64,000 nt of DNA from an uncultured Lachnospiraceae bacterium (lineage in GTDB: Bacteria > Bacillota > Clostridia > Lachnospirales > Lachnospiraceae): NCBI GenBank assembly GCA_947589155.1, contig CANQBH010000001.1, forward strand, positions 62,001-126,000, given 5' to 3'. The translations under genes were made by a program, and so were the position numbers. Below are positions 1 through 64,000 of this stretch, piece after piece. Numbering within the stretch: position 1 is the first letter of the stretch; each line of letters opens with the position of its first letter. Under the pieces are notes generated by a model, which was not told the origin of the DNA, did not search any database, and saw nothing but the letters and a program-made list of their open reading frames with translations.

Positions 1-1221
1 AAGCATTGCGACGACCGGCTGTTCTGCTATCCGCAGATTCTTGAAGAAACGGTCTGCTTTATAGACGCACGCGGGGGGGTAATACAGGAATGGTACGGAC
101 GCAGGGTGATTGTGCAAGAGGAGATCCAAAACTATGCGTTTGATAAGATCGTGATCGCGGCGGTGCAAAAGTATGACGAGATCAAGCGGTTGTGCATGGA
201 ACAGCACGGCATCGGTGAAGATCGGATCGTCTCCATCGACCGGCTGATAACGCAGAAACTGATCGACGGGGAGTGGGAGCCGGGCGAAGTGATACTGGAA
301 GCGAGTACGCTCTGCCAGTTGGACTGTGTGCAGTGCTATATGCGAAAAGGAAATAATCTGAGTTATAATGCGGGATATCTGCGCTTTTCTGATTTTAAGA
401 AACTGATCGATGAAAACCCTTTCATCCGCTCCGTCGAACTATCGAACAACGGCGAGATCTTTTTGAATCCGGAACTGGATCAGATCATTGCTTACGCTTA
501 CGAAAAGAACGTCAGGCTGACCGCGTGGAACGGCGTGAATTTTAATACCGTATCGGACGGTATGCTGGAAGATCTCGTGAAGTACGGCTTTCGGGAACTT
601 TTTATCGCACTGGACGGGGCGAGTCAGGAAACCTACAAGATCTACCGCCGGAAGGGCGATTTTGACAAAGTGATCGAGAACATCCGGAAGTTAAACGCCT
701 ATAAAGAAAAATATGGGTCGCCGTATCCGCGGCTGACGTGGCAGTTTGTCATCATGCCGTCTACGGAGAACGATATCGCCGCGGCAAAGGAAATGGCGAA
801 AGAACTGGGTATGGAGATCTCGTTTCGGCTGACATGGGATTATGGCTATGCGCCGGCCGATCCGGAGCGGATCAAAAAAGAAACGGGACTGGATTGCATT
901 TCCAGAAAGGAATACGACGCAAAGAATGAATTGATGTATAACACTTCCTGTTTGCAGTTGTTTACAAGACCGGCGATCAACTGGGACGGACGTTTTGTGG
1001 GCTGCTGCTGTCCGGCATATGATCTGTATCCCGATTCGGAGAATGTATTTGAAAAGGGCTTCCTGCCGGTGTACCATTCGGATAACGTAAACTTTGCCAA
1101 AGGGCTGGTGACGGGAAGGCAGAAGGACGAGGGCGAAAAAAGGGTGCCGTGCCAGACCTGCCGTTTTTGGCCGACGATGAAAAAGAAAAACGCATATATT
1201 GTTCCTGCCGATCTTTTTTAA
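1..1221 (+). CDS. Radical SAM/SPASM domain protein (5' truncated by window edge)
   Basis: Frame is open from base 1 through the listed ORF (106-1221). CxxxCxxC motif CQLDCVQC, ELSNNGEIFLNPEL segment, Cys-rich C-terminus (GCCCPAYD, CQTC). Confidence 0.85.
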   Translation, partial: KHCDDRLFCYPQILEETVCFIDARGGVIQEWYGRRVIVQEEIQNYAFDKIVIAAVQKYDEIKRLCMEQHGIGEDRIVSIDRLITQKLIDGEWEPGEVILEASTLCQLDCVQCYMRKGNNLSYNAGYLRFSDFKKLIDENPFIRSVELSNNGEIFLNPELDQIIAYAYEKNVRLTAWNGVNFNTVSDGMLEDLVKYGFRELFIALDGASQETYKIYRRKGDFDKVIENIRKLNAYKEKYGSPYPRLTWQFVIMPSTENDIAAAKEMAKELGMEISFRLTWDYGYAPADPERIKKETGLDCISRKEYDAKNELMYNTSCLQLFTRPAINWDGRFVGCCCPAYDLYPDSENVFEKGFLPVYHSDNVNFAKGLVTGRQKDEGEKRVPCQTCRFWPTMKKKNAYIVPADLF

Positions 1222-1246
1222 GCCTCGGCAGCGGAGAGGTTGCATT

Positions 1247-3493
1247 ATGAATTATGAGGAGTATATCAGACAGATCAAGACCGCAGTCAGGAAAAAAGAC
1301 GAAAAAAAACTTGCCGAACTGAAAAAGTACAAGCCGGAGTCGCTGCTGCTTTGCAACGCGGAAGTACAGCGCCGGTTGGAGTCGCCGGAAGACGGGGTGC
1401 CTCTGACTGCGCCGGTCAGCGGGAAATATACGCTTCAGTACGATTACGGGCACAATCTCGAGGCGCTGCAGCTGATTCAAAAAGCGCATGAGTACCGCCG
1501 CCATTTCTGGTCGGTGGAACGCCTCGACAAACAGATCCGTCTCCTGCAGGACGATCTGTCGTTCCTCGACGAGTTATACGCCGTCTGCGAAACGGGAACT
1601 GTTTCCGAGATCTACAAAGCGCTCTATACGTCATCGGAATTTCTGGGCGTCGTTTTGTTTTACGAATCCCTTTCCGAGGAAGAACGCGAACGATATGCGG
1701 TCAAAAAGATCGTCGATCCGGCGACGATCGTTAATTTATCCTTTTTTGTTGAAAAACTGCAAAAAGAAGGCGGCAGTTTCGTTCTCGTCAAAGATGAAAA
1801 GAACGGGCCGCTGATCGAGTGCCTCGCGCAGAGGCTCGCGGCGATGGGAAAACGCGCCTGTATCATCGAGGAGGCGATCTGCGAGGACGCGGTGAATCCG
1901 ATCGAGATCAGGGATACGCTCGCGCTTACCGTAGAAAATATCACGCAGGAAGGGAATATCGTCAGGGTACTTCCGATCGAGATCCGCTATGCGGACGGCA
2001 CAGTGCAGACCAATCTCGGCCATGTCCTTGCCTATCTGTCCGCGCATTACGGGGAAAGCCTGTCCGTGATCTCGTCCGGCCGCGACGCGGAGCGGATGTC
2101 GCTGCTGTTCAGCCGCAGGTTTTTCCGGCTGACCAGAGCGGGTACGAGAAGGACGGACGTACATCTGGCGTTTTCCTATTACGGGGAGTACATGGATTAT
2201 CTTTCCGAGATCTATGGCAAGGATTGCAGGGAAATGCTGCGGCAGAAGCCTTCCGTGAGGTTTTCCGTCGTGATCCCCGCCCGCAATTCCGCTAAGACGC
2301 TGCGTCATACCGTGCAGACATGTCTGCGGCAGGACTATCAGGGAGATTACGAGATCATCATCAGCGACAACTCCAACGAAGGGAACACCGAGGTCTTTGA
2401 TCTGTGCGAAAAACTGGACGATCCGCGGATCGTTTATATCAGGACGCCGCGGAATCTGCATCTGCCGAAAAGTTTTGAATACGCGTTTCTGCATACGCGC
2501 GGCGAATATGTGCTCGGGCTCGGCTCGGACGACGGCGTGTTGCCGTGGGCTCTGTCCGTGCTGGACGAGGTGATCGCGGAACATCCCGAAGACGAGATCG
2601 TCCACTGGGAACGGGGCTTTTACGCATGGCCGGGATTCAACGGCGGACAGCAGAATCAATTTGTGTATCCAAGGGGGTATGTAAAAAACGACTATCACGT
2701 TTCCCATACGCAGGGGATCGACTATCTGGCGATGGCGCTCAAGGAGCGGCAGAGTATGTACAGCCTTCCGATGTTATACATCAATTCCTGTTTTAAGCGG
2801 TCGTATATGCAGACGCTTCTGGATAAAACGGGACGCCTGTGGGACGGCCCCTGTCAGGATATCTATATGGGCGTGGTGAGTTCGATCATCAACGAGAAGA
2901 TCCTGCACATGGAATATCCGCTGACCATCGCGGGGATGAGCAGCGCGTCGGTTGGCGCGGGCGCGCAGAAAGCGCCGAAAACGCGGGAAGAATATCAGAA
3001 GGTCATGGACGGCGTCAAAAAGGACGGAAATGTGGGAGGCTACTGCAAATCATTTTACGAGTGCCTGCTGCCGACGGTTGGAACGGATACATGGTCGCTC
3101 TATACCTGCGTCCTGCGCTGCATTTCGATCGGGATCCTTCCGGACGCCTATCTGAATCATGTGATCGACTGGAAACAGTGGTACCTGAATCTGGCGCAGG
3201 AGTTGGATATCCGCGATTTCACCTATGACAGGAAGGCGCATGAAATGTACTATTGCGCGACCGAAGTGGGAAGCGGGTTTGCGGAATGGTTCGAGCAGAC
3301 GCTCTATCCGGTCATGATGAAGCCGCGCTATCTGCCGGACGGCAAAGAAGACAAAAAGCCGAAGCGCACCTATACGGTCGGCAGACACGACGGAGGAGGT
3401 CTTGTCCTCGATGCGTCGGAATACGGCGTAGAGGATATCGAAGGCGCGGTAGAACTGTTTGCGAAGATTATGGACAACGGAGGGGAACTATGA
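1247..3493 (+). CDS. Family 2 glycosyltransferase with long N-terminal extension
   Basis: ATG 1247 after GGAGAGG; GT-A motifs FSVVIPARNSAKTLRHTVQTCLRQDY, EIIISDNSNEGNT, GLGSDDG. Confidence 0.8.
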   Translation: MNYEEYIRQIKTAVRKKDEKKLAELKKYKPESLLLCNAEVQRRLESPEDGVPLTAPVSGKYTLQYDYGHNLEALQLIQKAHEYRRHFWSVERLDKQIRLLQDDLSFLDELYAVCETGTVSEIYKALYTSSEFLGVVLFYESLSEEERERYAVKKIVDPATIVNLSFFVEKLQKEGGSFVLVKDEKNGPLIECLAQRLAAMGKRACIIEEAICEDAVNPIEIRDTLALTVENITQEGNIVRVLPIEIRYADGTVQTNLGHVLAYLSAHYGESLSVISSGRDAERMSLLFSRRFFRLTRAGTRRTDVHLAFSYYGEYMDYLSEIYGKDCREMLRQKPSVRFSVVIPARNSAKTLRHTVQTCLRQDYQGDYEIIISDNSNEGNTEVFDLCEKLDDPRIVYIRTPRNLHLPKSFEYAFLHTRGEYVLGLGSDDGVLPWALSVLDEVIAEHPEDEIVHWERGFYAWPGFNGGQQNQFVYPRGYVKNDYHVSHTQGIDYLAMALKERQSMYSLPMLYINSCFKRSYMQTLLDKTGRLWDGPCQDIYMGVVSSIINEKILHMEYPLTIAGMSSASVGAGAQKAPKTREEYQKVMDGVKKDGNVGGYCKSFYECLLPTVGTDTWSLYTCVLRCISIGILPDAYLNHVIDWKQWYLNLAQELDIRDFTYDRKAHEMYYCATEVGSGFAEWFEQTLYPVMMKPRYLPDGKEDKKPKRTYTVGRHDGGGLVLDASEYGVEDIEGAVELFAKIMDNGGEL

Positions 3494-4449
3494 GATATAT
3501 CGTATCCGGAGCGACCGGTTTTATCGGACGTGCCCTGTGTCGGGAACTGCTGGCGTCGGGAAACGACGTCGCGGCGGTCGTAAGGCCGCGCTCCGAAAGG
3601 CTGGACAATTTACGGGCGGAAGAAGAACGGCTGCAAAAAGGAAGCGGGCGTCTGCGGATCATAGAACTTCCTTTGGAGGAGATCGGGAAACTGCGGGAGA
3701 TCGACGGTGTCCGCGCGGATGTGTTCTTCCATCTGGCGTGGAACGGCGCGGCGGGCGGAGAGCGCGAGGATTTTGACGCGCAGTATGTAAATATCGCCTA
3801 TACGGCGGAGGCGATCCGTGCGGCGAAAGCCTGCGGGTGCCGCCGCTTTATCGGCGCGGGCAGTCAGGCGGAATACGGCGTGATCCGCAAAAAGGCGCAT
3901 GAAGACAGGACGCTGCCGCATCCCTTTATGATGTACGGGGCGGCGAAACTTGCGGCGTATGAAATGGGAAGGACGCTTGCGGCGCAGCTGGGGATGACGT
4001 TCATCTGGCCAAGGATATACAGCGTTTACGGCGCGGGCGAAAACGCGGGTACGCTCGTCAGTTATGTGGTCGATTCGCTGCTGCGGTCGGAAACACCGCA
4101 GTTGTCTTCCTGTGAAAATATGTGGAATTTCCTTTATATTGACGACTGCGCGAAAATGCTTCATGAACTCGGCGAATCCGAGCGCGCGCAAAGCGGGATC
4201 TATCACGTCGCGTCGGAGGATACGCGCGTTCTTGCGGAGTTTGTAAAAGAGATCAGGGATATCGTCGCGCCGGAGGAACAACTCGCTTTCGGCGCGAAGG
4301 AAAGCGATCCGGCGAGGACGTTCTGGCTGGATCCGGATACCGAAAAGATCCGCGGCGTCGCCGGAGAGTGCAAATGGACCTTCCGGCGCGGTATACAGGA
4401 GAAACTGAATGATTACAGCATGTATCATAACAAGAGACCAGAGGGATAA
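3490..4449 (+). CDS. NAD-dependent epimerase/dehydratase
   Basis: ATGA overlap with upstream stop; N-terminal MRYIVSGATGFIGRALCREL Rossmann motif; extended-SDR-like MMYGAAKLAAYEM. Confidence 0.85.
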   Translation: MRYIVSGATGFIGRALCRELLASGNDVAAVVRPRSERLDNLRAEEERLQKGSGRLRIIELPLEEIGKLREIDGVRADVFFHLAWNGAAGGEREDFDAQYVNIAYTAEAIRAAKACGCRRFIGAGSQAEYGVIRKKAHEDRTLPHPFMMYGAAKLAAYEMGRTLAAQLGMTFIWPRIYSVYGAGENAGTLVSYVVDSLLRSETPQLSSCENMWNFLYIDDCAKMLHELGESERAQSGIYHVASEDTRVLAEFVKEIRDIVAPEEQLAFGAKESDPARTFWLDPDTEKIRGVAGECKWTFRRGIQEKLNDYSMYHNKRPEG

Positions 4450-5500
4450 ACTGGAAAAATGCCTGCAAAACCTGAGCGAGTTTCCCATAGAGACCGTTGT
4501 TGTGGATACGGGATCGAAAGACGACAGCAGGCGCGTGGCGCAAGCCTATACAAAGCATGTGTATGACTTTGCGTGGATCGGGGATTTTGCTGCGGCGAAG
4601 AATTTCGCGGTGGAAAAAGCGCCGACGGACGTCGTGCTCGTAGTGGATTCGGATGAATACGTCGTGGAGATGGATGTAAAAAAAGCGGAGGATGCGATCC
4701 TTGCAAACCCTCGGGCGGCGGGACGGATCAAAAGGGTCAACATCTTCGGCGATGGTGAAAGGCAGGAAGGAGAAGAATGGATCAACCGTCTTTTTGACCG
4801 GAGGTTCTTCCGCTACGAAGGCCGGATCCACGAGCAGTTGGAGCGGATCGACGGGCAGCCGTATGAAACGTTCAAGACGCGGATCGGGATGCTGCACGAC
4901 GGCTACCTTCTCAATGAGGAAGAACGGAAGAAAAAGACCGAGCGCAATATCGTTATGCTCAAGGAGGAACTGGACGCTTTCCTTGAGGAGAACGACGGAG
5001 AGGATCTGCTTGCGGCCCCGCCGCGGATACGGACGCGGGCGGCGTATCTTCTCTATCAGCTGGGGAAAGCCTATTATATGAAGCGCGACTATGCGGCGGC
5101 GGCGGAATATTTTGAACTGGGCCTCTCCTTCGACCTTGACGAGCGTCTGGAATATGTGATCGACATGGTGGAGACCTACGGATACGCCCTGATCAACAGC
5201 GGGCAGGCGCAAAAGGCGATGCAGTTGGAAGCGGTCTATGAAAGTTTCTGCGGCAGGGCGGACTTCTGCTTTTTGATGGGGCTGATCTACATGAACAACG
5301 AGAAATACCCGCAGGCCATCGGCGAGTTTGAGAAAGCGGCTTCGTTTGAAACGTCCGCGATGAAGGGGGCAAATTCCTATCTCGCGTATTATAACGCGGG
5401 CGTCATCAGCGAGTGTCTGGGCGATACGGAGCGGGCGAAACGCTACTACGCCCTGGCGGGGGATTATGAAAAAGCCGTACAAAGGCTGACGGCGCTCTGA
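4409..5500 (+). CDS. Family 2 glycosyltransferase with C-terminal TPR-like region
   Basis: MITACIITRDQRDKLEKCLQNL...VVVDTGSKDDS; C-terminal repeats with Ala/Tyr spacing (AAAEYFELGL, QAIGEFEKAA). Confidence 0.8.
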   Translation: MITACIITRDQRDKLEKCLQNLSEFPIETVVVDTGSKDDSRRVAQAYTKHVYDFAWIGDFAAAKNFAVEKAPTDVVLVVDSDEYVVEMDVKKAEDAILANPRAAGRIKRVNIFGDGERQEGEEWINRLFDRRFFRYEGRIHEQLERIDGQPYETFKTRIGMLHDGYLLNEEERKKKTERNIVMLKEELDAFLEENDGEDLLAAPPRIRTRAAYLLYQLGKAYYMKRDYAAAAEYFELGLSFDLDERLEYVIDMVETYGYALINSGQAQKAMQLEAVYESFCGRADFCFLMGLIYMNNEKYPQAIGEFEKAASFETSAMKGANSYLAYYNAGVISECLGDTERAKRYYALAGDYEKAVQRLTAL

Positions 5501-5526
5501 ATACGGTAGTTACAGGAGGTGTGGGG

Positions 5527-6570
5527 ATGATAAAAGTATCGCTGATCCTGCCGTCGCTCAACGTCAAAAAGTATATTCGCAAGTGCGTCATGTCCGCGCA
5601 GGAGCAGACGTTGAAAGATCTCGAGATCTTGTGTATCGACGCGGGCTCGGACGACGGCACATGGGAGATCTTAAAGAAACTGGCGGCAAAGGACGAACGG
5701 ATCCGCCTGATCCGAAGCGAGATGAAAAGTTACGGCTATCAGGTCAACCTCGGGCTGCGTCTGGCGCGGGGGGATTATATCGGGATCCTCGAGACGGACG
5801 ATTTTGTGGAACCGCAGATGTATGAGACCCTGTACGAAGCCGTCGTCAGGGAGCGGCTGGATGTGGTCAAGGCGGGCTTTTATTTCCATTCCTCCCGAAA
5901 GGGGCAGGAGGAGGACCGCAAGCGGATGGCGTTTGAGGCCCTGCGTCCGGCGGGATACAAAGAAGTGATCGAAGATCCCGCGCACCTCTATGCGCTTTTT
6001 CCGGAGGACAGCATGATCTGGACGGGACTGTACCGGCGGCAGTTCCTGCTCTCGCGTCAGATCCGGTGCAGCGAGACGCCGGGCGCGGCGTTTCAGGACA
6101 TCGGCTTTGTCCTTCAGACGTTGTATCTTGCGCAGCGCGTGATGTATCTGCCGGAGTGCTTCTATCATTACCGGATCGACCGGAAGGAAGCGTCGGTTTA
6201 CAGTATCCGCGTGCTTTCTTACTGCCACGTCGAATTTTCCAGAAGCAGGCAGATCCTTTTGGCCTGCGGCGTCGACGATCTGAGAGGATATTATATCAGG
6301 CTGGCGGGGGCGTTTCTGCACGAATATAAAAAAGTCCTGCGCGCGGTGAAGTATAATACGGAAGACCCGATCCTGACGGAGACGATGGAGTGGTTTTGGG
6401 AGACGCTTTCCGAGGGCATGGAAGACGGCTGGATTCGGGAAGAAGACCTGCGTGGGAACGCGTGGGAGGAGATCTCGCTGTTTGTGCGCGACCGCACGGC
6501 GTTTGGCGAACAGATGAAGCGCCTGCGTTCCAAAGCGCCGTCGATCGAGCGCGGAGCGATCGAGTGCTAG
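5527..6570 (+). CDS. Family 2 glycosyltransferase
   Basis: MIKVSLILPSLNVKKYIRKCVMSAQEQTLKDLEILCIDAGSDDGTWEIL, ILETDDFVEP. Confidence 0.85.
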   Translation: MIKVSLILPSLNVKKYIRKCVMSAQEQTLKDLEILCIDAGSDDGTWEILKKLAAKDERIRLIRSEMKSYGYQVNLGLRLARGDYIGILETDDFVEPQMYETLYEAVVRERLDVVKAGFYFHSSRKGQEEDRKRMAFEALRPAGYKEVIEDPAHLYALFPEDSMIWTGLYRRQFLLSRQIRCSETPGAAFQDIGFVLQTLYLAQRVMYLPECFYHYRIDRKEASVYSIRVLSYCHVEFSRSRQILLACGVDDLRGYYIRLAGAFLHEYKKVLRAVKYNTEDPILTETMEWFWETLSEGMEDGWIREEDLRGNAWEEISLFVRDRTAFGEQMKRLRSKAPSIERGAIEC

Positions 6571-6580
6571 GAGGAATGCG

Positions 6581-7762
6581 ATGGGAGAGAAGATCCTGCT
6601 GTACCGCTGGAAAGCCTACAATTACGCGGATATCATCGAGCAGTTTATCCGGATGGGCTATGAAGTCGTTGAAGTTCATCAGGAACTTTATAATTATGAT
6701 GTGGACGATGCGTTTGCCGCGCGGCTGCATGACATGCTGGATCAGGAAACGTATGCGTTCGTCTTTTCCGTCAACTACTTCGCGCTGCTGGCGGAGGTCT
6801 GCCACAGCCGCGGGCTCCTTTACGTTTCGTGGAGCTGCGACAGCCCGATGATAAGCATGTACCACCGCTCGGTGTTCTATGAGGAGAACCGGATCTTTGT
6901 GTTTGACCGGATCAATTACGAAGAATTTCGCGCGATGGGGGTGGAGCATATCTATCATCTGCCGCTGGCGGCGAACGCACAGCGTATGCAGTACGTCCTG
7001 CGGGAAGTGCGGGGCGCGGGCGCGGCGTTTCGGAAGCACGACGTCAGTTTTGTGGGAAGCCTGTATGAGAAAAACGCGTACGATGAGTTGGAACCGAAAC
7101 TGCCGGAGTATCTCCGCGGCTATTTTGACGCGCTGATGGAAGCGCAGAAAGACCTTCAGGGCGTTTCCGTGATCGACGGCCTGCTGACGCCGGAGATCCT
7201 TGAACGCCTTCAGGAATACTTCGTGCTGCAAAGGTCGTCGGAAGGATCGTTCTCCGATCTGGGGCTCGTGTTTTCCGTGACGACGCTGGGCTTTAAGATC
7301 GCGCAGAAGCAGCGGATCAGCGTCCTGCAAAAGCTTTCGCGCCAATACGAGGTCGCGCTGTACAGCGCCAGCCCCGCGGAACAGATCCCGCTTGCGAAGA
7401 AGATGGGGAGCGTGGATTACTGGAAAGAGATGCCCCATGTCTTTGCGGGAAGCAGGATAAATCTCAACATGACGATCCCAAACATCCGGACAGGGATCCC
7501 GCTCCGCGCATGGGATATCATGGCGTGCGGCGGGTTCCTGCTCTCCAATTATCAGGCGGAATACGCGATGTTCCTTGAGCCGGACAAAGATATGGTCTGC
7601 TATTATAACGAAGAAGACCTGATCGAAAAGGCGGGATTTTATCTCAGTCATGAGACGGAGCGGGAAAGGATCGCGCAAAACGGCTATGAGAAAGTAAAAA
7701 ACTCCCATACGTTTGAAAAACGCATGGGAGAGATGATGGAGATCCTGCGTAAGACCCGCTGA
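6581..7762 (+). CDS. CgeB/DUF3880-like glycosyltransferase
   Basis: SVNYFALLAEVCHSRGLLYVSWSCDSP N-terminal region; C-terminal INLNMTIPNIRTGIPLRAWDIMACGGFLLSNYQ. Confidence 0.75.
   Translation: MGEKILLYRWKAYNYADIIEQFIRMGYEVVEVHQELYNYDVDDAFAARLHDMLDQETYAFVFSVNYFALLAEVCHSRGLLYVSWSCDSPMISMYHRSVFYEENRIFVFDRINYEEFRAMGVEHIYHLPLAANAQRMQYVLREVRGAGAAFRKHDVSFVGSLYEKNAYDELEPKLPEYLRGYFDALMEAQKDLQGVSVIDGLLTPEILERLQEYFVLQRSSEGSFSDLGLVFSVTTLGFKIAQKQRISVLQKLSRQYEVALYSASPAEQIPLAKKMGSVDYWKEMPHVFAGSRINLNMTIPNIRTGIPLRAWDIMACGGFLLSNYQAEYAMFLEPDKDMVCYYNEEDLIEKAGFYLSHETERERIAQNGYEKVKNSHTFEKRMGEMMEILRKTR
7690..7730 (-). terminator. Predicted intrinsic terminator of the prs-side (minus) operon, inside the 3' end of the convergent GT gene
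   Basis: Minus strand CTCCCATGCGTTT-TTC-AAACGTATGGGAG followed by TTTTTTACTTT; 12 pairs with one mismatch. Confidence 0.75.
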
Positions 7763-8944
7763 TCAGAAATCCCCGTTGTTGTAACGCTTGACAAGTTTGT
7801 GGATCCTCTCGTAAGGATCAAGCAGGCCGCTGATCGAGCAGTCGTGATTCAACGTGTCGATGATGTAAGCGATGTATTTGCTCATGTCGCAGTTGATGTA
7901 GTACGGACGCGCGAGCAGTTCCGGCGTCTGATAGGTCAGGTTGGTGGTGACGAGCCGGTAGATGACGCCGCTTTCCACCGCCTTGTCGAACTTGTCCAGC
8001 CCGTCGGTGAACAGGCCGAAGGTGGCAACGACGAAGATCCGGTTGGCCTTGCGCTTTTTTAATTCCGTCGCCACGTCGATCATGCTCTCTCCGGAGGAGA
8101 TCATGTCGTCCACGATGATGACGTCTTTTCCTTCGACGGAAGAACCGAGAAATTCATGGGCGACGATCGGGTTGCGCCCGTTGACGATCCGGCTGTAATC
8201 CCTTCTCTTATAGAACATTCCCATATCTACGCCGAGGACGCCCGCCATGTAAACGGCGCGGTTCGTGCCGCCCTCGTCCGGACTGATGATCATGAGATGG
8301 TCGTTGTCGATCTTTAAGTCCTTATCGTTCTTTAAGATGTTCTTAATGAACTGGTAAGCGGGCTGCACCGTCTCGAAACCGTTCAGCGGGATCGCGTTTT
8401 GTACGCGCGGATCGTGCGCGTCAAAGGTGATGATATTGTCGACGCCCATCGAGATCAGTTCCTGCAGCGCGATCGCGCAGTCTAAGGACTCGCGGGAGGA
8501 GCGTTTATGCTGGCGGCTTTCATAGAGGAACGGCATAATGACCGTGATCCGCTTTGCCTTGCCTTCGATCGCGGCGATAATGCGCTTGAGGTCGGCAAAG
8601 TGATCGTCCGGCGACATATGGTTCGTATGGCCGCACAGGGAATAGGTCAGGCTGTAATTCGTCACGTCTACGATCAAAAAGATATCGAGGCCGCGCACGG
8701 ATTGCAGGATCGTGCCCTTTGCCTCGCCGGAACCGAAACGCGGAACCTCGGCGTCTACGATATAACTGTTGCTCTTATAGCCGGCCATGGTGATGTGATC
8801 CAGATGATCGGCTTCCCGATCCGCCCTCCAGTTGACAAGGTACTTATCGACTTTGCAGCCCAGTTCCATGCAGCTTTTGAGAGGGATGATCCCAAGTTTT
8901 CCCACAGGCGTGCTTTCGGTCAGGAAAATTTCATCGTTTGGCAT
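7763..8944 (-). CDS. prs: Ribose-phosphate pyrophosphokinase-like protein (divergent, about 393 aa)
   Basis: PRPP-binding motif VIIVDDMISSGESMIDVA, FDAHDPRVQNA, ISPDEGGTNRA. Confidence 0.8.
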   Translation of the reverse strand: MPNDEIFLTESTPVGKLGIIPLKSCMELGCKVDKYLVNWRADREADHLDHITMAGYKSNSYIVDAEVPRFGSGEAKGTILQSVRGLDIFLIVDVTNYSLTYSLCGHTNHMSPDDHFADLKRIIAAIEGKAKRITVIMPFLYESRQHKRSSRESLDCAIALQELISMGVDNIITFDAHDPRVQNAIPLNGFETVQPAYQFIKNILKNDKDLKIDNDHLMIISPDEGGTNRAVYMAGVLGVDMGMFYKRRDYSRIVNGRNPIVAHEFLGSSVEGKDVIIVDDMISSGESMIDVATELKKRKANRIFVVATFGLFTDGLDKFDKAVESGVIYRLVTTNLTYQTPELLARPYYINCDMSKYIAYIIDTLNHDCSISGLLDPYERIHKLVKRYNNGDF

Positions 8945-8950
8945 AACTCA

Positions 8951-9952
8951 CTACTCCTTTGTTTCTTGTTTATGTGCTAAAGTCTGTTTGATCCGGATAT
9001 CGCTTCCGAAGAAGCGGATCGGCGTATAACTGCTGATGATGCGGGACGACGTGCGCTCCGAATACAGATCCCGAAGTTCTTTCATATCGAGATTGGTGGA
9101 GATCACGGTGGATCCGCCGCGCAGCAGCCGCTCGTTTAAGCAGAGGAACAACTGCGACGTGGTAAAGGAGTTGGAGAACTCCGTGCCCAGATCGTCGATG
9201 ATCAGAAGATCGCAGTCAAGGATCTGTTCGTGGGTCTCCGACGCGTCGGCGTCCTTGGAAAAGACGTTCTTCTCGAAGATCCGAAAGAGTTGGAACGCCG
9301 TAAAATAGATGACGGAGCATCCCTGATCCAGCAGCGCCCTTCCGATACAGTGGGAAAGGAACGTCTTGCCGGTGCCGGTATCGCCGTAGAGTAATAGATT
9401 ACCACCGCAGCGTTTGAAATTCTGCACAAAGATCTGTGCGGAATCGAAGGCATTATGGGCACATTCCAAAGAGGTCATGCCGCTTTTTTCGTCCCGCGCG
9501 CCGTCGTCGTAGAGATCGAAGCGAAAATGCGAAAAATCATGTCCGTCAGGCAGATCCGCCATCCGTGAGCGGGCGTAGAGCAGATCGATCGACGCCTGAA
9601 TCAGGCAGTGGCATTTCTGTCCGTTGATATAGCCGGTGTCTTTGCAGTCGGGGCAGCGGTACGGCGGCGTCAGGTAATCCGCCGGATAACCGGAGCCGGA
9701 CAGGAGCGTGAGGCGCTTCTGCCGGAGTTCCTGCAATTCCCGTTTCATGTGATCGACCGCGGAAGCGTCGCCGGATAACAACTGTTCGGCGCTTTGGGCG
9801 CAGAGTTCGGCGACCTTCTGATCAAGGCTTTCAAGTTCGGGAACGCGGAGATAGACTTCTTCTTCCCGTTCTCGGATCAAACGGCGGCGCTGCTGCTGCC
9901 GTTCCTGATAACCGCGCATGAGCGCGTCGTATTGCGTGTTGGTGAGTGCCAT
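8951..9952 (-). CDS. DnaC/DnaI-like ATP-binding helicase loader
   Basis: Walker A LLYGDTGTGKTFLSHCIG, Walker B LLIIDDLGTE, N-terminal zinc-binding-like CPDCKDTGYINGQKCHC. Confidence 0.85.
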   Translation of the reverse strand: MALTNTQYDALMRGYQERQQQRRRLIREREEEVYLRVPELESLDQKVAELCAQSAEQLLSGDASAVDHMKRELQELRQKRLTLLSGSGYPADYLTPPYRCPDCKDTGYINGQKCHCLIQASIDLLYARSRMADLPDGHDFSHFRFDLYDDGARDEKSGMTSLECAHNAFDSAQIFVQNFKRCGGNLLLYGDTGTGKTFLSHCIGRALLDQGCSVIYFTAFQLFRIFEKNVFSKDADASETHEQILDCDLLIIDDLGTEFSNSFTTSQLFLCLNERLLRGGSTVISTNLDMKELRDLYSERTSSRIISSYTPIRFFGSDIRIKQTLAHKQETKE

Positions 9953-9962
9953 GGTTTTTTCC

Positions 9963-11060
9963 TTATTTGCGTAGTAACTGCTGTTCTAACGCTTCGTAAT
10001 AATCATCGTCCTGCGGACGCTGATGGAAATTGTGGAAGCGGTTGTTGGCGGGACGGACGCTGAGGGAGGCGTTCGCCTTTTGCGCGGAGGCGGCGTGCGC
10101 CTGATCCAGCGTGCGGATCTCTTCCGGATGGCGGATGCCCTTTTCATGCCAACTGGTCAGGATGGAGTCGGCGTAACTGAAATTCGCCCTGCCGGTGTTG
10201 CTGATCGTGCGGGCGCAGGCTTCCGTGATGATGTCCAGAGTAAAGCCGTAAAGGCCCGTCCACTTTTCGATGAAGGCGATCTCCTTATCGATCAGGCTGC
10301 GGCCGGAGATCCCGAAGGCCTTCATGACCGCGTAATAGGTCTGCGAGTGGATGTTTGCGGACTGTCTTGCCTCATCCGCGCTGCGGATGTTTTCGTCCGC
10401 CCAGTTCAGCGCGACCTTGTTCATGTAGCGGATATTCGGATGCCCTTTGTCAATGCAGTATTCGATCAGGTATTCGATCAGATCGAATGGAAAATGCAGT
10501 TCGTCATACCAGTAGAAGATCGTATTGAGATCCGTTGAGGTCAGGGGCCGCTTTAGGTAAGTCTCGACCGCGTAGAGCAGATCGCCGACCTCGTTCTGCG
10601 ACTTGAAGGACAGGATCTTGTCCGCGGAGTAGACCGGCGTCTCGGAACGCGAAACGGGCGCCGCGGGTGCAGCAGGCGCAGGAATCGCGGCGGGCGCGGA
10701 GATCACAGCCGGAGCAGGGGACGCGGACGGCGCGGAAACGGAGAGCGCGGAAACGGACGACGCTTCCGGCTCAACGAAGCAGATTCCGGTCAGGTTGGAA
10801 TCGCAGTCGTATTCCAACTTTAACAGGTCAAGGTTCTCCCAGTAGGCGAGCGCGCGATGCACGTCGTTTTCCGTGTAGTGGAACTTGTCCGCCAAAGCGG
10901 AAATGGAAAAACGGCCCCCGCTCTGCTGGAGAAGGCGCAAAAGATACAGGTAGATCTTTACGAACTCCCCGTTAGCGTCCTGGATATAATGATCGATGAA
11001 AATATTCGGCACGGCGGTCGTGTGACGGCCGCGGTCGGTATGCAGAACAATATCTCCCAT
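9963..11060 (-). CDS. DnaD domain-containing replication protein
   Basis: DnaD-like tract (VGDLLYAVETYLKRPLTSTDLNTIFYWYDELHFPFDLIEYLIEYCIDKG); directly upstream of the DnaC-like gene. Confidence 0.8.
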   Translation of the reverse strand: MGDIVLHTDRGRHTTAVPNIFIDHYIQDANGEFVKIYLYLLRLLQQSGGRFSISALADKFHYTENDVHRALAYWENLDLLKLEYDCDSNLTGICFVEPEASSVSALSVSAPSASPAPAVISAPAAIPAPAAPAAPVSRSETPVYSADKILSFKSQNEVGDLLYAVETYLKRPLTSTDLNTIFYWYDELHFPFDLIEYLIEYCIDKGHPNIRYMNKVALNWADENIRSADEARQSANIHSQTYYAVMKAFGISGRSLIDKEIAFIEKWTGLYGFTLDIITEACARTISNTGRANFSYADSILTSWHEKGIRHPEEIRTLDQAHAASAQKANASLSVRPANNRFHNFHQRPQDDDYYEALEQQLLRK

Positions 11061-11092
11061 AGTCAGTCAGATCCTCTCTTCTTAGCAAAAGG

Positions 11093-11121
11093 ATTATAGC
11101 ATACAACGTTGCCCTTGAGAA
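11093..11121 (-). promoter_or_regulatory. Candidate sigma-A promoter of dnaD-like operon
   Basis: Minus strand TTCTCA-17 nt-TATAAT, about 35 bp upstream of ATG 11060. Confidence 0.5.
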
Positions 11122-11176
11122 GTAAAAAGTAATCCCCAATCCCAGTAGAATCAAGGGTTGCGGTGGAATGCGATTT

Positions 11177-11185
11177 TGTGGATAA
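11177..11185 (-). promoter_or_regulatory. DnaA box
   Basis: TGTGGATAA on + = TTATCCACA on -, exact DnaA-box consensus. Confidence 0.65.
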
Positions 11186-11255
11186 GTGGAAAAAACAGCC
11201 AAAATTCGGGCATAAAAAATCCACAAGAGAAAGGAGATAAGTGCGCCCTTTCAAT

Positions 11256-11264
11256 TGTGGATAA
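11256..11264 (-). promoter_or_regulatory. DnaA box
   Basis: TGTGGATAA on + = TTATCCACA on -, exact DnaA-box consensus. Confidence 0.65.
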
Positions 11265-11273
11265 AGTGGACAA

Positions 11274-12662
11274 TCAAAGATCTAAAAGATGATCCCCAAT
11301 CGTTACAACGTCTCCCGCCCCCATAGTTATCAACAAATCGCCGTTCATACATTTTTTTTCTAAAAACGATTCGATTTCCGCAAACGTCGGGAAGTAATAA
11401 CACTCCGTGCCCGTTTCTTTTAATAAGGAAAGGATATCCTGCGAACTGACGCCGTAGACGTCCTGCTCGCGCGCCGCGTAGATATCCGCCAGCACGACGA
11501 TATCCGCGAGGGAGAGGGCTTTGGCAAAGTCTTTCAGGAAGGCTTTGGTGCGGGTGTAGGTGTGCGGCTGGAAGACGCAGATGATCCGGTCCCTGCCGTA
11601 ATTCTTTGCCGCGGTCAGCGAAGCCGTGATCTCGGTCGGGTGGTGCGCGTAGTCGTCGATAACGACCGCGCCGCGGTAGTCGCCCTTATACTGGAAGCGG
11701 CGGTCCGCGCCGCTGAAGCCGGAGAGGCCGAGGGCGATCTGTTCCCACGGAAGCCCCATCGTCAGGCAGAGCGCGATTACGGCGAGCGCGTTGCCGATAT
11801 TGTGGCGGCCCGGCACGTTCAGCCGGACGGCGGGCAGTTCGCCGCCGCAGAAAACCGGCGTAAATCCGCCGCAGCCCTTGTCGTAGGAAATGTCTTTGGC
11901 ATAGCAGTCAAAGTCCTCGGAAAAACCAAAGGTGATCACGCGGCAGTCCGTATCGGCGCAGAGTTCTTCATAGGAAGGGATCTCGCCGTTGATGATGAGC
12001 GCGCCGTCCGGTTTTGTGTTGGAGGCAAATCTGCGGAAGGAAGCGCGCACATCGTCCAGATCCTTAAAAAAGTCCATATGCTCCGCTTCCACGTTCAGGA
12101 TCACGCTGTATTTCGGGAAGAAGGAGTGATAACTGTTCGTGTATTCGCAGGCCTCCGTGATAAAGAGGTCGGAATCGCCGACATGGATGTTGCTGCCGAT
12201 CGAGCGGAGGATGCCGCCGACGGAGATCGTCGGGTCGTCGGTTCCGGCAAGGAACACCTGACTGGCCATGGAAGTCGTCGTCGTCTTTCCGTGCGTGCCC
12301 GCGACCGCGACGGAGCGCCCGTAGCGTTCCATGATCTGGCCGAGGAGTTCCGCGCGGGTCAGCATCGGGATCTTGAGCGCCGACGCTTTGGCGTATTCCG
12401 GATTGTCGGGACGGATCGCCGCGGTATATATGACATAATTCAGATCTTTGGTTATATTTTCTTCTGTTTGCGAATAAGATATAGAAGCCCCAAGACGGAC
12501 AAGCCGTTTGGTAAGATCGGACTCCCTTGTGTCGGAACCCGTGACCGTGTAGCCCATTTTTAAGAGGATCTCGGCAAGGCCGCTCATGCTGATGCCGCCG
12601 ATCCCGATAAAATGCACGCGCGCAGGTTTTGAAAAATCGATTTCGTACATAGTGGTTTCCAT
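11274..12662 (-). CDS. murC: UDP-N-acetylmuramate--L-alanine ligase
   Basis: VHFIGIGGISMSGLAEIL, AGTHGKTTTTSM, DDYAHHPTEI, QPHTYTRTKAF. Confidence 0.97.
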   Translation of the reverse strand: METTMYEIDFSKPARVHFIGIGGISMSGLAEILLKMGYTVTGSDTRESDLTKRLVRLGASISYSQTEENITKDLNYVIYTAAIRPDNPEYAKASALKIPMLTRAELLGQIMERYGRSVAVAGTHGKTTTTSMASQVFLAGTDDPTISVGGILRSIGSNIHVGDSDLFITEACEYTNSYHSFFPKYSVILNVEAEHMDFFKDLDDVRASFRRFASNTKPDGALIINGEIPSYEELCADTDCRVITFGFSEDFDCYAKDISYDKGCGGFTPVFCGGELPAVRLNVPGRHNIGNALAVIALCLTMGLPWEQIALGLSGFSGADRRFQYKGDYRGAVVIDDYAHHPTEITASLTAAKNYGRDRIICVFQPHTYTRTKAFLKDFAKALSLADIVVLADIYAAREQDVYGVSSQDILSLLKETGTECYYFPTFAEIESFLEKKCMNGDLLITMGAGDVVTIGDHLLDL

Positions 12663-12697
12663 CCGTGATCTTTGTTATTGGTAAGTTACCTACTTCT

Positions 12698-12725
12698 ATT
12701 ATAATCGCGTCATGGCATTTTGCAA
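12698..12725 (-). promoter_or_regulatory. Candidate murC promoter
   Basis: Minus strand TTGCAA-16 nt-TATAAT. Confidence 0.5.
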
Positions 12726-12801
12726 GAAAATTACTGTCGACAGGACGGCGCGGGGCGAAAAAAGGAGAAGGCCGCAGTTGTATAAATTGTCCAAGAAATT
12801 T

Positions 12802-12830
12802 CTGACAACGGAAATAATTTTGTGTATATT
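12802..12830 (+). promoter_or_regulatory. Candidate glgC promoter
   Basis: CTGACA-17 nt-TATATT; a second candidate (TTGCGG-17 nt-TATACT) lies just downstream. Confidence 0.45.
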
Positions 12831-12937
12831 GTTGCGGAAAAAAGAGCATAATGCTATACTTTAATATACAATATGTTCCTTTTGAGGAAAAACTTTCAGG
12901 ATTGGCATACCTGAAAAGAGACGTGAGGTGAAAGACT

Positions 12938-14212
12938 ATGATTCGAAAAGAAATGATCGCCATGCTGCTTGCGGGAGGACAAGGCAGCAGGCTGGGGGTA
13001 TTGACTTCCGATGTGGCGAAGCCGGCGGTATCTTTCGGCGGAAAATACCGTATTATCGATTTTCCTCTCAGCAACTGTATCAATTCCGGAATCGATACGG
13101 TGGGCGTGCTGACGCAGTATCAGCCGCTGGTCTTAAATTCCCATATCGGGATCGGTATCCCGTGGGATCTGGATCGCAATAACGGCGGCGTCGCCGTCCT
13201 CCCTCCATATGAAAAGAGCGATTCGAGCGAATGGTATTCCGGCACGGCCAACGCCATCTACCAGAACCTCAAGTATATGGAGAGTTACAATCCGGAATAT
13301 GTTCTGATCCTTTCGGGGGATCACATCTACAAGATGGATTACGAGGCGATGCTGGATTTCCACAAGCAGAACGAAGCGGACGTGACGATCGCGGCGATTC
13401 CGGTGCCGATGGAGGAGGCGAGCCGTTTTGGTATCGTGGTCACGGACGAGCAGAAGCAGATCAAGGAATTTGAAGAAAAGCCGGAGATGCCGAGCAGCAA
13501 TCTGGCGTCCATGGGCATCTATATCTTCAGCTGGCAGGTGTTAAAGGACTCGCTGATCGCGATGAAGGATCAGAGCAACTGCGACTTCGGCAAGCACATC
13601 ATCCCGTACTGCCACGAGAACGGCAAGCGCCTGTTTGCTTACGAGTTTAACGACTACTGGAAGGACGTCGGAACGCTCGGTTCTTATTGGGAAGCCAATA
13701 TGGAACTGATCGATCTGATTCCGGAGTTTAACCTCTATGAGGAGTTCTGGAAGATCTATACCAAGCAGGACATCATAGAGCCGCAGTACATATCCGCGGA
13801 AGCGAAGGTGGAACGCGCGATCATCGGTGCGGGCGCGCAGATCTACGGCGAAGTGCAGAGCTGCGTCTTAGGCGCGGGCGTCGTGATCGAAGAAGGCGCC
13901 GTCGTGCGGGATTCGATCCTCATGGAAGGGACAAGGGTCCGGCGCGGCGCGATCATCGACAAGGCGATCCTTGCGGAAAACTGCGACATCGGAGAGGGCG
14001 TGCAGATCGGCGTGGGCGAAGAAGCGCCGAGCCGTCTGAACGCCAGCATTTATGCGTTCGGTCTTGCGACGCTCGGTGAAGATACGGTGATCCCCGCAAA
14101 TGTCAGGATCGGAAAGAATACCGCGATCAAGGGCAGGACGACAGAAGAAGATTATCCAAACGGCGAACTGGCCGGCGGCGGATACATCATTAAGGTAGGT
14201 GAAGAAGCATGA
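12938..14212 (+). CDS. glgC: Glucose-1-phosphate adenylyltransferase
   Basis: [50 protein letters not shown]. Confidence 0.97.
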
Positions 14213-15348
14213 AAGCATTAGGAATTATCTTAGCGGGCGGCAACAGTAGCAGAATGAGGAACCTTTCGGAGAAGCGCGCCATATCCGCCATGTCCGTGGG
14301 GTGCAGTTACCGCTGTATCGATTTTGTTTTGAGCAACATGACCAATTCCAACATCCAGACGGTGGCGGTGCTGAGCCAGTACAACGCCCGCTCGTTGAAC
14401 GAACATCTCAATTCCTCAAAATGGTGGAATTTCGGAAGGAAGCAGGGCGGCCTGTTTTTGTTCACGCCGACCGTCACGACGGACAACAGCTGGTGGTACC
14501 GCGGAACGGCGGATGCGATGTGGCAGAATATCGACTTCCTCAAAAAACGCCACGAGCCGTACGTCGTGATCGCGAGCGGCGACTGCGTCTATAAACTGGA
14601 CTTCAACAAAGTGCTGGATTACCATATCCAGCGGCAGTCGGATATCACCGTGGTCTGCGCGAAACTGCCAAAGGGCGACGACGCCCGCAGGTTTGGCGTG
14701 GTGCAGCTTGACATGGACGGCAGGGTCGTCGAATTTGAAGAAAAGCCGATGGTCGCCAAGTCGGACATCGTTTCCACCGGCGTTTACGTTATCCGGCGCA
14801 GGGTGCTGATCGAACTGCTCGAGGAGTGCAACGAAGAAGGCAGATACAATTTTGTTACAGATATACTGATTCGTCAGAAAGGTCTTAAGAAGATCTACGG
14901 CTATATGCTGGAGGGGTATTGGAGCAATATCTCATCCGTAGACAGTTATTATCGGACCAACATGGATTTCCTTGATCGGGAAGTCAGGGAGTATTTCTTT
15001 CACCAGGAGCCTCAGATCTTTTCAAAGACCTATGATTTGCCGCCGGCAAAATACAATGCAGGATCAAAAGTCACCAACAGCCTTGTGGCGAGCGGGTGCA
15101 TCATCAACAGTACGGTGGAAAATTCCGTGCTCTTCAAGAAGGTCTTCGTAGGAAACAACAGCGTGATCAAAAATTCCATCATACTGAACGGATCCTATAT
15201 CGGGGACAACGTACATATCGAAAACTGCATTGTCGAAAGTTCAGAAACGCTGCTGAGCGGCAGCACCTATATTGGAGAGGAAGGAGTGATGATCATCTCA
15301 GAAAAGAAAAAAAGATATGAGGCACAAGAGATGAACGGGGAGGAGTAA
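14209..15348 (+). CDS. glgD: Glucose-1-phosphate adenylyltransferase subunit GlgD
   Basis: GlgC-like paralogue ([38 protein letters not shown]), ATGA overlap with glgC. Confidence 0.93.
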
Positions 15349-15352
15349 TGGT

Positions 15353-15622
15353 ATGGAAGTAACAGATGTGCGGATCCGCAAGATGGAAAAGGAAGGAAAG
15401 ATGAAAGCGGTGGTATCGATCACTTTGGACGGCGAGTTCGTGGTGCACGATATCAAGATCATCGAAGGCGAGAAGGGATTGTTTATCGCGATGCCGAGCC
15501 GGAAGACGGCGGAAGGCGAATACAAAGACATCGCGCATCCGATCAAATCTTCGACGAGAGAGCAGATCCAAAATTCCATTTTGCAGATGTATAACGAGCA
15601 GCTGCTTCAACAGGAAGAGTGA
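15353..15622 (+). CDS. spoVG: Septation regulator SpoVG
   Basis: [51 protein letters not shown]. Confidence 0.97.
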
Positions 15623-15635
15623 TACCATAAAAAAC

Positions 15636-15677
15636 AAAAGGTTGTGCGCAGACGAGGTCTGCGGCACAGCCTTTTTT
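15636..15677 (+). terminator. Intrinsic terminator after spoVG
   Basis: AAAAGGTTGTGCGCAGAC-GAG-GTCTGCGGCACAGCCTTTTTT long stem plus U-run. Confidence 0.85.
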
Positions 15678-15779
15678 CTTTGCCGAAGGAAAGATTTTTT
15701 GCGGCGGCCGTGACGGCGGTGGACGAAGGGAGGGTTTTCTGCTATATTGTTAAAAGGATTTTTTGGAAAGAGGAAGCGG

Positions 15780-16358
15780 ATGAAGATCATTGTCGGCCTG
15801 GGCAATCCGGGAGAAAAATACGAAAAAACAAGGCATAACGCGGGCTTTGACGTCATAGACTTGCTTGCAGAGACCTATGGGATAGAGACGGCGCAGGAAA
15901 AGCACAGGGCGAAGATCGGCAAAGGTCGGATCGAAGGCGTTCCGGTGCTGCTGGTCAAACCGCAGACGTTTATGAACCTCAGCGGCGAAAGCGTGGCGGA
16001 GATCCTGCATTATTACAAGGCGGATCCCGAGGAGGATCTGCTCGTCATTTCCGACGACGTGACGCTTGACGTGGGGATGCTGCGCGTCCGCAGGAAGGGG
16101 AGCGCGGGCGGACACAACGGCCTGAAGAATATCATTGAACATTGCGGCACGCAGGAGTTTCCGAGGCTGCGCGTCGGGGTCGGCCATGTGCCGCCGGAGT
16201 GCGATATGATCCGACATGTGCTGGGAAGGCTGCCCGCGGAGGAGCGGCCGATATTAGAGAAAGCCTGCCGCCGCGCGGTGAAAGCGGTGGCGTGTATCCT
16301 GACGGAAGATGTGGATACGGCGATGAATCTGTATAATGGGAAAGTCAGTGAAGAATGA
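15780..16358 (+). CDS. pth: Peptidyl-tRNA hydrolase
   Basis: MKIIVGLGNPGEKYEKTRHNAGFDVID, KPQTFMNLSGESV, GSAGGHNGLKNI. Confidence 0.97.
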   Translation: MKIIVGLGNPGEKYEKTRHNAGFDVIDLLAETYGIETAQEKHRAKIGKGRIEGVPVLLVKPQTFMNLSGESVAEILHYYKADPEEDLLVISDDVTLDVGMLRVRRKGSAGGHNGLKNIIEHCGTQEFPRLRVGVGHVPPECDMIRHVLGRLPAEERPILEKACRRAVKAVACILTEDVDTAMNLYNGKVSEE

Positions 16359-19300
16359 AAGTATTTTTGACGCCTTTGGAAGAAATGCCCGATGTGGCGC
16401 GGCTTTTGGAAAAGAGCAGGAAAGAGCGGAAACTGTATGAGATCGCGGGCGTGATCGACGCGCTGAAACCGCACCTGATCTACGGCATGGGTCATGACCG
16501 GAAGGTAAAACTGGTCGTGACCTATGATGAACTGCGCGCAAAAAGCCTCGCGGAGCATTGCAGGTTTTTTGAGGAGAACGTGCTGTATTATCCCGCGCGC
16601 GATCTTCTGTTCTACCAGTCGGATATCCACGGGAACGCGATGACCCGCGAGAGGCTTGCGGTCGTGCGCGCGCTGCTCGAAGGGCAGCCGCTTACGGTGG
16701 TGACGACGATCGGCGCGCTGATGAACAAAGCGCCGTCGCTCGATTCTTATAAGAACGGGATCTTTCGGATCGCTGCGGGGGATACGCTGCGCCTTTCTTT
16801 CCTGCGGGAGAGGCTTACGACGCTGGGCTACGAGACGGTGACGATGGTCGAGCACCCGGGCGAGATGGCGGTGCGCGGCGGGATCGTCGATCTTTTCCCG
16901 CTGACCGAGGAAGATCCGGTCCGGATAGAATTTTGGGGAGACGAGGTCGATTCCCTGCGCGCCTTCGACCGCGCGACGCAGAAATCTCTGGAAAATCTGG
17001 AGAGCATAACGGTCTATCCGGCGATGGAACTCGTGCTGACGGAGGACGAGGTGCGCGCGGGCTTAAAGGCCATGGAAAGCGAGGCGGAAGACCTCTATCA
17101 GAAATACCGGAAAGAGGGAAAGACCGAGGAGGCCTACCGGATCCGCAGCACCGTTTCCCGCGTGGCGGAGGAGAGCCGCGAGTGGGGGATCGGAAGCGAA
17201 CTGGAGACGTATCTGGAATATTTTATGGAAGAAGGCGACAGCATACTTTCCTATTTTCCCGACGAGGCGATGGTCTTTCTGGACGAACCGCTCCGCCTGA
17301 AGCAGCACGGACAGGCCGTCGAGCAGGAGTTTGCGGAGAGTATGCTCCGCCGCCTTGAAAAGGGTTACTGCCTCCCGCGGCAGGTGCATATGCTGTTTTC
17401 GACGGAACAGGTCTTTGCGAGATTGCAGAAAAAAAACGGGATGATGTTCTGCGCACTGGACGGGCAGAGCGGGCCGCTGAAGGCCGCCGACGGGATCACG
17501 ATGCGCGCCGTATCCTCCGGCGCTTACAACAACCGTTTTGACCTTCTGCTCAAGGATCTCAAAGACTACCGGCGGAAAAAATACCGGATCCTTCTGCTTA
17601 CGCCCGGCCGGACGAGAGGAAAGCATCTCGCGGAGATCCTGCAGGATCAGGATCTTCCGTGTTTCTATACGGAGGATTACGACCACGGGATCCATCGGGG
17701 GGAGATCATGGTCGCGCCCGGCGATCTGGCGCGGGGATATGCGTTCCCCGAGGCGGAGTTTGTCATCCTTTCCGATCAGGATATGTTTGGCAAAAAGAAA
17801 AAGCGGCGCAGGACGGTCCGCTACGAAGGGGAAAGGATCGCCTCGTTTACCGATCTGGAGGTCGGGGATTACGTCGTGCATGAAAATCACGGCCTCGGCA
17901 TTTATCAGGGCTTTGAGAAGATACAGGTCGACAAGGTCATCAAGGACTATATCAAGATCGCCTACGCCAAAGGCGACCACCTCTACATACCGGTCACGCA
18001 GCTGGACGCCATCCAGAAGTACAGCGGCGCGGAGGGAAAGAAACCGAAACTCAATACGCTGGGCACGCAGGAGTGGACGCACACGAAGGAACGGGTGCGC
18101 AGCGCCGTCGGCGTCGTGGCGAAGGAACTCGTGGATCTGTACGCCCTGCGTCAGCAGGACAAGGGCTATGTGTACGGCCCCGATACCGTATGGCAGCGGG
18201 AATTTGAAGAGACCTTTCCTTATGAGGAGACGGAAGGGCAGCTGCAGGCGATCGAGGACGTAAAAAAAGATATGATGAGCCCGAAGATCATGGACCGTCT
18301 GATCTGCGGAGACGTCGGATACGGGAAGACCGAGATCGCGATCCGCGCGGCGTTCAAGGCCGTGCAGGAGGGCAAGCAGGTGGTCTACCTCGTGCCGACG
18401 ACGATCCTTGCCAACCAGCATTACCACACGTTTTTACAGAGGATGAGCCGCTATCCGGTCAAGATCGGACTGCTGTGCCGCTTCGTCGGCCCCGCGCAGC
18501 AGAAGGAGACGATCGCCGGATTAAAGAGCGGCGCGACGGATATCGTGATCGGCACGCACCGCCTGCTCTCGCAGGATGTGGCGTATAAGGATCTGGGGCT
18601 TTTGATCATCGACGAGGAGCAACGCTTCGGCGTCAGCCATAAGGAAAAGATCAAGCAGTTGAAAAAGAACGTGGACGTCCTGTCGCTTTCGGCGACGCCG
18701 ATTCCGCGGACGCTGCATATGAGCCTGATCGGGATCCGCGATATGAGCGTTCTCGAGGAAGCGCCGCTGGAGCGGCAGCCGATTCAGACGTTTGTCTTCG
18801 CTTACAACGAGGAGATGATACGGGAGGCGATCGTGCGGGAACTGGCGCGCGGCGGGCAGGTGTACTATGTCTATAACCGCGTCAACCGGATCGCGGACGT
18901 GGCGGCCACGATCGAGCAACTTGTGCCGGAAGCCAGAGTCGCGTATGCGCACGGCAAGATGGCGGAGTCCAAACTGGAGCAGATCATGTACCGGTTTGTC
19001 GACCGCGAGATCGACGTGCTGGTTTCCACGACGATCATTGAGATCGGTATGGATATCTCAAACGTCAATACGATCATGATCATGGACGCGGATCAGTTGG
19101 GGCTTTCGCAGCTCTATCAGCTGCGCGGGCGCGTGGGGCGGAGCAGTCGCACGGCCTACGCGTTTCTGATGTACCGGCAGGATAAGATGTTAAAAGAAGT
19201 GGCGGAGAAGCGCCTTGCGGCGATCAAGGAATTTACCGATCTTGGCAGCGGCTTTAAGATCGCGATGCGCGACCTCGAGATCCGCGGCGCGGGAAATATG

Positions 19301-19891
19301 CTGGGCAGGGAGCAGCACGGCCACATGGAGGCGGTCGGCTATGATCTGTACTGCAAGATGTTAAACGAGGCGGTCAAGCGGGAAAAAGGCGAGATCGTGG
19401 AAGAATCGTTTGAAACGGCGGTGGATCTGGATATGGACGCCTATCTGCCGGAGGACTATATCGCCGGAGAACTGCAGCGTCTGGATCTCTACAAGAGGAT
19501 CTCGGAGATCGGCTCCGGGGAGCAGAAGGACGAGATCATGGACGAGATGATCGACCGGTTCGGGGAGCCGCCGAAGGCGGTCATGAACCTGCTCTATCTC
19601 GCGCTGCTGCGGATGGAGGCGCATAAGGCGTATATCGTCGATATCAGCCAGAAGCCGGAGGAGATCGTGCTGACGATGTTCGAGCGGGCGTCCATCGACG
19701 TGACGGCGATTCCGGAGTTCCTTTCCCGCCACGCGCCGTACCTCAAGTTCACGGCGGACAGCAGGCGGCCGGCGTTTCGTCTGGCGTACCGGATGAATAC
19801 GCGGGTGCGCAGCAGGGATATTCCGGAGATGTTGATGGCGCTTGTAAAAGAAATGCAGCAATTACGGCAGGATTTATTGCCTGAACGGTAG
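16355..19891 (+). CDS. mfd: Transcription-repair coupling factor
   Basis: 1178 aa; ICGDVGYGKTEIAIRAAFKA, DEEQRFGVSHKEKIK, LRGRVGRSSRTAYAF. Confidence 0.98.
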   Translation: MKVFLTPLEEMPDVARLLEKSRKERKLYEIAGVIDALKPHLIYGMGHDRKVKLVVTYDELRAKSLAEHCRFFEENVLYYPARDLLFYQSDIHGNAMTRERLAVVRALLEGQPLTVVTTIGALMNKAPSLDSYKNGIFRIAAGDTLRLSFLRERLTTLGYETVTMVEHPGEMAVRGGIVDLFPLTEEDPVRIEFWGDEVDSLRAFDRATQKSLENLESITVYPAMELVLTEDEVRAGLKAMESEAEDLYQKYRKEGKTEEAYRIRSTVSRVAEESREWGIGSELETYLEYFMEEGDSILSYFPDEAMVFLDEPLRLKQHGQAVEQEFAESMLRRLEKGYCLPRQVHMLFSTEQVFARLQKKNGMMFCALDGQSGPLKAADGITMRAVSSGAYNNRFDLLLKDLKDYRRKKYRILLLTPGRTRGKHLAEILQDQDLPCFYTEDYDHGIHRGEIMVAPGDLARGYAFPEAEFVILSDQDMFGKKKKRRRTVRYEGERIASFTDLEVGDYVVHENHGLGIYQGFEKIQVDKVIKDYIKIAYAKGDHLYIPVTQLDAIQKYSGAEGKKPKLNTLGTQEWTHTKERVRSAVGVVAKELVDLYALRQQDKGYVYGPDTVWQREFEETFPYEETEGQLQAIEDVKKDMMSPKIMDRLICGDVGYGKTEIAIRAAFKAVQEGKQVVYLVPTTILANQHYHTFLQRMSRYPVKIGLLCRFVGPAQQKETIAGLKSGATDIVIGTHRLLSQDVAYKDLGLLIIDEEQRFGVSHKEKIKQLKKNVDVLSLSATPIPRTLHMSLIGIRDMSVLEEAPLERQPIQTFVFAYNEEMIREAIVRELARGGQVYYVYNRVNRIADVAATIEQLVPEARVAYAHGKMAESKLEQIMYRFVDREIDVLVSTTIIEIGMDISNVNTIMIMDADQLGLSQLYQLRGRVGRSSRTAYAFLMYRQDKMLKEVAEKRLAAIKEFTDLGSGFKIAMRDLEIRGAGNMLGREQHGHMEAVGYDLYCKMLNEAVKREKGEIVEESFETAVDLDMDAYLPEDYIAGELQRLDLYKRISEIGSGEQKDEIMDEMIDRFGEPPKAVMNLLYLALLRMEAHKAYIVDISQKPEEIVLTMFERASIDVTAIPEFLSRHAPYLKFTADSRRPAFRLAYRMNTRVRSRDIPEMLMALVKEMQQLRQDLLPER

Positions 19892-19968
19892 AAAATGATT
19901 ATAATAAGGACGTTGGAGCGTACCGTGCCGCTGGCGCGGGCGCAGGAAACAAGAAGGAGAGAAGAAAT

Positions 19969-20985
19969 ATGAAGACCATAAAGAGGACAAAAAGCGCGGC
20001 GGCGGCAGGGCTGATCCTTGCCATGCTGTTTACGGGATGCGGGAAGATCAACAGCGACGCGGTGCTGATGGAGATCGACGGCGGGAAGGAAACGATCACG
20101 CTGGGTTACGCCAATTTCGCGGCCCGCTATACGCAGTCGCTGTACGACAGCGTTTATCTGTCCTATTACGGAACGGACTATTGGAGTCAGGAAGAAAGCG
20201 GCGAGACGGCGGAGACGTCCGTTAAGGATAATATCCTCGATTCCCTGAAAGAGGAATATGTGCTGAATCAGCACGCAGAGGAATACGATATCGCGCTGAC
20301 TGAGGACGAGGAAGCGGCGGTCAAAAAAGCGGCGGAGGAATTTATCGGGGACAATAGCGAAGAAACGCTGGAAGTGCTCAGCGCCGACGTCGAGACCGTA
20401 ACGAAGTTTTTGACCCAGACGACGATCGCCTCCAAAGTGCGGGAAGCCGTACAGGCGGAGGCCGAGGTCAACATCACGCAGGAAGAAGCGGCGCAGCGCA
20501 CCTTCACCTACGCGTATTTTAATTCCATGACGTACACGGACGACAACGGCAACACCGCGTATTATACGGACGAGGAGCATGAAGCGCTGAAAGAAAAGGC
20601 GGAAGCCCTGACAAACGCGGCGGATCTGGAAACGGAAGGCAAGGAGGCCGGCGCGACGGTGACGACCCATTCCTACGGCGGCGACGATGAAGATACGATG
20701 CCGGAAGCCGTGATAAAGGCGGCGGATGCGTTAAAAGAGGGCGAGATCTCGCCGGTGATCGAAGTGGAGGGCGACGGCTACTATGTACTCCGGCTGGACA
20801 GCGAGTTTGACGAGGAAGCGACGGCCGACAAGATGGAATCCATGGAAAGCGAAGCCAGAGCCGAGTATCTGCAGGATAAGATCGACGGCTGGCTGGAGGA
20901 GACCACATTCAAGGTCAATGAAAAACAGTGGGAGAAGGTAAAATTTGATTCCCTGTTCCGCCAGAAAGAGACGGAAGAAGACTGA
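19969..20985 (+). CDS. PrsA/parvulin-like peptidylprolyl isomerase lipoprotein
   Basis: Lipobox LFTGC; parvulin-like C-terminal segment (DALKEGEISPVIEVEGDGYYVLRLDSEFD). Confidence 0.75.
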   Translation: MKTIKRTKSAAAAGLILAMLFTGCGKINSDAVLMEIDGGKETITLGYANFAARYTQSLYDSVYLSYYGTDYWSQEESGETAETSVKDNILDSLKEEYVLNQHAEEYDIALTEDEEAAVKKAAEEFIGDNSEETLEVLSADVETVTKFLTQTTIASKVREAVQAEAEVNITQEEAAQRTFTYAYFNSMTYTDDNGNTAYYTDEEHEALKEKAEALTNAADLETEGKEAGATVTTHSYGGDDEDTMPEAVIKAADALKEGEISPVIEVEGDGYYVLRLDSEFDEEATADKMESMESEARAEYLQDKIDGWLEETTFKVNEKQWEKVKFDSLFRQKETEED

Positions 20986-21104
20986 TCTTTCGCGCAAGGA
21001 GCGGTCAAAGAGCGGGAACGCAATATTTTGTGGTGCATATTATACTATATATATGATATAATGGTATGAGTGCATCAGGACAATATCTTTTACCGAGGTG
21101 TTTT

Positions 21105-22397
21105 ATGGAACAATTCGTGATTAAAGGCGGGAACGCCGTTTGCGGCGAGGTGGAGATCAGCGGAGCGAAGAACGCCGCGCTGGCCATTCTGGCGGCTGCG
21201 ATTATGACGGATGAAACGGTCACGGTGGAAAATCTGCCGGACGTCAGAGATATCAATATCATGCTGGATGCGCTCAGCGATATCGGCGCGGTCGTGGAGC
21301 GGGTGGACCGGCACACCGCGCATATCAACGGTTCGACGATCGGGCAGTTGAGCGTGGATTACGAGTATATCAAAAAGATACGGGCTTCTTATTATCTTCT
21401 CGGAGCGCTGCTCGGGAAGTACCGTTCCGCCGAGGTGGCGCTGCCGGGCGGATGCGTGATCGGGAGCCGCCCGATCGACCTTCATGTGAAGGGTTTCAAG
21501 GCGTTGGGCGCGGATGTGGACATCAGTTACGGCCTGATCTCGGTCAAGGCGGATCGGCTGACGGGCAGCCACATCTATATGGATAAAGTTTCCGTCGGCG
21601 CGACGATCAACGTGATGATGGCGGCGGCGCTCGCCGAGGGCAAGACGGTCATCGAAAACGCGGCCAAAGAGCCGCACGTCGTAGATGTGGCGAACTTCTT
21701 AAACAGCATGGGCGCGAATATCCGCGGTGCGGGTACCGACGTGATCCGTATCGTCGGCGTGGAAAAACTGCACAAAACGGATTATTCCGTGATTCCGGAT
21801 CAGATCGAAGCGGGGACGTTCATGTGCGCGGTCGCTGCGACCCGCGGCGACGTACTGGTCAAAAACGTCATTCCGAAGCACTTGGAGGCGACGTCGGCAA
21901 AACTGGTCGAGGCGGGATGCCGGATTCAGGAATTTGACGACGCGGTCCGCGTGATCTGCGACGGCCCGCTGGTGCATACGCAGATCACAACGCTGCCGTA
22001 TCCGGGCTATCCGACGGATATGCAGCCGCAGATGACGGCGGTCCTCGGCATGGCGGAGGGCACGAGCACCGTTACGGAGAGCATTTTTGAGAACCGCTTC
22101 AAATATGTAGACGAACTGGCGCGCATGGGCGCGGATATTCAGGTGGAAAGCAATATCGCGATCATCCGCGGCGTCAGAGGATACACGGGCGCAAGAGTCT
22201 GCGCGCCGGATCTGCGGGCGGGCGCGGCGCTTGTCATCGCGGGGCTTGCCGCGGACGGAATCACGATCGTGGACGATATCCATTACATACAGCGCGGCTA
22301 TGAGAATTTTGAAGGGAAACTCCGGCAGCTCGGGGCGCAGATCGAGCGTACCTGCTGCGAAAAGGAGATCCAGAAATTCATGCTTCAGGTATCGTAA
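21105..22397 (+). CDS. murA: UDP-N-acetylglucosamine 1-carboxyvinyltransferase
   Basis: MEQFVIKGGNAVCGEVEISGAKNAALAIL; PGYPTDMQPQ; start 21105 after GAGGTG. Confidence 0.97.
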   Translation: MEQFVIKGGNAVCGEVEISGAKNAALAILAAAIMTDETVTVENLPDVRDINIMLDALSDIGAVVERVDRHTAHINGSTIGQLSVDYEYIKKIRASYYLLGALLGKYRSAEVALPGGCVIGSRPIDLHVKGFKALGADVDISYGLISVKADRLTGSHIYMDKVSVGATINVMMAAALAEGKTVIENAAKEPHVVDVANFLNSMGANIRGAGTDVIRIVGVEKLHKTDYSVIPDQIEAGTFMCAVAATRGDVLVKNVIPKHLEATSAKLVEAGCRIQEFDDAVRVICDGPLVHTQITTLPYPGYPTDMQPQMTAVLGMAEGTSTVTESIFENRFKYVDELARMGADIQVESNIAIIRGVRGYTGARVCAPDLRAGAALVIAGLAADGITIVDDIHYIQRGYENFEGKLRQLGAQIERTCCEKEIQKFMLQVS

Positions 22398-22427
22398 GCG
22401 CGGCACGGCAAACAGAATAGAAAAAGC

Positions 22428-22458
22428 AACGAGGCGATCTGCGGGTCGGCTCGTTTTT
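22428..22458 (+). terminator. Candidate terminator after murA
   Basis: ACGAG...CTCGT short stem followed by an eight-T run. Confidence 0.45.
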
Positions 22459-22570
22459 TTTGAAAGTTTTTTGGAATGTGAGAAGTAATCTTGACTTTTG
22501 CGCGGATCGGCCGCATAATTATTACGAAAAAAGGTGGCAATACAATATTTTCCGTAATAGGGAGGACAAT

Positions 22571-23824
22571 ATGGAGATCAAGCGCGACATCTATCTGGAT
22601 CGGTTGATCCGGCGCAAGAAGAACGGGCTGATAAAGATCGTGACGGGCGTCCGCCGGTGCGGCAAGTCCTATCTGCTGTTCAATCTGTTCCACGATCATC
22701 TGCTGGCGCAGGGCGTGAACGAAGACCATATCATCGAGGTCGCTCTGGATGACCGCAGCAATAAAGAACTGCGGGATCCCGACAACATGCTGCGCTATGT
22801 AAAAGAGAGGATCGTTGATGGGGACACCTACTATATTATTCTGGACGAGGTGCAGCTTCTTGCCGAGTTCGAGGACGTGCTGAACAGTTTTCTGCATATC
22901 CGCAATGCGGATGTATATGTGACCGGCAGCAATTCCAAATTCCTCTCCTCGGATCTGGTGACGGAATTTCGCGGCCGCGGAGATGAGATACGCATCCATC
23001 CGCTCTCCTTCCGCGAGTATTGCTCTGTTTATTCGGGCAGCGAGGAGGAAGCGTGGGACGATTATGTTACTTACGGCGGCCTTCCGCTGATCCTTACCCG
23101 TGAAACGCCGGAGGAAAAAGCGGAATATCTGATATCGCTGTTTCAAAAAGTGTATCTCAGCGACATCGTCGACCGTCATAAGGTGCGCAACCGCGAAGAA
23201 CTGGATGAAATGGTGGACATCCTTGCTTCCGCCGTCGGATCGCTGACCAATCCGACGAAACTTTCAAATACTTTCAAAACGGTTAAGAAAAAAAATATCA
23301 GCGACAAGACGCTGAATAAGTATATGGAATATCTGACGGACGCTTTTCTGGTGAGCAAGGCGGCCCGTTACGATATCAGGGGCCGAAAGTATATCGGTTC
23401 TCCGGCAAAGTTCTACTTTGAGGACTCGGGGCTTCGCAACGCAAGGCTGAACTTCCGGCAGATGGAAGAAAACCATATCATGGAAAATATCATCTATAAC
23501 GAACTGCGTATCCGCGGATTCCGCGTGGACGTGGGGCTGGTGGAACAGTTCGGCAGAAACAGCGAAAATAAAACGGTAAAAAAGAAACTTGAGGTGGATT
23601 TTGTCGCGGCCCGCGGCGGTGAAAAATATTATATCCAGTCCGCGTTTGCCATAGATTCCCAAGAAAAGAGAGAGCAGGAAGAGCGCGCGCTCAACGCGAT
23701 CGGCGACTCCTTTAAGAAGATCATCGTCGTGCGCGATCCGATCAGGGCGCGCAGAAACGATCAGGGAATCGTGACCGTCGGCGTCAGGAATTTCCTTCTG
23801 GATGCGAACAGCTTGAATCTGTAA
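22571..23824 (+). CDS. AAA ATPase of the DUF4143 type
   Basis: IKIVTGVRRCGKSYLLFNLF Walker A, YYIILDEVQ, C-terminal PD-(D/E)XK-like LEVDFVAARGGEKYYIQ; upstream TTGACT-17 nt-CATAAT. Confidence 0.85.
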   Translation: MEIKRDIYLDRLIRRKKNGLIKIVTGVRRCGKSYLLFNLFHDHLLAQGVNEDHIIEVALDDRSNKELRDPDNMLRYVKERIVDGDTYYIILDEVQLLAEFEDVLNSFLHIRNADVYVTGSNSKFLSSDLVTEFRGRGDEIRIHPLSFREYCSVYSGSEEEAWDDYVTYGGLPLILTRETPEEKAEYLISLFQKVYLSDIVDRHKVRNREELDEMVDILASAVGSLTNPTKLSNTFKTVKKKNISDKTLNKYMEYLTDAFLVSKAARYDIRGRKYIGSPAKFYFEDSGLRNARLNFRQMEENHIMENIIYNELRIRGFRVDVGLVEQFGRNSENKTVKKKLEVDFVAARGGEKYYIQSAFAIDSQEKREQEERALNAIGDSFKKIIVVRDPIRARRNDQGIVTVGVRNFLLDANSLNL

Positions 23825-23859
23825 GGCCGCCGGATAAGATGGCAGACCAAACAGGAGGC

Positions 23860-25053
23860 TTACAGGATCGAGCGGATGAACAGTTCTTTGTTTTCCGGAT
23901 CGCAGAGGTCGATCAGATCGCCCCAGTCCGTCTTGATGATCGGGCGGGAGAGTTTGCTCTCGTTCAGGAAGACCACGGAACCCGTCGTGCCGTTGTTGAG
24001 GAGGACGCGGCTGTTGTTGTAGCAGTTTGCGACCCGCTTCAAGAAGGTATAGATCACATGCGGGTTATATTTCTGGAAGCCGTCCTGCTCAAACGCGGAG
24101 ATGACCTGAAACGCGCATAAAGGCGCGCGGTAAGAACGCGCCGCGGTCATCGCGTCATAGACGTCGGCGATCGCGATGATGGAGGCGAAGTCGTCGATCT
24201 CGTCTCCCGAAAGGTGGCGCGGATAGCCGGAGCCGTCGAAGCGTTCATGGTGCTGGAGGGCGGCAAGTTTGATCCGCGTATCCAGACGCGTCGGCTTTAA
24301 GATGGAGTAGCCGAGTTTTGCATGGCTGCGGATCGTTTCAAATTCTTCATCCGTCAGAGAGTCCTGCTTGTTGAGGATCTCCGGCGGGATCTGCGTCTTG
24401 CCGATGTCGTGGAGCAGTCCGGCAAGGGTCAGCGTATCCAGATCGCCAAGCGAAAAATGCAGCCATTTCCCGATCGCGCGCGCGATGAGCGCCACGTTGA
24501 GGGAATGGGCGTAGACCGTGTCGTCCACGGAACGGATATTGTTATTGTGGATCATGTCGAAGATCTCCAGAGAAGTCTTCGACGCAAACATATCGGAAGC
24601 ATCGTCCAGAAGATCTTTGCAGAGATTCGGCGAGTCGTTTCCGTCGATGAGTTCGTTGAAATTATTCATCAGGTTGACGATGTTCTGGGAATAACTAGTC
24701 TGAAACGCCTGAAATTTCGGAGAAGCCTGCATCCTTTGGGAATAAAAGTGCGTGGAACTTTCCGGTACGGCCGCGGGCGCGGGTTCTTCGGGAGCATCCT
24801 GCGGGGCTTCTTCCGCCGGAGTTTCTTCCGGAAGCGGTTCAATAGGCGCGGCGGCGGAAGGATCCGGCGCGTTGCAGCGGTTGTAGGAATCTTTGGTGAT
24901 ATAGACAGCGTCGATCCGGTAAAAGGTAAGGCGCGCGATCATCTGCGATGTGAGCGTGACCTGCGCGGGCGCGATCTCCTGCCCGTGTTTTGACTTGATC
25001 GGTTTGGCCGTCACCATTCCGGATTTTAATTTTGAAGTAGAAACTTTTATCAT
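23860..25053 (-). CDS. HD-GYP domain protein (putative c-di-GMP phosphodiesterase)
   Basis: LLHDIGKTQIPPEIL, HHERFDGSGYPRHLSG, IIAIADVYDAMTAARSYR. Confidence 0.92.
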   Translation of the reverse strand: MIKVSTSKLKSGMVTAKPIKSKHGQEIAPAQVTLTSQMIARLTFYRIDAVYITKDSYNRCNAPDPSAAAPIEPLPEETPAEEAPQDAPEEPAPAAVPESSTHFYSQRMQASPKFQAFQTSYSQNIVNLMNNFNELIDGNDSPNLCKDLLDDASDMFASKTSLEIFDMIHNNNIRSVDDTVYAHSLNVALIARAIGKWLHFSLGDLDTLTLAGLLHDIGKTQIPPEILNKQDSLTDEEFETIRSHAKLGYSILKPTRLDTRIKLAALQHHERFDGSGYPRHLSGDEIDDFASIIAIADVYDAMTAARSYRAPLCAFQVISAFEQDGFQKYNPHVIYTFLKRVANCYNNSRVLLNNGTTGSVVFLNESKLSRPIIKTDWGDLIDLCDPENKELFIRSIL

Positions 25054-25260
25054 TCCTCATCACCCGCCGCAATCTGATTATTTTTACTGTAAAAATACAA
25101 ATCTCCACCTAATAGAATAGCACGATTCGTTAAAAGTGTCAAAATTGCTATACAATTAAGGTAAAATGTATTTTGTCGGGTTGACAAGCGCGGCTTTTGA
25201 GGTGTAAAGTCGTCTCTGAAAAAAGCCACAAAACAGTTTGATAAAGGAAGGTAAGGAACA

Positions 25261-26442
25261 ATGGAAAAGTTATTATTTACGTCTGAGTCCGTTACGGAAG
25301 GACATCCGGACAAAGTCTGCGACGCTGTTTCCGACGCTATTCTGGACGCCTGCATGGAACAGGATCCGATGAGCCGCGTTGCTTGCGAAACGGCGGCCTG
25401 CACCGGTTTTATCCTTGTGACCGGCGAGATCACGACCAAGGCTTCTCTCGATATTCCGGAGATCGTGCGCAAGACGGTCCTTGAGATCGGTTACGACGAC
25501 GGAAAAAAAGGAATCGACGGACATTCCTGCGCCGTGATGGTCGCGCTCGACCGCCAGTCCGCGGATATCGCGATGGGCGTTGACAAAGCGCTGGAAGCAA
25601 AGGAAGGTTCTCTGGGCGACGATCTGGATACCGGCGCGGGCGATCAGGGAATGATGTTCGGTTACGCGACGAATGAAACGGAAGAATATATGCCGTATCC
25701 AATCTCGCTGGCGCACAAACTGGCGCTGCAGCTTGCCAAGGTACGCAAGGACGGCACGCTGCCGTATCTGCGTCCGGACGGAAAGACGCAGGTCTCCGTA
25801 GAATACGATGAGCAGGGAAAGCCGAAGCGTCTTGAGGCGGTCGTGCTCTCTACCCAGCATGACGACGATGTGACGCAGGAGCAGATCCATGAGGATATCA
25901 AGCGGTGCGTTTTTGATCCGATCCTTCCGCCGGAGATGATCGACAGGGATACCAAATTCTTCATCAATCCGACCGGACGTTTTGTGATCGGCGGCCCGAA
26001 CGGCGATGCCGGACTGACCGGAAGAAAGATCATCGTAGATACTTACGGCGGCATGGCGCGCCACGGCGGCGGCGCATTCTCCGGCAAAGACTGCACGAAG
26101 GTGGACCGTTCCGCAGCGTATGCGGCGCGTTATGTGGCAAAGAATATCGTTGCCGCAGGCCTTGCCGACAAGTGCGAGATCCAGTTGTCCTATGCGATCG
26201 GCGTCGCAAAACCGACGTCCGTCATGGTCGATACCTTCGGCACCGGAAAGATCTCAGATGAAAAACTGGTCGAGATCGTCCGTGAGAATTTCGACCTGCG
26301 TCCGGCAGGCATCATCAAGATGCTCGACCTTCGCCGCCCGATCTACCGTCAGACGGCCGCATACGGACATTTCGGAAGGAACGATCTGGATCTGCCGTGG
26401 GAGTTGACCGATAAGGCGGAAGCCCTTAAAAAATATTTATAA
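25261..26442 (+). CDS. metK: S-adenosylmethionine synthetase
   Basis: [56 protein letters not shown]. Confidence 0.98.
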
Positions 26443-26464
26443 ATCTTAAATTTTCATGAAAACG

Positions 26465-26487
26465 CGGACAAACGGGGCATTTGTCCG
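26465..26487. repeat. Inverted repeat CGGACAAA-N7-TTTGTCCG
   Basis: Perfect 8-bp arms upstream of a TATAAT (26498-26503). Confidence 0.7.
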
Positions 26488-26506
26488 AAAGAAGTGTTAT
26501 AATGAC

Positions 26507-26538
26507 CGTGGGATCGGTAAAGATCCCGCGGTTTTTTT
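26507..26538 (+). terminator. Terminator-like hairpin (metK terminator or leader attenuator of the two-component system)
   Basis: CCGTGGGATC-GGTAAA-GATCCCGCGG-TTTTTTT, 10-bp stem with one G.U pair. Confidence 0.75.
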
Positions 26539-26558
26539 ACGGACAGAGGGTTTTTGAT

Positions 26559-27701
26559 ATGAAACTTCGGACAAGGCTCGTTATTTCTTTCTGTATCATC
26601 CTGTTTCTTCCGATCATAATGGCGGGAGGGCTTCTCTACGCCGTGACGGCGGTTTTGCCGACGCTGGATATCGCAAAGACGCACAACGAATACGAATATA
26701 TCCGGCGACTTCCCGGCTTTCAGCAGTTGGCCGCGGATATGTTCACCGCGGTGGTCGTGATCCTCGTCATCACCGCGATCATCCTTATCATCTGGACATA
26801 CAGCGGGATCATTTCCCGCGTCCGCCAGTTGAACCGCGCGGCGGACAATATACGGGAAGGCAACCTTGACTTTACGATCGATACAAAGGGCGGGGACGAG
26901 ATCAGCGAACTCAGCGAAAGTTTTGAAGCCATGCGCCGCCGCCTGCAGCGCAACGCGCAGGAAAAACTCGACGCGGAGCAGGAACAGCGGGCGCTGATCG
27001 CCAACATCGCGCACGACCTCAAAACGCCGATCACCGCGATCAAAGGATACGCGGAAGGGATCCTGGACGGCGTGGCGGACACGCCGGAAAAACAGGAGCG
27101 CTACATCCGCACCATATTCAACAAAGCCAATGAACTCAACACGCTGATCAACGAACTGACGTTGTATGCGGACATCGACACGAACCGGATCCCGTACAAC
27201 TTCTGCAAACTGAACGTACAGGATTATTTTTCGGACTGCGTCGAGGCGCTGGAAATGGATCTGGAAAATCAGCATATCCGCCTTTCATACAGCAACGAGG
27301 TGGATGCGGACGTTATGATGATCGCCGATCCCGAGCAGCTGAGCAGGGTCATCCACAACATCATCGGCAACTCCGTCAAGTACATGCGCGCGGCGGAGCC
27401 GTCCTATATCACGCTGCGGGTGAGGGACGTCGGCGATTTTGTGCAGATCGAGATCGGGGACAACGGCAAAGGGATTGCCGCGAAGGATCTGCCCCATATC
27501 TTCGACCGGTTTTACCGCGCGGACGAATCCCGCAATTCCGCGGCGGGGGGAAGCGGGATCGGCCTTTCCATCGTAAGAAAGATCTTAGAGGATCACGGCG
27601 GCAAGATCTGGGCGACGAGCAGGGAAGGCGCGGGCACGACGATGCATTTTGTATTGCGTAAATATCAGGAGGCGGCAAATGAGAAAAGTTCTGATCATTG
27701 A
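26559..27701 (+). CDS. HAMP-domain sensor histidine kinase
   Basis: H-box LIANIAHDLKTPITAIKGYAEGI; HATPase GDNGKGIAAKDLPHIFDRFYRADESRN; two TM segments. Confidence 0.92.
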   Translation: MKLRTRLVISFCIILFLPIIMAGGLLYAVTAVLPTLDIAKTHNEYEYIRRLPGFQQLAADMFTAVVVILVITAIILIIWTYSGIISRVRQLNRAADNIREGNLDFTIDTKGGDEISELSESFEAMRRRLQRNAQEKLDAEQEQRALIANIAHDLKTPITAIKGYAEGILDGVADTPEKQERYIRTIFNKANELNTLINELTLYADIDTNRIPYNFCKLNVQDYFSDCVEALEMDLENQHIRLSYSNEVDADVMMIADPEQLSRVIHNIIGNSVKYMRAAEPSYITLRVRDVGDFVQIEIGDNGKGIAAKDLPHIFDRFYRADESRNSAAGGSGIGLSIVRKILEDHGGKIWATSREGAGTTMHFVLRKYQEAANEKSSDH

Positions 27702-28371
27702 AGATGAATTGGCGATCGCGGAACTGGAAAAGGACTATCTGGAACTGAGCGATTTTTCGGTGGATATCGAGACGAACGGGCAGAGCGGCTGCAAGCGGGC
27801 GCTGGAGTCCGATTACGACATCTTTATCCTGGATCTCATGCTTCCGGATATGGACGGGTTCAACATCTGCAAGGAGATCCGCAGTAAAAAGAACACGCCG
27901 ATCCTTCTGGTATCCGCCAGAAAAGAAGACATCGACAAGATCCGCGGCCTCGGCCTCGGCGCGGACGACTACATCACCAAGCCGTTTTCCCCGAGCGAAC
28001 TGGTCGCAAGGGTCAAGGCGCATCTGGCGCGGTACGACCGCCTGATCGGGAGCGCCGCCGCGCAGAAGAACGACGTGATCCAGATCCGCGAGATCCGGAT
28101 CGACGTTACGGCGCGCAGGGTCTGGGTGCGCGGCGAGGAAGTGCCGTTTACGACCAAAGAGTTTGAACTTCTGGTCTTCCTTGCGAGCCATCCGAACCGC
28201 GTGTTCAGCAAGCAGGAAATCTTTCAGGAGATCTGGGATATGGAGTCCGTGGGGGATATCGCGACGGTCACGGTCCACATCAAGAAGATCCGCGAAAAAT
28301 TAGAACTCAACAGCAACAAACCGCAGTATGTCGAAACGATCTGGGGCGTCGGCTACCGGTTTCGGGTATAA
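27679..28371 (+). CDS. OmpR-family response regulator
   Basis: MRKVLIIEDELAIAELEKDYL, FILDLMLPDMDGF, C-terminal winged helix VGDIATVTVHIKKIREKLE...VETIWGVGYRFRV. Confidence 0.95.
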   Translation: MRKVLIIEDELAIAELEKDYLELSDFSVDIETNGQSGCKRALESDYDIFILDLMLPDMDGFNICKEIRSKKNTPILLVSARKEDIDKIRGLGLGADDYITKPFSPSELVARVKAHLARYDRLIGSAAAQKNDVIQIREIRIDVTARRVWVRGEEVPFTTKEFELLVFLASHPNRVFSKQEIFQEIWDMESVGDIATVTVHIKKIREKLELNSNKPQYVETIWGVGYRFRV

Positions 28372-28374
28372 GCG

Positions 28375-29073
28375 ATGCAGGAAAATTGGAACGCCGAAGA
28401 ATTGATCGTTTGGGAGGATGCGGATATCCTCGTCTGCCATAAGCCGCCGGGGCTTGCCGTGCAGACCGCGCGGGTCGGCGGGACGGACATGGAGAGCCTT
28501 TTGAAGAACCGCCGCGCGGCGCGCGGGGAGGACGCGTATCTGGGGATCGTCCATCGTCTGGATCAGCCGGTCGAAGGCCTGCTGGTCTTTGCCAAGACAA
28601 AGGAGGCCGCGTCGTTTCTCAGCCGCGAACTGCAGGGCGACCGCTTCACCAAGCGTTACTACGCGGTTACGGAAGGGCGCAGACTGCCGCCGGAGGCAGT
28701 GCTTGAAGACGACATGGCAAAGGACGCAAAGAACCGGAGAGCCGTGATCCTGCCTCGCGCAAGCGCGGGGGCCAAACATGCAAAACTGCGTTACCGCGTG
28801 CTCGCGGAAACAGAGGACAGGCAGTTGGTGGAGATCGTTTTGGAGACGGGGCGGTTCCATCAGATCCGCCTGCAGTTTTCCCACCGCGGATCGCCGATCG
28901 CGGGCGATAAAAAATACGGCGGATCGCCTTCGGACGTGCCGCTCTGCCTCTGCGCCTGCGAACTTTCGTTCCGCCATCCGCGCACGGGCGAGGAGATGCG
29001 CTTTCGGATCCGGCCGCGCGGCGAAGGATTCTTACTTTTTTCGGAGCGGGAAGAAGAACTGTTTCCGGTATGA
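28375..29073 (+). CDS. RluA-family pseudouridine synthase
   Basis: GIVHRLDQPVEGLLVFAKT; ETGRFHQIRLQFSHRGSPIAGDKKYGG. Confidence 0.9.
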   Translation: MQENWNAEELIVWEDADILVCHKPPGLAVQTARVGGTDMESLLKNRRAARGEDAYLGIVHRLDQPVEGLLVFAKTKEAASFLSRELQGDRFTKRYYAVTEGRRLPPEAVLEDDMAKDAKNRRAVILPRASAGAKHAKLRYRVLAETEDRQLVEIVLETGRFHQIRLQFSHRGSPIAGDKKYGGSPSDVPLCLCACELSFRHPRTGEEMRFRIRPRGEGFLLFSEREEELFPV

Positions 29074-29101
29074 CTTGCAAAAAACTGCGCATACTTCCTG
29101 T

Positions 29102-30061
29102 ATGGAGCAGAATCATCATATCATCCGAAACGGAATCAAACTGATCGGGATCACGCTGGTGGTGTTCGCTTTCATGAAGTGGGCGCTGCCCATGGTGCTC
29201 CCGTTTTTTATCGCCTATTTTCTGGCGTGCCTGATCAAGCGCGAGAAAAAAGAAAAGCGCTGGCCGCTGGTGGTCACGGCAATGATCGCGGCGCTTGTCC
29301 TGTTTCTCATCGGCGTCCTCTGCTATTTCCTCTCGAGGGAATTTGAAGAACTTTGGAGCCGCAGGAACGAATTGCTGCAATGGAAGGGCGCGGCGTCTTC
29401 GGGGCTGGTCGGACAACTCTACACCAAACTGATCGAAAAGTTCTCGGCGGAGGAGATCACGGAGCAGCTGGCGGAGCGGCTGACAACGTCCTTCGACGGC
29501 GCGGGCGGGGCGCTCGGCGGTTTCGTCGCGGTGGCGGTCACGCTTGTGGCGGCGGCGCTGATGGTCAAAGACTACGATCTTTTGCAGGAATTCCTGCGAA
29601 AAAACACGATCGGCCATGTCATCGTCTCGCTCGCCAAAGATCTGTCCGTGGCGGGCGGCGATTATCTGAAGGCGCAGGGGCAGATCATGCTGATCGTGAC
29701 GGCGACCTGCGTCGTATCGCTGTGGCTGGTCGGGAACCCTTACGCGCTGCTGGAGGGGATCGTGATTGGGATCTGCGACGCCCTCCCGTTTATCGGGACG
29801 TCTCTGGTCTTCCTGCCGTGGGCGGCCGTCATGTTCTTTAGGAAAAACTTTGCCAAAGGGCTTTACTATCTCTTTCTGGCGGGGCTGACCAGCCTGCTGC
29901 GGCAGTTCCTGGAACCGAAACTGATCGGACAGCGCGTGGGAGCCAATCCCCTTGTCGTTTTGATCAGCATTTATCTGGGCCTGCAGATCTACGGGATCTG
30001 GGGCGTGGTCCTCGGCCCGGCGAGCGCGTTTTTGATTTGGGAAATTTACCGTTTTACCTAA
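29102..30061 (+). CDS. AI-2E family / YtvI-like integral membrane protein
   Basis: Multiple TM helices; C-terminal FLEPKLIGQRVGANPLVVLISIYLGLQIYGIWGVVLGP. Confidence 0.85.
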   Translation: MEQNHHIIRNGIKLIGITLVVFAFMKWALPMVLPFFIAYFLACLIKREKKEKRWPLVVTAMIAALVLFLIGVLCYFLSREFEELWSRRNELLQWKGAASSGLVGQLYTKLIEKFSAEEITEQLAERLTTSFDGAGGALGGFVAVAVTLVAAALMVKDYDLLQEFLRKNTIGHVIVSLAKDLSVAGGDYLKAQGQIMLIVTATCVVSLWLVGNPYALLEGIVIGICDALPFIGTSLVFLPWAAVMFFRKNFAKGLYYLFLAGLTSLLRQFLEPKLIGQRVGANPLVVLISIYLGLQIYGIWGVVLGPASAFLIWEIYRFT

Positions 30062-30158
30062 GATCGGCGGCGCGGCTCTTGCAACCTTCGGCGCTTTTTG
30101 TTAGAATAGCCCATAACGGAATTTGAGAGGATGGAACAGACAAAAAGGAGCGAGAAGC

Positions 30159-31598
30159 ATGGCGAACGATAAGAAACTGGTGGAGGAGATCACCTCCATG
30201 GAAGAAGATTTTGCCCAATGGTACACGGACGTCGTAAAGAAGGCGGATCTGATGGGATATTCCAGCGTAAAGGGCTGCATGATCTTCAAACCGGCGGGAT
30301 ATGCGCTGTGGGAGAACATCCAGCACGAACTGGACCGCCGCTTTAAGGAGACTGGCGTGGAAAACGTCTATATGCCGATGTTCATTCCCGAGAGCCTGTT
30401 GGAGCGGGAGAAGGAGCACGTGGAAGGCTTTGCCCCCGAGGTGGCGTGGGTGACGCACGGCGGGCTGAATCCGCTTCAGGAACGTCTCTGCGTGCGGCCG
30501 ACGTCGGAGACCTTATTCTGCGATTTCTATAAAGACGAGATCCGGTCCTACCGCGATCTCCCTAAGTTATACAACCAGTGGTGCTCCGTCGTGCGCTGGG
30601 AGAAGGAGACGCGTCCGTTCCTGCGTTCAAGGGAATTTCTCTGGCAGGAGGGACATACGGCGCACGCGACCGCGGAAGAAGCGCAGGAGAGGACGATCCT
30701 GATGCTCAAACTCTACGCCGATTTCTGCGAGGAATTTCTTGCGATCCCTGTCATCATGGGACGAAAGACGGATAAGGAGAAGTTTGCCGGCGCGGAGGCG
30801 ACGTATACGATCGAGGCGCTGATGCACGACGGGAAGGCGCTGCAATCCGGCACGAGCCACAACTTCGGCGACGGCTTCGCGAAAGCGTTCGGCATCCAGT
30901 ACGCCGACAAGGACAACCGTCTGAAATATGTCTACCAGACTTCGTGGGGATTGACGACGCGGCTGATCGGCGCGCTTATCATGGTGCACGGCGACAATTC
31001 CGGCCTCGTGCTGCCGCCTGCGGTGGCGCCGGTGCAGGCGGTCGTGATACCGGTCATGCAGCGGAAGGAGGGCGTGCTTGAAAAAGCGGCCGAAGTGGAA
31101 GAAATGCTGCGAAACGCGGGCGTGCGCGTGAAGACGGACGATTCCGACAAGAGCCCGGGCTGGAAGTACGCCGAACAGGAAATGCGCGGGATCCCGCTGC
31201 GCGTCGAACTCGGGCCGCGGGACATCGAACAGGGACAGGCCGTTGTCGTCCGCAGGGATACCGGAGAAAAAACGACGGTGGCTTTGGACGAACTGGAAAG
31301 CGCCGTTCCAAAACTGCTTGATACGATCCAGAAGGAGATGCTCGAGAGGGCGCGCGCGCACCGTGACGCGCACACCAAAGACGCCGTTACCTATGAAGAA
31401 TTTCAGGATCTGATCGGACGGCAGGTCGGTTTTGTCCGCGCGATGTGGTGCGGCGATCAGGCGTGCGAAGACAAGATCAAAGAAGATACCGCGGCCACGA
31501 GCCGGTGTATGCCGATGGAGCAGGAGAAGATCTCCGACGTATGCGTCTGCTGTCAGAGGCCGGCGAAGAAACTCGTGGTCTGGGGCAAGGCATATTAA
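30159..31598 (+). CDS. proS: Prolyl-tRNA synthetase (archaeal/eukaryal-type)
   Basis: [68 protein letters not shown]. Confidence 0.95.
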
Positions 31599-31599
31599 G

Positions 31600-32964
31600 A
31601 TGAAGATGGTATTACCGGAAGACGTCAAAAAGATCATAGAAAAACTGGAAGGTTGCGGACATGAAGCCTACGCGGTGGGCGGCTGTGTCCGCGACAGCAT
31701 TTTAGGGAAAACGCCGTCGGACTGGGACATTACGACGTCCGCGCCTCCGGAAAAGGTCAAGGAACTGTTTTTTCATACCGTGGATACCGGCATCGCCCAC
31801 GGCACCGTGACCGTTTTGCTTGGCGGCAGGGGATACGAGGTCACGACCTATCGGATCGACGGCGAGTATCGGGACGGACGCCATCCGAGCAGCGTCGCCT
31901 TTACGCCGCTCCTTGCGGAGGACTTAAAGCGCCGCGACTTTACGATCAACGCCATGGCCTATAACGAAAGAGAAGGCCTTGTGGATCTTTTCGGCGGCGC
32001 GCGCGATCTCAAGCAGGGCGTGATCCGCTGCGTGGGCAGCCCGCAGGAGCGTTTTTCGGAAGACGCGCTTCGGATGCTGCGGGCGCTGCGGTTCGGGGCG
32101 CAGTTGGATTTTGAGATCGAGCGGGAGACGTATCGGGCGATCGGCGAACTGGCTTCCCATATCACCGCGGTCAGCATGGAGAGGATCACGGTGGAACTGG
32201 TGAAACTTCTGACGTCGGAGCACCCGCAGCGCTTTCGCAGCGTTTACGAAACGGGTCTGACGGCGTATATCCTGCCGGAGTTCGACCGCATGATGGAAAC
32301 GCCGCAGAACACGAAGCACCACTGTTATACGGTCGGCGAACATACGCTGCGCGTCCTGCAAAACGTCGCGCCGCAAAAGGACCTGCGCCTCGCGGCGCTG
32401 CTCCACGACGTGGCAAAGCCGGAGACGCGGACAACCGATGAAAAAGGGCAGGATCATTTTTACGGACATCAGGAGCGCGGCGCGCAGATCGCGGTACGAA
32501 TCCTGCGCCGGTTAAAGATGGACAACGATACGATCGCGAAGGTGCGGGCGCTGGTGCGCTGGCACGACGAGCGTCCGGCGCAAAGCAGGAAAGCGGTCCG
32601 GCGCGCCATGGTGGCGATGGGGCCGGCGTGCTTTCCGGATATCTTCGCGCTCAAACGCGCGGACACGCTGGCGCAGAGCGATTACCGCAGGCAGGAAAAA
32701 CTCGCGGAAATCGACGCGTTTGAGAGGATCTGCGGCGAGATCCGACAGAGCGGCGAGTGCGTCAGCAAAAAGGATCTGCGGATCAACGGCAGGGATCTGA
32801 TGGCGCTCGGTATGCCGCAGGGCGAGAAGATGGGAGAACTTTTGCAGGAACTCTTTGTCATGGTCGTCGACGATCCGCAGAAAAACAACAAGGAATACCT
32901 GACGCGTCAGGCCTTATCCTATATCAAAAACCAAACGGGCCCCGACGGAGGCTCTCAGGCATAA
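31600..32964 (+). CDS. cca: CCA tRNA nucleotidyltransferase with HD domain
   Basis: YAVGGCVRDSILGKTPSDWDITTSAPPEKVK, RRDFTINAMAYN, ALLHDVAKPETRT. Confidence 0.93.
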   Translation: MKMVLPEDVKKIIEKLEGCGHEAYAVGGCVRDSILGKTPSDWDITTSAPPEKVKELFFHTVDTGIAHGTVTVLLGGRGYEVTTYRIDGEYRDGRHPSSVAFTPLLAEDLKRRDFTINAMAYNEREGLVDLFGGARDLKQGVIRCVGSPQERFSEDALRMLRALRFGAQLDFEIERETYRAIGELASHITAVSMERITVELVKLLTSEHPQRFRSVYETGLTAYILPEFDRMMETPQNTKHHCYTVGEHTLRVLQNVAPQKDLRLAALLHDVAKPETRTTDEKGQDHFYGHQERGAQIAVRILRRLKMDNDTIAKVRALVRWHDERPAQSRKAVRRAMVAMGPACFPDIFALKRADTLAQSDYRRQEKLAEIDAFERICGEIRQSGECVSKKDLRINGRDLMALGMPQGEKMGELLQELFVMVVDDPQKNNKEYLTRQALSYIKNQTGPDGGSQA

Positions 32965-32987
32965 AGTAAACGACCCCTTCATACAAT
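32958..32987 (+). promoter_or_regulatory. Candidate SigE-type sporulation promoter upstream of CotS-like gene
   Basis: GGCATAAA-14 nt-CATACAAT; the -10 matches the B. subtilis SigE consensus CATACAMT. Confidence 0.5.
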
Positions 32988-33030
32988 GAACAGAACGGAC
33001 AGTTATCTGTTGATGTGGAGGGGTTTTGTC

Positions 33031-34053
33031 ATGGCGGAGTGCGCAGAGGGAAAACAGAATGTCATACCGAGATACGGACAGGGGGAACATCTGTTGTATC
33101 GCTACGATCTCGAGATCGAATCTGTCGTTAAGGGACGGGGCAGCCTGATCGTGCGCGCCGCGGAAGGGACGTTCATGCTCCGCGAATTTCAGGGATCGGC
33201 GGAAAAGATCAGCGGGATCGCGCGCGTTTTGGAAGAACTTCAGTCATGGGATCCCGCCAACGAAAGGATCCTTCCCACAAAGGAAGGGGAACTCTGGGTC
33301 AGGGACGAAGACGGGCCGGCCTACCTTTTGAAGACCTACGCGGGCGGCAGGGAATGTGACGTCAAAAACCCGATCGAAGTCATGGAAGGAGCCAGAAAAC
33401 TCGCGGATCTTCATCTGGCGCTGCGGCAGGTGCATCCGGAAAAGCCGGAGGCGTTTCTGCTGGCGGAACACGAACTGGGCGAGGAGATCGGACGGCACAA
33501 CCGCGAACTGCGAAACGTCAGGAATTACATACGCAAAAAGAAAAAAGAAAATGAATTTGAAGAAATGTATGAAAAGGCCTACGGCTATTTCTACGAACAG
33601 GCGCAGCGGATTGAAGAATACGAACAAAGCCTGCGAAAGAAAGCGGACGGGATCAGGACGCAACTGTGCCACGGGGACTATCATCACCACAACGTTTTTG
33701 ACTGCGGGCAGCGAAGCCGCGTTTTGCACTACGAAAAGATGCGCATGGATCAGCCCGTGGCGGACTTATCCAAATATCTGCGCAAGGTCTTGGAGAAAAA
33801 CCGGTGGAACGCAAAACTCGGCGTCGGGATGCTTGCGGTGTACGAGCGCCTGCTGCCGCTGACGGAGGACGAGGAGAGGCAGCTTTATGTGAGGATGGCC
33901 TATCCTGAGAAATTCTGGAAGATCGCGAACCACTATAATAACAGCAAAAAAGCGTGGGCGTCCAAGCGCGACGGGGAGAAATTAAAACATCTTCTGGGCG
34001 TGGAACAGAGCCGTCAGGAATTTCTTGAAATATTGTATAATCGAAGGAATTAG
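33031..34053 (+). CDS. CotS-like spore coat / aminoglycoside-phosphotransferase-fold protein
   Basis: RGSLIVRAAEGTFMLREF, RTQLCHGDYHHHNVFDC Brenner-type motif; GGAGGGG precedes ATG 33031. Confidence 0.75.
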   Translation: MAECAEGKQNVIPRYGQGEHLLYRYDLEIESVVKGRGSLIVRAAEGTFMLREFQGSAEKISGIARVLEELQSWDPANERILPTKEGELWVRDEDGPAYLLKTYAGGRECDVKNPIEVMEGARKLADLHLALRQVHPEKPEAFLLAEHELGEEIGRHNRELRNVRNYIRKKKKENEFEEMYEKAYGYFYEQAQRIEEYEQSLRKKADGIRTQLCHGDYHHHNVFDCGQRSRVLHYEKMRMDQPVADLSKYLRKVLEKNRWNAKLGVGMLAVYERLLPLTEDEERQLYVRMAYPEKFWKIANHYNNSKKAWASKRDGEKLKHLLGVEQSRQEFLEILYNRRN

Positions 34054-34067
34054 TATATAATCTACTC

Positions 34068-35297
34068 ATGAAACGGACGTGGATCAGGAGGGCCGCCGTC
34101 CTGCCGCTTCTGGTGTTGCTGCTGTGCTGCGGCTGCTCAAAAAAAGAGGAACCGGAAGTCTTTACCGAACGGACGCCGGTGCAGCAGAAGGAAGAAGATA
34201 CGGCAAAGGAAACGGAGGCCGCGGAATACAGGCTGGAAGAACTGAATATGGCGGAAGGGACGATCACGATGCGCGCCCTGTCCTCCGGAAGGCGGGTGCG
34301 TTATTCCTACGATCTTGCGACCAAATTTTTAGACCGCTACGGAGAGAGGAGCAACGTCACCTGTTTTACGCCGGGGCAGATCGTACAGATCGGCGAAGCC
34401 ACGGAGCAGTCGGTCCTGCGCTCCGTCAGCCTGTCCGATCAGGTCTGGACGTACAGCGACATCACAAACTACGCGCTGGATCTTGAGAAAGGCGTCCTGA
34501 CGATCGGAAAGACGAAGTACCGGATCACGGGCAGTACGGAAGCCTTTTCCGATCTGGCGCAGATCTCGCTGGATCTGATCGGGAGCGACGATACGCTTTT
34601 GGTCATCGGCAAGGACAGGAACATCCTGTCCGTGGTCGTGACGACGGGGCACGGCTATCTGCAGTTTGTGAATACGGATCTTTTTCGGGACAGCCTTGTC
34701 TGTATCGGGAACCGCATTTATACCGTACTCACTGGAGATACCGTGATGGAAGTGCCGGAAGGCTCCTATGATATCACGGTGGCGAACAAGGGGTACGGCG
34801 GCACGGCGAATTATACCGTCGCGCGCAACGAGATCACGACGGTGGATCTGGATCTGCTGCGCGGGGAAGGTCCGAAGAAGTGCAGCATCACCTTTACGAC
34901 GGAGGTGGCGGATGCGCAGGTGACGGTGGACGGCACGCCGGTTCCGGTCGGACAGGCGCTCGAGGTGACTTACGGCGCGCATGTCCTGAAAGTGACGGCG
35001 CCGGGGTACGACGACTGGCAGAAGACGCTGATCGTCAATTCGCCGAGCGCGACGATCGCGCTGGATCTGGCGGACGAGGAAGAAGAGGAGGAAAGTTCCG
35101 GCGGCACGACATCAGGCGGAACGACGTCGGGCGGCACAACGTCGGGAAGCGCGTCCTCGAGCGGCACGTCTTCGGGCGGAACATCCTCGGGCGGAAGCGC
35201 TTCTTCTTCCGGCGCAGACGACGATGACGACGATACGGACGCCGAAGTGGATTATCTGACGACCATATCCGAAATGTTAGGGAACCTGTTGGATTGA
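34068..35297 (+). CDS. PEGA-domain lipoprotein with Gly/Ser/Thr-rich C-terminus
   Basis: LLLCCGCSKKE lipobox; PEGA-like VTVDGTPVPVGQALEVTYGAHVLKVTAPGYDDWQKTLIV; GGTTS repeats. Confidence 0.75.
   Translation: MKRTWIRRAAVLPLLVLLLCCGCSKKEEPEVFTERTPVQQKEEDTAKETEAAEYRLEELNMAEGTITMRALSSGRRVRYSYDLATKFLDRYGERSNVTCFTPGQIVQIGEATEQSVLRSVSLSDQVWTYSDITNYALDLEKGVLTIGKTKYRITGSTEAFSDLAQISLDLIGSDDTLLVIGKDRNILSVVVTTGHGYLQFVNTDLFRDSLVCIGNRIYTVLTGDTVMEVPEGSYDITVANKGYGGTANYTVARNEITTVDLDLLRGEGPKKCSITFTTEVADAQVTVDGTPVPVGQALEVTYGAHVLKVTAPGYDDWQKTLIVNSPSATIALDLADEEEEEESSGGTTSGGTTSGGTTSGSASSSGTSSGGTSSGGSASSSGADDDDDDTDAEVDYLTTISEMLGNLLD
35100..35144 (+). repeat. Three in-frame 15-bp repeats encoding GGTTS
   Basis: ggcggcacgacatca/ggcggaacgacgtcg/ggcggcacaacgtcg, followed by more degenerate Ser/Gly codons and an Asp run. 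Confidence 0.85.
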
Positions 35298-35319
35298 CAC
35301 ATACAAAAAGGAGAAGTTT

Positions 35320-37053
35320 ATGGACTACAAAGAACGGTACCAACAATGGCTGGACAGCGGCGACATCGACGCTGCCTCAAAAGACGAACTGCGCGCGATC
35401 GCCGGAGATGAAAAGGAGATTCAGGACCGCTTTTACACGGAACTGGAATTTGGAACGGCGGGCCTGCGGGGCGTGATCGGCGCCGGAACCAACCGTATGA
35501 ACGAATATACGGTGCGCAAGGCGACGCAGGGATTGGCCAACTACATCCTGAAAGTCGGCGGAAGCAGCCGCGGCGTGGCCATCGCCTACGATTCCCGCCA
35601 TATGTCGCCGGAATTTGCCGACGTTGCCGCGCTTTGTCTGGCAGCCAACGGAATCAAAGCCTATGTGTTTGAATCGCTGCGGCCGACGCCGGAGCTGTCC
35701 TATGCGGTACGTCGCCTCGGCGCGATCGCCGGTATCAACATCACGGCAAGCCATAATCCGCCGGAATACAACGGCTATAAGGTCTACTGGGAGGACGGCG
35801 CGCAGATCACGCCTCCGCACGACGGCGGCATAATGGAAGAAGTCAAAAAGATCACGGACTACGCCGTCTGCAAAAAAATGGACAAGGCCGAAGCCGAGGC
35901 GAAGGGGCTCTACCGCGTCATCGGCGCGGATATCGACGATCCGTACATCGCGGAATTAAAAAAACTCGTGGTGCATCAGGACGCAATCGACGCCGTAGGA
36001 AAAGACTTAAAGGTGGTGTATTCCCCGCTGCACGGCACCGGCAATATTCCGGTTCGCCGCGTCCTGAAAGAACTCGGTTTTACGCAGGTCTACGTCGTGC
36101 CGGAGCAGGAGAAGCCGGACGGCGATTTCCCGACGGTCAGTTATCCGAACCCGGAGGCGGCGGAGGCGTTCGCGCTGGGTCTTGCGCTGGCAAAAGAAGT
36201 GGATGCGGATCTGGTGCTTGCGACGGATCCCGACGCCGACCGGCTCGGCGTTTACGTAAAGGATGGCAGTATGGGCGAGTACCACTGCCTGACCGGCAAT
36301 ATGTCGGGCTGCCTGATCGGCGATTATCTGATCGGCCAGAAGAAAGAGCGCGAAGGGCTGCCGTCTGACGGCGCGTTCATCCGTTCGATCGTGTCTACGA
36401 ACATGGCGGACGCCATCGCCGGATATTACGGGATCGAACTGGTCGAAGTCCTGACCGGTTTCAAATTCATCGGACAAAAGATCCTCGAGTTTGAAAAGAC
36501 CGGCAAGGGAACCTATCTTTTCGGCATGGAAGAAAGTTACGGTTGTCTGCCGGGCACCTACGCGAGGGATAAGGACGCCGTGGCGGCGACCATGGCGCTG
36601 TGTGAAGCGGCCGCATACTACAAGACCAAGGGCATGACGCTCTGGGATGCGATGATCGGCATGTACGAGCGCTACGGCTATTATAAGGACAGTATCCTCT
36701 CCGTCACCTTAAAGGGCATGGAAGGGATTGCAAAGATCGGAGCGGTCATGCAGGCATTGCGGCAGAAGCCGCCGGAGAAGATCGGTGCTTACCGCGTGAC
36801 GGCTGTGCGCGATTATCAGAAGGATACGATCACAGAGACCGCGAGCGGAGAGGTGCGGCCGACGGGGCTTCCGGCTTCCAACGTGCTGTATTACGAACTG
36901 ACGGATGATGCGTGGGTATGCGTGCGCCCGTCCGGCACGGAGCCGAAGATCAAATTCTATTTCGGGATCCGCGGCGCGTCTCTGGAAGACGCCGACGCAA
37001 AAGAAGAAGAAATGCGCGGCGCGGTGGACGCTCTGGTGCAGGAACTCTTATAA
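35320..37053 (+). CDS. Phospho-sugar mutase (phosphoglucomutase PgcA-like)
   Basis: FGTAGLRGVIGAGTNRMNEYTVRKATQGLA, ITASHNPPEYNGYKVYWEDGAQ, ATDPDADRLG. Confidence 0.95.
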   Translation: MDYKERYQQWLDSGDIDAASKDELRAIAGDEKEIQDRFYTELEFGTAGLRGVIGAGTNRMNEYTVRKATQGLANYILKVGGSSRGVAIAYDSRHMSPEFADVAALCLAANGIKAYVFESLRPTPELSYAVRRLGAIAGINITASHNPPEYNGYKVYWEDGAQITPPHDGGIMEEVKKITDYAVCKKMDKAEAEAKGLYRVIGADIDDPYIAELKKLVVHQDAIDAVGKDLKVVYSPLHGTGNIPVRRVLKELGFTQVYVVPEQEKPDGDFPTVSYPNPEAAEAFALGLALAKEVDADLVLATDPDADRLGVYVKDGSMGEYHCLTGNMSGCLIGDYLIGQKKEREGLPSDGAFIRSIVSTNMADAIAGYYGIELVEVLTGFKFIGQKILEFEKTGKGTYLFGMEESYGCLPGTYARDKDAVAATMALCEAAAYYKTKGMTLWDAMIGMYERYGYYKDSILSVTLKGMEGIAKIGAVMQALRQKPPEKIGAYRVTAVRDYQKDTITETASGEVRPTGLPASNVLYYELTDDAWVCVRPSGTEPKIKFYFGIRGASLEDADAKEEEMRGAVDALVQELL

Positions 37054-37239
37054 ATGCCGTCATTCTTCCACAAAGAACCGCGGCGATATTGTGGAAAATG
37101 TCAAAAAGTGGGGAAACGTTGATTTTTTAGGTTTTTCTCCTTGACAACCGCAGACAAAACAAGTATAAATGTTAATGTAGTTATTTTGGAGGAACACCTC
37201 TGATATAATATCTTTATCATCCTAGAGGAGGAAGTTGAT

Positions 37240-37512
37240 ATGAACAAAACAGAATTAGTAGCAGCAATGGCCAGCAAGGCAGATCTTTCAAAGAAGGACG
37301 CTGAGGCAGCACTGAAGGCATTTACGGATGTTGTTGCAGAAGAATTGAAGAAGGGCGAAAAGATCCAGTTGGTTGGTTTCGGTACGTTTGAAGTATCTGA
37401 GAGAGCAGCAAGAACAGGCCGCAATCCGCAGACGGGCGCAGAGATGACCATTCCGGCATCCAAGGCTCCTAAGTTCAAGGCCGGCAAGGCATTGAAGGAT
37501 ATGATGAACTAA
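37240..37512 (+). CDS. hup: HU family DNA-binding protein
   Basis: [49 protein letters not shown]. Confidence 0.97.
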
Positions 37513-37532
37513 TTCATATTTTGTAAGATGTT

Positions 37533-37566
37533 CAGGCTCAGGACAAGTTGTCTTGAGCCTGTTTTT
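37533..37566 (+). terminator. Intrinsic terminator after hup
   Basis: CAGGCTCAGGACAA-GTTG-TCTTGAGCCTG then TTTTT. Confidence 0.85.
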
Positions 37567-37581
37567 ATTGCAGGAGGAAAG

Positions 37582-37821
37582 ATGAGATTAGACAAATTTT
37601 TGAAGGTCTCCCGCCTCATTAAGAGACGGACCGTAGCCAACGAGGCGTGCGACGCGGGGCGCGTGAGCGTGAACGGAAAGCAGGCGAAGGCGTCGCAAAA
37701 CGTCAAGGTCGGCGATGTGATCGAGATCGCTTTCGGCAACAAGACCGTGCGCGTCAAGGTGCTCGACATTCAGGAGACCACAAAAAAGGACGAGGCAAAA
37801 GAACTGTTCTGTTATCTGTAA
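37582..37821 (+). CDS. rqcP: S4-domain RNA-binding protein RqcP (YabO)
   Basis: MRLDKFLKVSRLIKRRTVANEACDAGRVSVNGKQAKASQNVKVGD; GGAGGAAAG RBS before ATG 37582. Confidence 0.92.
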   Translation: MRLDKFLKVSRLIKRRTVANEACDAGRVSVNGKQAKASQNVKVGDVIEIAFGNKTVRVKVLDIQETTKKDEAKELFCYL

Positions 37822-37834
37822 ATGGACGGCTTCC

Positions 37835-37864
37835 GTCATATTCCGCCGCCTGTTCTCATAGGAT
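37835..37864 (+). promoter_or_regulatory. Candidate SigE-type promoter for yabPQ
   Basis: GTCATATT-14 nt-CATAGGAT; -35 exactly matches the SigE consensus, -10 has two differences. Confidence 0.5.
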
Positions 37865-37899
37865 AGCGTATGGGAAACAAAGGAACGGAAGGGGAAAAG

Positions 37900-38184
37900 A
37901 TGGAAGAAAAACCAATGGCGGGCAGTCACAAACTGCTTCTGGACCGGCGCAGCAGGCTTGAGTTGAGCGGCGTTTTGGACGTGATCTCTTTTGATCTAAA
38001 GGAGATCCTGCTTGAGACCGCCGACGGGATGCTGACGATCAAAGGGAACGACCTGCATATGAACCACCTGTCGGTGGACAAAGGCGAAGTGAACGTGGAG
38101 GGGCGCGTGGACGTCCTGCAATATGCCGACGTCGTCTCCGCCAAGGCTGCCGGAGAACATCTGTTGGAACGCCTGTTCAAATAA
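37900..38184 (+). CDS. yabP: Sporulation protein YabP
   Basis: SHKLLLDRRSRLELSGVLDVISFDLKEILLETADGMLTIKGNDLHMNHLSVDKGEVNVEGRVDVL; ATG 37900 has GGAAGGGG upstream (ORF also open from ATG 37870). Confidence 0.9.
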   Translation: MEEKPMAGSHKLLLDRRSRLELSGVLDVISFDLKEILLETADGMLTIKGNDLHMNHLSVDKGEVNVEGRVDVLQYADVVSAKAAGEHLLERLFK

Positions 38185-38669
38185 TGCAGGTCTATTCGTT
38201 CGTCGTCCTGCAGGGAAAGGTTCTGGCGGAGATGTTCCTTCTCGGCATGGCGATGGGGCTTTTGTACGATCTGCTGCGGATCTTCCGCCGGCTGTTTCGG
38301 GTGAGCCGCCTTTTTGTGCAGGTGACGGATTTTTGTTACTGGCCGCTTGTCATCCTGCTGCTGTGGGAGATGCAGAATGAGACCGTGTACGGCGTTGTCA
38401 GATTTTGCCAACTGTTTTTTGTTGCCCTCGGGATGCTTTTCTATTATAGTATGATAAGCCGCTGGGTGATCTTTGCCGTTTACACGCCGATTCATTTTAT
38501 CGCTAAACAAATTGCGAAGATTTACCGATATATAGAAAGAAGGGCGGATCTTCTCCTTCAAAAAGCGGAAGGACGCCTGAACTCCGTAAAGCGGAAAAAA
38601 CTTGCAGGCAGGAAAGAAAAGCATGAAAAGAAATCCAACGAACCGGCGGAAAAAAAAGAGGCCGGCTAA
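38184..38669 (+). CDS. yabQ: Spore cortex biosynthesis protein YabQ
   Basis: Position after yabP; N-terminal TM region LAEMFLLGMAMGLLYDLLRIFRRLFR typical of YabQ. Confidence 0.85.
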   Translation: MQVYSFVVLQGKVLAEMFLLGMAMGLLYDLLRIFRRLFRVSRLFVQVTDFCYWPLVILLLWEMQNETVYGVVRFCQLFFVALGMLFYYSMISRWVIFAVYTPIHFIAKQIAKIYRYIERRADLLLQKAEGRLNSVKRKKLAGRKEKHEKKSNEPAEKKEAG

Positions 38670-38925
38670 CCGGAACTACATCTTCGCGATCTCGGTCATT
38701 CTGGTACTGGTGCTGTCCGTGCAGATGGCGCGCCTCTATCAGAAGAACAAAACGTACGAGTCGCAGGAAGACGCGCTGCGTCAGGAACTCGAGGAGGAGC
38801 AGGCCAAGGGGCAGGAACTTTCGGAATACGAGGAATACATCAATTCTCAGGAATATGTTGAGAACACGGCCAAGCAGAAACTCGGAATGATCTACAACAA
38901 CGAGATCATCTTTCGGGAAAAATAA
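38623..38925 (+). CDS. divIC: FtsB/DivIC family septum formation initiator
   Basis: Single TM plus coiled coil; YEEYINSQEYVENTAKQKLGMIYNNEIIFRE. Confidence 0.85.
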   Translation: MKRNPTNRRKKKRPANRNYIFAISVILVLVLSVQMARLYQKNKTYESQEDALRQELEEEQAKGQELSEYEEYINSQEYVENTAKQKLGMIYNNEIIFREK

Positions 38926-39036
38926 ACGGATCGCGGGAGGCGCGCCGAAAAAGGTGTCGCTTCCTGTGGTCTTTTTTTTATTTACGGAAAACGGAGCAGA
39001 GATTTGACGAAAGAAAAATCAAACTGCGGCTTTCCT

Positions 39037-39069
39037 TTGACAAATATTTTCCGCCGTCATCTCTATAAT
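39037..39069 (+). promoter_or_regulatory. Candidate Spo0A/SigA-type spoIIE promoter with 21-bp spacer
   Basis: TTGACA (39037-39042)-21 nt-TATAAT (39064-39069); 0A-box-like TGACGAA at 39005-39011, and TTTGACA overlapping the -35. Confidence 0.55.
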
Positions 39070-39117
39070 GCTTACGTCATCAGTGGACAAGTCCACGGAA
39101 TTTGCGGGAGGCGTATC

Positions 39118-40947
39118 ATGAAAAGAGATGTTTGGAAACTGTTTTTGCTGATCCTTTTGGAGGGGCTGTGCTGTCACGTCACGCTTCTGGGGAATTATCC
39201 GTTTGCGGCGGTCTGTTTCGCGGCCGTGTATATGACGGAATTTTATACGACGGCATGGATCGGGTTTACCTATCTGTTCATGGCGCTCTGGCTGCCGATG
39301 GCCGATCTGTTCCGCTACGGGGTCGCTTTTTTGGTTTGGATGGTCTTTCTGGCGATCGCGCGCAGGATGCAGATCCGGCGTTCCGGCTTTTACCGTTCTT
39401 TATTGGCGGGGCTCGTCCTTGCGCTGGTGTCCTACGGCGGGGAATTTATCGTCCGCGGCGGATGGAGGGGCGATCCGTTTCCGGCGCTGGAAGGGATGCT
39501 CGTGGCGGGAGGAAGCCTGTTTGCCTACCGTGCCGCGTCTCTTTTCCTGCAATGGGAACCGTCTTTGAAAAAACGCCGCCAGAGTTTTTCTGCAGAGCAG
39601 ATGAGCGGCTATCAGGAGGCGATGACGGGACTTTCGCGGCAATTGCAGGGCTTTTTGGAAAGCAGCGCCGCGCCGCCGTTTGACAGCGTGCTTCGGATGA
39701 AGGAGGAACTGCGGCGTAAGATCTGCCGGGACTGCGGAAAGAGAGAGAACTGCTTCGCGGCGGAGAACGGCATGGCGCTCGTGCTGGACGACCTTGCGGA
39801 GAGCATGGCGCGCGGCGAGGCGATGGATGAAACGCTCCGCGGCGAGATCGAGCGGCGGTGCGAGAGGGCGGAACTGTTTTTGCGGGAGGCGGTCAACGTC
39901 TTCGAGAAGATGGAACTGAACCGGTCGTGGCACCGGCGGTTATGCGAACATCGGGAACTGATCGCGGGCGAGATCGATTCCCTTGCGATGGTCATGGAAG
40001 ACTGCATGGAACGCGACGTCCTGCTGGACGAGAAAGAGGCGTGGCGGATCATGCGGCTGAAATTCCGCCTGCGGGAAATGGGCGTCCGGACGGGGCAGGC
40101 GCATCTCTACCGGAGGAAGAACGGTTCGTTCAAACTTTCGATGGAACTCTCGGCGCGTTACAAGAACTGTATCACGCTGCGGGAACTCCTTCCGGCGATC
40201 GACGCCTGCTTCATGCCGCCGATGGATTCGGCAGCCGGAAACCGCGGGATCGTCGGCAGGGAGAAAAAAGAATACGTCTTTGTTTCCCGGGCGAAACTCA
40301 AATGTGATTTTGGCGTGGCGAAAATGATACAGGAAGGGCAGCAGGTCTCCGGCGACAGTTTCCGCGCATTGCAGATGGAGGACGGCAGATTTGTGATGGC
40401 GTTATCCGACGGCATGGGCAGCGGCGAAGCGGCGGGCAGGGAGAGCGAATCGGTCGTGGATCTGTTCATGAAGTTCGCGGAGGCGGGCTTTGCCATGAAC
40501 GTGGCGCTGCGGCTGATGAACGCGGCGATGGTCTTCGGCGCGGAGAAGGAACGCTTTTCCACGCTCGACGTCTGCCTGCTGGACACTTATACCGGAATCG
40601 CCGAGATGTATAAGATCGGCGCGCACGTTTCGTTCCTCCGCCATAAGGACGGGGTCGAGGTCATAGACGCGCGCAGCCTGCCGATGGGCGCGTGGAAAAA
40701 AGTGGACGTAACGCCGAGCCGGTGCTATATGTCGCCGTCCGACTGCCTTGTCATGGTAACGGATGGTGTGTTAGAATATCTGCATACGGAGGATCCCGTA
40801 GAGACGATGCGGGAACTGATACGGGAAATGTCGCCTGACGACGCCGCGTCTTTTTCGCGCAAGATCATGGAACGCATGATCATGTTTACCGGAGGAAAAG
40901 TCAGGGATGATATGACCGTACTTGTCCTGATCGCGCAGGAAAGGTAG
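39118..40947 (+). CDS. spoIIE: Stage II sporulation protein E (serine phosphatase)
   Basis: PP2C-type GDSFRALQMEDGRFVMALSDGMGSGEAAGRESESVVDL, MVTDGVLEY, DDMTVLVL; N-terminal TM region; position after divIC. Confidence 0.9.
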   Translation: MKRDVWKLFLLILLEGLCCHVTLLGNYPFAAVCFAAVYMTEFYTTAWIGFTYLFMALWLPMADLFRYGVAFLVWMVFLAIARRMQIRRSGFYRSLLAGLVLALVSYGGEFIVRGGWRGDPFPALEGMLVAGGSLFAYRAASLFLQWEPSLKKRRQSFSAEQMSGYQEAMTGLSRQLQGFLESSAAPPFDSVLRMKEELRRKICRDCGKRENCFAAENGMALVLDDLAESMARGEAMDETLRGEIERRCERAELFLREAVNVFEKMELNRSWHRRLCEHRELIAGEIDSLAMVMEDCMERDVLLDEKEAWRIMRLKFRLREMGVRTGQAHLYRRKNGSFKLSMELSARYKNCITLRELLPAIDACFMPPMDSAAGNRGIVGREKKEYVFVSRAKLKCDFGVAKMIQEGQQVSGDSFRALQMEDGRFVMALSDGMGSGEAAGRESESVVDLFMKFAEAGFAMNVALRLMNAAMVFGAEKERFSTLDVCLLDTYTGIAEMYKIGAHVSFLRHKDGVEVIDARSLPMGAWKKVDVTPSRCYMSPSDCLVMVTDGVLEYLHTEDPVETMRELIREMSPDDAASFSRKIMERMIMFTGGKVRDDMTVLVLIAQER

Positions 40948-40951
40948 GCAG

Positions 40952-42379
40952 ATGAACAGTCGGCAGTTTGAGGAAACGGTCTTGGAACGGATGGAACAGG
41001 AACATCTCCTGCTTCCGGGGGACGGCGTAGCGGTCGGCGTCTCCGGAGGTGCGGATTCGGTCGCGCTTTTGCGCTTTTTCTGCCGGATCCGTGAAAGGAT
41101 GAGCCTGTCCCTTCTTTGCGTCCACGTCGAACACGGACTGCGCGGCGAAAGTTCGTTAAGCGATCAGACGTTTGTGCGGGAGTTATGCGGCAGGCTGGAC
41201 GCGCCGTTTGCGGCGGTCTCCCTCGGAGAGCGTCTGCGAAAGGGAAAAAACGGAAAGTCTTCAGAAGAAGAAGCGAGGAAACTCCGCTATGAAGCCTTAG
41301 AAGCGCAGGCAAAGCGGTGGGAGGAAAAGACCGGCCGCAGGGTCAGGATCGCGGTCGCGCACCACGCCGAAGACAACGCGGAGACCGTGCTGTTCCATCT
41401 TGCCCGCGGCTGCGGATTGGACGGGCTGCAGGGGATCCCAATTCGGCGCGGCCGCGTGATCCGGCCTTTTTTGTACCAAAGCCGCGCGGAGATCGAGGCG
41501 TATCTCTCGCAGCTGGGGCAGGACTATTGCACGGACGCAAGCAACGCCGATCTGGCGTACGACAGGAACCGGATCCGCCACCGCGTTCTGCCGGAACTGC
41601 AGAAGATCAATCCGCAGGCGGTCTCCCATATCTGCAAGAACGCGCTTCTGATCCGTGAAATGGACGCAGATCTGCGCCAAAGATCCGCCGCCGTTCTTGC
41701 GGTCGCGCAGATTGCGCCGGACGAGATCGGCGTGCAGGCGTGGGAGGGCGAGCCGTCGCTTGTCCGGCGGGAGACGATCCGCCTGTGGCTGGAGGCGTTC
41801 TTCCCGTCGCGCAGGGATCTTTCATCCGCGCATCTGGAGGCGGCCGCGGCGCTGGAACAAAAGCAGGTCGGAAGCAGCGTGACGCTGCCGGACGGCTGGC
41901 GGATCCGCCGCACTTACCGCGGTTTGAAGATTCAAAAAGAGCCGAAGGAGACGCCGCGGGAAGGGCATTGCCTCCTTCTTGCGAAGGCCGATCTGGACGG
42001 CGGAGAGGAAACGGCCGCGGACTTCGGAGGGAAAAGACTGGCATTGCGCGTGTTTGAGGCGAAAGAAGTTCGGGATTTTCCAAGAAATGCCTACACGAAA
42101 TGGTTTGATTATGATAGAATAGAGAATGATATTGCGATCCGAAGCCGCAGGCCCGGGGATTATCTGATGATCCGCGGCGACGGCGGCAGAAAAAAACTTC
42201 AGGATTACATGGTCAACGAAAAGATCCCGCAGGACTTGCGGGACGGGATTCTGCTGCTTTGCGACGGCAGCCATGTGCTCTGGGTGACAGGATACCGGAT
42301 CAGCGCATACTATAAGATCAGACAGACAACGGAAAAGATTCTGGAAGTACGCATATTGGAGGAAGAAGATCATGAGTGA
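40952..42379 (+). CDS. tilS: tRNA(Ile)-lysidine synthase
   Basis: VAVGVSGGADSVALLRFF P-loop; AHHAEDNAETVLFHLARGCGLDGLQGI; RPLY-type IRPFL. Confidence 0.95.
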   Translation: MNSRQFEETVLERMEQEHLLLPGDGVAVGVSGGADSVALLRFFCRIRERMSLSLLCVHVEHGLRGESSLSDQTFVRELCGRLDAPFAAVSLGERLRKGKNGKSSEEEARKLRYEALEAQAKRWEEKTGRRVRIAVAHHAEDNAETVLFHLARGCGLDGLQGIPIRRGRVIRPFLYQSRAEIEAYLSQLGQDYCTDASNADLAYDRNRIRHRVLPELQKINPQAVSHICKNALLIREMDADLRQRSAAVLAVAQIAPDEIGVQAWEGEPSLVRRETIRLWLEAFFPSRRDLSSAHLEAAAALEQKQVGSSVTLPDGWRIRRTYRGLKIQKEPKETPREGHCLLLAKADLDGGEETAADFGGKRLALRVFEAKEVRDFPRNAYTKWFDYDRIENDIAIRSRRPGDYLMIRGDGGRKKLQDYMVNEKIPQDLRDGILLLCDGSHVLWVTGYRISAYYKIRQTTEKILEVRILEEEDHE

Positions 42380-42893
42380 AACGGTTAGAGAAATGATCCC
42401 GGAGGCGGATCTCGCGGCGCGGATCGAGGAACTGGGCCGGCAGATCAGCGCGGATTACGAAGGGGAGAGCGTCTTTCTGGTGTGTATCCTGCGGGGCGCC
42501 AGTTTTTTCGGATGCGAACTGGCCAAGCGGATCAAAGTTCCGGTCACGATCGATTTTATGACAACGTCAAGTTACGGTTCCGGCACGACGTCCAGCGGAG
42601 AAGTCACGATCAAAAACGATATCGAACTTTCCGTTGAGGGGCGGCATGTGCTGATCGTCGAGGACATCATCGACAGCGGGCATACCCTGCATTTTCTTTC
42701 CGACGTCTTCCGCGAGAGGAACGCAAAGAGCGTCCGCCTGTGCGCGATGCTGGATAAACCGGACCGCCGTGAAGTCGATGTCGAAGTGGATTATGTCGGC
42801 TTTACGATACCGGACGAATTTGTAGTGGGATACGGTCTGGATTACGATCAGAAATACCGCAACCTTCCGTATATCGGCGTTGTGGAATTTTAG
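42372..42893 (+). CDS. hpt: Hypoxanthine phosphoribosyltransferase
   Basis: VLIVEDIIDSGHTLHFL PRPP motif; FTIPDEFVVGYGLDYDQKYRNLPYIGVV. Confidence 0.95.
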   Translation: MSETVREMIPEADLAARIEELGRQISADYEGESVFLVCILRGASFFGCELAKRIKVPVTIDFMTTSSYGSGTTSSGEVTIKNDIELSVEGRHVLIVEDIIDSGHTLHFLSDVFRERNAKSVRLCAMLDKPDRREVDVEVDYVGFTIPDEFVVGYGLDYDQKYRNLPYIGVVEF

Positions 42894-42920
42894 GAACGGA
42901 CATATCATAGGAGGCAGAAA

Positions 42921-44780
42921 GTGAAAAAGAGGCATATTGGGTTTGGCGTGTACGCGGTGCTGATTATTGTGGTCATCGGCTTATGGTATCTGCTTTCCAC
43001 GCCGTCGACCTCCTCATTATATACCATGTCGCAGTTTCATGAGGCATTGGAGGGAAAGGAGATCATCGCCGCGGCGATCAGCCAGAACGAGCAGGTGCCG
43101 ACGGGTTCGGTGCAGTTGACCATGCAGTCCGGAGAACGTTTTCGGATGTATGTGACCGACGTCAACGAGATCCGAAGGGACTTGGAAGGAGCAGGAATCA
43201 ACTATACGATCAGCGACGTGCCGCAGGACAGTTGGATGGAAAATCTGCTGCCGATGCTGATCGTGGCGGCGACCGTCTTCATCCTGTTCATGATAGTGAA
43301 CGGATCGGCGCAGGCCGGAGGCGGCGCGAACGCCAAGATGATGAACTTCGGCAAGAGCCGCGCACGGATGACGACGCAGGATAAGATCGACGTGAACTTC
43401 GCTTCCGTGGCGGGGCTCAAAGAAGAAAAAGAAGAACTTGAAGAGATCGTGGACTTTTTGCGGGATCCGTTCAAATATACGCAGGTCGGCGCGCGGATAC
43501 CGAAAGGCCTGATCCTTGTGGGGCCGCCGGGAACCGGAAAGACGCTGTTGGCGAAGGCAGTAGCGGGCGAAGCGGGCGTGCCGTTCTTCAGTATCTCCGG
43601 TTCCGACTTTGTGGAGATGTTTGTCGGCGTCGGCGCTTCCCGTGTCCGCGATCTGTTTGCGGAGGCAAAGAAGAACGCGCCGTGTATCGTCTTCATTGAC
43701 GAGATCGACGCGGTAGCGCGCCGCAGGGGTACCGGTATGGGCGGTGGCCACGACGAGCGCGAGCAGACGTTGAACCAGATGCTTGTTGAAATGGACGGCT
43801 TCGGCGTCAACGAAGGGATCATCGTCATGGCGGCGACCAACCGCGTGGACATCCTCGATCCGGCGATCATGCGTCCGGGGCGGTTTGACAGGAAGGTGTT
43901 CGTAGGACGGCCCGACGTGGGCGGCCGCGAGGAGATCCTGCACGTCCATGCCAGAAACAAGCCGCTGGGCGACGACGTGGATCTTCACCAGATCGCGCAG
44001 ACGACGTCGGGATTTACCGGAGCGGATCTGGAAAATCTTCTGAACGAAGCCGCCATCGTCGCGGCGAAAGAGGAGCGCGCTTACATCTGTCAGGAGGATA
44101 TCCGGCGGTCGTTCGTGAAAGTCGGGATCGGGGCGGAAAAGCGCAGCAAGATCATCTCCGATAAGGAAAAGAAGATCACGGCTTACCATGAGGCGGGCCA
44201 CGCGATCCTGTTCCATGTGCTGCCGGACGTAGGTCCGGTGTATTCCGTCTCCATCATTCCTACGGGATACGGCGCGGCCGGATATACCATGCCGCTGCCG
44301 GAAAAGGACGAGATGTTCAATACCAAGGGCAGGATGCAGCAGGATATCATCGTATCGCTGGGCGGCCGCGTGGCGGAGGAGATCATCTTTGACGACATCA
44401 CGACCGGAGCGTCTTCCGACATCAAGAAGGCGACGCAGACAGCGAAGGATATGGTCATGAAGTACGGCTTCTCCCCGCAGGTAGGGCCGATCAATTACAA
44501 TAACGAAGAAGATGAAGTCTTCATTGGCCGGGATCTGGCGCATACCAGAGGGTACGGGGAGCAGGTGGCTTCCACGATCGACAGCGAAGTGAAGCGTCTG
44601 ATCGAAGAATCCTATCAAAAAGCGACGGAACTGATCCGGCAGTACGAGGATGTGCTGCACAGATGCGCCGCGTTACTGCTTGAAAAAGAAAAGATCGGAC
44701 GGGAGGAGTTCGAGGAACTGTTTTCGGGCGATCCGATTCCGCAGCCGGATGAGAAGGGTGTAGTGGTAGAGGGGATATAA
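42921..44780 (+). CDS. ftsH: ATP-dependent zinc metalloprotease FtsH
   Basis: [54 protein letters not shown] region. Confidence 0.98.
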
Positions 44781-44890
44781 TTGTGCATATTGCATAAAAA
44801 TTTTTTACGAATGTTGTGAAGTTTGTGAACACTTCTTAGTGGACACGAGATATAATACATATCGTAAAACCCCCCAATACATTATATAAT

Positions 44891-44918
44891 TATTTTTACT
44901 AACCCCATAGTAAAAATA
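44891..44918. repeat. Perfect AT-rich inverted repeat
   Basis: TATTTTTACTA-ACCCCA-TAGTAAAAATA, 11-bp arms. Confidence 0.85.
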
Positions 44919-44927
44919 CCTTCTCCT

Positions 44928-44958
44928 AAAAAAGGCAGCGATCGAAGCTGTCTTTTTT
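44928..44958 (+). terminator. Intrinsic terminator after ftsH
   Basis: AAAAAAGGCAGC-GATCGAA-GCTGTCTTTTTT. Confidence 0.8.
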
Positions 44959-44995
44959 ACTTTTCGGGAAGTTCTGCGATCAGGACTTTCGGGGG

Positions 44996-47065
44996 ATGAA
45001 AAGAGAAATATATGAGGACAGGGTTATGAATACAGAAGCGATATATAGCGACGGGACCGGTAAATATGTTTCTCCGATGGAGCCAAAGGAAAACAGCATG
45101 GTGACGATCCGCCTGCGGGTGGCGCACGGCGACGATGTCAGCGTGCAGCTGATCACGGAGGAACAGCAGATCTACGACCTGCACTGCGCGTCTTTCGGGG
45201 AATGGTTCGACATGTACGAAACGAGGATTCGCCTGACGGATAAGATCTTTTCCTACTATTTCCTGATTCAGGACGGCATGGGCGGCTATCTTTACGACAG
45301 GTTCGGCATCAGCCATACGCTGCGTCCGGAATATTTTTTCCGGATCATCCCCGGCTTTTCCACGCCGGACTGGGCCAAGGGCGCGATCATGTATCAGATT
45401 CTTGTGGACCGTTTTGCCAACGGCGATTCGTCCAACGACGTGTTGGACAACGAGTATCATTACATCCGCACGTTGAGTACGCAGAGCAAAGAGTGGACGA
45501 AACCGCCGGAGGATTTCAGCGTGGCGGAGTTTTACGGCGGCGATCTCGAAGGCGTGAGGAAAAAATTCTTCTACTTAAAAAGCCTCGGCGTCGAAGTGAT
45601 CTATTTCAACCCGCTGTTCGTTTCGCCGTCCAACCATAAATACGACATTGCCGATTACGACCATATCGATCCGCACTACGCGAAGATCGTAAAGGACGAG
45701 GGCGAACTCCTTTCGGACGGCGAATGGGACAACAGCCGGGCCGGACGCTACATCTGCCGCGTGACAGATCCGGAAAATCTCGAAGCCTCCAACGCGTTCT
45801 TCGCGGACTTTGTCGCGGAAGCGCACGCCTGCGGGCTCCGCGTGATCCTTGACGGCGTGTTCAACCACTGCGGCTCCTTTAACAAATGGCTGGACCGCGA
45901 GGGGATATACAGCGCGCAGAACGGCTATGCGCCGGGCGCGTACCAGTCCGCCGACAGTCCGTACCGCGATTATTTTGCTTTTTACGACCAGAACGCGTGG
46001 CCGCATAACAACAGTTACGAAGGATGGTGGGGACACGACACCCTGCCGAAACTGAACTACGAAGGTTCGGAAGAACTTTACGACTATATCCTCTCCATCG
46101 GGAAGAAGTGGGTATCGCCGCCGTATAACGCGGACGGCTGGCGGCTCGACGTGGCTGCGGATCTCGGACACAGCGGGGAGTTCAACCACCGCTTCTGGCG
46201 CGATTTCCGCAAAGCGGTCAAATCCGCAAATCCCGACGCCATCATCCTCGCGGAGCATTACGGCGACGCTTCCGGATGGCTTTCCGGCGGCGAGTGGGAT
46301 ACGATCATGAACTACGACGCGTTCATGGAGCCGGTCTCCTATTTTATCACCGGCATGGAGAAGCACTCGGATGCGATCGAGCCGTACGCGCAGGGCGATG
46401 CGGAACGGTTTAAGAATACGATGCTGCATTTCATGACAAAGTTTACGGCGCCTTCGCTGTACTGTTCCATGAACCAGTTGTCCAACCACGATCACTCAAG
46501 ATTTTTGACGCGGACGAATCAAAAAGTCGGACGCGTTTCCGATCTGGGCCGCGAAGCGGCGTCGGAGGGGATCAATATCCCGCTGTTCAAGACGGCGGTC
46601 GTTATGCAGATGACATGGCCGGGCGCGCCGACCCTGTATTACGGAGACGAAGCGGGGCAGTGCGGCTTTACGGATCCGGATAACCGGAGGACGTTCCCGT
46701 GGGGCTGCGCCAACTACCAGCTGATCGATTTCCACCGCGACATGATCATGGTACATAAAATGAGCAGCGCCCTGCGGAAAGGTTCGTTCCTGTTTTTGAA
46801 ATGCCTTTACAATTTCGTAAGTTACGGGCGGTTCAACGACGCCGAGCGATATGTGGTCGCCGTTTACATCGGCGCGGAGCCGATGCGGGACGAAGTGGAG
46901 ATTCCGGTCTATCTGGCGGAAGTGGAGGACGGCGTCATGTACCGCGCCATGCACACCACCGCGAAAGGATATTCGATCATGCCGCTCGCTTGTCCGGTGG
47001 AAAAAGGCGTTTTGAAGGTCAAGATGGAGCCGTATTCGGCCATCGTCCTGCGGCAGGAATGTTAA
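44996..47065 (+). CDS. Glycoside hydrolase family 13 (neopullulanase/alpha-glucosidase type)
   Basis: YFNPLFVSPSNHKYDIADYDHIDP, GLRVILDGVFNHCG, GWRLDVAADLG, ILAEHYGD, QLSNHDHSRFL. Confidence 0.93.
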   Translation: MKREIYEDRVMNTEAIYSDGTGKYVSPMEPKENSMVTIRLRVAHGDDVSVQLITEEQQIYDLHCASFGEWFDMYETRIRLTDKIFSYYFLIQDGMGGYLYDRFGISHTLRPEYFFRIIPGFSTPDWAKGAIMYQILVDRFANGDSSNDVLDNEYHYIRTLSTQSKEWTKPPEDFSVAEFYGGDLEGVRKKFFYLKSLGVEVIYFNPLFVSPSNHKYDIADYDHIDPHYAKIVKDEGELLSDGEWDNSRAGRYICRVTDPENLEASNAFFADFVAEAHACGLRVILDGVFNHCGSFNKWLDREGIYSAQNGYAPGAYQSADSPYRDYFAFYDQNAWPHNNSYEGWWGHDTLPKLNYEGSEELYDYILSIGKKWVSPPYNADGWRLDVAADLGHSGEFNHRFWRDFRKAVKSANPDAIILAEHYGDASGWLSGGEWDTIMNYDAFMEPVSYFITGMEKHSDAIEPYAQGDAERFKNTMLHFMTKFTAPSLYCSMNQLSNHDHSRFLTRTNQKVGRVSDLGREAASEGINIPLFKTAVVMQMTWPGAPTLYYGDEAGQCGFTDPDNRRTFPWGCANYQLIDFHRDMIMVHKMSSALRKGSFLFLKCLYNFVSYGRFNDAERYVVAVYIGAEPMRDEVEIPVYLAEVEDGVMYRAMHTTAKGYSIMPLACPVEKGVLKVKMEPYSAIVLRQEC

Positions 47066-47080
47066 AAAAGGAGATGCGGG

Positions 47081-47929
47081 ATGGAAGACAACGGCAGGAA
47101 AAAGACACGGAAAACGAAATGGACGCCGTTTCTTCTTCCGGCGGCAGCGCTCGCGCTGTTCTTATGCGTTCCGCTTCTGTGCCGTGACGACGGAAACGCG
47201 GAGCCGGAGAAAAAGGACCAAGGATCGGAGGAGATAAGCATGGAACCGGAAGCGTTACAGGATCTCTCGGGATGTCCGGCGGGAACGGTCCTGCGCGCGG
47301 AGCAGATCGATCAAAACGATCTGTCCCGCTATTTTACGGAGGAGCCCGTCGGCTCCGAAGTCGCAGAAAGGATCACGGGAAAGTCTTATCGCGAGAATCC
47401 GGATATTTCGCTGGAGGAACTGTCCTATCTGACCGTCCTGCATTACAATTTCGACCATGAGATCCAAGTCGGCGAACTGCTTGTCAACCGCCGGATCGCG
47501 CGGGACTGTCTGGAGATCTTTACGGAACTGTTCCGGCAAGGCTACGAGATCCATTCCATGTATCTGGTGGACCGCTACTATTCTTCCGCCGGTGCGGACG
47601 CCGCGGAAAAAGCGGACACGGATTCGATCAATGACAATAATACGTCCGCGTTTCATTACCGCACGGTCATCGGCGGCAGCGCGCTGTCCAACCACGCCCT
47701 CGGGATGGCCATAGACGTCAATCCGCTGCAAAACCCTTATGTCCTGCAAACCATGAGCGCTTCCGACAGCCCTTATCTTGATTTTGAGATCTATGCGGAC
47801 CGCAGCCGCGATAAGGCGCATATGATCGACCACGACGATCTTTGCTACCGCCTTTTTACGGAGCACGGGTTTGATTGGGGCGGCGACTGGAACGGCACCA
47901 AAGACTACCAGCACTTTGAGAAAGAATGA
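47081..47929 (+). CDS. M15-family D-Ala-D-Ala carboxypeptidase-like protein
   Basis: N-terminal TM; SNHALGMAIDVNPLQNPYV and EHGFDWGGDWNGTKDYQHFE zinc-ligand motifs. Confidence 0.85.
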   Translation: MEDNGRKKTRKTKWTPFLLPAAALALFLCVPLLCRDDGNAEPEKKDQGSEEISMEPEALQDLSGCPAGTVLRAEQIDQNDLSRYFTEEPVGSEVAERITGKSYRENPDISLEELSYLTVLHYNFDHEIQVGELLVNRRIARDCLEIFTELFRQGYEIHSMYLVDRYYSSAGADAAEKADTDSINDNNTSAFHYRTVIGGSALSNHALGMAIDVNPLQNPYVLQTMSASDSPYLDFEIYADRSRDKAHMIDHDDLCYRLFTEHGFDWGGDWNGTKDYQHFEKE

Positions 47930-47951
47930 GGCAAGCGGCGGGGCAGACGGA

Positions 47952-50651
47952 ATGAAAAAGATCACGATCGGGATTTTGGCGCATGTGGACGCCGGAAAGA
48001 CAACCTTATCCGAGGCGCTGTTATATGGCGCCGGAGCGATCCGTTCCTTTGGACGCGTGGATCATCAGGACGCCTTTTTGGATACGGATGAGATGGAGCG
48101 CGAGCGGGGGATCACCATATTTTCCAAGACCGCGCGCTTTACCTGCGGGGATCGGGAGGACGCGATAGAGTTTATCCTTGTGGATACGCCGGGGCACGCG
48201 GACTTTTCGGCGGAAACGGAACGCGCGCTTTCCGTTCTGGATTATGCGGTCCTTGTCATCAGCGGCACGGACGGCGTGCAGGGGCATACGCGCACCCTGT
48301 GGAAACTGTTGGAGGCGTACCGCCTGCCGTGCTTTCTTTTTGTCAACAAAATGGACATTGCGGAGCGCGGGGAGGAAGAACTGCTGGCTTCCCTGCAAAA
48401 AGAACTGTCCGATTCCTGCATAAATTTCATGGGATTTTATGATACGCAGCGCTTTTCTTTGGAAGAAACGTCAGAAGCGGTCGCGATGTGCGAAGAAGAT
48501 CTGCTGGAGACGTTTCTGGAAACGGGATCGCTCGATCGGGGCGCGGTCCGCAGGGCCATACGCAGCCGCGCGGTCTTTCCGGTCTTTTTTGGTTCCGCCT
48601 TAAAAAGACAGGGGATCGAAACGCTGCAAACGGCGTTCGGCGAGTGGATGGAAGCCGCAAGCGCCGGAAAAGAGACGGGAGCGGTCTGCTATAAGATCGG
48701 GCGCGACCGGCAGGGGAACCGCCTTACCTATCTGCGCGTGACCGGCGGCAGTCTGCGCGTCCGCGACAGTCTCACCTACCGCTGCGACGGCGGGGAGATC
48801 ACCGAAAAGATCAGCCAGATCCGCTTATATCACGGCGACCATTATGAAACAAGCGGCGAGGCGGAGGCGGGCGAGATCTGCGCGGTGCTCGGGCTGAGCA
48901 AAACGCAGGCGGGCATGGCGTTCGGCAGTTGTCCGGCTCCGGCGCGCTGCGTGACGGAACCGGTACTGTCCTATCAGGTGCTTCCGCCGGACGGCGTGAA
49001 TCTGAACGCGGTTTTGGAGGCCGTGCGGCGCGAGGAGGAAGCGGATCCGGCGCTGCACGTCAAGTGGGAGCCGGAGACCGGCGGGATCTATGTCAACCTT
49101 ATGGGCGCGGTGCAGACGGAGATCCTGCAGCGGAAGATCAAAGAAAACGCCGGATTCCTCGTGACGTTCGGTCCGGGCCGTGTGCGGTATAAAGAGACGA
49201 TCCGCGGCGAGATCGAAGGCGTGGGGCATTTTGAGCCGCTTCGGCATTATGCGGAAGTCCATCTGCGTCTGGAAGGGCTGCCGCAGGGCAGCGGAATGGA
49301 ATACGCGACGGAGTGTCCGACGGACCTTCTGGAAGCGCGCTGGCAGCGGTCGATCTGCGGCTGCCTGAAAGAGACGGTGCATCCGGGCGTTTTGACCGGC
49401 GCGCCGCTGACGGATATGCGCGTGACGCTGCTTTCTGGCAGGGCGCACCCGAAGCACACGGACGGCGGCGATTTCCGTCAGGCTGCGTTCCGCGCGCTGC
49501 GTCAGGGCTTGCGGAAGGCCGAGTGTATCTTGTTGGAGCCGTACTATCAGGTCTGCCTTGAGGTGCCGGTAGAGCAGATCGGCCGCGCGATGACGGATAT
49601 GGAACGAAGGAACGGGACGTTCGCGCCGCCGGAACAGTCGGGCGATACGGCGCTGCTGCGCGGACAGGCTCCGGTGGCGCAGGTGCAGAATTACGCGGCG
49701 GAACTGGCGTCCTATACAAAAGACCGCGGCAGGATGAGCCTGTCGCCCGCCGGATATTTTCCCTGCAACGCGCAGGAGGATGTCGTCGCCGCGTCGGGAT
49801 ATAATCCGGACCGCGATGTGGAACGCCCCTGCGATTCCGTGTTCTGCGCCAAGGGCGCGGGGTACATCGTGCCGTGGTATGAAACGGAGGAGCATATGGA
49901 TCTGCCGCCTGCCCTTGCCGCGCGGACGGAGGAAGAAAGCGGCGAGACGATGATCCAACAGGCGAAGCGGATGGCGCGGGAGCGAAAGGAAGCGGCGCAG
50001 TTCCACGGCACAAGGAGCGGCGGCGTCGGCGGGATGGAAGCGGAACTCGAGGAGATCTTCCGCCGCACTTACGGCGAAGAAAAGCCGAGGACGCCGCAGA
50101 CGGAAGGAAGCCTGCGGGAATACGGAAGACAGGAAAATATCCGCGCCGCCAGAGAGCAGTATGACCTGACGCACAAAAAGGGCGCGAAAAAAGAATCGGA
50201 AGCGCCGTCTTATCTTTTGGTGGACGGATATAACATCATCTTTGCGTGGGAGGAACTGCGCGCGCTCGCGGAAGCGGATCTGGAGGCGGCGCGCGGAAAA
50301 CTGGCGGACATCCTGACCAATTACCGCGGCCATATCGGCGGCGAGGTGATCCTTGTCTTCGACGCCTACCGGCGGAAAGGGCACAGCGAGGAAGTCACAG
50401 ACTATCAGAATATCCATGTGGTCTATACGAGAGAAGCCGAGACCGCGGACGCTTATATCGAGAGGACGACGCACCAACTTGCGGGAGGGCGGCGCGTAAC
50501 GGTCGCCACATCCGACCGGCTGGAACAGATGATCGTTTTAGGCAGCGGCGCCTGCCGGATGTCCGCCGCGGAACTGGAACAGGAGATCCGGCGGGTCAAC
50601 GAAGCGGCGATGGAGCGCTATAAAAGCGGACAGAGAGGAGAGACGGAATGA
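47952..50651 (+). CDS. TetM-like ribosome-protection GTPase fused to C-terminal YacP/Rae1-type NYN nuclease domain
   Basis: IGILAHVDAGKTTLSEALLYGAGAI, RGITI, DTPGHADF, NKMD (GTPase); C-terminal YLLVDGYNIIFAWEEL, VILVFDAYRRKGH, VVYTREAETADAYIER, VTVATSDRLEQMIVLGSGACRMSAAELEQEI (NYN/YacP). Confidence 0.9.
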   Translation: MKKITIGILAHVDAGKTTLSEALLYGAGAIRSFGRVDHQDAFLDTDEMERERGITIFSKTARFTCGDREDAIEFILVDTPGHADFSAETERALSVLDYAVLVISGTDGVQGHTRTLWKLLEAYRLPCFLFVNKMDIAERGEEELLASLQKELSDSCINFMGFYDTQRFSLEETSEAVAMCEEDLLETFLETGSLDRGAVRRAIRSRAVFPVFFGSALKRQGIETLQTAFGEWMEAASAGKETGAVCYKIGRDRQGNRLTYLRVTGGSLRVRDSLTYRCDGGEITEKISQIRLYHGDHYETSGEAEAGEICAVLGLSKTQAGMAFGSCPAPARCVTEPVLSYQVLPPDGVNLNAVLEAVRREEEADPALHVKWEPETGGIYVNLMGAVQTEILQRKIKENAGFLVTFGPGRVRYKETIRGEIEGVGHFEPLRHYAEVHLRLEGLPQGSGMEYATECPTDLLEARWQRSICGCLKETVHPGVLTGAPLTDMRVTLLSGRAHPKHTDGGDFRQAAFRALRQGLRKAECILLEPYYQVCLEVPVEQIGRAMTDMERRNGTFAPPEQSGDTALLRGQAPVAQVQNYAAELASYTKDRGRMSLSPAGYFPCNAQEDVVAASGYNPDRDVERPCDSVFCAKGAGYIVPWYETEEHMDLPPALAARTEEESGETMIQQAKRMARERKEAAQFHGTRSGGVGGMEAELEEIFRRTYGEEKPRTPQTEGSLREYGRQENIRAAREQYDLTHKKGAKKESEAPSYLLVDGYNIIFAWEELRALAEADLEAARGKLADILTNYRGHIGGEVILVFDAYRRKGHSEEVTDYQNIHVVYTREAETADAYIERTTHQLAGGRRVTVATSDRLEQMIVLGSGACRMSAAELEQEIRRVNEAAMERYKSGQRGETE

Positions 50652-51739
50652 AGATCATACATTGCGCGGACCTTCATCTGGATTCCAAGATGGAGAGCAA
50701 TCTGGATCGGGAACTGGCGGCCCTGCGGCGGGACGAACTGCTGGATTCGTTCGAGGAGATGGCGGAATTTGCCGAGGAACAGGGCGTGCGCGCCATCCTG
50801 ATCGCGGGCGATCTTTTTGACAAGCCGCATATCCGCAAAAGTGCAAAAAATCGGGTCATGGAAGTGTTTGCGAGCCATCCGCAGATCGACTTCTGTTATC
50901 TCCGCGGCAACCACGACAACTGCGATATCTTCGAGGAGATCGAAAGCGGCGGGCAGTTGGAAAACGTCAGGACGTTCGGCTCCGGACAGTGGACGACTTA
51001 CGATTACGGCGAGGCGACCGTCACCGGCATGGAACTCACGAAGGAAAATGCCGCCACGCTGGGGATGAATCTTTTGCTTGATAAGAACCGGCTGAATATC
51101 GTCATGCTGCACGGACAGGAAGCGGAGCGGCAGGGAACGGACAAGACCGAGGTCGTCGACCTTACGCTGCTGCGGAATAAAAACATCGATTATCTGGCGC
51201 TGGGGCACATCCACAGTTATAAAAAAGAGCGGCTGGACGACCGCGGCGTTTACTGTTACAGCGGATGCCTCGAGGGCAGGGGATTCGACGAGTGCGGAGA
51301 AAAAGGCTTTGTCATGCTGGAGATCGAAAACGGCAAAATCGAGACGGAGTTCGTACCGTTCTGCCGCCGCTGCCTGCACGAGGTAAATGTCGGCGTAACG
51401 CCGGAGATGGGAATGCCGGAGATGATCGCGGCTGCAAAAAGCGCGCTGGAGAAGATCCCGTCGGACGATCTGGTCAAGATCATATTGACGGGCAGGACAG
51501 CCATGCAGAACGACGTCGACATCAGGCGGCTTTTGCGCAGTCTGGATCGGGAGTTCTTTTTCGTCAAGGCGTACGACCGGACGAGCGTGGCGGTGGATTA
51601 TGAGAGTTTCCGGAACGACAAATCGCTAAAAGGCGAGTTCGTGCGCCTGATGGAAAACAGCGAGATGACAGAGGAGGAGCGGTCCGCGGTCATAGAACTG
51701 GGACTGCGCGCGATCATGGGAGAGGACTTGGAAGCATGA
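50648..51739 (+). CDS. YhaO/SbcD-like metallophosphoesterase
   Basis: MKIIHCADLHLDS, LIAGDLFDKPH, YLRGNHDNCD, MLHGQE, LALGHIHSY; ATGA overlap with upstream gene. Confidence 0.9.
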   Translation: MKIIHCADLHLDSKMESNLDRELAALRRDELLDSFEEMAEFAEEQGVRAILIAGDLFDKPHIRKSAKNRVMEVFASHPQIDFCYLRGNHDNCDIFEEIESGGQLENVRTFGSGQWTTYDYGEATVTGMELTKENAATLGMNLLLDKNRLNIVMLHGQEAERQGTDKTEVVDLTLLRNKNIDYLALGHIHSYKKERLDDRGVYCYSGCLEGRGFDECGEKGFVMLEIENGKIETEFVPFCRRCLHEVNVGVTPEMGMPEMIAAAKSALEKIPSDDLVKIILTGRTAMQNDVDIRRLLRSLDREFFFVKAYDRTSVAVDYESFRNDKSLKGEFVRLMENSEMTEEERSAVIELGLRAIMGEDLEA

Positions 51740-54435
51740 AACTGATTTCCTGTTATATCACGGGGTTTGGGACCATAAAAGAATACGGATGCAGTTTTTC
51801 GGACGGGCTGACCGCGGTGTGCCGTGAGAACGGCTGGGGAAAGACGTCGTTCTGCGCGTTCCTCAAGGCGATGTTTTACGGGATGGAGTATTCCGCCCGC
51901 AGCAAGGCGCTGAACGACAGAAAACACTATCTGCCGTGGGACGGAGGCGTCTGCGGCGGCAGCGTCGTTTTTGAGGCGGACGGGAAGGTCTACCGCCTCG
52001 AGCGGACGTTTGGGAAAAGCGATAAGGCGGATACGTTCTGTTTGTACGACGATACGACGGGAAAGGCGAGCGACGCCTATTCGGAGAAGATCGGCGAGGA
52101 ACTCTTTGAAGTGGATCGCGAATCTTTTGAGCGGAGCATTTTTATCCCGCAGGCCGCGCCGGAGACCGCGATGACGGACAGTCTGAATGCAAAGATGGGC
52201 GATCTGGCGGCGGCGAAGGACGATATCAACAATTTTGACGCGGCGCTGGGCCGCGTGCAGGAAGCGAAGAAATCCTATCTGCGAAAGAGCGCGGTCAACA
52301 ACGGGCGGCTGAACGTCATCCGCGACGAGATCCGCAGCTGCGCGGAAGTGATCGATAAAAAAGAGGCGATCTTAAACGGCTTTGAGATACAGACGCGGCA
52401 GCAGGAGAAAAACAAAGACAGGCTCAAAGAGATGGAAAAGGAAAAAAGCGGGATCGCCGAGCGCATCCGGCGGCAGAGCCTGATGGAGCAGGAGCGGGGC
52501 GCGTACCGCAAGCAGAAGGAGTTTCTGGAGAAACAGCAGGAAGAAGCGTCGCGGTTGGATGATTTTTTTGCCGCGGGCATACCGGAGGACGGCGAGCAGG
52601 AAGCGGTCGAGGAGACCGAACGGCAGTATGACATGAACTGCCGCGCGGAAAAGGAACTGATGGCAAAGATACCGGACGAGGCGCAGATCGGCCGGTGGGA
52701 GGAACTTTTTGCGGACGGCGTTCCGGCAAAGAGCGAGACAGAACTCTGGAACGAAAAGGCGCAGAGGATACAGGAACTTCAAATTCAGGGAAAGCACGCC
52801 AAACTTTCGGAGGATACGGAAAAACAGATCGAAGAATACCGCCGGTTCTTTTCCGAGAAGCAGCCGACCGAGGAAGAACTGGCGCAGGTGGAAAAGGATG
52901 CGATGGAACTTTCCCGACTGGAAGGAAGGATGGTCGAGTTGAGCGACCGGTACCGCAATCTAAAGGCCCGTCGGGAGGTTGCGGAGGAGCAGGACGAAAA
53001 CAGGGGAAACGGCGTCGTGATCCTGCTGGCCGTGCTCGCGCTCGCGCTGGCTGCGGGCGGCTTCGCGTTTCGTTTTCTGACGCCGGGCAGCAGCGTCAAT
53101 ACGAGCCTGCAGATCGCCTGCTTCGGAGGCGCGGCGCTCGTGCTGTCTTTTCTGGTCATGCACCTTCTGCGTGTCAGAACGACGCGGGAGAACCGGCGCA
53201 GGGAGATCGCGCGGCAGGCGGAAGAACTCAGCGAAAGCCTCCGTCAGTGCGAGGAGGAGAAGAACGCCGCGGCGGATCGGTGCGGCGCGTTCCTTTCGCA
53301 TTTCCGGATGACGCCGGGCGGATCGATGCAGCAGATGATCTATGAGATCAGGGTGCATCTGGAGAAGTACCGGCATTTGCAGGAGGAAGAAGAAAAATCG
53401 ACGGAACAGACGACGGAGGCCGTCGAAGAACTTTCGGATATTCGCATGGAACTCTATACGCTGCTCGGCCATTACGCGGAGTGCTACGGGATGGATCTTT
53501 ATCACGAGGGATGCGAGACGACGCTTCTGGAGCGGCTCAATAAAGACATGGAAGCCTATGAGGAATATGCGTATCATAAAACGCAGTATGAACTTTTACA
53601 GGCGACAAAGAAGCAGCAGAAAATGCAAATAGACGGCTATCTGTCCCGATTCCCGCTGGATAGGACGCTGCCGCCGTCGGAAAACCTCAAGGTGATCGCG
53701 GACGATCTGAAACGTTACGGCCGCCTGCAGGAGGAGATCGCCGCTTCCCAAAAAGAGATCGAGGCGTTCGAGGGCATGGAGGAAGCCGAAGAAGAAAGCG
53801 TTCCGGTGGAGGAACTTCAGGCGCGGCAGGCGCAGATCGACGATCAGATCAGGGAAGTGAATCAGGAACTTGTCAAAGACGGCGAAAGGCTCGCGCAGCT
53901 TTCGGAAGAACTGGAAGCCGTGGAGGAAGCGGAACGCAGACGCGACGTGCTTATGGAAGAACAAAGGGAGTGCGGGAAAAAGGTCGAACTGTTGGAAAAG
54001 ACGGAACATTATCTTCAGATCGCAAGAGAGAGATTCCTTTCCGTTTATATGGAACCGCTGCATAAAGGCATGGAACGTTATATGTCGATGCTGGACGGTG
54101 GCAGCAGCGCGTCCCTTGGCATGGAGATCGATATCACGATGGATCTTTCCGTGCAGGTCAGGAGTAACGGAAATACCCGTTCGGGCGAGTATCTGAGCAG
54201 GGGATATCAGGATCTTGCCGCGCTGTGCGCAAGATTTGCGCTGGTCGACGTGCTGTATCATAAGGAGCAGCCGATGATCGTGCTGGACGACCCGTTTACG
54301 AATCTCGACATAGACAAGATCGGGCGGGGCTTGGAACTGCTTCAGGAGATCGCCTCCGACCGGCAGATCCTTTATTTCACCTGTCATCAAAGCCGGATGC
54401 CGGAAGGCAACTACACGGAGATCCTTCCGGCGTAA
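51736..54435 (+). CDS. YhaN/SbcC-like AAA ATPase with central membrane hairpin
   Basis: ENGWGKTSFCAFLKAMFYGM, long coiled coils, LSRGYQDLAALCARFALVDVLYHKEQPMIVLDDPFTNLD; two hydrophobic helices in the middle. Confidence 0.88.
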   Translation: MKLISCYITGFGTIKEYGCSFSDGLTAVCRENGWGKTSFCAFLKAMFYGMEYSARSKALNDRKHYLPWDGGVCGGSVVFEADGKVYRLERTFGKSDKADTFCLYDDTTGKASDAYSEKIGEELFEVDRESFERSIFIPQAAPETAMTDSLNAKMGDLAAAKDDINNFDAALGRVQEAKKSYLRKSAVNNGRLNVIRDEIRSCAEVIDKKEAILNGFEIQTRQQEKNKDRLKEMEKEKSGIAERIRRQSLMEQERGAYRKQKEFLEKQQEEASRLDDFFAAGIPEDGEQEAVEETERQYDMNCRAEKELMAKIPDEAQIGRWEELFADGVPAKSETELWNEKAQRIQELQIQGKHAKLSEDTEKQIEEYRRFFSEKQPTEEELAQVEKDAMELSRLEGRMVELSDRYRNLKARREVAEEQDENRGNGVVILLAVLALALAAGGFAFRFLTPGSSVNTSLQIACFGGAALVLSFLVMHLLRVRTTRENRRREIARQAEELSESLRQCEEEKNAAADRCGAFLSHFRMTPGGSMQQMIYEIRVHLEKYRHLQEEEEKSTEQTTEAVEELSDIRMELYTLLGHYAECYGMDLYHEGCETTLLERLNKDMEAYEEYAYHKTQYELLQATKKQQKMQIDGYLSRFPLDRTLPPSENLKVIADDLKRYGRLQEEIAASQKEIEAFEGMEEAEEESVPVEELQARQAQIDDQIREVNQELVKDGERLAQLSEELEAVEEAERRRDVLMEEQRECGKKVELLEKTEHYLQIARERFLSVYMEPLHKGMERYMSMLDGGSSASLGMEIDITMDLSVQVRSNGNTRSGEYLSRGYQDLAALCARFALVDVLYHKEQPMIVLDDPFTNLDIDKIGRGLELLQEIASDRQILYFTCHQSRMPEGNYTEILPA

Positions 54436-54451
54436 ACGCGGCTGTCAAAGG

Positions 54452-54694
54452 CTAATGAAGTTCGCGGTATTCGATGCGCCCGGCGCGAATCCAGCCGCGG
54501 ACTTTCTGGAGAGGGATATGGAAATGCTCCGCAAGCTGCAACTCCGTCGCGTGATGCGTATGAAGGTAATCTTTGACTTCCTGAAACAGCATTTCGTCCT
54601 GACAGGAAGGGCAGACGTCGCCTCGGATGCTTTTTGGCATTGCACGGTTGCACCGCGCGCAGACGCGCCGCTTTGGAGGTTCATGGTAAAACAT
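54452..54694 (-). CDS. Small zinc-ribbon/HTH protein, YvyF-like (flagellar operon protein type)
   Basis: CARCNRAMPKSIRGDVCPSCQDEMLFQEVKDYL...IPLQKVRGWIRAGRIEYREL. Confidence 0.6.
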   Translation of the reverse strand: MFYHEPPKRRVCARCNRAMPKSIRGDVCPSCQDEMLFQEVKDYLHTHHATELQLAEHFHIPLQKVRGWIRAGRIEYRELH

Positions 54695-54813
54695 AGGCGT
54701 TCATCTCCTTTGTCATAAAAAAGGGACTCTATATTCCTATTATAGCAAAAGATTGCAGGAGATAAAAGAAAATGCTAAAATTTTTGCAAAAGCGCGGGAG
54801 GGAGTGAAAGAAC

Positions 54814-55614
54814 ATGGAACCAAGAGAGATGCCGGTCGCTGTCTTTGATTCCGGTCTGGGAGGCGTGAGCGTGCTCCGCGAACTGAGAAAGGTCATGCCG
54901 AACGAGGATTTTTTTTATTTCGGTGATTCCCTGAACGCGCCTTACGGAACCAAGAGTCCGGAAGAAGTGCGCGCGCTGACGATCGCCCACACCAAAGACT
55001 TTCTTGCGATGGGCGTCAAGGGCGTCGTGATCGCCTGCAATACAGCCACCAGCGCCGCCGTGCGCAAACTGCGGCAGATGTATCCGCAGGTTCCGCTGGT
55101 CGGGATCGAACCGGCGGTCAAACCCGCCGTGGAGGCGTATCCAAAAGGCCGTATCCTTGTCATGGCGACGCCCGTGACGATCCGCGAAGAAAAACTCCGC
55201 CATCTGATCGAGCGTTACGGGGGCGAGGCGCAGGTGATCCCGCTGGCCTGCCCGGGGCTGATGGACTTCGTGGAAGCGGGCAACATCGACAGTCCGGAGA
55301 TCTACGGCTTCCTGCGTGATCTGCTCTATCCCTATGTCGGAAATGTCGACGGCGTGGTCTTGGGCTGCACGCATTACCCGTTTGTGCGGCGCGCCATCGA
55401 GGACATCCTCGGCCCGCGCACGGAGATCTTTGACGGCGGCGTGGGTACGGCAAAAGAAATGAAACGGCGGCTTGCCGCGGCGGATCTGCTTTGTAAAAAT
55501 ACACAAAAAGAAGGGACGATCCGTTTTGAAAACAGCAATAAGTCACAAGAAAAAGAAGCGCTGTTTTACCGTCTTCTCAAATATGACCAAAAGCAACATC
55601 CGACCTTGCAATAG
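54814..55614 (+). CDS. murI: Glutamate racemase
   Basis: VAVFDSGLGGVSVLRELRKVMPNEDFFYFGDSLNAPYG, IACNTATSAAV, GCTHYPFV. Confidence 0.96.
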   Translation: MEPREMPVAVFDSGLGGVSVLRELRKVMPNEDFFYFGDSLNAPYGTKSPEEVRALTIAHTKDFLAMGVKGVVIACNTATSAAVRKLRQMYPQVPLVGIEPAVKPAVEAYPKGRILVMATPVTIREEKLRHLIERYGGEAQVIPLACPGLMDFVEAGNIDSPEIYGFLRDLLYPYVGNVDGVVLGCTHYPFVRRAIEDILGPRTEIFDGGVGTAKEMKRRLAAADLLCKNTQKEGTIRFENSNKSQEKEALFYRLLKYDQKQHPTLQ

Positions 55615-55675
55615 CCGGACAGGAGGAGTAAAATAGGTTCGGCTTAAAAAAGAAAATAAGTACTGGGAAAGACGG

Positions 55676-56899
55676 GTGAGTAAGATGAATTATCAATTTT
55701 TATTGTGGATCGCTTTGATCCTCGTTTCTACCAAACTTTTGGGACTGCTCTGCAAGGCGATCAACCTGCCGGAAGTGGTGGGCGCTCTGGTGGCCGGCGT
55801 GATCCTCGGGCCGTCCTGTTTGAATCTCATGTCTATGAACGGCGACTCGGGAATGTTCCTTGAGTATGCGGCCGAACTGGGCGTGATTTTTTTGATGTTT
55901 TCCGCGGGATTGGAGACCGATCTGAAGGAGATGAAAAACAATCTCGGCGCTTCGTTCGTTACGGCGCTGATCGGCGTTATCGTGCCGCTGGTCGGCGGCT
56001 TCTTGGGATACGGGCTGTATTTCGGCGCGGATTTTTCCAACTATGACGAAATGCTGCAATCCCTGTTTGTCGGCGTGGTTTTAACGGCGACTTCCGTAAG
56101 TATCACCGTGGAAACGCTGCGCGAGATGGGCAAACTTCAGGGGAAGGTCGGTTCGACGATCCTCGGCGCGGCGATCATCGACGATATCCTCGGCATGGTC
56201 GTGCTTGCCGTGGTATCCAGCATGAAAGATACGAGCGTCAAACCGGCGACCGTGTTCGTCAAGATCATCCTGTACGCGGTATTGATCGTCATACTGATGA
56301 TGATCATCAGCCGTCTGGAGTTCGTGCTCGAAAAGACGGACCACAAGAGAAGGGCGACGATCTTCGCGATCGCGTTCTGTTTCCTTCTGGCGTATATCTC
56401 CGAGGTGGGATTTGGAATCGCCGATATCACGGGCGCATATTTTGCCGGCGTTATGCTCTGCCGATCCAAGATCAGGGAATATGTGGACTTTAAGATCCAC
56501 GACGTATCTACGGTCTTCTTCTCCTGTATCTTCTTTGCCAGCGTGGGACTGAAGGTGACGCTGGGAGGCATGGGCCTGCATATCTGGCTCTTCGCCGTGA
56601 TCCTTACGGTCATCGCGATCCTGTCCAAGATGGTCGGCTGCGGCCTCGGCGCAAAACTCTGCGGCTTCAGTTGGTCGGAGTCCCTGCAGACCGGCGTAGG
56701 AATGATCTCCCGCGGCGAGGTGGCGCTGATCGTGGCGGAAAAAGGACGCCAGTGCGGGCTGATCGATGAAAAACTCTTTGCGCCGATCATCCTCGTGGTC
56801 ATCGTCACGACGCTGATGACGCCGATCCTGTTAAAGATGGTATTTAAGGATCGTAACGGCGGCGACTCACTGAAACCAGAGACTCTGGTTCGTGGTTGA
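55676..56899 (+). CDS. Kef-type cation:proton antiporter (GTG start, or ATG 55685)
   Basis: Multi-TM; INLPEVVGALVAGVILGPSCL, ATSVSITVETLREMGKL, GAAIIDDILGMVVLA. Confidence 0.9.
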   Translation: MSKMNYQFLLWIALILVSTKLLGLLCKAINLPEVVGALVAGVILGPSCLNLMSMNGDSGMFLEYAAELGVIFLMFSAGLETDLKEMKNNLGASFVTALIGVIVPLVGGFLGYGLYFGADFSNYDEMLQSLFVGVVLTATSVSITVETLREMGKLQGKVGSTILGAAIIDDILGMVVLAVVSSMKDTSVKPATVFVKIILYAVLIVILMMIISRLEFVLEKTDHKRRATIFAIAFCFLLAYISEVGFGIADITGAYFAGVMLCRSKIREYVDFKIHDVSTVFFSCIFFASVGLKVTLGGMGLHIWLFAVILTVIAILSKMVGCGLGAKLCGFSWSESLQTGVGMISRGEVALIVAEKGRQCGLIDEKLFAPIILVVIVTTLMTPILLKMVFKDRNGGDSLKPETLVRG

Positions 56900-57433
56900 T
56901 ACGGCGTCGATGCCGGTATTCAGCAGGGCGACGACTTCTTCCTTCCGGCTGATAAGCCCGCTGGCGATCATAGGATAGCGGAACATTTCATAGATCTTCT
57001 GGATGACGTTGGGCATCGGGCCCGGCAGGACTTCCAGAATATCCGGCCTGATGTTCTGCAACTGTTTATCAATGTTGCGGTAGGCCATGGAATCGATTAC
57101 GAAGCACCGCAGCACGGTGCAGAGGGAAAGTTCTTTGGCTTTTTGCAGAGGAGCGGCCTTTGTGGATATGACGCCGTCCGCCTTTGTGCGGCGGGCGATA
57201 TATTCCGCGGCCGCTTCTTTTGCGCTCAATCCCTGAATCAGGTCGATGTCCACGAAAGCGAGTTTGCCGCCGCTCTTGACGGTGTCAACGATGTCGGGGA
57301 TCGTCATGACGTCTCCGTAAAGGATGAAGATGATCTGCGTTTCGGAATCCAGACAGGCGTGCAGCCCGTCATCGTCTTTGACCGCCGCGATGATCGGCGA
57401 AACTTCCAGCGCGTCCCGATAGATTTTTTTCAT
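56867..57433 (-). CDS. glpP: Glycerol-3-phosphate-responsive antiterminator GlpP
   Basis: SPIIAAVKDDDGLHACLDSETQIIFILYGDV, FVDIDLIQGLSAKEAAAEYI, DILEVLPGPMPNVIQKI; GGAAGGAG RBS before ATG 57433. Confidence 0.92.
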   Translation of the reverse strand: MKKIYRDALEVSPIIAAVKDDDGLHACLDSETQIIFILYGDVMTIPDIVDTVKSGGKLAFVDIDLIQGLSAKEAAAEYIARRTKADGVISTKAAPLQKAKELSLCTVLRCFVIDSMAYRNIDKQLQNIRPDILEVLPGPMPNVIQKIYEMFRYPMIASGLISRKEEVVALLNTGIDAVSTTNQSLWFQ

Positions 57434-57468
57434 GTCTGCTGCTCCTTCCATGTCAAATGATGTCAAAT

Positions 57469-57496
57469 GAGGAAGCCGTTATTCGACGGCTTCCTC
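57469..57496 (-). repeat. Perfect hairpin in the intergenic region before glpP
   Basis: GAGGAAGCCGT-TATTCG-ACGGCTTCCTC, 11-bp arms; flanked by tandem TGTCAAATGA repeats (57451-57470). Confidence 0.8.
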
Positions 57497-57529
57497 TCCC
57501 CATTGTACGATCTTCTCCTAAAAGGCGCT

Positions 57530-57895
57530 CTATCTTGCCTCGACGCTCTTTGTAGCGATCACGTCAACGCCTGTCTCGCAGACGTTGGAAAGCACGACGT
57601 CGCCGATTGCGACCGGCGCGTCCATTACGACGTTTTCCAGCGCGTGCGCCACGTCGAAGATGAGGCGCTTTGGAATGTCTTCTTTGGTCTTGCAGGAGAC
57701 CATCGCGATCTTTCCGCCTTTGACGCGGACGGACGAGGTCACGATCCTTGTCGGATTGGTACATTCTTTTCTGGCGTATTTGTCACCGTTCGGGCAGGTG
57801 TTTCCCGTGACTTCCGTGACTTCGCCGTTGTTCAGGGTAACTTTCAGGCTGCATCCCAGAGGGCAGCCGATACAGGTAAATTCTCTCGTTTCCAT
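57530..57895 (-). CDS. DUF1667-type small Fe-S-like protein
   Basis: METREFTCIGCPLGCSLKV...CPNGDKYARKECTNPTRIVTSSVRV cysteine pattern; adjacent to glp oxidoreductases. Confidence 0.85.
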   Translation of the reverse strand: METREFTCIGCPLGCSLKVTLNNGEVTEVTGNTCPNGDKYARKECTNPTRIVTSSVRVKGGKIAMVSCKTKEDIPKRLIFDVAHALENVVMDAPVAIGDVVLSNVCETGVDVIATKSVEAR

Positions 57896-57900
57896 ATTCG

Positions 57901-59181
57901 TTACGCCTCCTCGATCTTAATTGTGATGTTTGTGATATCCGGATATTCCGCCAGCTGCGACTTCTTCAGGATGACCTGCTCCATTTCGCCCGGCGCCATG
58001 ACCGGACGCTTTCTCTTGGAGATCAGCTGATCGCCGAAGTAAGTGGCGATGGCGCAGTTCTTGAAGACCTGTCCCACGCGGAAACGCACGGTCAGGGTAT
58101 CGTCCATGACTTCCGGACGGATGTATCTCGGCACGGTGTAGCGGACGCCGTCGACCGGAAGGATCTCCAGTTCCTTCGCAGCGGCCGGATGTCCTTCCAG
58201 AATATATTTTGCGGCGTTCTTTCCGGCGTTCGTCGCTTCCTGGGAAACGAAGTCGACCAGATCATGAACGTGCAGGACGTTGCCGCAGGCAAAGACGCCT
58301 TCGATGTTAGTTTCCAGACTGTCATTTACGATCGGGCCGGAAGTGATCGGGCTCAGTTCCACGCCCGCCGTCTTGGAAAGTTCGTTCTCCGGAAGCAGGC
58401 CGCAGGAGAGCAGCAGCGTGTCGCAGTCGTAGTGGATCTCGCTTCCCGGGATCGGTTTGCGGTCAGGGCCGACTTCGGCGATCGTGATCCCTTCCACGCG
58501 CTCCTTGCCTTCGATGTCTACGACCGTATGGGACAGGTACAGCGGGATGTCAAAGTCATCCAAGCACTGTACGATGTTACGCTTGAGTCCGCCGGAGTAC
58601 GGCATGAGTTCGGCAACGGCAAGGACCTTTGCGCCTTCCAGCGTCATGCGGCGCGCCATGATCAGTCCGATGTCGCCGGAACCGAGGATGACAACGCGGC
58701 GGCCCGGCATATAGCCTTCAATGTTGACCAGACGCTGCGCCGTTCCTGCGGAGAAGATACCGGCAGGACGATAGCCCGGGATGTTCAGCGCGCCGCGGGA
58801 ACGTTCGCGGCAGCCCATCGCCAGAACGACGGCCTTCGCCTCGATCGTGAACATGCCGTCTTCAGAGTTCATGGCGGTGACGGTCTTGTCGTTTGCGATG
58901 TCCATGACCATCGTGTTGAGTTTGTATTCGATCCCGCGCTCCTTGACCTGAGAGATGAAGCGGGAAGCGTATTCCGGGCCGGTCAGTTCTTCTTTGAAGG
59001 TGTGCAGGCCGAAACCGTTGTGGATGCACTGGTTTAAGATGCCTCCGAGTTCGCGGTCGCGCTCGATGATCAGAATACTGTCGATCCCATTATCCTTTGC
59101 GGCGATAGCGGCTGCCAGTCCGGCAGGACCGCCGCCGACGATGACTAAATCATACTTCACTTTGTAAGCCCTCCTTTTCAA
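57901..59181 (-). CDS. FAD/NAD(P)-dependent oxidoreductase (glp operon subunit)
   Basis: YDLVIVGGGPAGLAAAIAAKDNG, second Rossmann RRVVILGSGDIGLIMARR. Confidence 0.9.
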   Translation of the reverse strand: MKRRAYKVKYDLVIVGGGPAGLAAAIAAKDNGIDSILIIERDRELGGILNQCIHNGFGLHTFKEELTGPEYASRFISQVKERGIEYKLNTMVMDIANDKTVTAMNSEDGMFTIEAKAVVLAMGCRERSRGALNIPGYRPAGIFSAGTAQRLVNIEGYMPGRRVVILGSGDIGLIMARRMTLEGAKVLAVAELMPYSGGLKRNIVQCLDDFDIPLYLSHTVVDIEGKERVEGITIAEVGPDRKPIPGSEIHYDCDTLLLSCGLLPENELSKTAGVELSPITSGPIVNDSLETNIEGVFACGNVLHVHDLVDFVSQEATNAGKNAAKYILEGHPAAAKELEILPVDGVRYTVPRYIRPEVMDDTLTVRFRVGQVFKNCAIATYFGDQLISKRKRPVMAPGEMEQVILKKSQLAEYPDITNITIKIEEA

Positions 59182-60611
59182 ATCTTTTTGTTGTATCCGA
59201 AAACGATCTTGGAATCATGTCCGTTTTTCGTGACGTCAAACATACTCATCGGAACTTCGCGCTCTAAGATCTCCATGACCTTCGGCGAGCAGAAACCGGA
59301 CTGGCAGCGGCCCATGCCGGCTCTGGTCCTTCTCTTGACGCCGTCCAAGGAGCGTGCGCCGAGCGTTCTGTGGATCGCGTCGAGGATCTCGCCTTCGGAG
59401 ACGGACTCGCAGCGGCAGATGATCTGGCCGTAAGCCGGATTGGAGCGGATCAGTTCGTTCCGTTCTTCCATGGAAAGGCCGGCAGGATTTAAGATGCCTT
59501 TGCGCGTGCCGTTGAAGGAAGGATCCTTTTCCAGTCCGAGGGAAGCGGCTACCTGAGCGGCGACCATCTCGCCGATGGCCGGAGCGCTGGAAAGTCCCGG
59601 CGATTCGATACCGGCGGCGTTGAAGAAGCCCTTCGCGTCTTCGGCTTCACCGATCACGAAGTCGCCGCCCGCCTCATGCGCGCGCAGGCCGGCAAAGGAA
59701 GTGATGACCTGACGCAGCGGAACGTTCTTTACGGAAAGGGAGGAAGTGGCGGCCAGAGAATCGAGCCCTTCCATCGTGGTGTTAACCCCTTCTTTATTTT
59801 CGATGTCTTCGGCGGTCGGGCCGACAAGCAGGTTGCCGTGCACCGTCGGCGTTACGAGAACGCCCTTGCCCATTTTGCCCGGCAGCTGGAAGACCGTGTG
59901 GCTGACGTGAGCGCCGGCGTCCTTGTCCAGCAGCATGTACTGTCCGCGGCGCGCGATGATCTCAAGTTTTTTATCGCTGACCATGTTGTTGAATCTGTCG
60001 GCGTAGACGCCCGCGGCGTTGACGACGGTTTTGGCTTCAATCGTTTCGCCTTCGGTCGTCAGTACATAATGGCCGTCCGCCTTTTTGATCTCTTTGACCT
60101 CGGTGTTGAGGAAAAATTCCACGCCGTTGTCGGCGGCGTTTTCGGCCAGCGCGATCGTCAGATGGAACGGACAGACGATGGCGCCTGTCGGCGCGTAGAG
60201 GGCTTTGACTACGTCGTCCGCGAGGTTTGGCTCCATTTTGAGGAGTTCTTCGCGGTCGATGATCTTCAGATCCGGAACGCCGTTTTTCTTTCCTTTTTCA
60301 AGAAGTTCTTCCAGAAGGGAAGGATCCTGATCCTTTGTGCAGACGACGAGAGAACCGTTCCGCTTGAAAGGGAAGTCAAGGTCTTTGGACAACTGATCCA
60401 TCATTTCGTTGCCGCGGACATTCAACTGTGCCTTGAGCGTGCCCGGCGTTGCGTCAAAACCGGCATGGACGATGGCGCTGTTGGCCTTGGACGTGCCGCA
60501 GCAGACGTCCTCATCCCGTTCGATGACACAGGCGTTGACCTTGTACCTGGATAATTCCCTTGCGATGGCGCTTCCTACGACGCCGGCGCCGATGATTGCT
60601 ACATCATACAT
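59178..60611 (-). CDS. GlpA-like FAD-dependent glycerol-3-phosphate dehydrogenase with C-terminal BFD-like [2Fe-2S] domain
   Basis: MYDVAIIGAGVVGSAIARELSRY; C-terminal IICRCESVSEGEILDAI...TRAGMGRCQSGFCSPKV; RBS GAAAGGAG before ATG 60611. Confidence 0.9.
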   Translation of the reverse strand: MYDVAIIGAGVVGSAIARELSRYKVNACVIERDEDVCCGTSKANSAIVHAGFDATPGTLKAQLNVRGNEMMDQLSKDLDFPFKRNGSLVVCTKDQDPSLLEELLEKGKKNGVPDLKIIDREELLKMEPNLADDVVKALYAPTGAIVCPFHLTIALAENAADNGVEFFLNTEVKEIKKADGHYVLTTEGETIEAKTVVNAAGVYADRFNNMVSDKKLEIIARRGQYMLLDKDAGAHVSHTVFQLPGKMGKGVLVTPTVHGNLLVGPTAEDIENKEGVNTTMEGLDSLAATSSLSVKNVPLRQVITSFAGLRAHEAGGDFVIGEAEDAKGFFNAAGIESPGLSSAPAIGEMVAAQVAASLGLEKDPSFNGTRKGILNPAGLSMEERNELIRSNPAYGQIICRCESVSEGEILDAIHRTLGARSLDGVKRRTRAGMGRCQSGFCSPKVMEILEREVPMSMFDVTKNGHDSKIVFGYNKKI

Positions 60612-60659
60612 ATGTAACGACTCCTTTCTTTTTTGAGAACTGCGTCCGCGATGCGGCGC

Positions 60660-60709
60660 AAAAAAAGCAAGGAAAACAAAGTGAATTCGCTTCACTTAAT
60701 CTACCTTGC
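60660..60709 (-). terminator. Leader terminator in the glp operon 5' UTR (candidate GlpP antitermination target)
   Basis: Minus strand GCAAGGTAGATT-AAGTGAA-GCGAA-TTCACTT-TGTTTTCCTTGC-TTTTTTT. Confidence 0.75.
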
Positions 60710-60744
60710 TCTCTTCTCTGGTGATTTATGAACTTTATGAATAT

Positions 60745-60773
60745 ATTATAGCATCATAAAAGTTATCTGACAA
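60745..60773 (-). promoter_or_regulatory. glp operon promoter
   Basis: Minus strand TTGTCA-17 nt-TATAAT. Confidence 0.75.
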
Positions 60774-60783
60774 CAAAAAAATG

Positions 60784-60805
60784 AAAATTTTTTCGCAAAA
60801 ATTTT
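60784..60805. repeat. Perfect AT-rich palindrome in the divergent glp/WYL region
   Basis: AAAATTTTT-TCGC-AAAAATTTT, 9-bp arms. Confidence 0.75.
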
Positions 60806-60898
60806 TATGTCCATATCTTGTGTTTTTCACACAATAGAAATACAAAAAACGGGATCGCCATGCTATAATAAAAGAAAATATCGCGGAGGAAGGGTACA

Positions 60899-61885
60899 AT
60901 GGCGAATGTCGGGAACCAAAAACTGAAGATCTTAAAGATCATGGAGATGTTCTTAAAGGAGAGCGACGCGCAGCATCCTCTTTCCGTCGCGGATATCGAG
61001 GACAGGTTAGAGGACGAGGGGCTGAGCGCGGAGCGCAAGAGCGTTTACCGCGATATCGGCGTCCTTCAGGAATACGGGATGGAGATCGAGCGGGGCACGG
61101 GCGGCTATTATCTGGCGGTGCGAGAGTTTCAACTGCCGGAACTCAAACTGCTGGTCGACGCCGTGGCGGCGTCCAAGTTCATCTCGGAAAAGAAATCGCG
61201 GGAACTGGTGCGCAAGATCGAAACGCTGGCGAGCATTCACGAAGGCAGGCAGCTGCAGCGGCAGGTGGTGGTCTCCGACCGCGTCAAGAGCACGAACGAA
61301 CGGATCTACTATACGATCGATCAGATCTATACCTGCATCGACAACCGCCATCAGATGGAATTCCGCTACTGGGAATGGAACGAGAACAAGCGGCAGGTGC
61401 TGCGGCACGGCGGGCGGATCTATCGGGTCAGCCCCGGCTTCCTTGTCTGGGATAACGAATTTTATTATCTTGTGGCCTACGACGAACCGGCGGGACAGAT
61501 CCGCCATTACCGCGTGGACAAGATCGCGGACGCGGAGGAAACGCAACGCGACAGCACTTGGAAAAAGAACGCCTCCGGCGTACGGCGGGAGAACTATACG
61601 AGAAAGCGTTTCGGCATGTACGCCGGAGAAGCGCAGTCGGTCAGCCTGCGCGCGCCGAAAAGCTATGCCGGCGTTTTTGTTGACCGATTCGGGTCGTATG
61701 TGACCATGCGCAGCGAAGGGGACGGGATCCTGGTGCGGATCGAGGTGGAGACCAGCCCGCAGTTTTACGGATGGCTGACCGGCCTCGGGCCGCAGGTGGC
61801 GATCGAAGGGCCGAAGGAGACGGCGGACGCTTACCGGAAATATCTGGAAGAAGTGCTGGAGCGATACAGCGGCAAAAATGTATGA
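60899..61885 (+). CDS. HTH/WYL-domain transcriptional regulator
   Basis: N-terminal DeoR-like winged HTH (VADIEDRLEDEGLSAERKSVYRDIGVLQEYGMEIE); WYL region PGFLVWDNEFYYLVAYDEPAGQIRHYRVDKI. Confidence 0.9.
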   Translation: MANVGNQKLKILKIMEMFLKESDAQHPLSVADIEDRLEDEGLSAERKSVYRDIGVLQEYGMEIERGTGGYYLAVREFQLPELKLLVDAVAASKFISEKKSRELVRKIETLASIHEGRQLQRQVVVSDRVKSTNERIYYTIDQIYTCIDNRHQMEFRYWEWNENKRQVLRHGGRIYRVSPGFLVWDNEFYYLVAYDEPAGQIRHYRVDKIADAEETQRDSTWKKNASGVRRENYTRKRFGMYAGEAQSVSLRAPKSYAGVFVDRFGSYVTMRSEGDGILVRIEVETSPQFYGWLTGLGPQVAIEGPKETADAYRKYLEEVLERYSGKNV

Positions 61886-61946
61886 ACAATTCGCGGGAAA
61901 TGTCGATATATTTCTGAAAACTGCTTGCCCGAAGGGGAGAATGTGG

Positions 61947-61952
61947 TATAAT
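61947..61952 (+). promoter_or_regulatory. hpf promoter -10 element
   Basis: TTGCCC-16 nt-TATAAT. Confidence 0.55.
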
Positions 61953-62002
61953 GAACCTATGATACTTCCGGTATCAAATATAGAGGTAAAGGGGTTGGCG
62001 CT

Positions 62003-62536
62003 ATGAGGATCACAATCACTGGAAAGAACATTGAACTTACCGACGGACTGAAGGAGGCAGTAGAAGAAAGGTTATCCAAACTTGAAAAATATTTCGCCAA
62101 AGACACAGAGGTGTACGTCACCCTGAGCGTTGAAAAAGAAAGACAGAAGATCGAGGTCACGATCCCGATGAAGGGCAATACGATCCGCGCCGAGCAGGTC
62201 AGCAGCGATATGTATGTTTCCATCGAAGTCGTGGAGGAACTGATCGAACGGCAGTTAAAGAAATACCGCAACAAGATCGTTACAAAACAGCAGAGCGCCG
62301 ACAAATTCTTCGCCGAAGAATATCTGAGCGGCGAGACGGAAGGCGAGGAGGACGAGATCCGTATCATCCGCTCCAAGAGGTTTGGCATCAAGCCGATGTA
62401 TCCGGAGGACGCCTGCCTGCAGATGGAACTGCTCGGACATGATTTCTTCGTTTTCCTGAATGCGGAGACGGAAGAAGTCAACGTAGTATATAAGAGAAAG
62501 GGCAACTCCTACGGACTGATCGAGCCAGAGTTTTAA
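62003..62536 (+). CDS. hpf: Ribosome hibernation-promoting factor (long form)
   Basis: MRITITGKNIELTDGLKEAVEERLSKLEKYF; C-terminal domain IRSKRFGIKPMYPEDACLQMELLGHDFFVFLNAETEEVNVVYKRKGNSYGLIEP. Confidence 0.96.
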   Translation: MRITITGKNIELTDGLKEAVEERLSKLEKYFAKDTEVYVTLSVEKERQKIEVTIPMKGNTIRAEQVSSDMYVSIEVVEELIERQLKKYRNKIVTKQQSADKFFAEEYLSGETEGEEDEIRIIRSKRFGIKPMYPEDACLQMELLGHDFFVFLNAETEEVNVVYKRKGNSYGLIEPEF

Positions 62537-62540
62537 GACC

Positions 62541-63455
62541 GTGGAGAAGAGGGTGTTCGGCGAGGCCATCCGGAGTCTCAGACTGGAACACGGACTGACG
62601 CAGGAAAGGCTGTCGGATGGGATCTGTTCCGCGAGTTCCCTCTCAAAAATCGAAAACGGAAGCCAGGTTCCTTCCCGGCAGACGTTCCGCCTGTTGATGG
62701 AGCGGCTGGGAGAGCCTGGCTATACTTATGCCCATTTCCAGACCGAAACGGAGTATCTTTTTTACCTTGCGCTTTCGGAATTCATGGAAAATGTCGAGCG
62801 GGGAATCACCGAGGAACTGGACGAGACGCTGCTTCGGATGCAGAAGTCGATGAAGAAGGACGACGCGGTCATGCGGCAGGCCTATGAGATGGCGCGGACG
62901 CTCTGGTACCATCTGTGCGGCATCGATGGGAGCGGATATGCGCAGCGCTGCATGTCCGTCTTTTTTATCCGGCGGGAAGGCAGCCGTCTGCCGGACGATC
63001 TGCCCCGCATGGCGCTGGATGAGATCGAGATGTGGGTCGTCAACAATATCGCGGCGGGGATGTTGTGGCAGGATCGTAAGGCGCAGGCCCTGACGATGTT
63101 TTTCCACCTCTACCAGCGGGCGCGCAGGATGCCGGCTGCGATCCTCGGGATCGGCAAAATGCGTGGGATCCTCTGCAATAATCTCGCGCTCTGCCTGCTC
63201 GGGATGGGGCGGTATCCGGAAGCGGAACGCTATTGCGACATCGGCCTGTCGGGCGCGCGCTACGAGGGCGGCGTGTTTCTGGAGATGCGCCTGCTCTCCC
63301 TCAAAGCCGAGATCGCAAAGGCGGGGGGAAGGTTAAGGCTGTACCGCGAGCAGGAACATCTTCTGCGCGCGATCGAGAGCATGTTTCCGCACTTCCTGCG
63401 ATCCGACGTTCCGGTGGAAGGCTACCGGCCGGAGCGGACGATCCTCATCCTTTAG
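62541..63455 (+). CDS. XRE-family HTH regulator with TPR-like C-terminus (GTG start)
   Basis: FGEAIRSLRLEHGLTQERLSDGICSASSLSKIENGSQVPSRQTFRLLMERLG. Confidence 0.85.
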   Translation: MEKRVFGEAIRSLRLEHGLTQERLSDGICSASSLSKIENGSQVPSRQTFRLLMERLGEPGYTYAHFQTETEYLFYLALSEFMENVERGITEELDETLLRMQKSMKKDDAVMRQAYEMARTLWYHLCGIDGSGYAQRCMSVFFIRREGSRLPDDLPRMALDEIEMWVVNNIAAGMLWQDRKAQALTMFFHLYQRARRMPAAILGIGKMRGILCNNLALCLLGMGRYPEAERYCDIGLSGARYEGGVFLEMRLLSLKAEIAKAGGRLRLYREQEHLLRAIESMFPHFLRSDVPVEGYRPERTILIL

Positions 63456-63537
63456 GAGGAAGGTAATGATTGTATCGTTTGGCAATATGTTATATTATGG
63501 TAAAAGCAAAAGGTAAGAAAAGCAAAGGAGAGGATCT

Positions 63538-64000
63538 ATGAACATTGTGGTACTGGCCGGAGGATTGAGTACGGAGCGCGACGTGTCGTTCCAGTCGGGG
63601 GCGATGGTCGCCAACGCGCTCAGGAAGCGGGGTCATAAGGCGCTGCTGCTGGACGTTTTTATGGGCTGGCAGGATGCGGAAACGGACGTCGGCGATATCT
63701 TTGAAAGAGCGGAGGAAACGTTTGTTACGGTCGGCGCAATGAGCGGCGAGGTGCCGGACATCGCGGCGGTCAGGGCCGCAAGGAAGGATTCGTCGGACTG
63801 CTTTTTCGGGCCGAACGTCATCGCGATCTGCCGCCGCGCGGATCTGGTCTTTTTGGCGCTGCACGGCGAGGACGGCGAGAACGGAAAGATACAGGCGGCG
63901 TTTGATCTGTACGGGATCCGTTATACCGGAAACGGCTACTTGGGCTGCGCGCTTGCGATGGATAAGGGATTGTCAAAAGAATTTTTCCGCAGCCGCGGGA
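63538..64000 (+). CDS. ddl: D-alanine--D-alanine ligase (3' truncated by window edge)
   Basis: MNIVVLAGGLSTERDVSFQSGAMVANALRKRGHKALLLD; LVFLALHGEDGENGKIQAAFDLYGIRYTGNGYLGCALAMDK; open to window end. Confidence 0.88.
   Translation, partial: MNIVVLAGGLSTERDVSFQSGAMVANALRKRGHKALLLDVFMGWQDAETDVGDIFERAEETFVTVGAMSGEVPDIAAVRAARKDSSDCFFGPNVIAICRRADLVFLALHGEDGENGKIQAAFDLYGIRYTGNGYLGCALAMDKGLSKEFFRSRG

What the first reader, a model, noticed from the sequence alone, without database searches (positions are those of the whole stretch)
11160..11273. Two perfect DnaA boxes upstream of the dnaD-dnaC-like helicase-loader operon
TTATCCACA (minus) occurs exactly at 11177-11185 and 11256-11264, same orientation, with degenerate relatives between them (AGTGGAAAA just after the first box, AAATCCACA at 11217-11225). 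They lie upstream of a candidate promoter (TTCTCA-17-TATAAT) for the DnaD-like gene. Inference: DnaA regulates helicase-loader supply, or the site titrates DnaA.
Basis: partly seen in the sequence, partly recalled or inferred. Interest (0 to 1): 0.6.

Follow-up and report, generated by a model that had tools for sequence, protein, structure and literature searches.

The report
Conserved DnaA-box array before helicase-loader genes
Gut bacteria of the order Lachnospirales carry, just in front of the genes that load the DNA-copying helicase, a row of landing sites for DnaA, the protein that starts chromosome copying, set at fixed distances from the promoter, so the starter protein probably controls its own partners' supply.

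Summary
Both TTATCCACA boxes lie where stated, in the murC-dnaD intergenic region. In 105 unique orthologous regions from Lachnospirales, TTATCCACA is the most widespread 9-mer: 97 of 105 loci, 8.6 per kb against 0.041 per kb in flanks, 274 of 277 copies facing dnaD. Copies usually abut head to tail (9-bp repeat), unlike oriC of the same genomes (11-12 bp). There are two clusters. The proximal cluster keeps a 9-bp-quantised distance (60/69/78 bp) to a conserved extended -10 of the dnaD promoter. Loci without murC next door, mostly outside the order, lack the array. Best reading: DnaA binds here and controls the dnaD-dnaC-like operon. Binding and the sign of regulation are inferred, not shown; titration of DnaA is the main rival. 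The top 20 in-vitro B. subtilis DnaA regions do not include its helicase-loader genes, and no report of this array was found in the held papers. I rate it a new variant of a known kind.

The parts
11256..11264 (-). distal DnaA box TTATCCACA, whose ATCCACA is the 5' arm of the murC terminator stem
11265..11273 (-). decayed outer distal box TTGTCCACT, abutting the murC stop codon; TTATCCACA in 46 of 67 relatives
11213..11262 (-). intrinsic terminator of murC: hairpin 11219-11262 (-17.9 kcal/mol, z -3.1) plus T-tract
11177..11185 (-). proximal DnaA box TTATCCACA, 78 bp upstream of the -10 hexamer
11185..11193 (-). degenerate neighbour TTTTCCACT overlapping the proximal box by one base
11141..11159 (-). 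near-palindromic element AACCCTTGATTCTACTGGG, conserved at about -61 relative to the -10 in 29 of 66 aligned promoters; also found near dnaA
11093..11121 (-). dnaD promoter TTCTCA-17-TATAAT with extended TG
9963..11060 (-). DnaD-like protein (Pfam DnaB_2, TIGR01446 DnaD domain)
8951..9952 (-). DnaC/DnaI-like AAA+ ATPase (NCBIfam NF005304 equivalog, ATP-binding protein), probable helicase loader
7763..8944 (-). ribose-phosphate pyrophosphokinase (prs), downstream gene on the same strand
11274..12662 (-). murC, upstream gene on the same strand

Best explanation
The murC-dnaD intergenic region is a conserved DnaA-binding array that controls transcription of the helicase-loader operon (dnaD-like, dnaC-like, probably prs). 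DnaA would bind same-facing, mostly abutting boxes in two clusters. The proximal cluster lies about 60-90 bp upstream of the -10 in a fixed register, so DnaA would touch RNA polymerase or oligomerise towards it there; activation at low occupancy is judged slightly more likely than repression. The distal cluster is built into the murC terminator and would bind the same DnaA, strengthening cooperativity or separating murC transcription from dnaD. Shown: sequence, conservation, orientation, register, terminator covariation. Inferred: DnaA occupancy, effect on transcription and its sign, and operon structure.
For: TTATCCACA is the most widespread 9-mer, in 97 of 105 loci. There are 277 exact boxes in 32.2 kb against 30 in 726 kb of flanks, 274 of 277 facing dnaD, with spacing 9 bp 179 times and 12 bp 35 times. 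Distance from box end to -10 peaks at 60, 69 and 78 bp and is concentrated in one 9-bp phase. The outer distal box lies outside the RNA stem, yet each of its positions is 84-99% conserved. The exact abutting 18-mer occurs 50 times in 61 genomes with 0 reversed-control hits; 29 of the hits are next to murC, all but one of these also next to dnaD. In the 25 loci of the class sample with no murC match next door there is no forward exact box. The array is also lost where the intergenic region has collapsed (L039, L040).
Against: No binding or expression data. In G034 the distal array stayed with murC while dnaD lies about 1.7 kb away without boxes, so the distal cluster may have a role apart from dnaD. 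Boxes sit 60-80 bp upstream of the -10, further than simple steric repression needs. E. coli DnaA prefers box pairs 2-3 bp apart (PMC11317965), whereas here most abut with 0 bp. Some relatives lack exact boxes (8 of 105).
Confidence: 0.62

Rival explanations
1. DnaA reservoir or conversion site (datA/DARS-like): the array titrates DnaA or changes its nucleotide state, and the promoter is incidental.
For: Several consensus boxes in close spacing; the array persists next to murC in G034 without dnaD next door; other recurrent non-oriC arrays exist, e.g. NlpC/P60-hpf.
Against: The 9-bp-quantised fixed register to the dnaD -10 across genera and loss of boxes where the dnaD intergenic region collapses are not expected of a pure sink.
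Confidence: 0.2
2. Another DNA-binding protein, not DnaA, reads the abutting 9-bp repeats.
For: 9-bp abutment is rare at oriC of the same genomes (2 pairs against 29 at 11-12 bp) and differs from the spacing E. coli DnaA prefers.
Against: The motif is the exact DnaA consensus, also present at the organism's oriC beside dnaA; 12-bp pairs also occur in the array.
Confidence: 0.08
3. Only terminator and promoter structure is conserved; the boxes are a by-product of the murC terminator stem.
For: One distal box is a stem arm in 84 of 105 loci by a simple hairpin scan; apical pairs covary, 361 of 414 canonical against 205 +/- 10 shuffled.
Against: The outer distal box and the whole proximal array lie outside the stem and are conserved too; the box arms stay invariant while the rest of the stem varies.
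Confidence: 0.03
4. Auxiliary replication origin or helicase-loading site.
For: DnaA boxes in a region more AT-rich than the genome (IG 41% G+C in the window).
Against: An oriC with DnaA boxes is at rnpA/rpmH-dnaA in the same genome; the array is far from dnaA in Blautia parvula (about 0.88 Mb by coordinates). An unwinding element was not looked for specifically.
Confidence: 0.04
5. Chance pair of boxes.
For: In this genome alone the excess over the reversed pattern is small (19 against 11).
Against: Conservation across the order.
Confidence: 0.01

Closest known systems
B. subtilis DnaA-regulated promoters and DnaA-box clusters (sda/yqeG, ywlC, ywcI/vpr, gcp, yydA)
   Same: Multi-box arrays of TTATCCACA-type sites, mostly intergenic; DnaA boxes are needed for full activation of sda (PMC4447404).
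   Different: None of the top 20 in-vitro B. subtilis DnaA regions in Table 1 is at dnaD or dnaB-dnaI; here the target is the helicase-loader operon, with abutting boxes and a terminator-embedded box.
E. coli double DnaA boxes (purH, polA, DARS2)
   Same: Paired boxes bound outside oriC (PMC11317965).
   Different: E. coli prefers 2-3 bp gaps; here the gap is mostly 0 bp.
E. coli nrdAB promoter
   Same: DnaA boxes at a replication-supply gene; DnaA may activate or repress (PMC8203912).
   Different: Different gene, lineage and layout.
datA/DARS
   Same: Non-oriC box clusters.
   Different: Here a fixed register to a promoter; partner-protein sites not tested.

Membership tests
DnaA-regulated promoter | two or more DnaA boxes upstream of the promoter, conserved among orthologues | tested here: met
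DnaA-regulated promoter | constant geometry relative to the promoter | tested here: met
   60/69/78 bp register
DnaA-regulated promoter | DnaA binds the site | not testable with these tools
   needs EMSA or ChIP
DnaA-regulated promoter | expression responds to DnaA | not testable with these tools
   needs reporter or RNA-seq
E. coli-type double DnaA box | 2-3 bp gap between boxes | tested here: not met
   9-bp repeat (0-bp gap) 179 pairs, 12-bp repeat (3-bp gap) only 35 pairs
datA/DARS-type titration or conversion site | box cluster outside oriC | tested here: met
datA/DARS-type titration or conversion site | acts on DnaA level or nucleotide state; partner-protein sites | not tested
   no assay; no partner-site search
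oriC | located at dnaA/dnaN | tested here: not met
   between murC and dnaD; dnaA elsewhere
intrinsic terminator (distal cluster) | stem-loop followed by T-tract, with compensatory changes | tested here: met

The most novel reading that the evidence does not exclude
A composite DnaA-responsive terminator-promoter. Abutting boxes would guide a distinct DnaA oligomer on duplex DNA, unlike the one at oriC. It would both act at the murC terminator and set dnaD promoter output, tying helicase-loader supply (and possibly readthrough from a cell-wall gene) to DnaA availability, with a second palindrome-binding factor shared by oriC and this promoter.
Probability: 0.15. Interest if true: 0.78.

Novelty: new variant of a known kind. 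Interest (0 to 1): 0.6.

Why it matters
If true, the initiator controls the supply of the proteins that act immediately after it, in a bacterial order abundant in the gut whose replication control is little studied. It supplies a precise, testable promoter geometry and an abutting-box arrangement that differs from oriC and from the E. coli preference, so it bears on how DnaA oligomers form on duplex DNA.

Tried and rejected
Chance was rejected by conservation. Explaining the boxes as only terminator stem was rejected by the conserved outer distal box and proximal array. An auxiliary origin is disfavoured by position. TTATCAACA inside murC (11327-11335) recurs in relatives at a constant place but was set aside because it lies in conserved murC coding sequence. 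The primary B. subtilis DnaA-regulon paper (Goranov 2005) is not held, so whether nrdR-dnaB-dnaI responds to DnaA there was not checked. Papers joining DnaA boxes, Lachnospiraceae and oriC: none in the held library; searches for the murC-dnaD pair and for a comparative DnaA regulon gave nothing on point.

Full report
Observation. TTATCCACA is present on the minus strand at 11177-11185 and 11256-11264, between murC (11274-12662) and a DnaD-domain gene (9963-11060), followed on the same strand by a DnaC/DnaI-like AAA+ gene and prs. The own draft genome has 19 exact boxes (reversed control 11); the only other close pair lies by dnaA. From this genome alone the case would be modest.

Conservation. 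Thirty relatives already showed same-facing boxes before dnaD. With 80 further Lachnospiraceae loci I built 105 unique murC-dnaD intergenic regions of 100-700 bp. Exact boxes: 277 in 32.2 kb (8.6 per kb) against 30 in 726 kb of flanks (0.041 per kb); 274 of 277 face dnaD; 97 of 105 loci have one, 85 have two or more; pair spacing (up to one mismatch) is 9 bp 179 times and 12 bp 35 times. A blind 9-mer count puts TTATCCACA first. Sequences are only de-duplicated by identity, so relatedness remains in these counts, but DnaD identity to the window falls to about 30% in the alignment used. The flanks are mostly coding, which the density comparison does not correct for; orientation, spacing and register do not depend on it.

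Distribution. In 61 genomes the abutting 18-mer has 50 hits and no reversed-control hit; 29 hits lie next to murC, 28 of these also next to dnaD. Order-level relatives keep boxes in part. In a class-wide sample the 25 loci with no murC match next door (two of them from the same order) have no forward exact box. Where the intergenic region is collapsed (L039, L040) boxes are absent. In G034 the distal array stays with murC while dnaD lies about 1.7 kb away without boxes.

Anatomy. The distal cluster begins at the murC stop codon (first box at offset 3 in 55 loci, 4 in 20). In most loci a distal box provides ATCCACA as the 5' arm, and TGTGGAT followed by Ts is the 3' arm, of a terminator (84 of 105 by a simple scan). 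Apical stem pairs covary (361 of 414 canonical against 205 +/- 10 shuffled), while the 9-mer just outside the stem is still TTATCCACA in 46 of 67. In the window the hairpin folds at -17.9 kcal/mol, z -3.1. The proximal cluster ends about 60, 69 or 78 bp before a conserved extended -10 (TATGCTATAAT) with TTCTC at the -35; in the window the distance is 78 bp. The promoter alignment was anchored on the -10 by a motif rule, so conservation of the -10 itself is partly by construction, but the box register is not. The window's neighbouring slots are 2-mismatch remnants, so this genome carries a reduced array.

Comparison with oriC. Around dnaA in 29 relatives, close same-strand pairs are mostly 11-12 bp apart (29 pairs), with 2 at 9 bp. 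E. coli DnaA prefers boxes 2-3 bp apart (PMC11317965). The abutting layout is therefore unlike both.

Interpretation. Conservation, orientation and register favour DnaA control of the dnaD-dnaC-like operon. Binding, sign and operon structure are inferred. Titration is the main rival. Known precedents for DnaA as a regulator include sda and nrdAB (PMC4447404, PMC8203912); the top 20 in-vitro B. subtilis regions do not include dnaD or dnaB-dnaI. No held paper combined DnaA boxes, Lachnospiraceae and oriC, which limits but does not prove novelty.

Taxonomy. Nearest named loci are uncultured Roseburia sp. MAGs (56-59% DnaD identity); the window is taken to be Lachnospiraceae by this inference.

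Noticed in passing
L054, L060, L062, L069, L072, L073; own genome L008 near 1501: A second recurrent non-oriC DnaA-box module: a box, about 44 bp, often with TTATACAC in between, then tandem boxes. It lies before hpf in several genomes, next to an NlpC/P60 gene in some; L008 looks like a degenerate copy.
   Followed up: partly
11141-11159 and dnaA-flanking regions of L080-L109: Near-palindrome AACCCTTGATTTTACTGGGTTT sits about -61 from the -10 in 29 of 66 dnaD promoters and is enriched beside dnaA (12 sites against 0.7 in dinucleotide shuffles). Exact copies of its core also lie in terminator-like hairpins and near recombinase-like genes. Binding factor unknown.
   Followed up: partly
murC-dnaD intergenic regions of relatives, about 60-135 bp after the murC stop: Motif GTTTACATAA/GTTTCCATAA in 34 of 105 loci; unknown role.
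   Followed up: no
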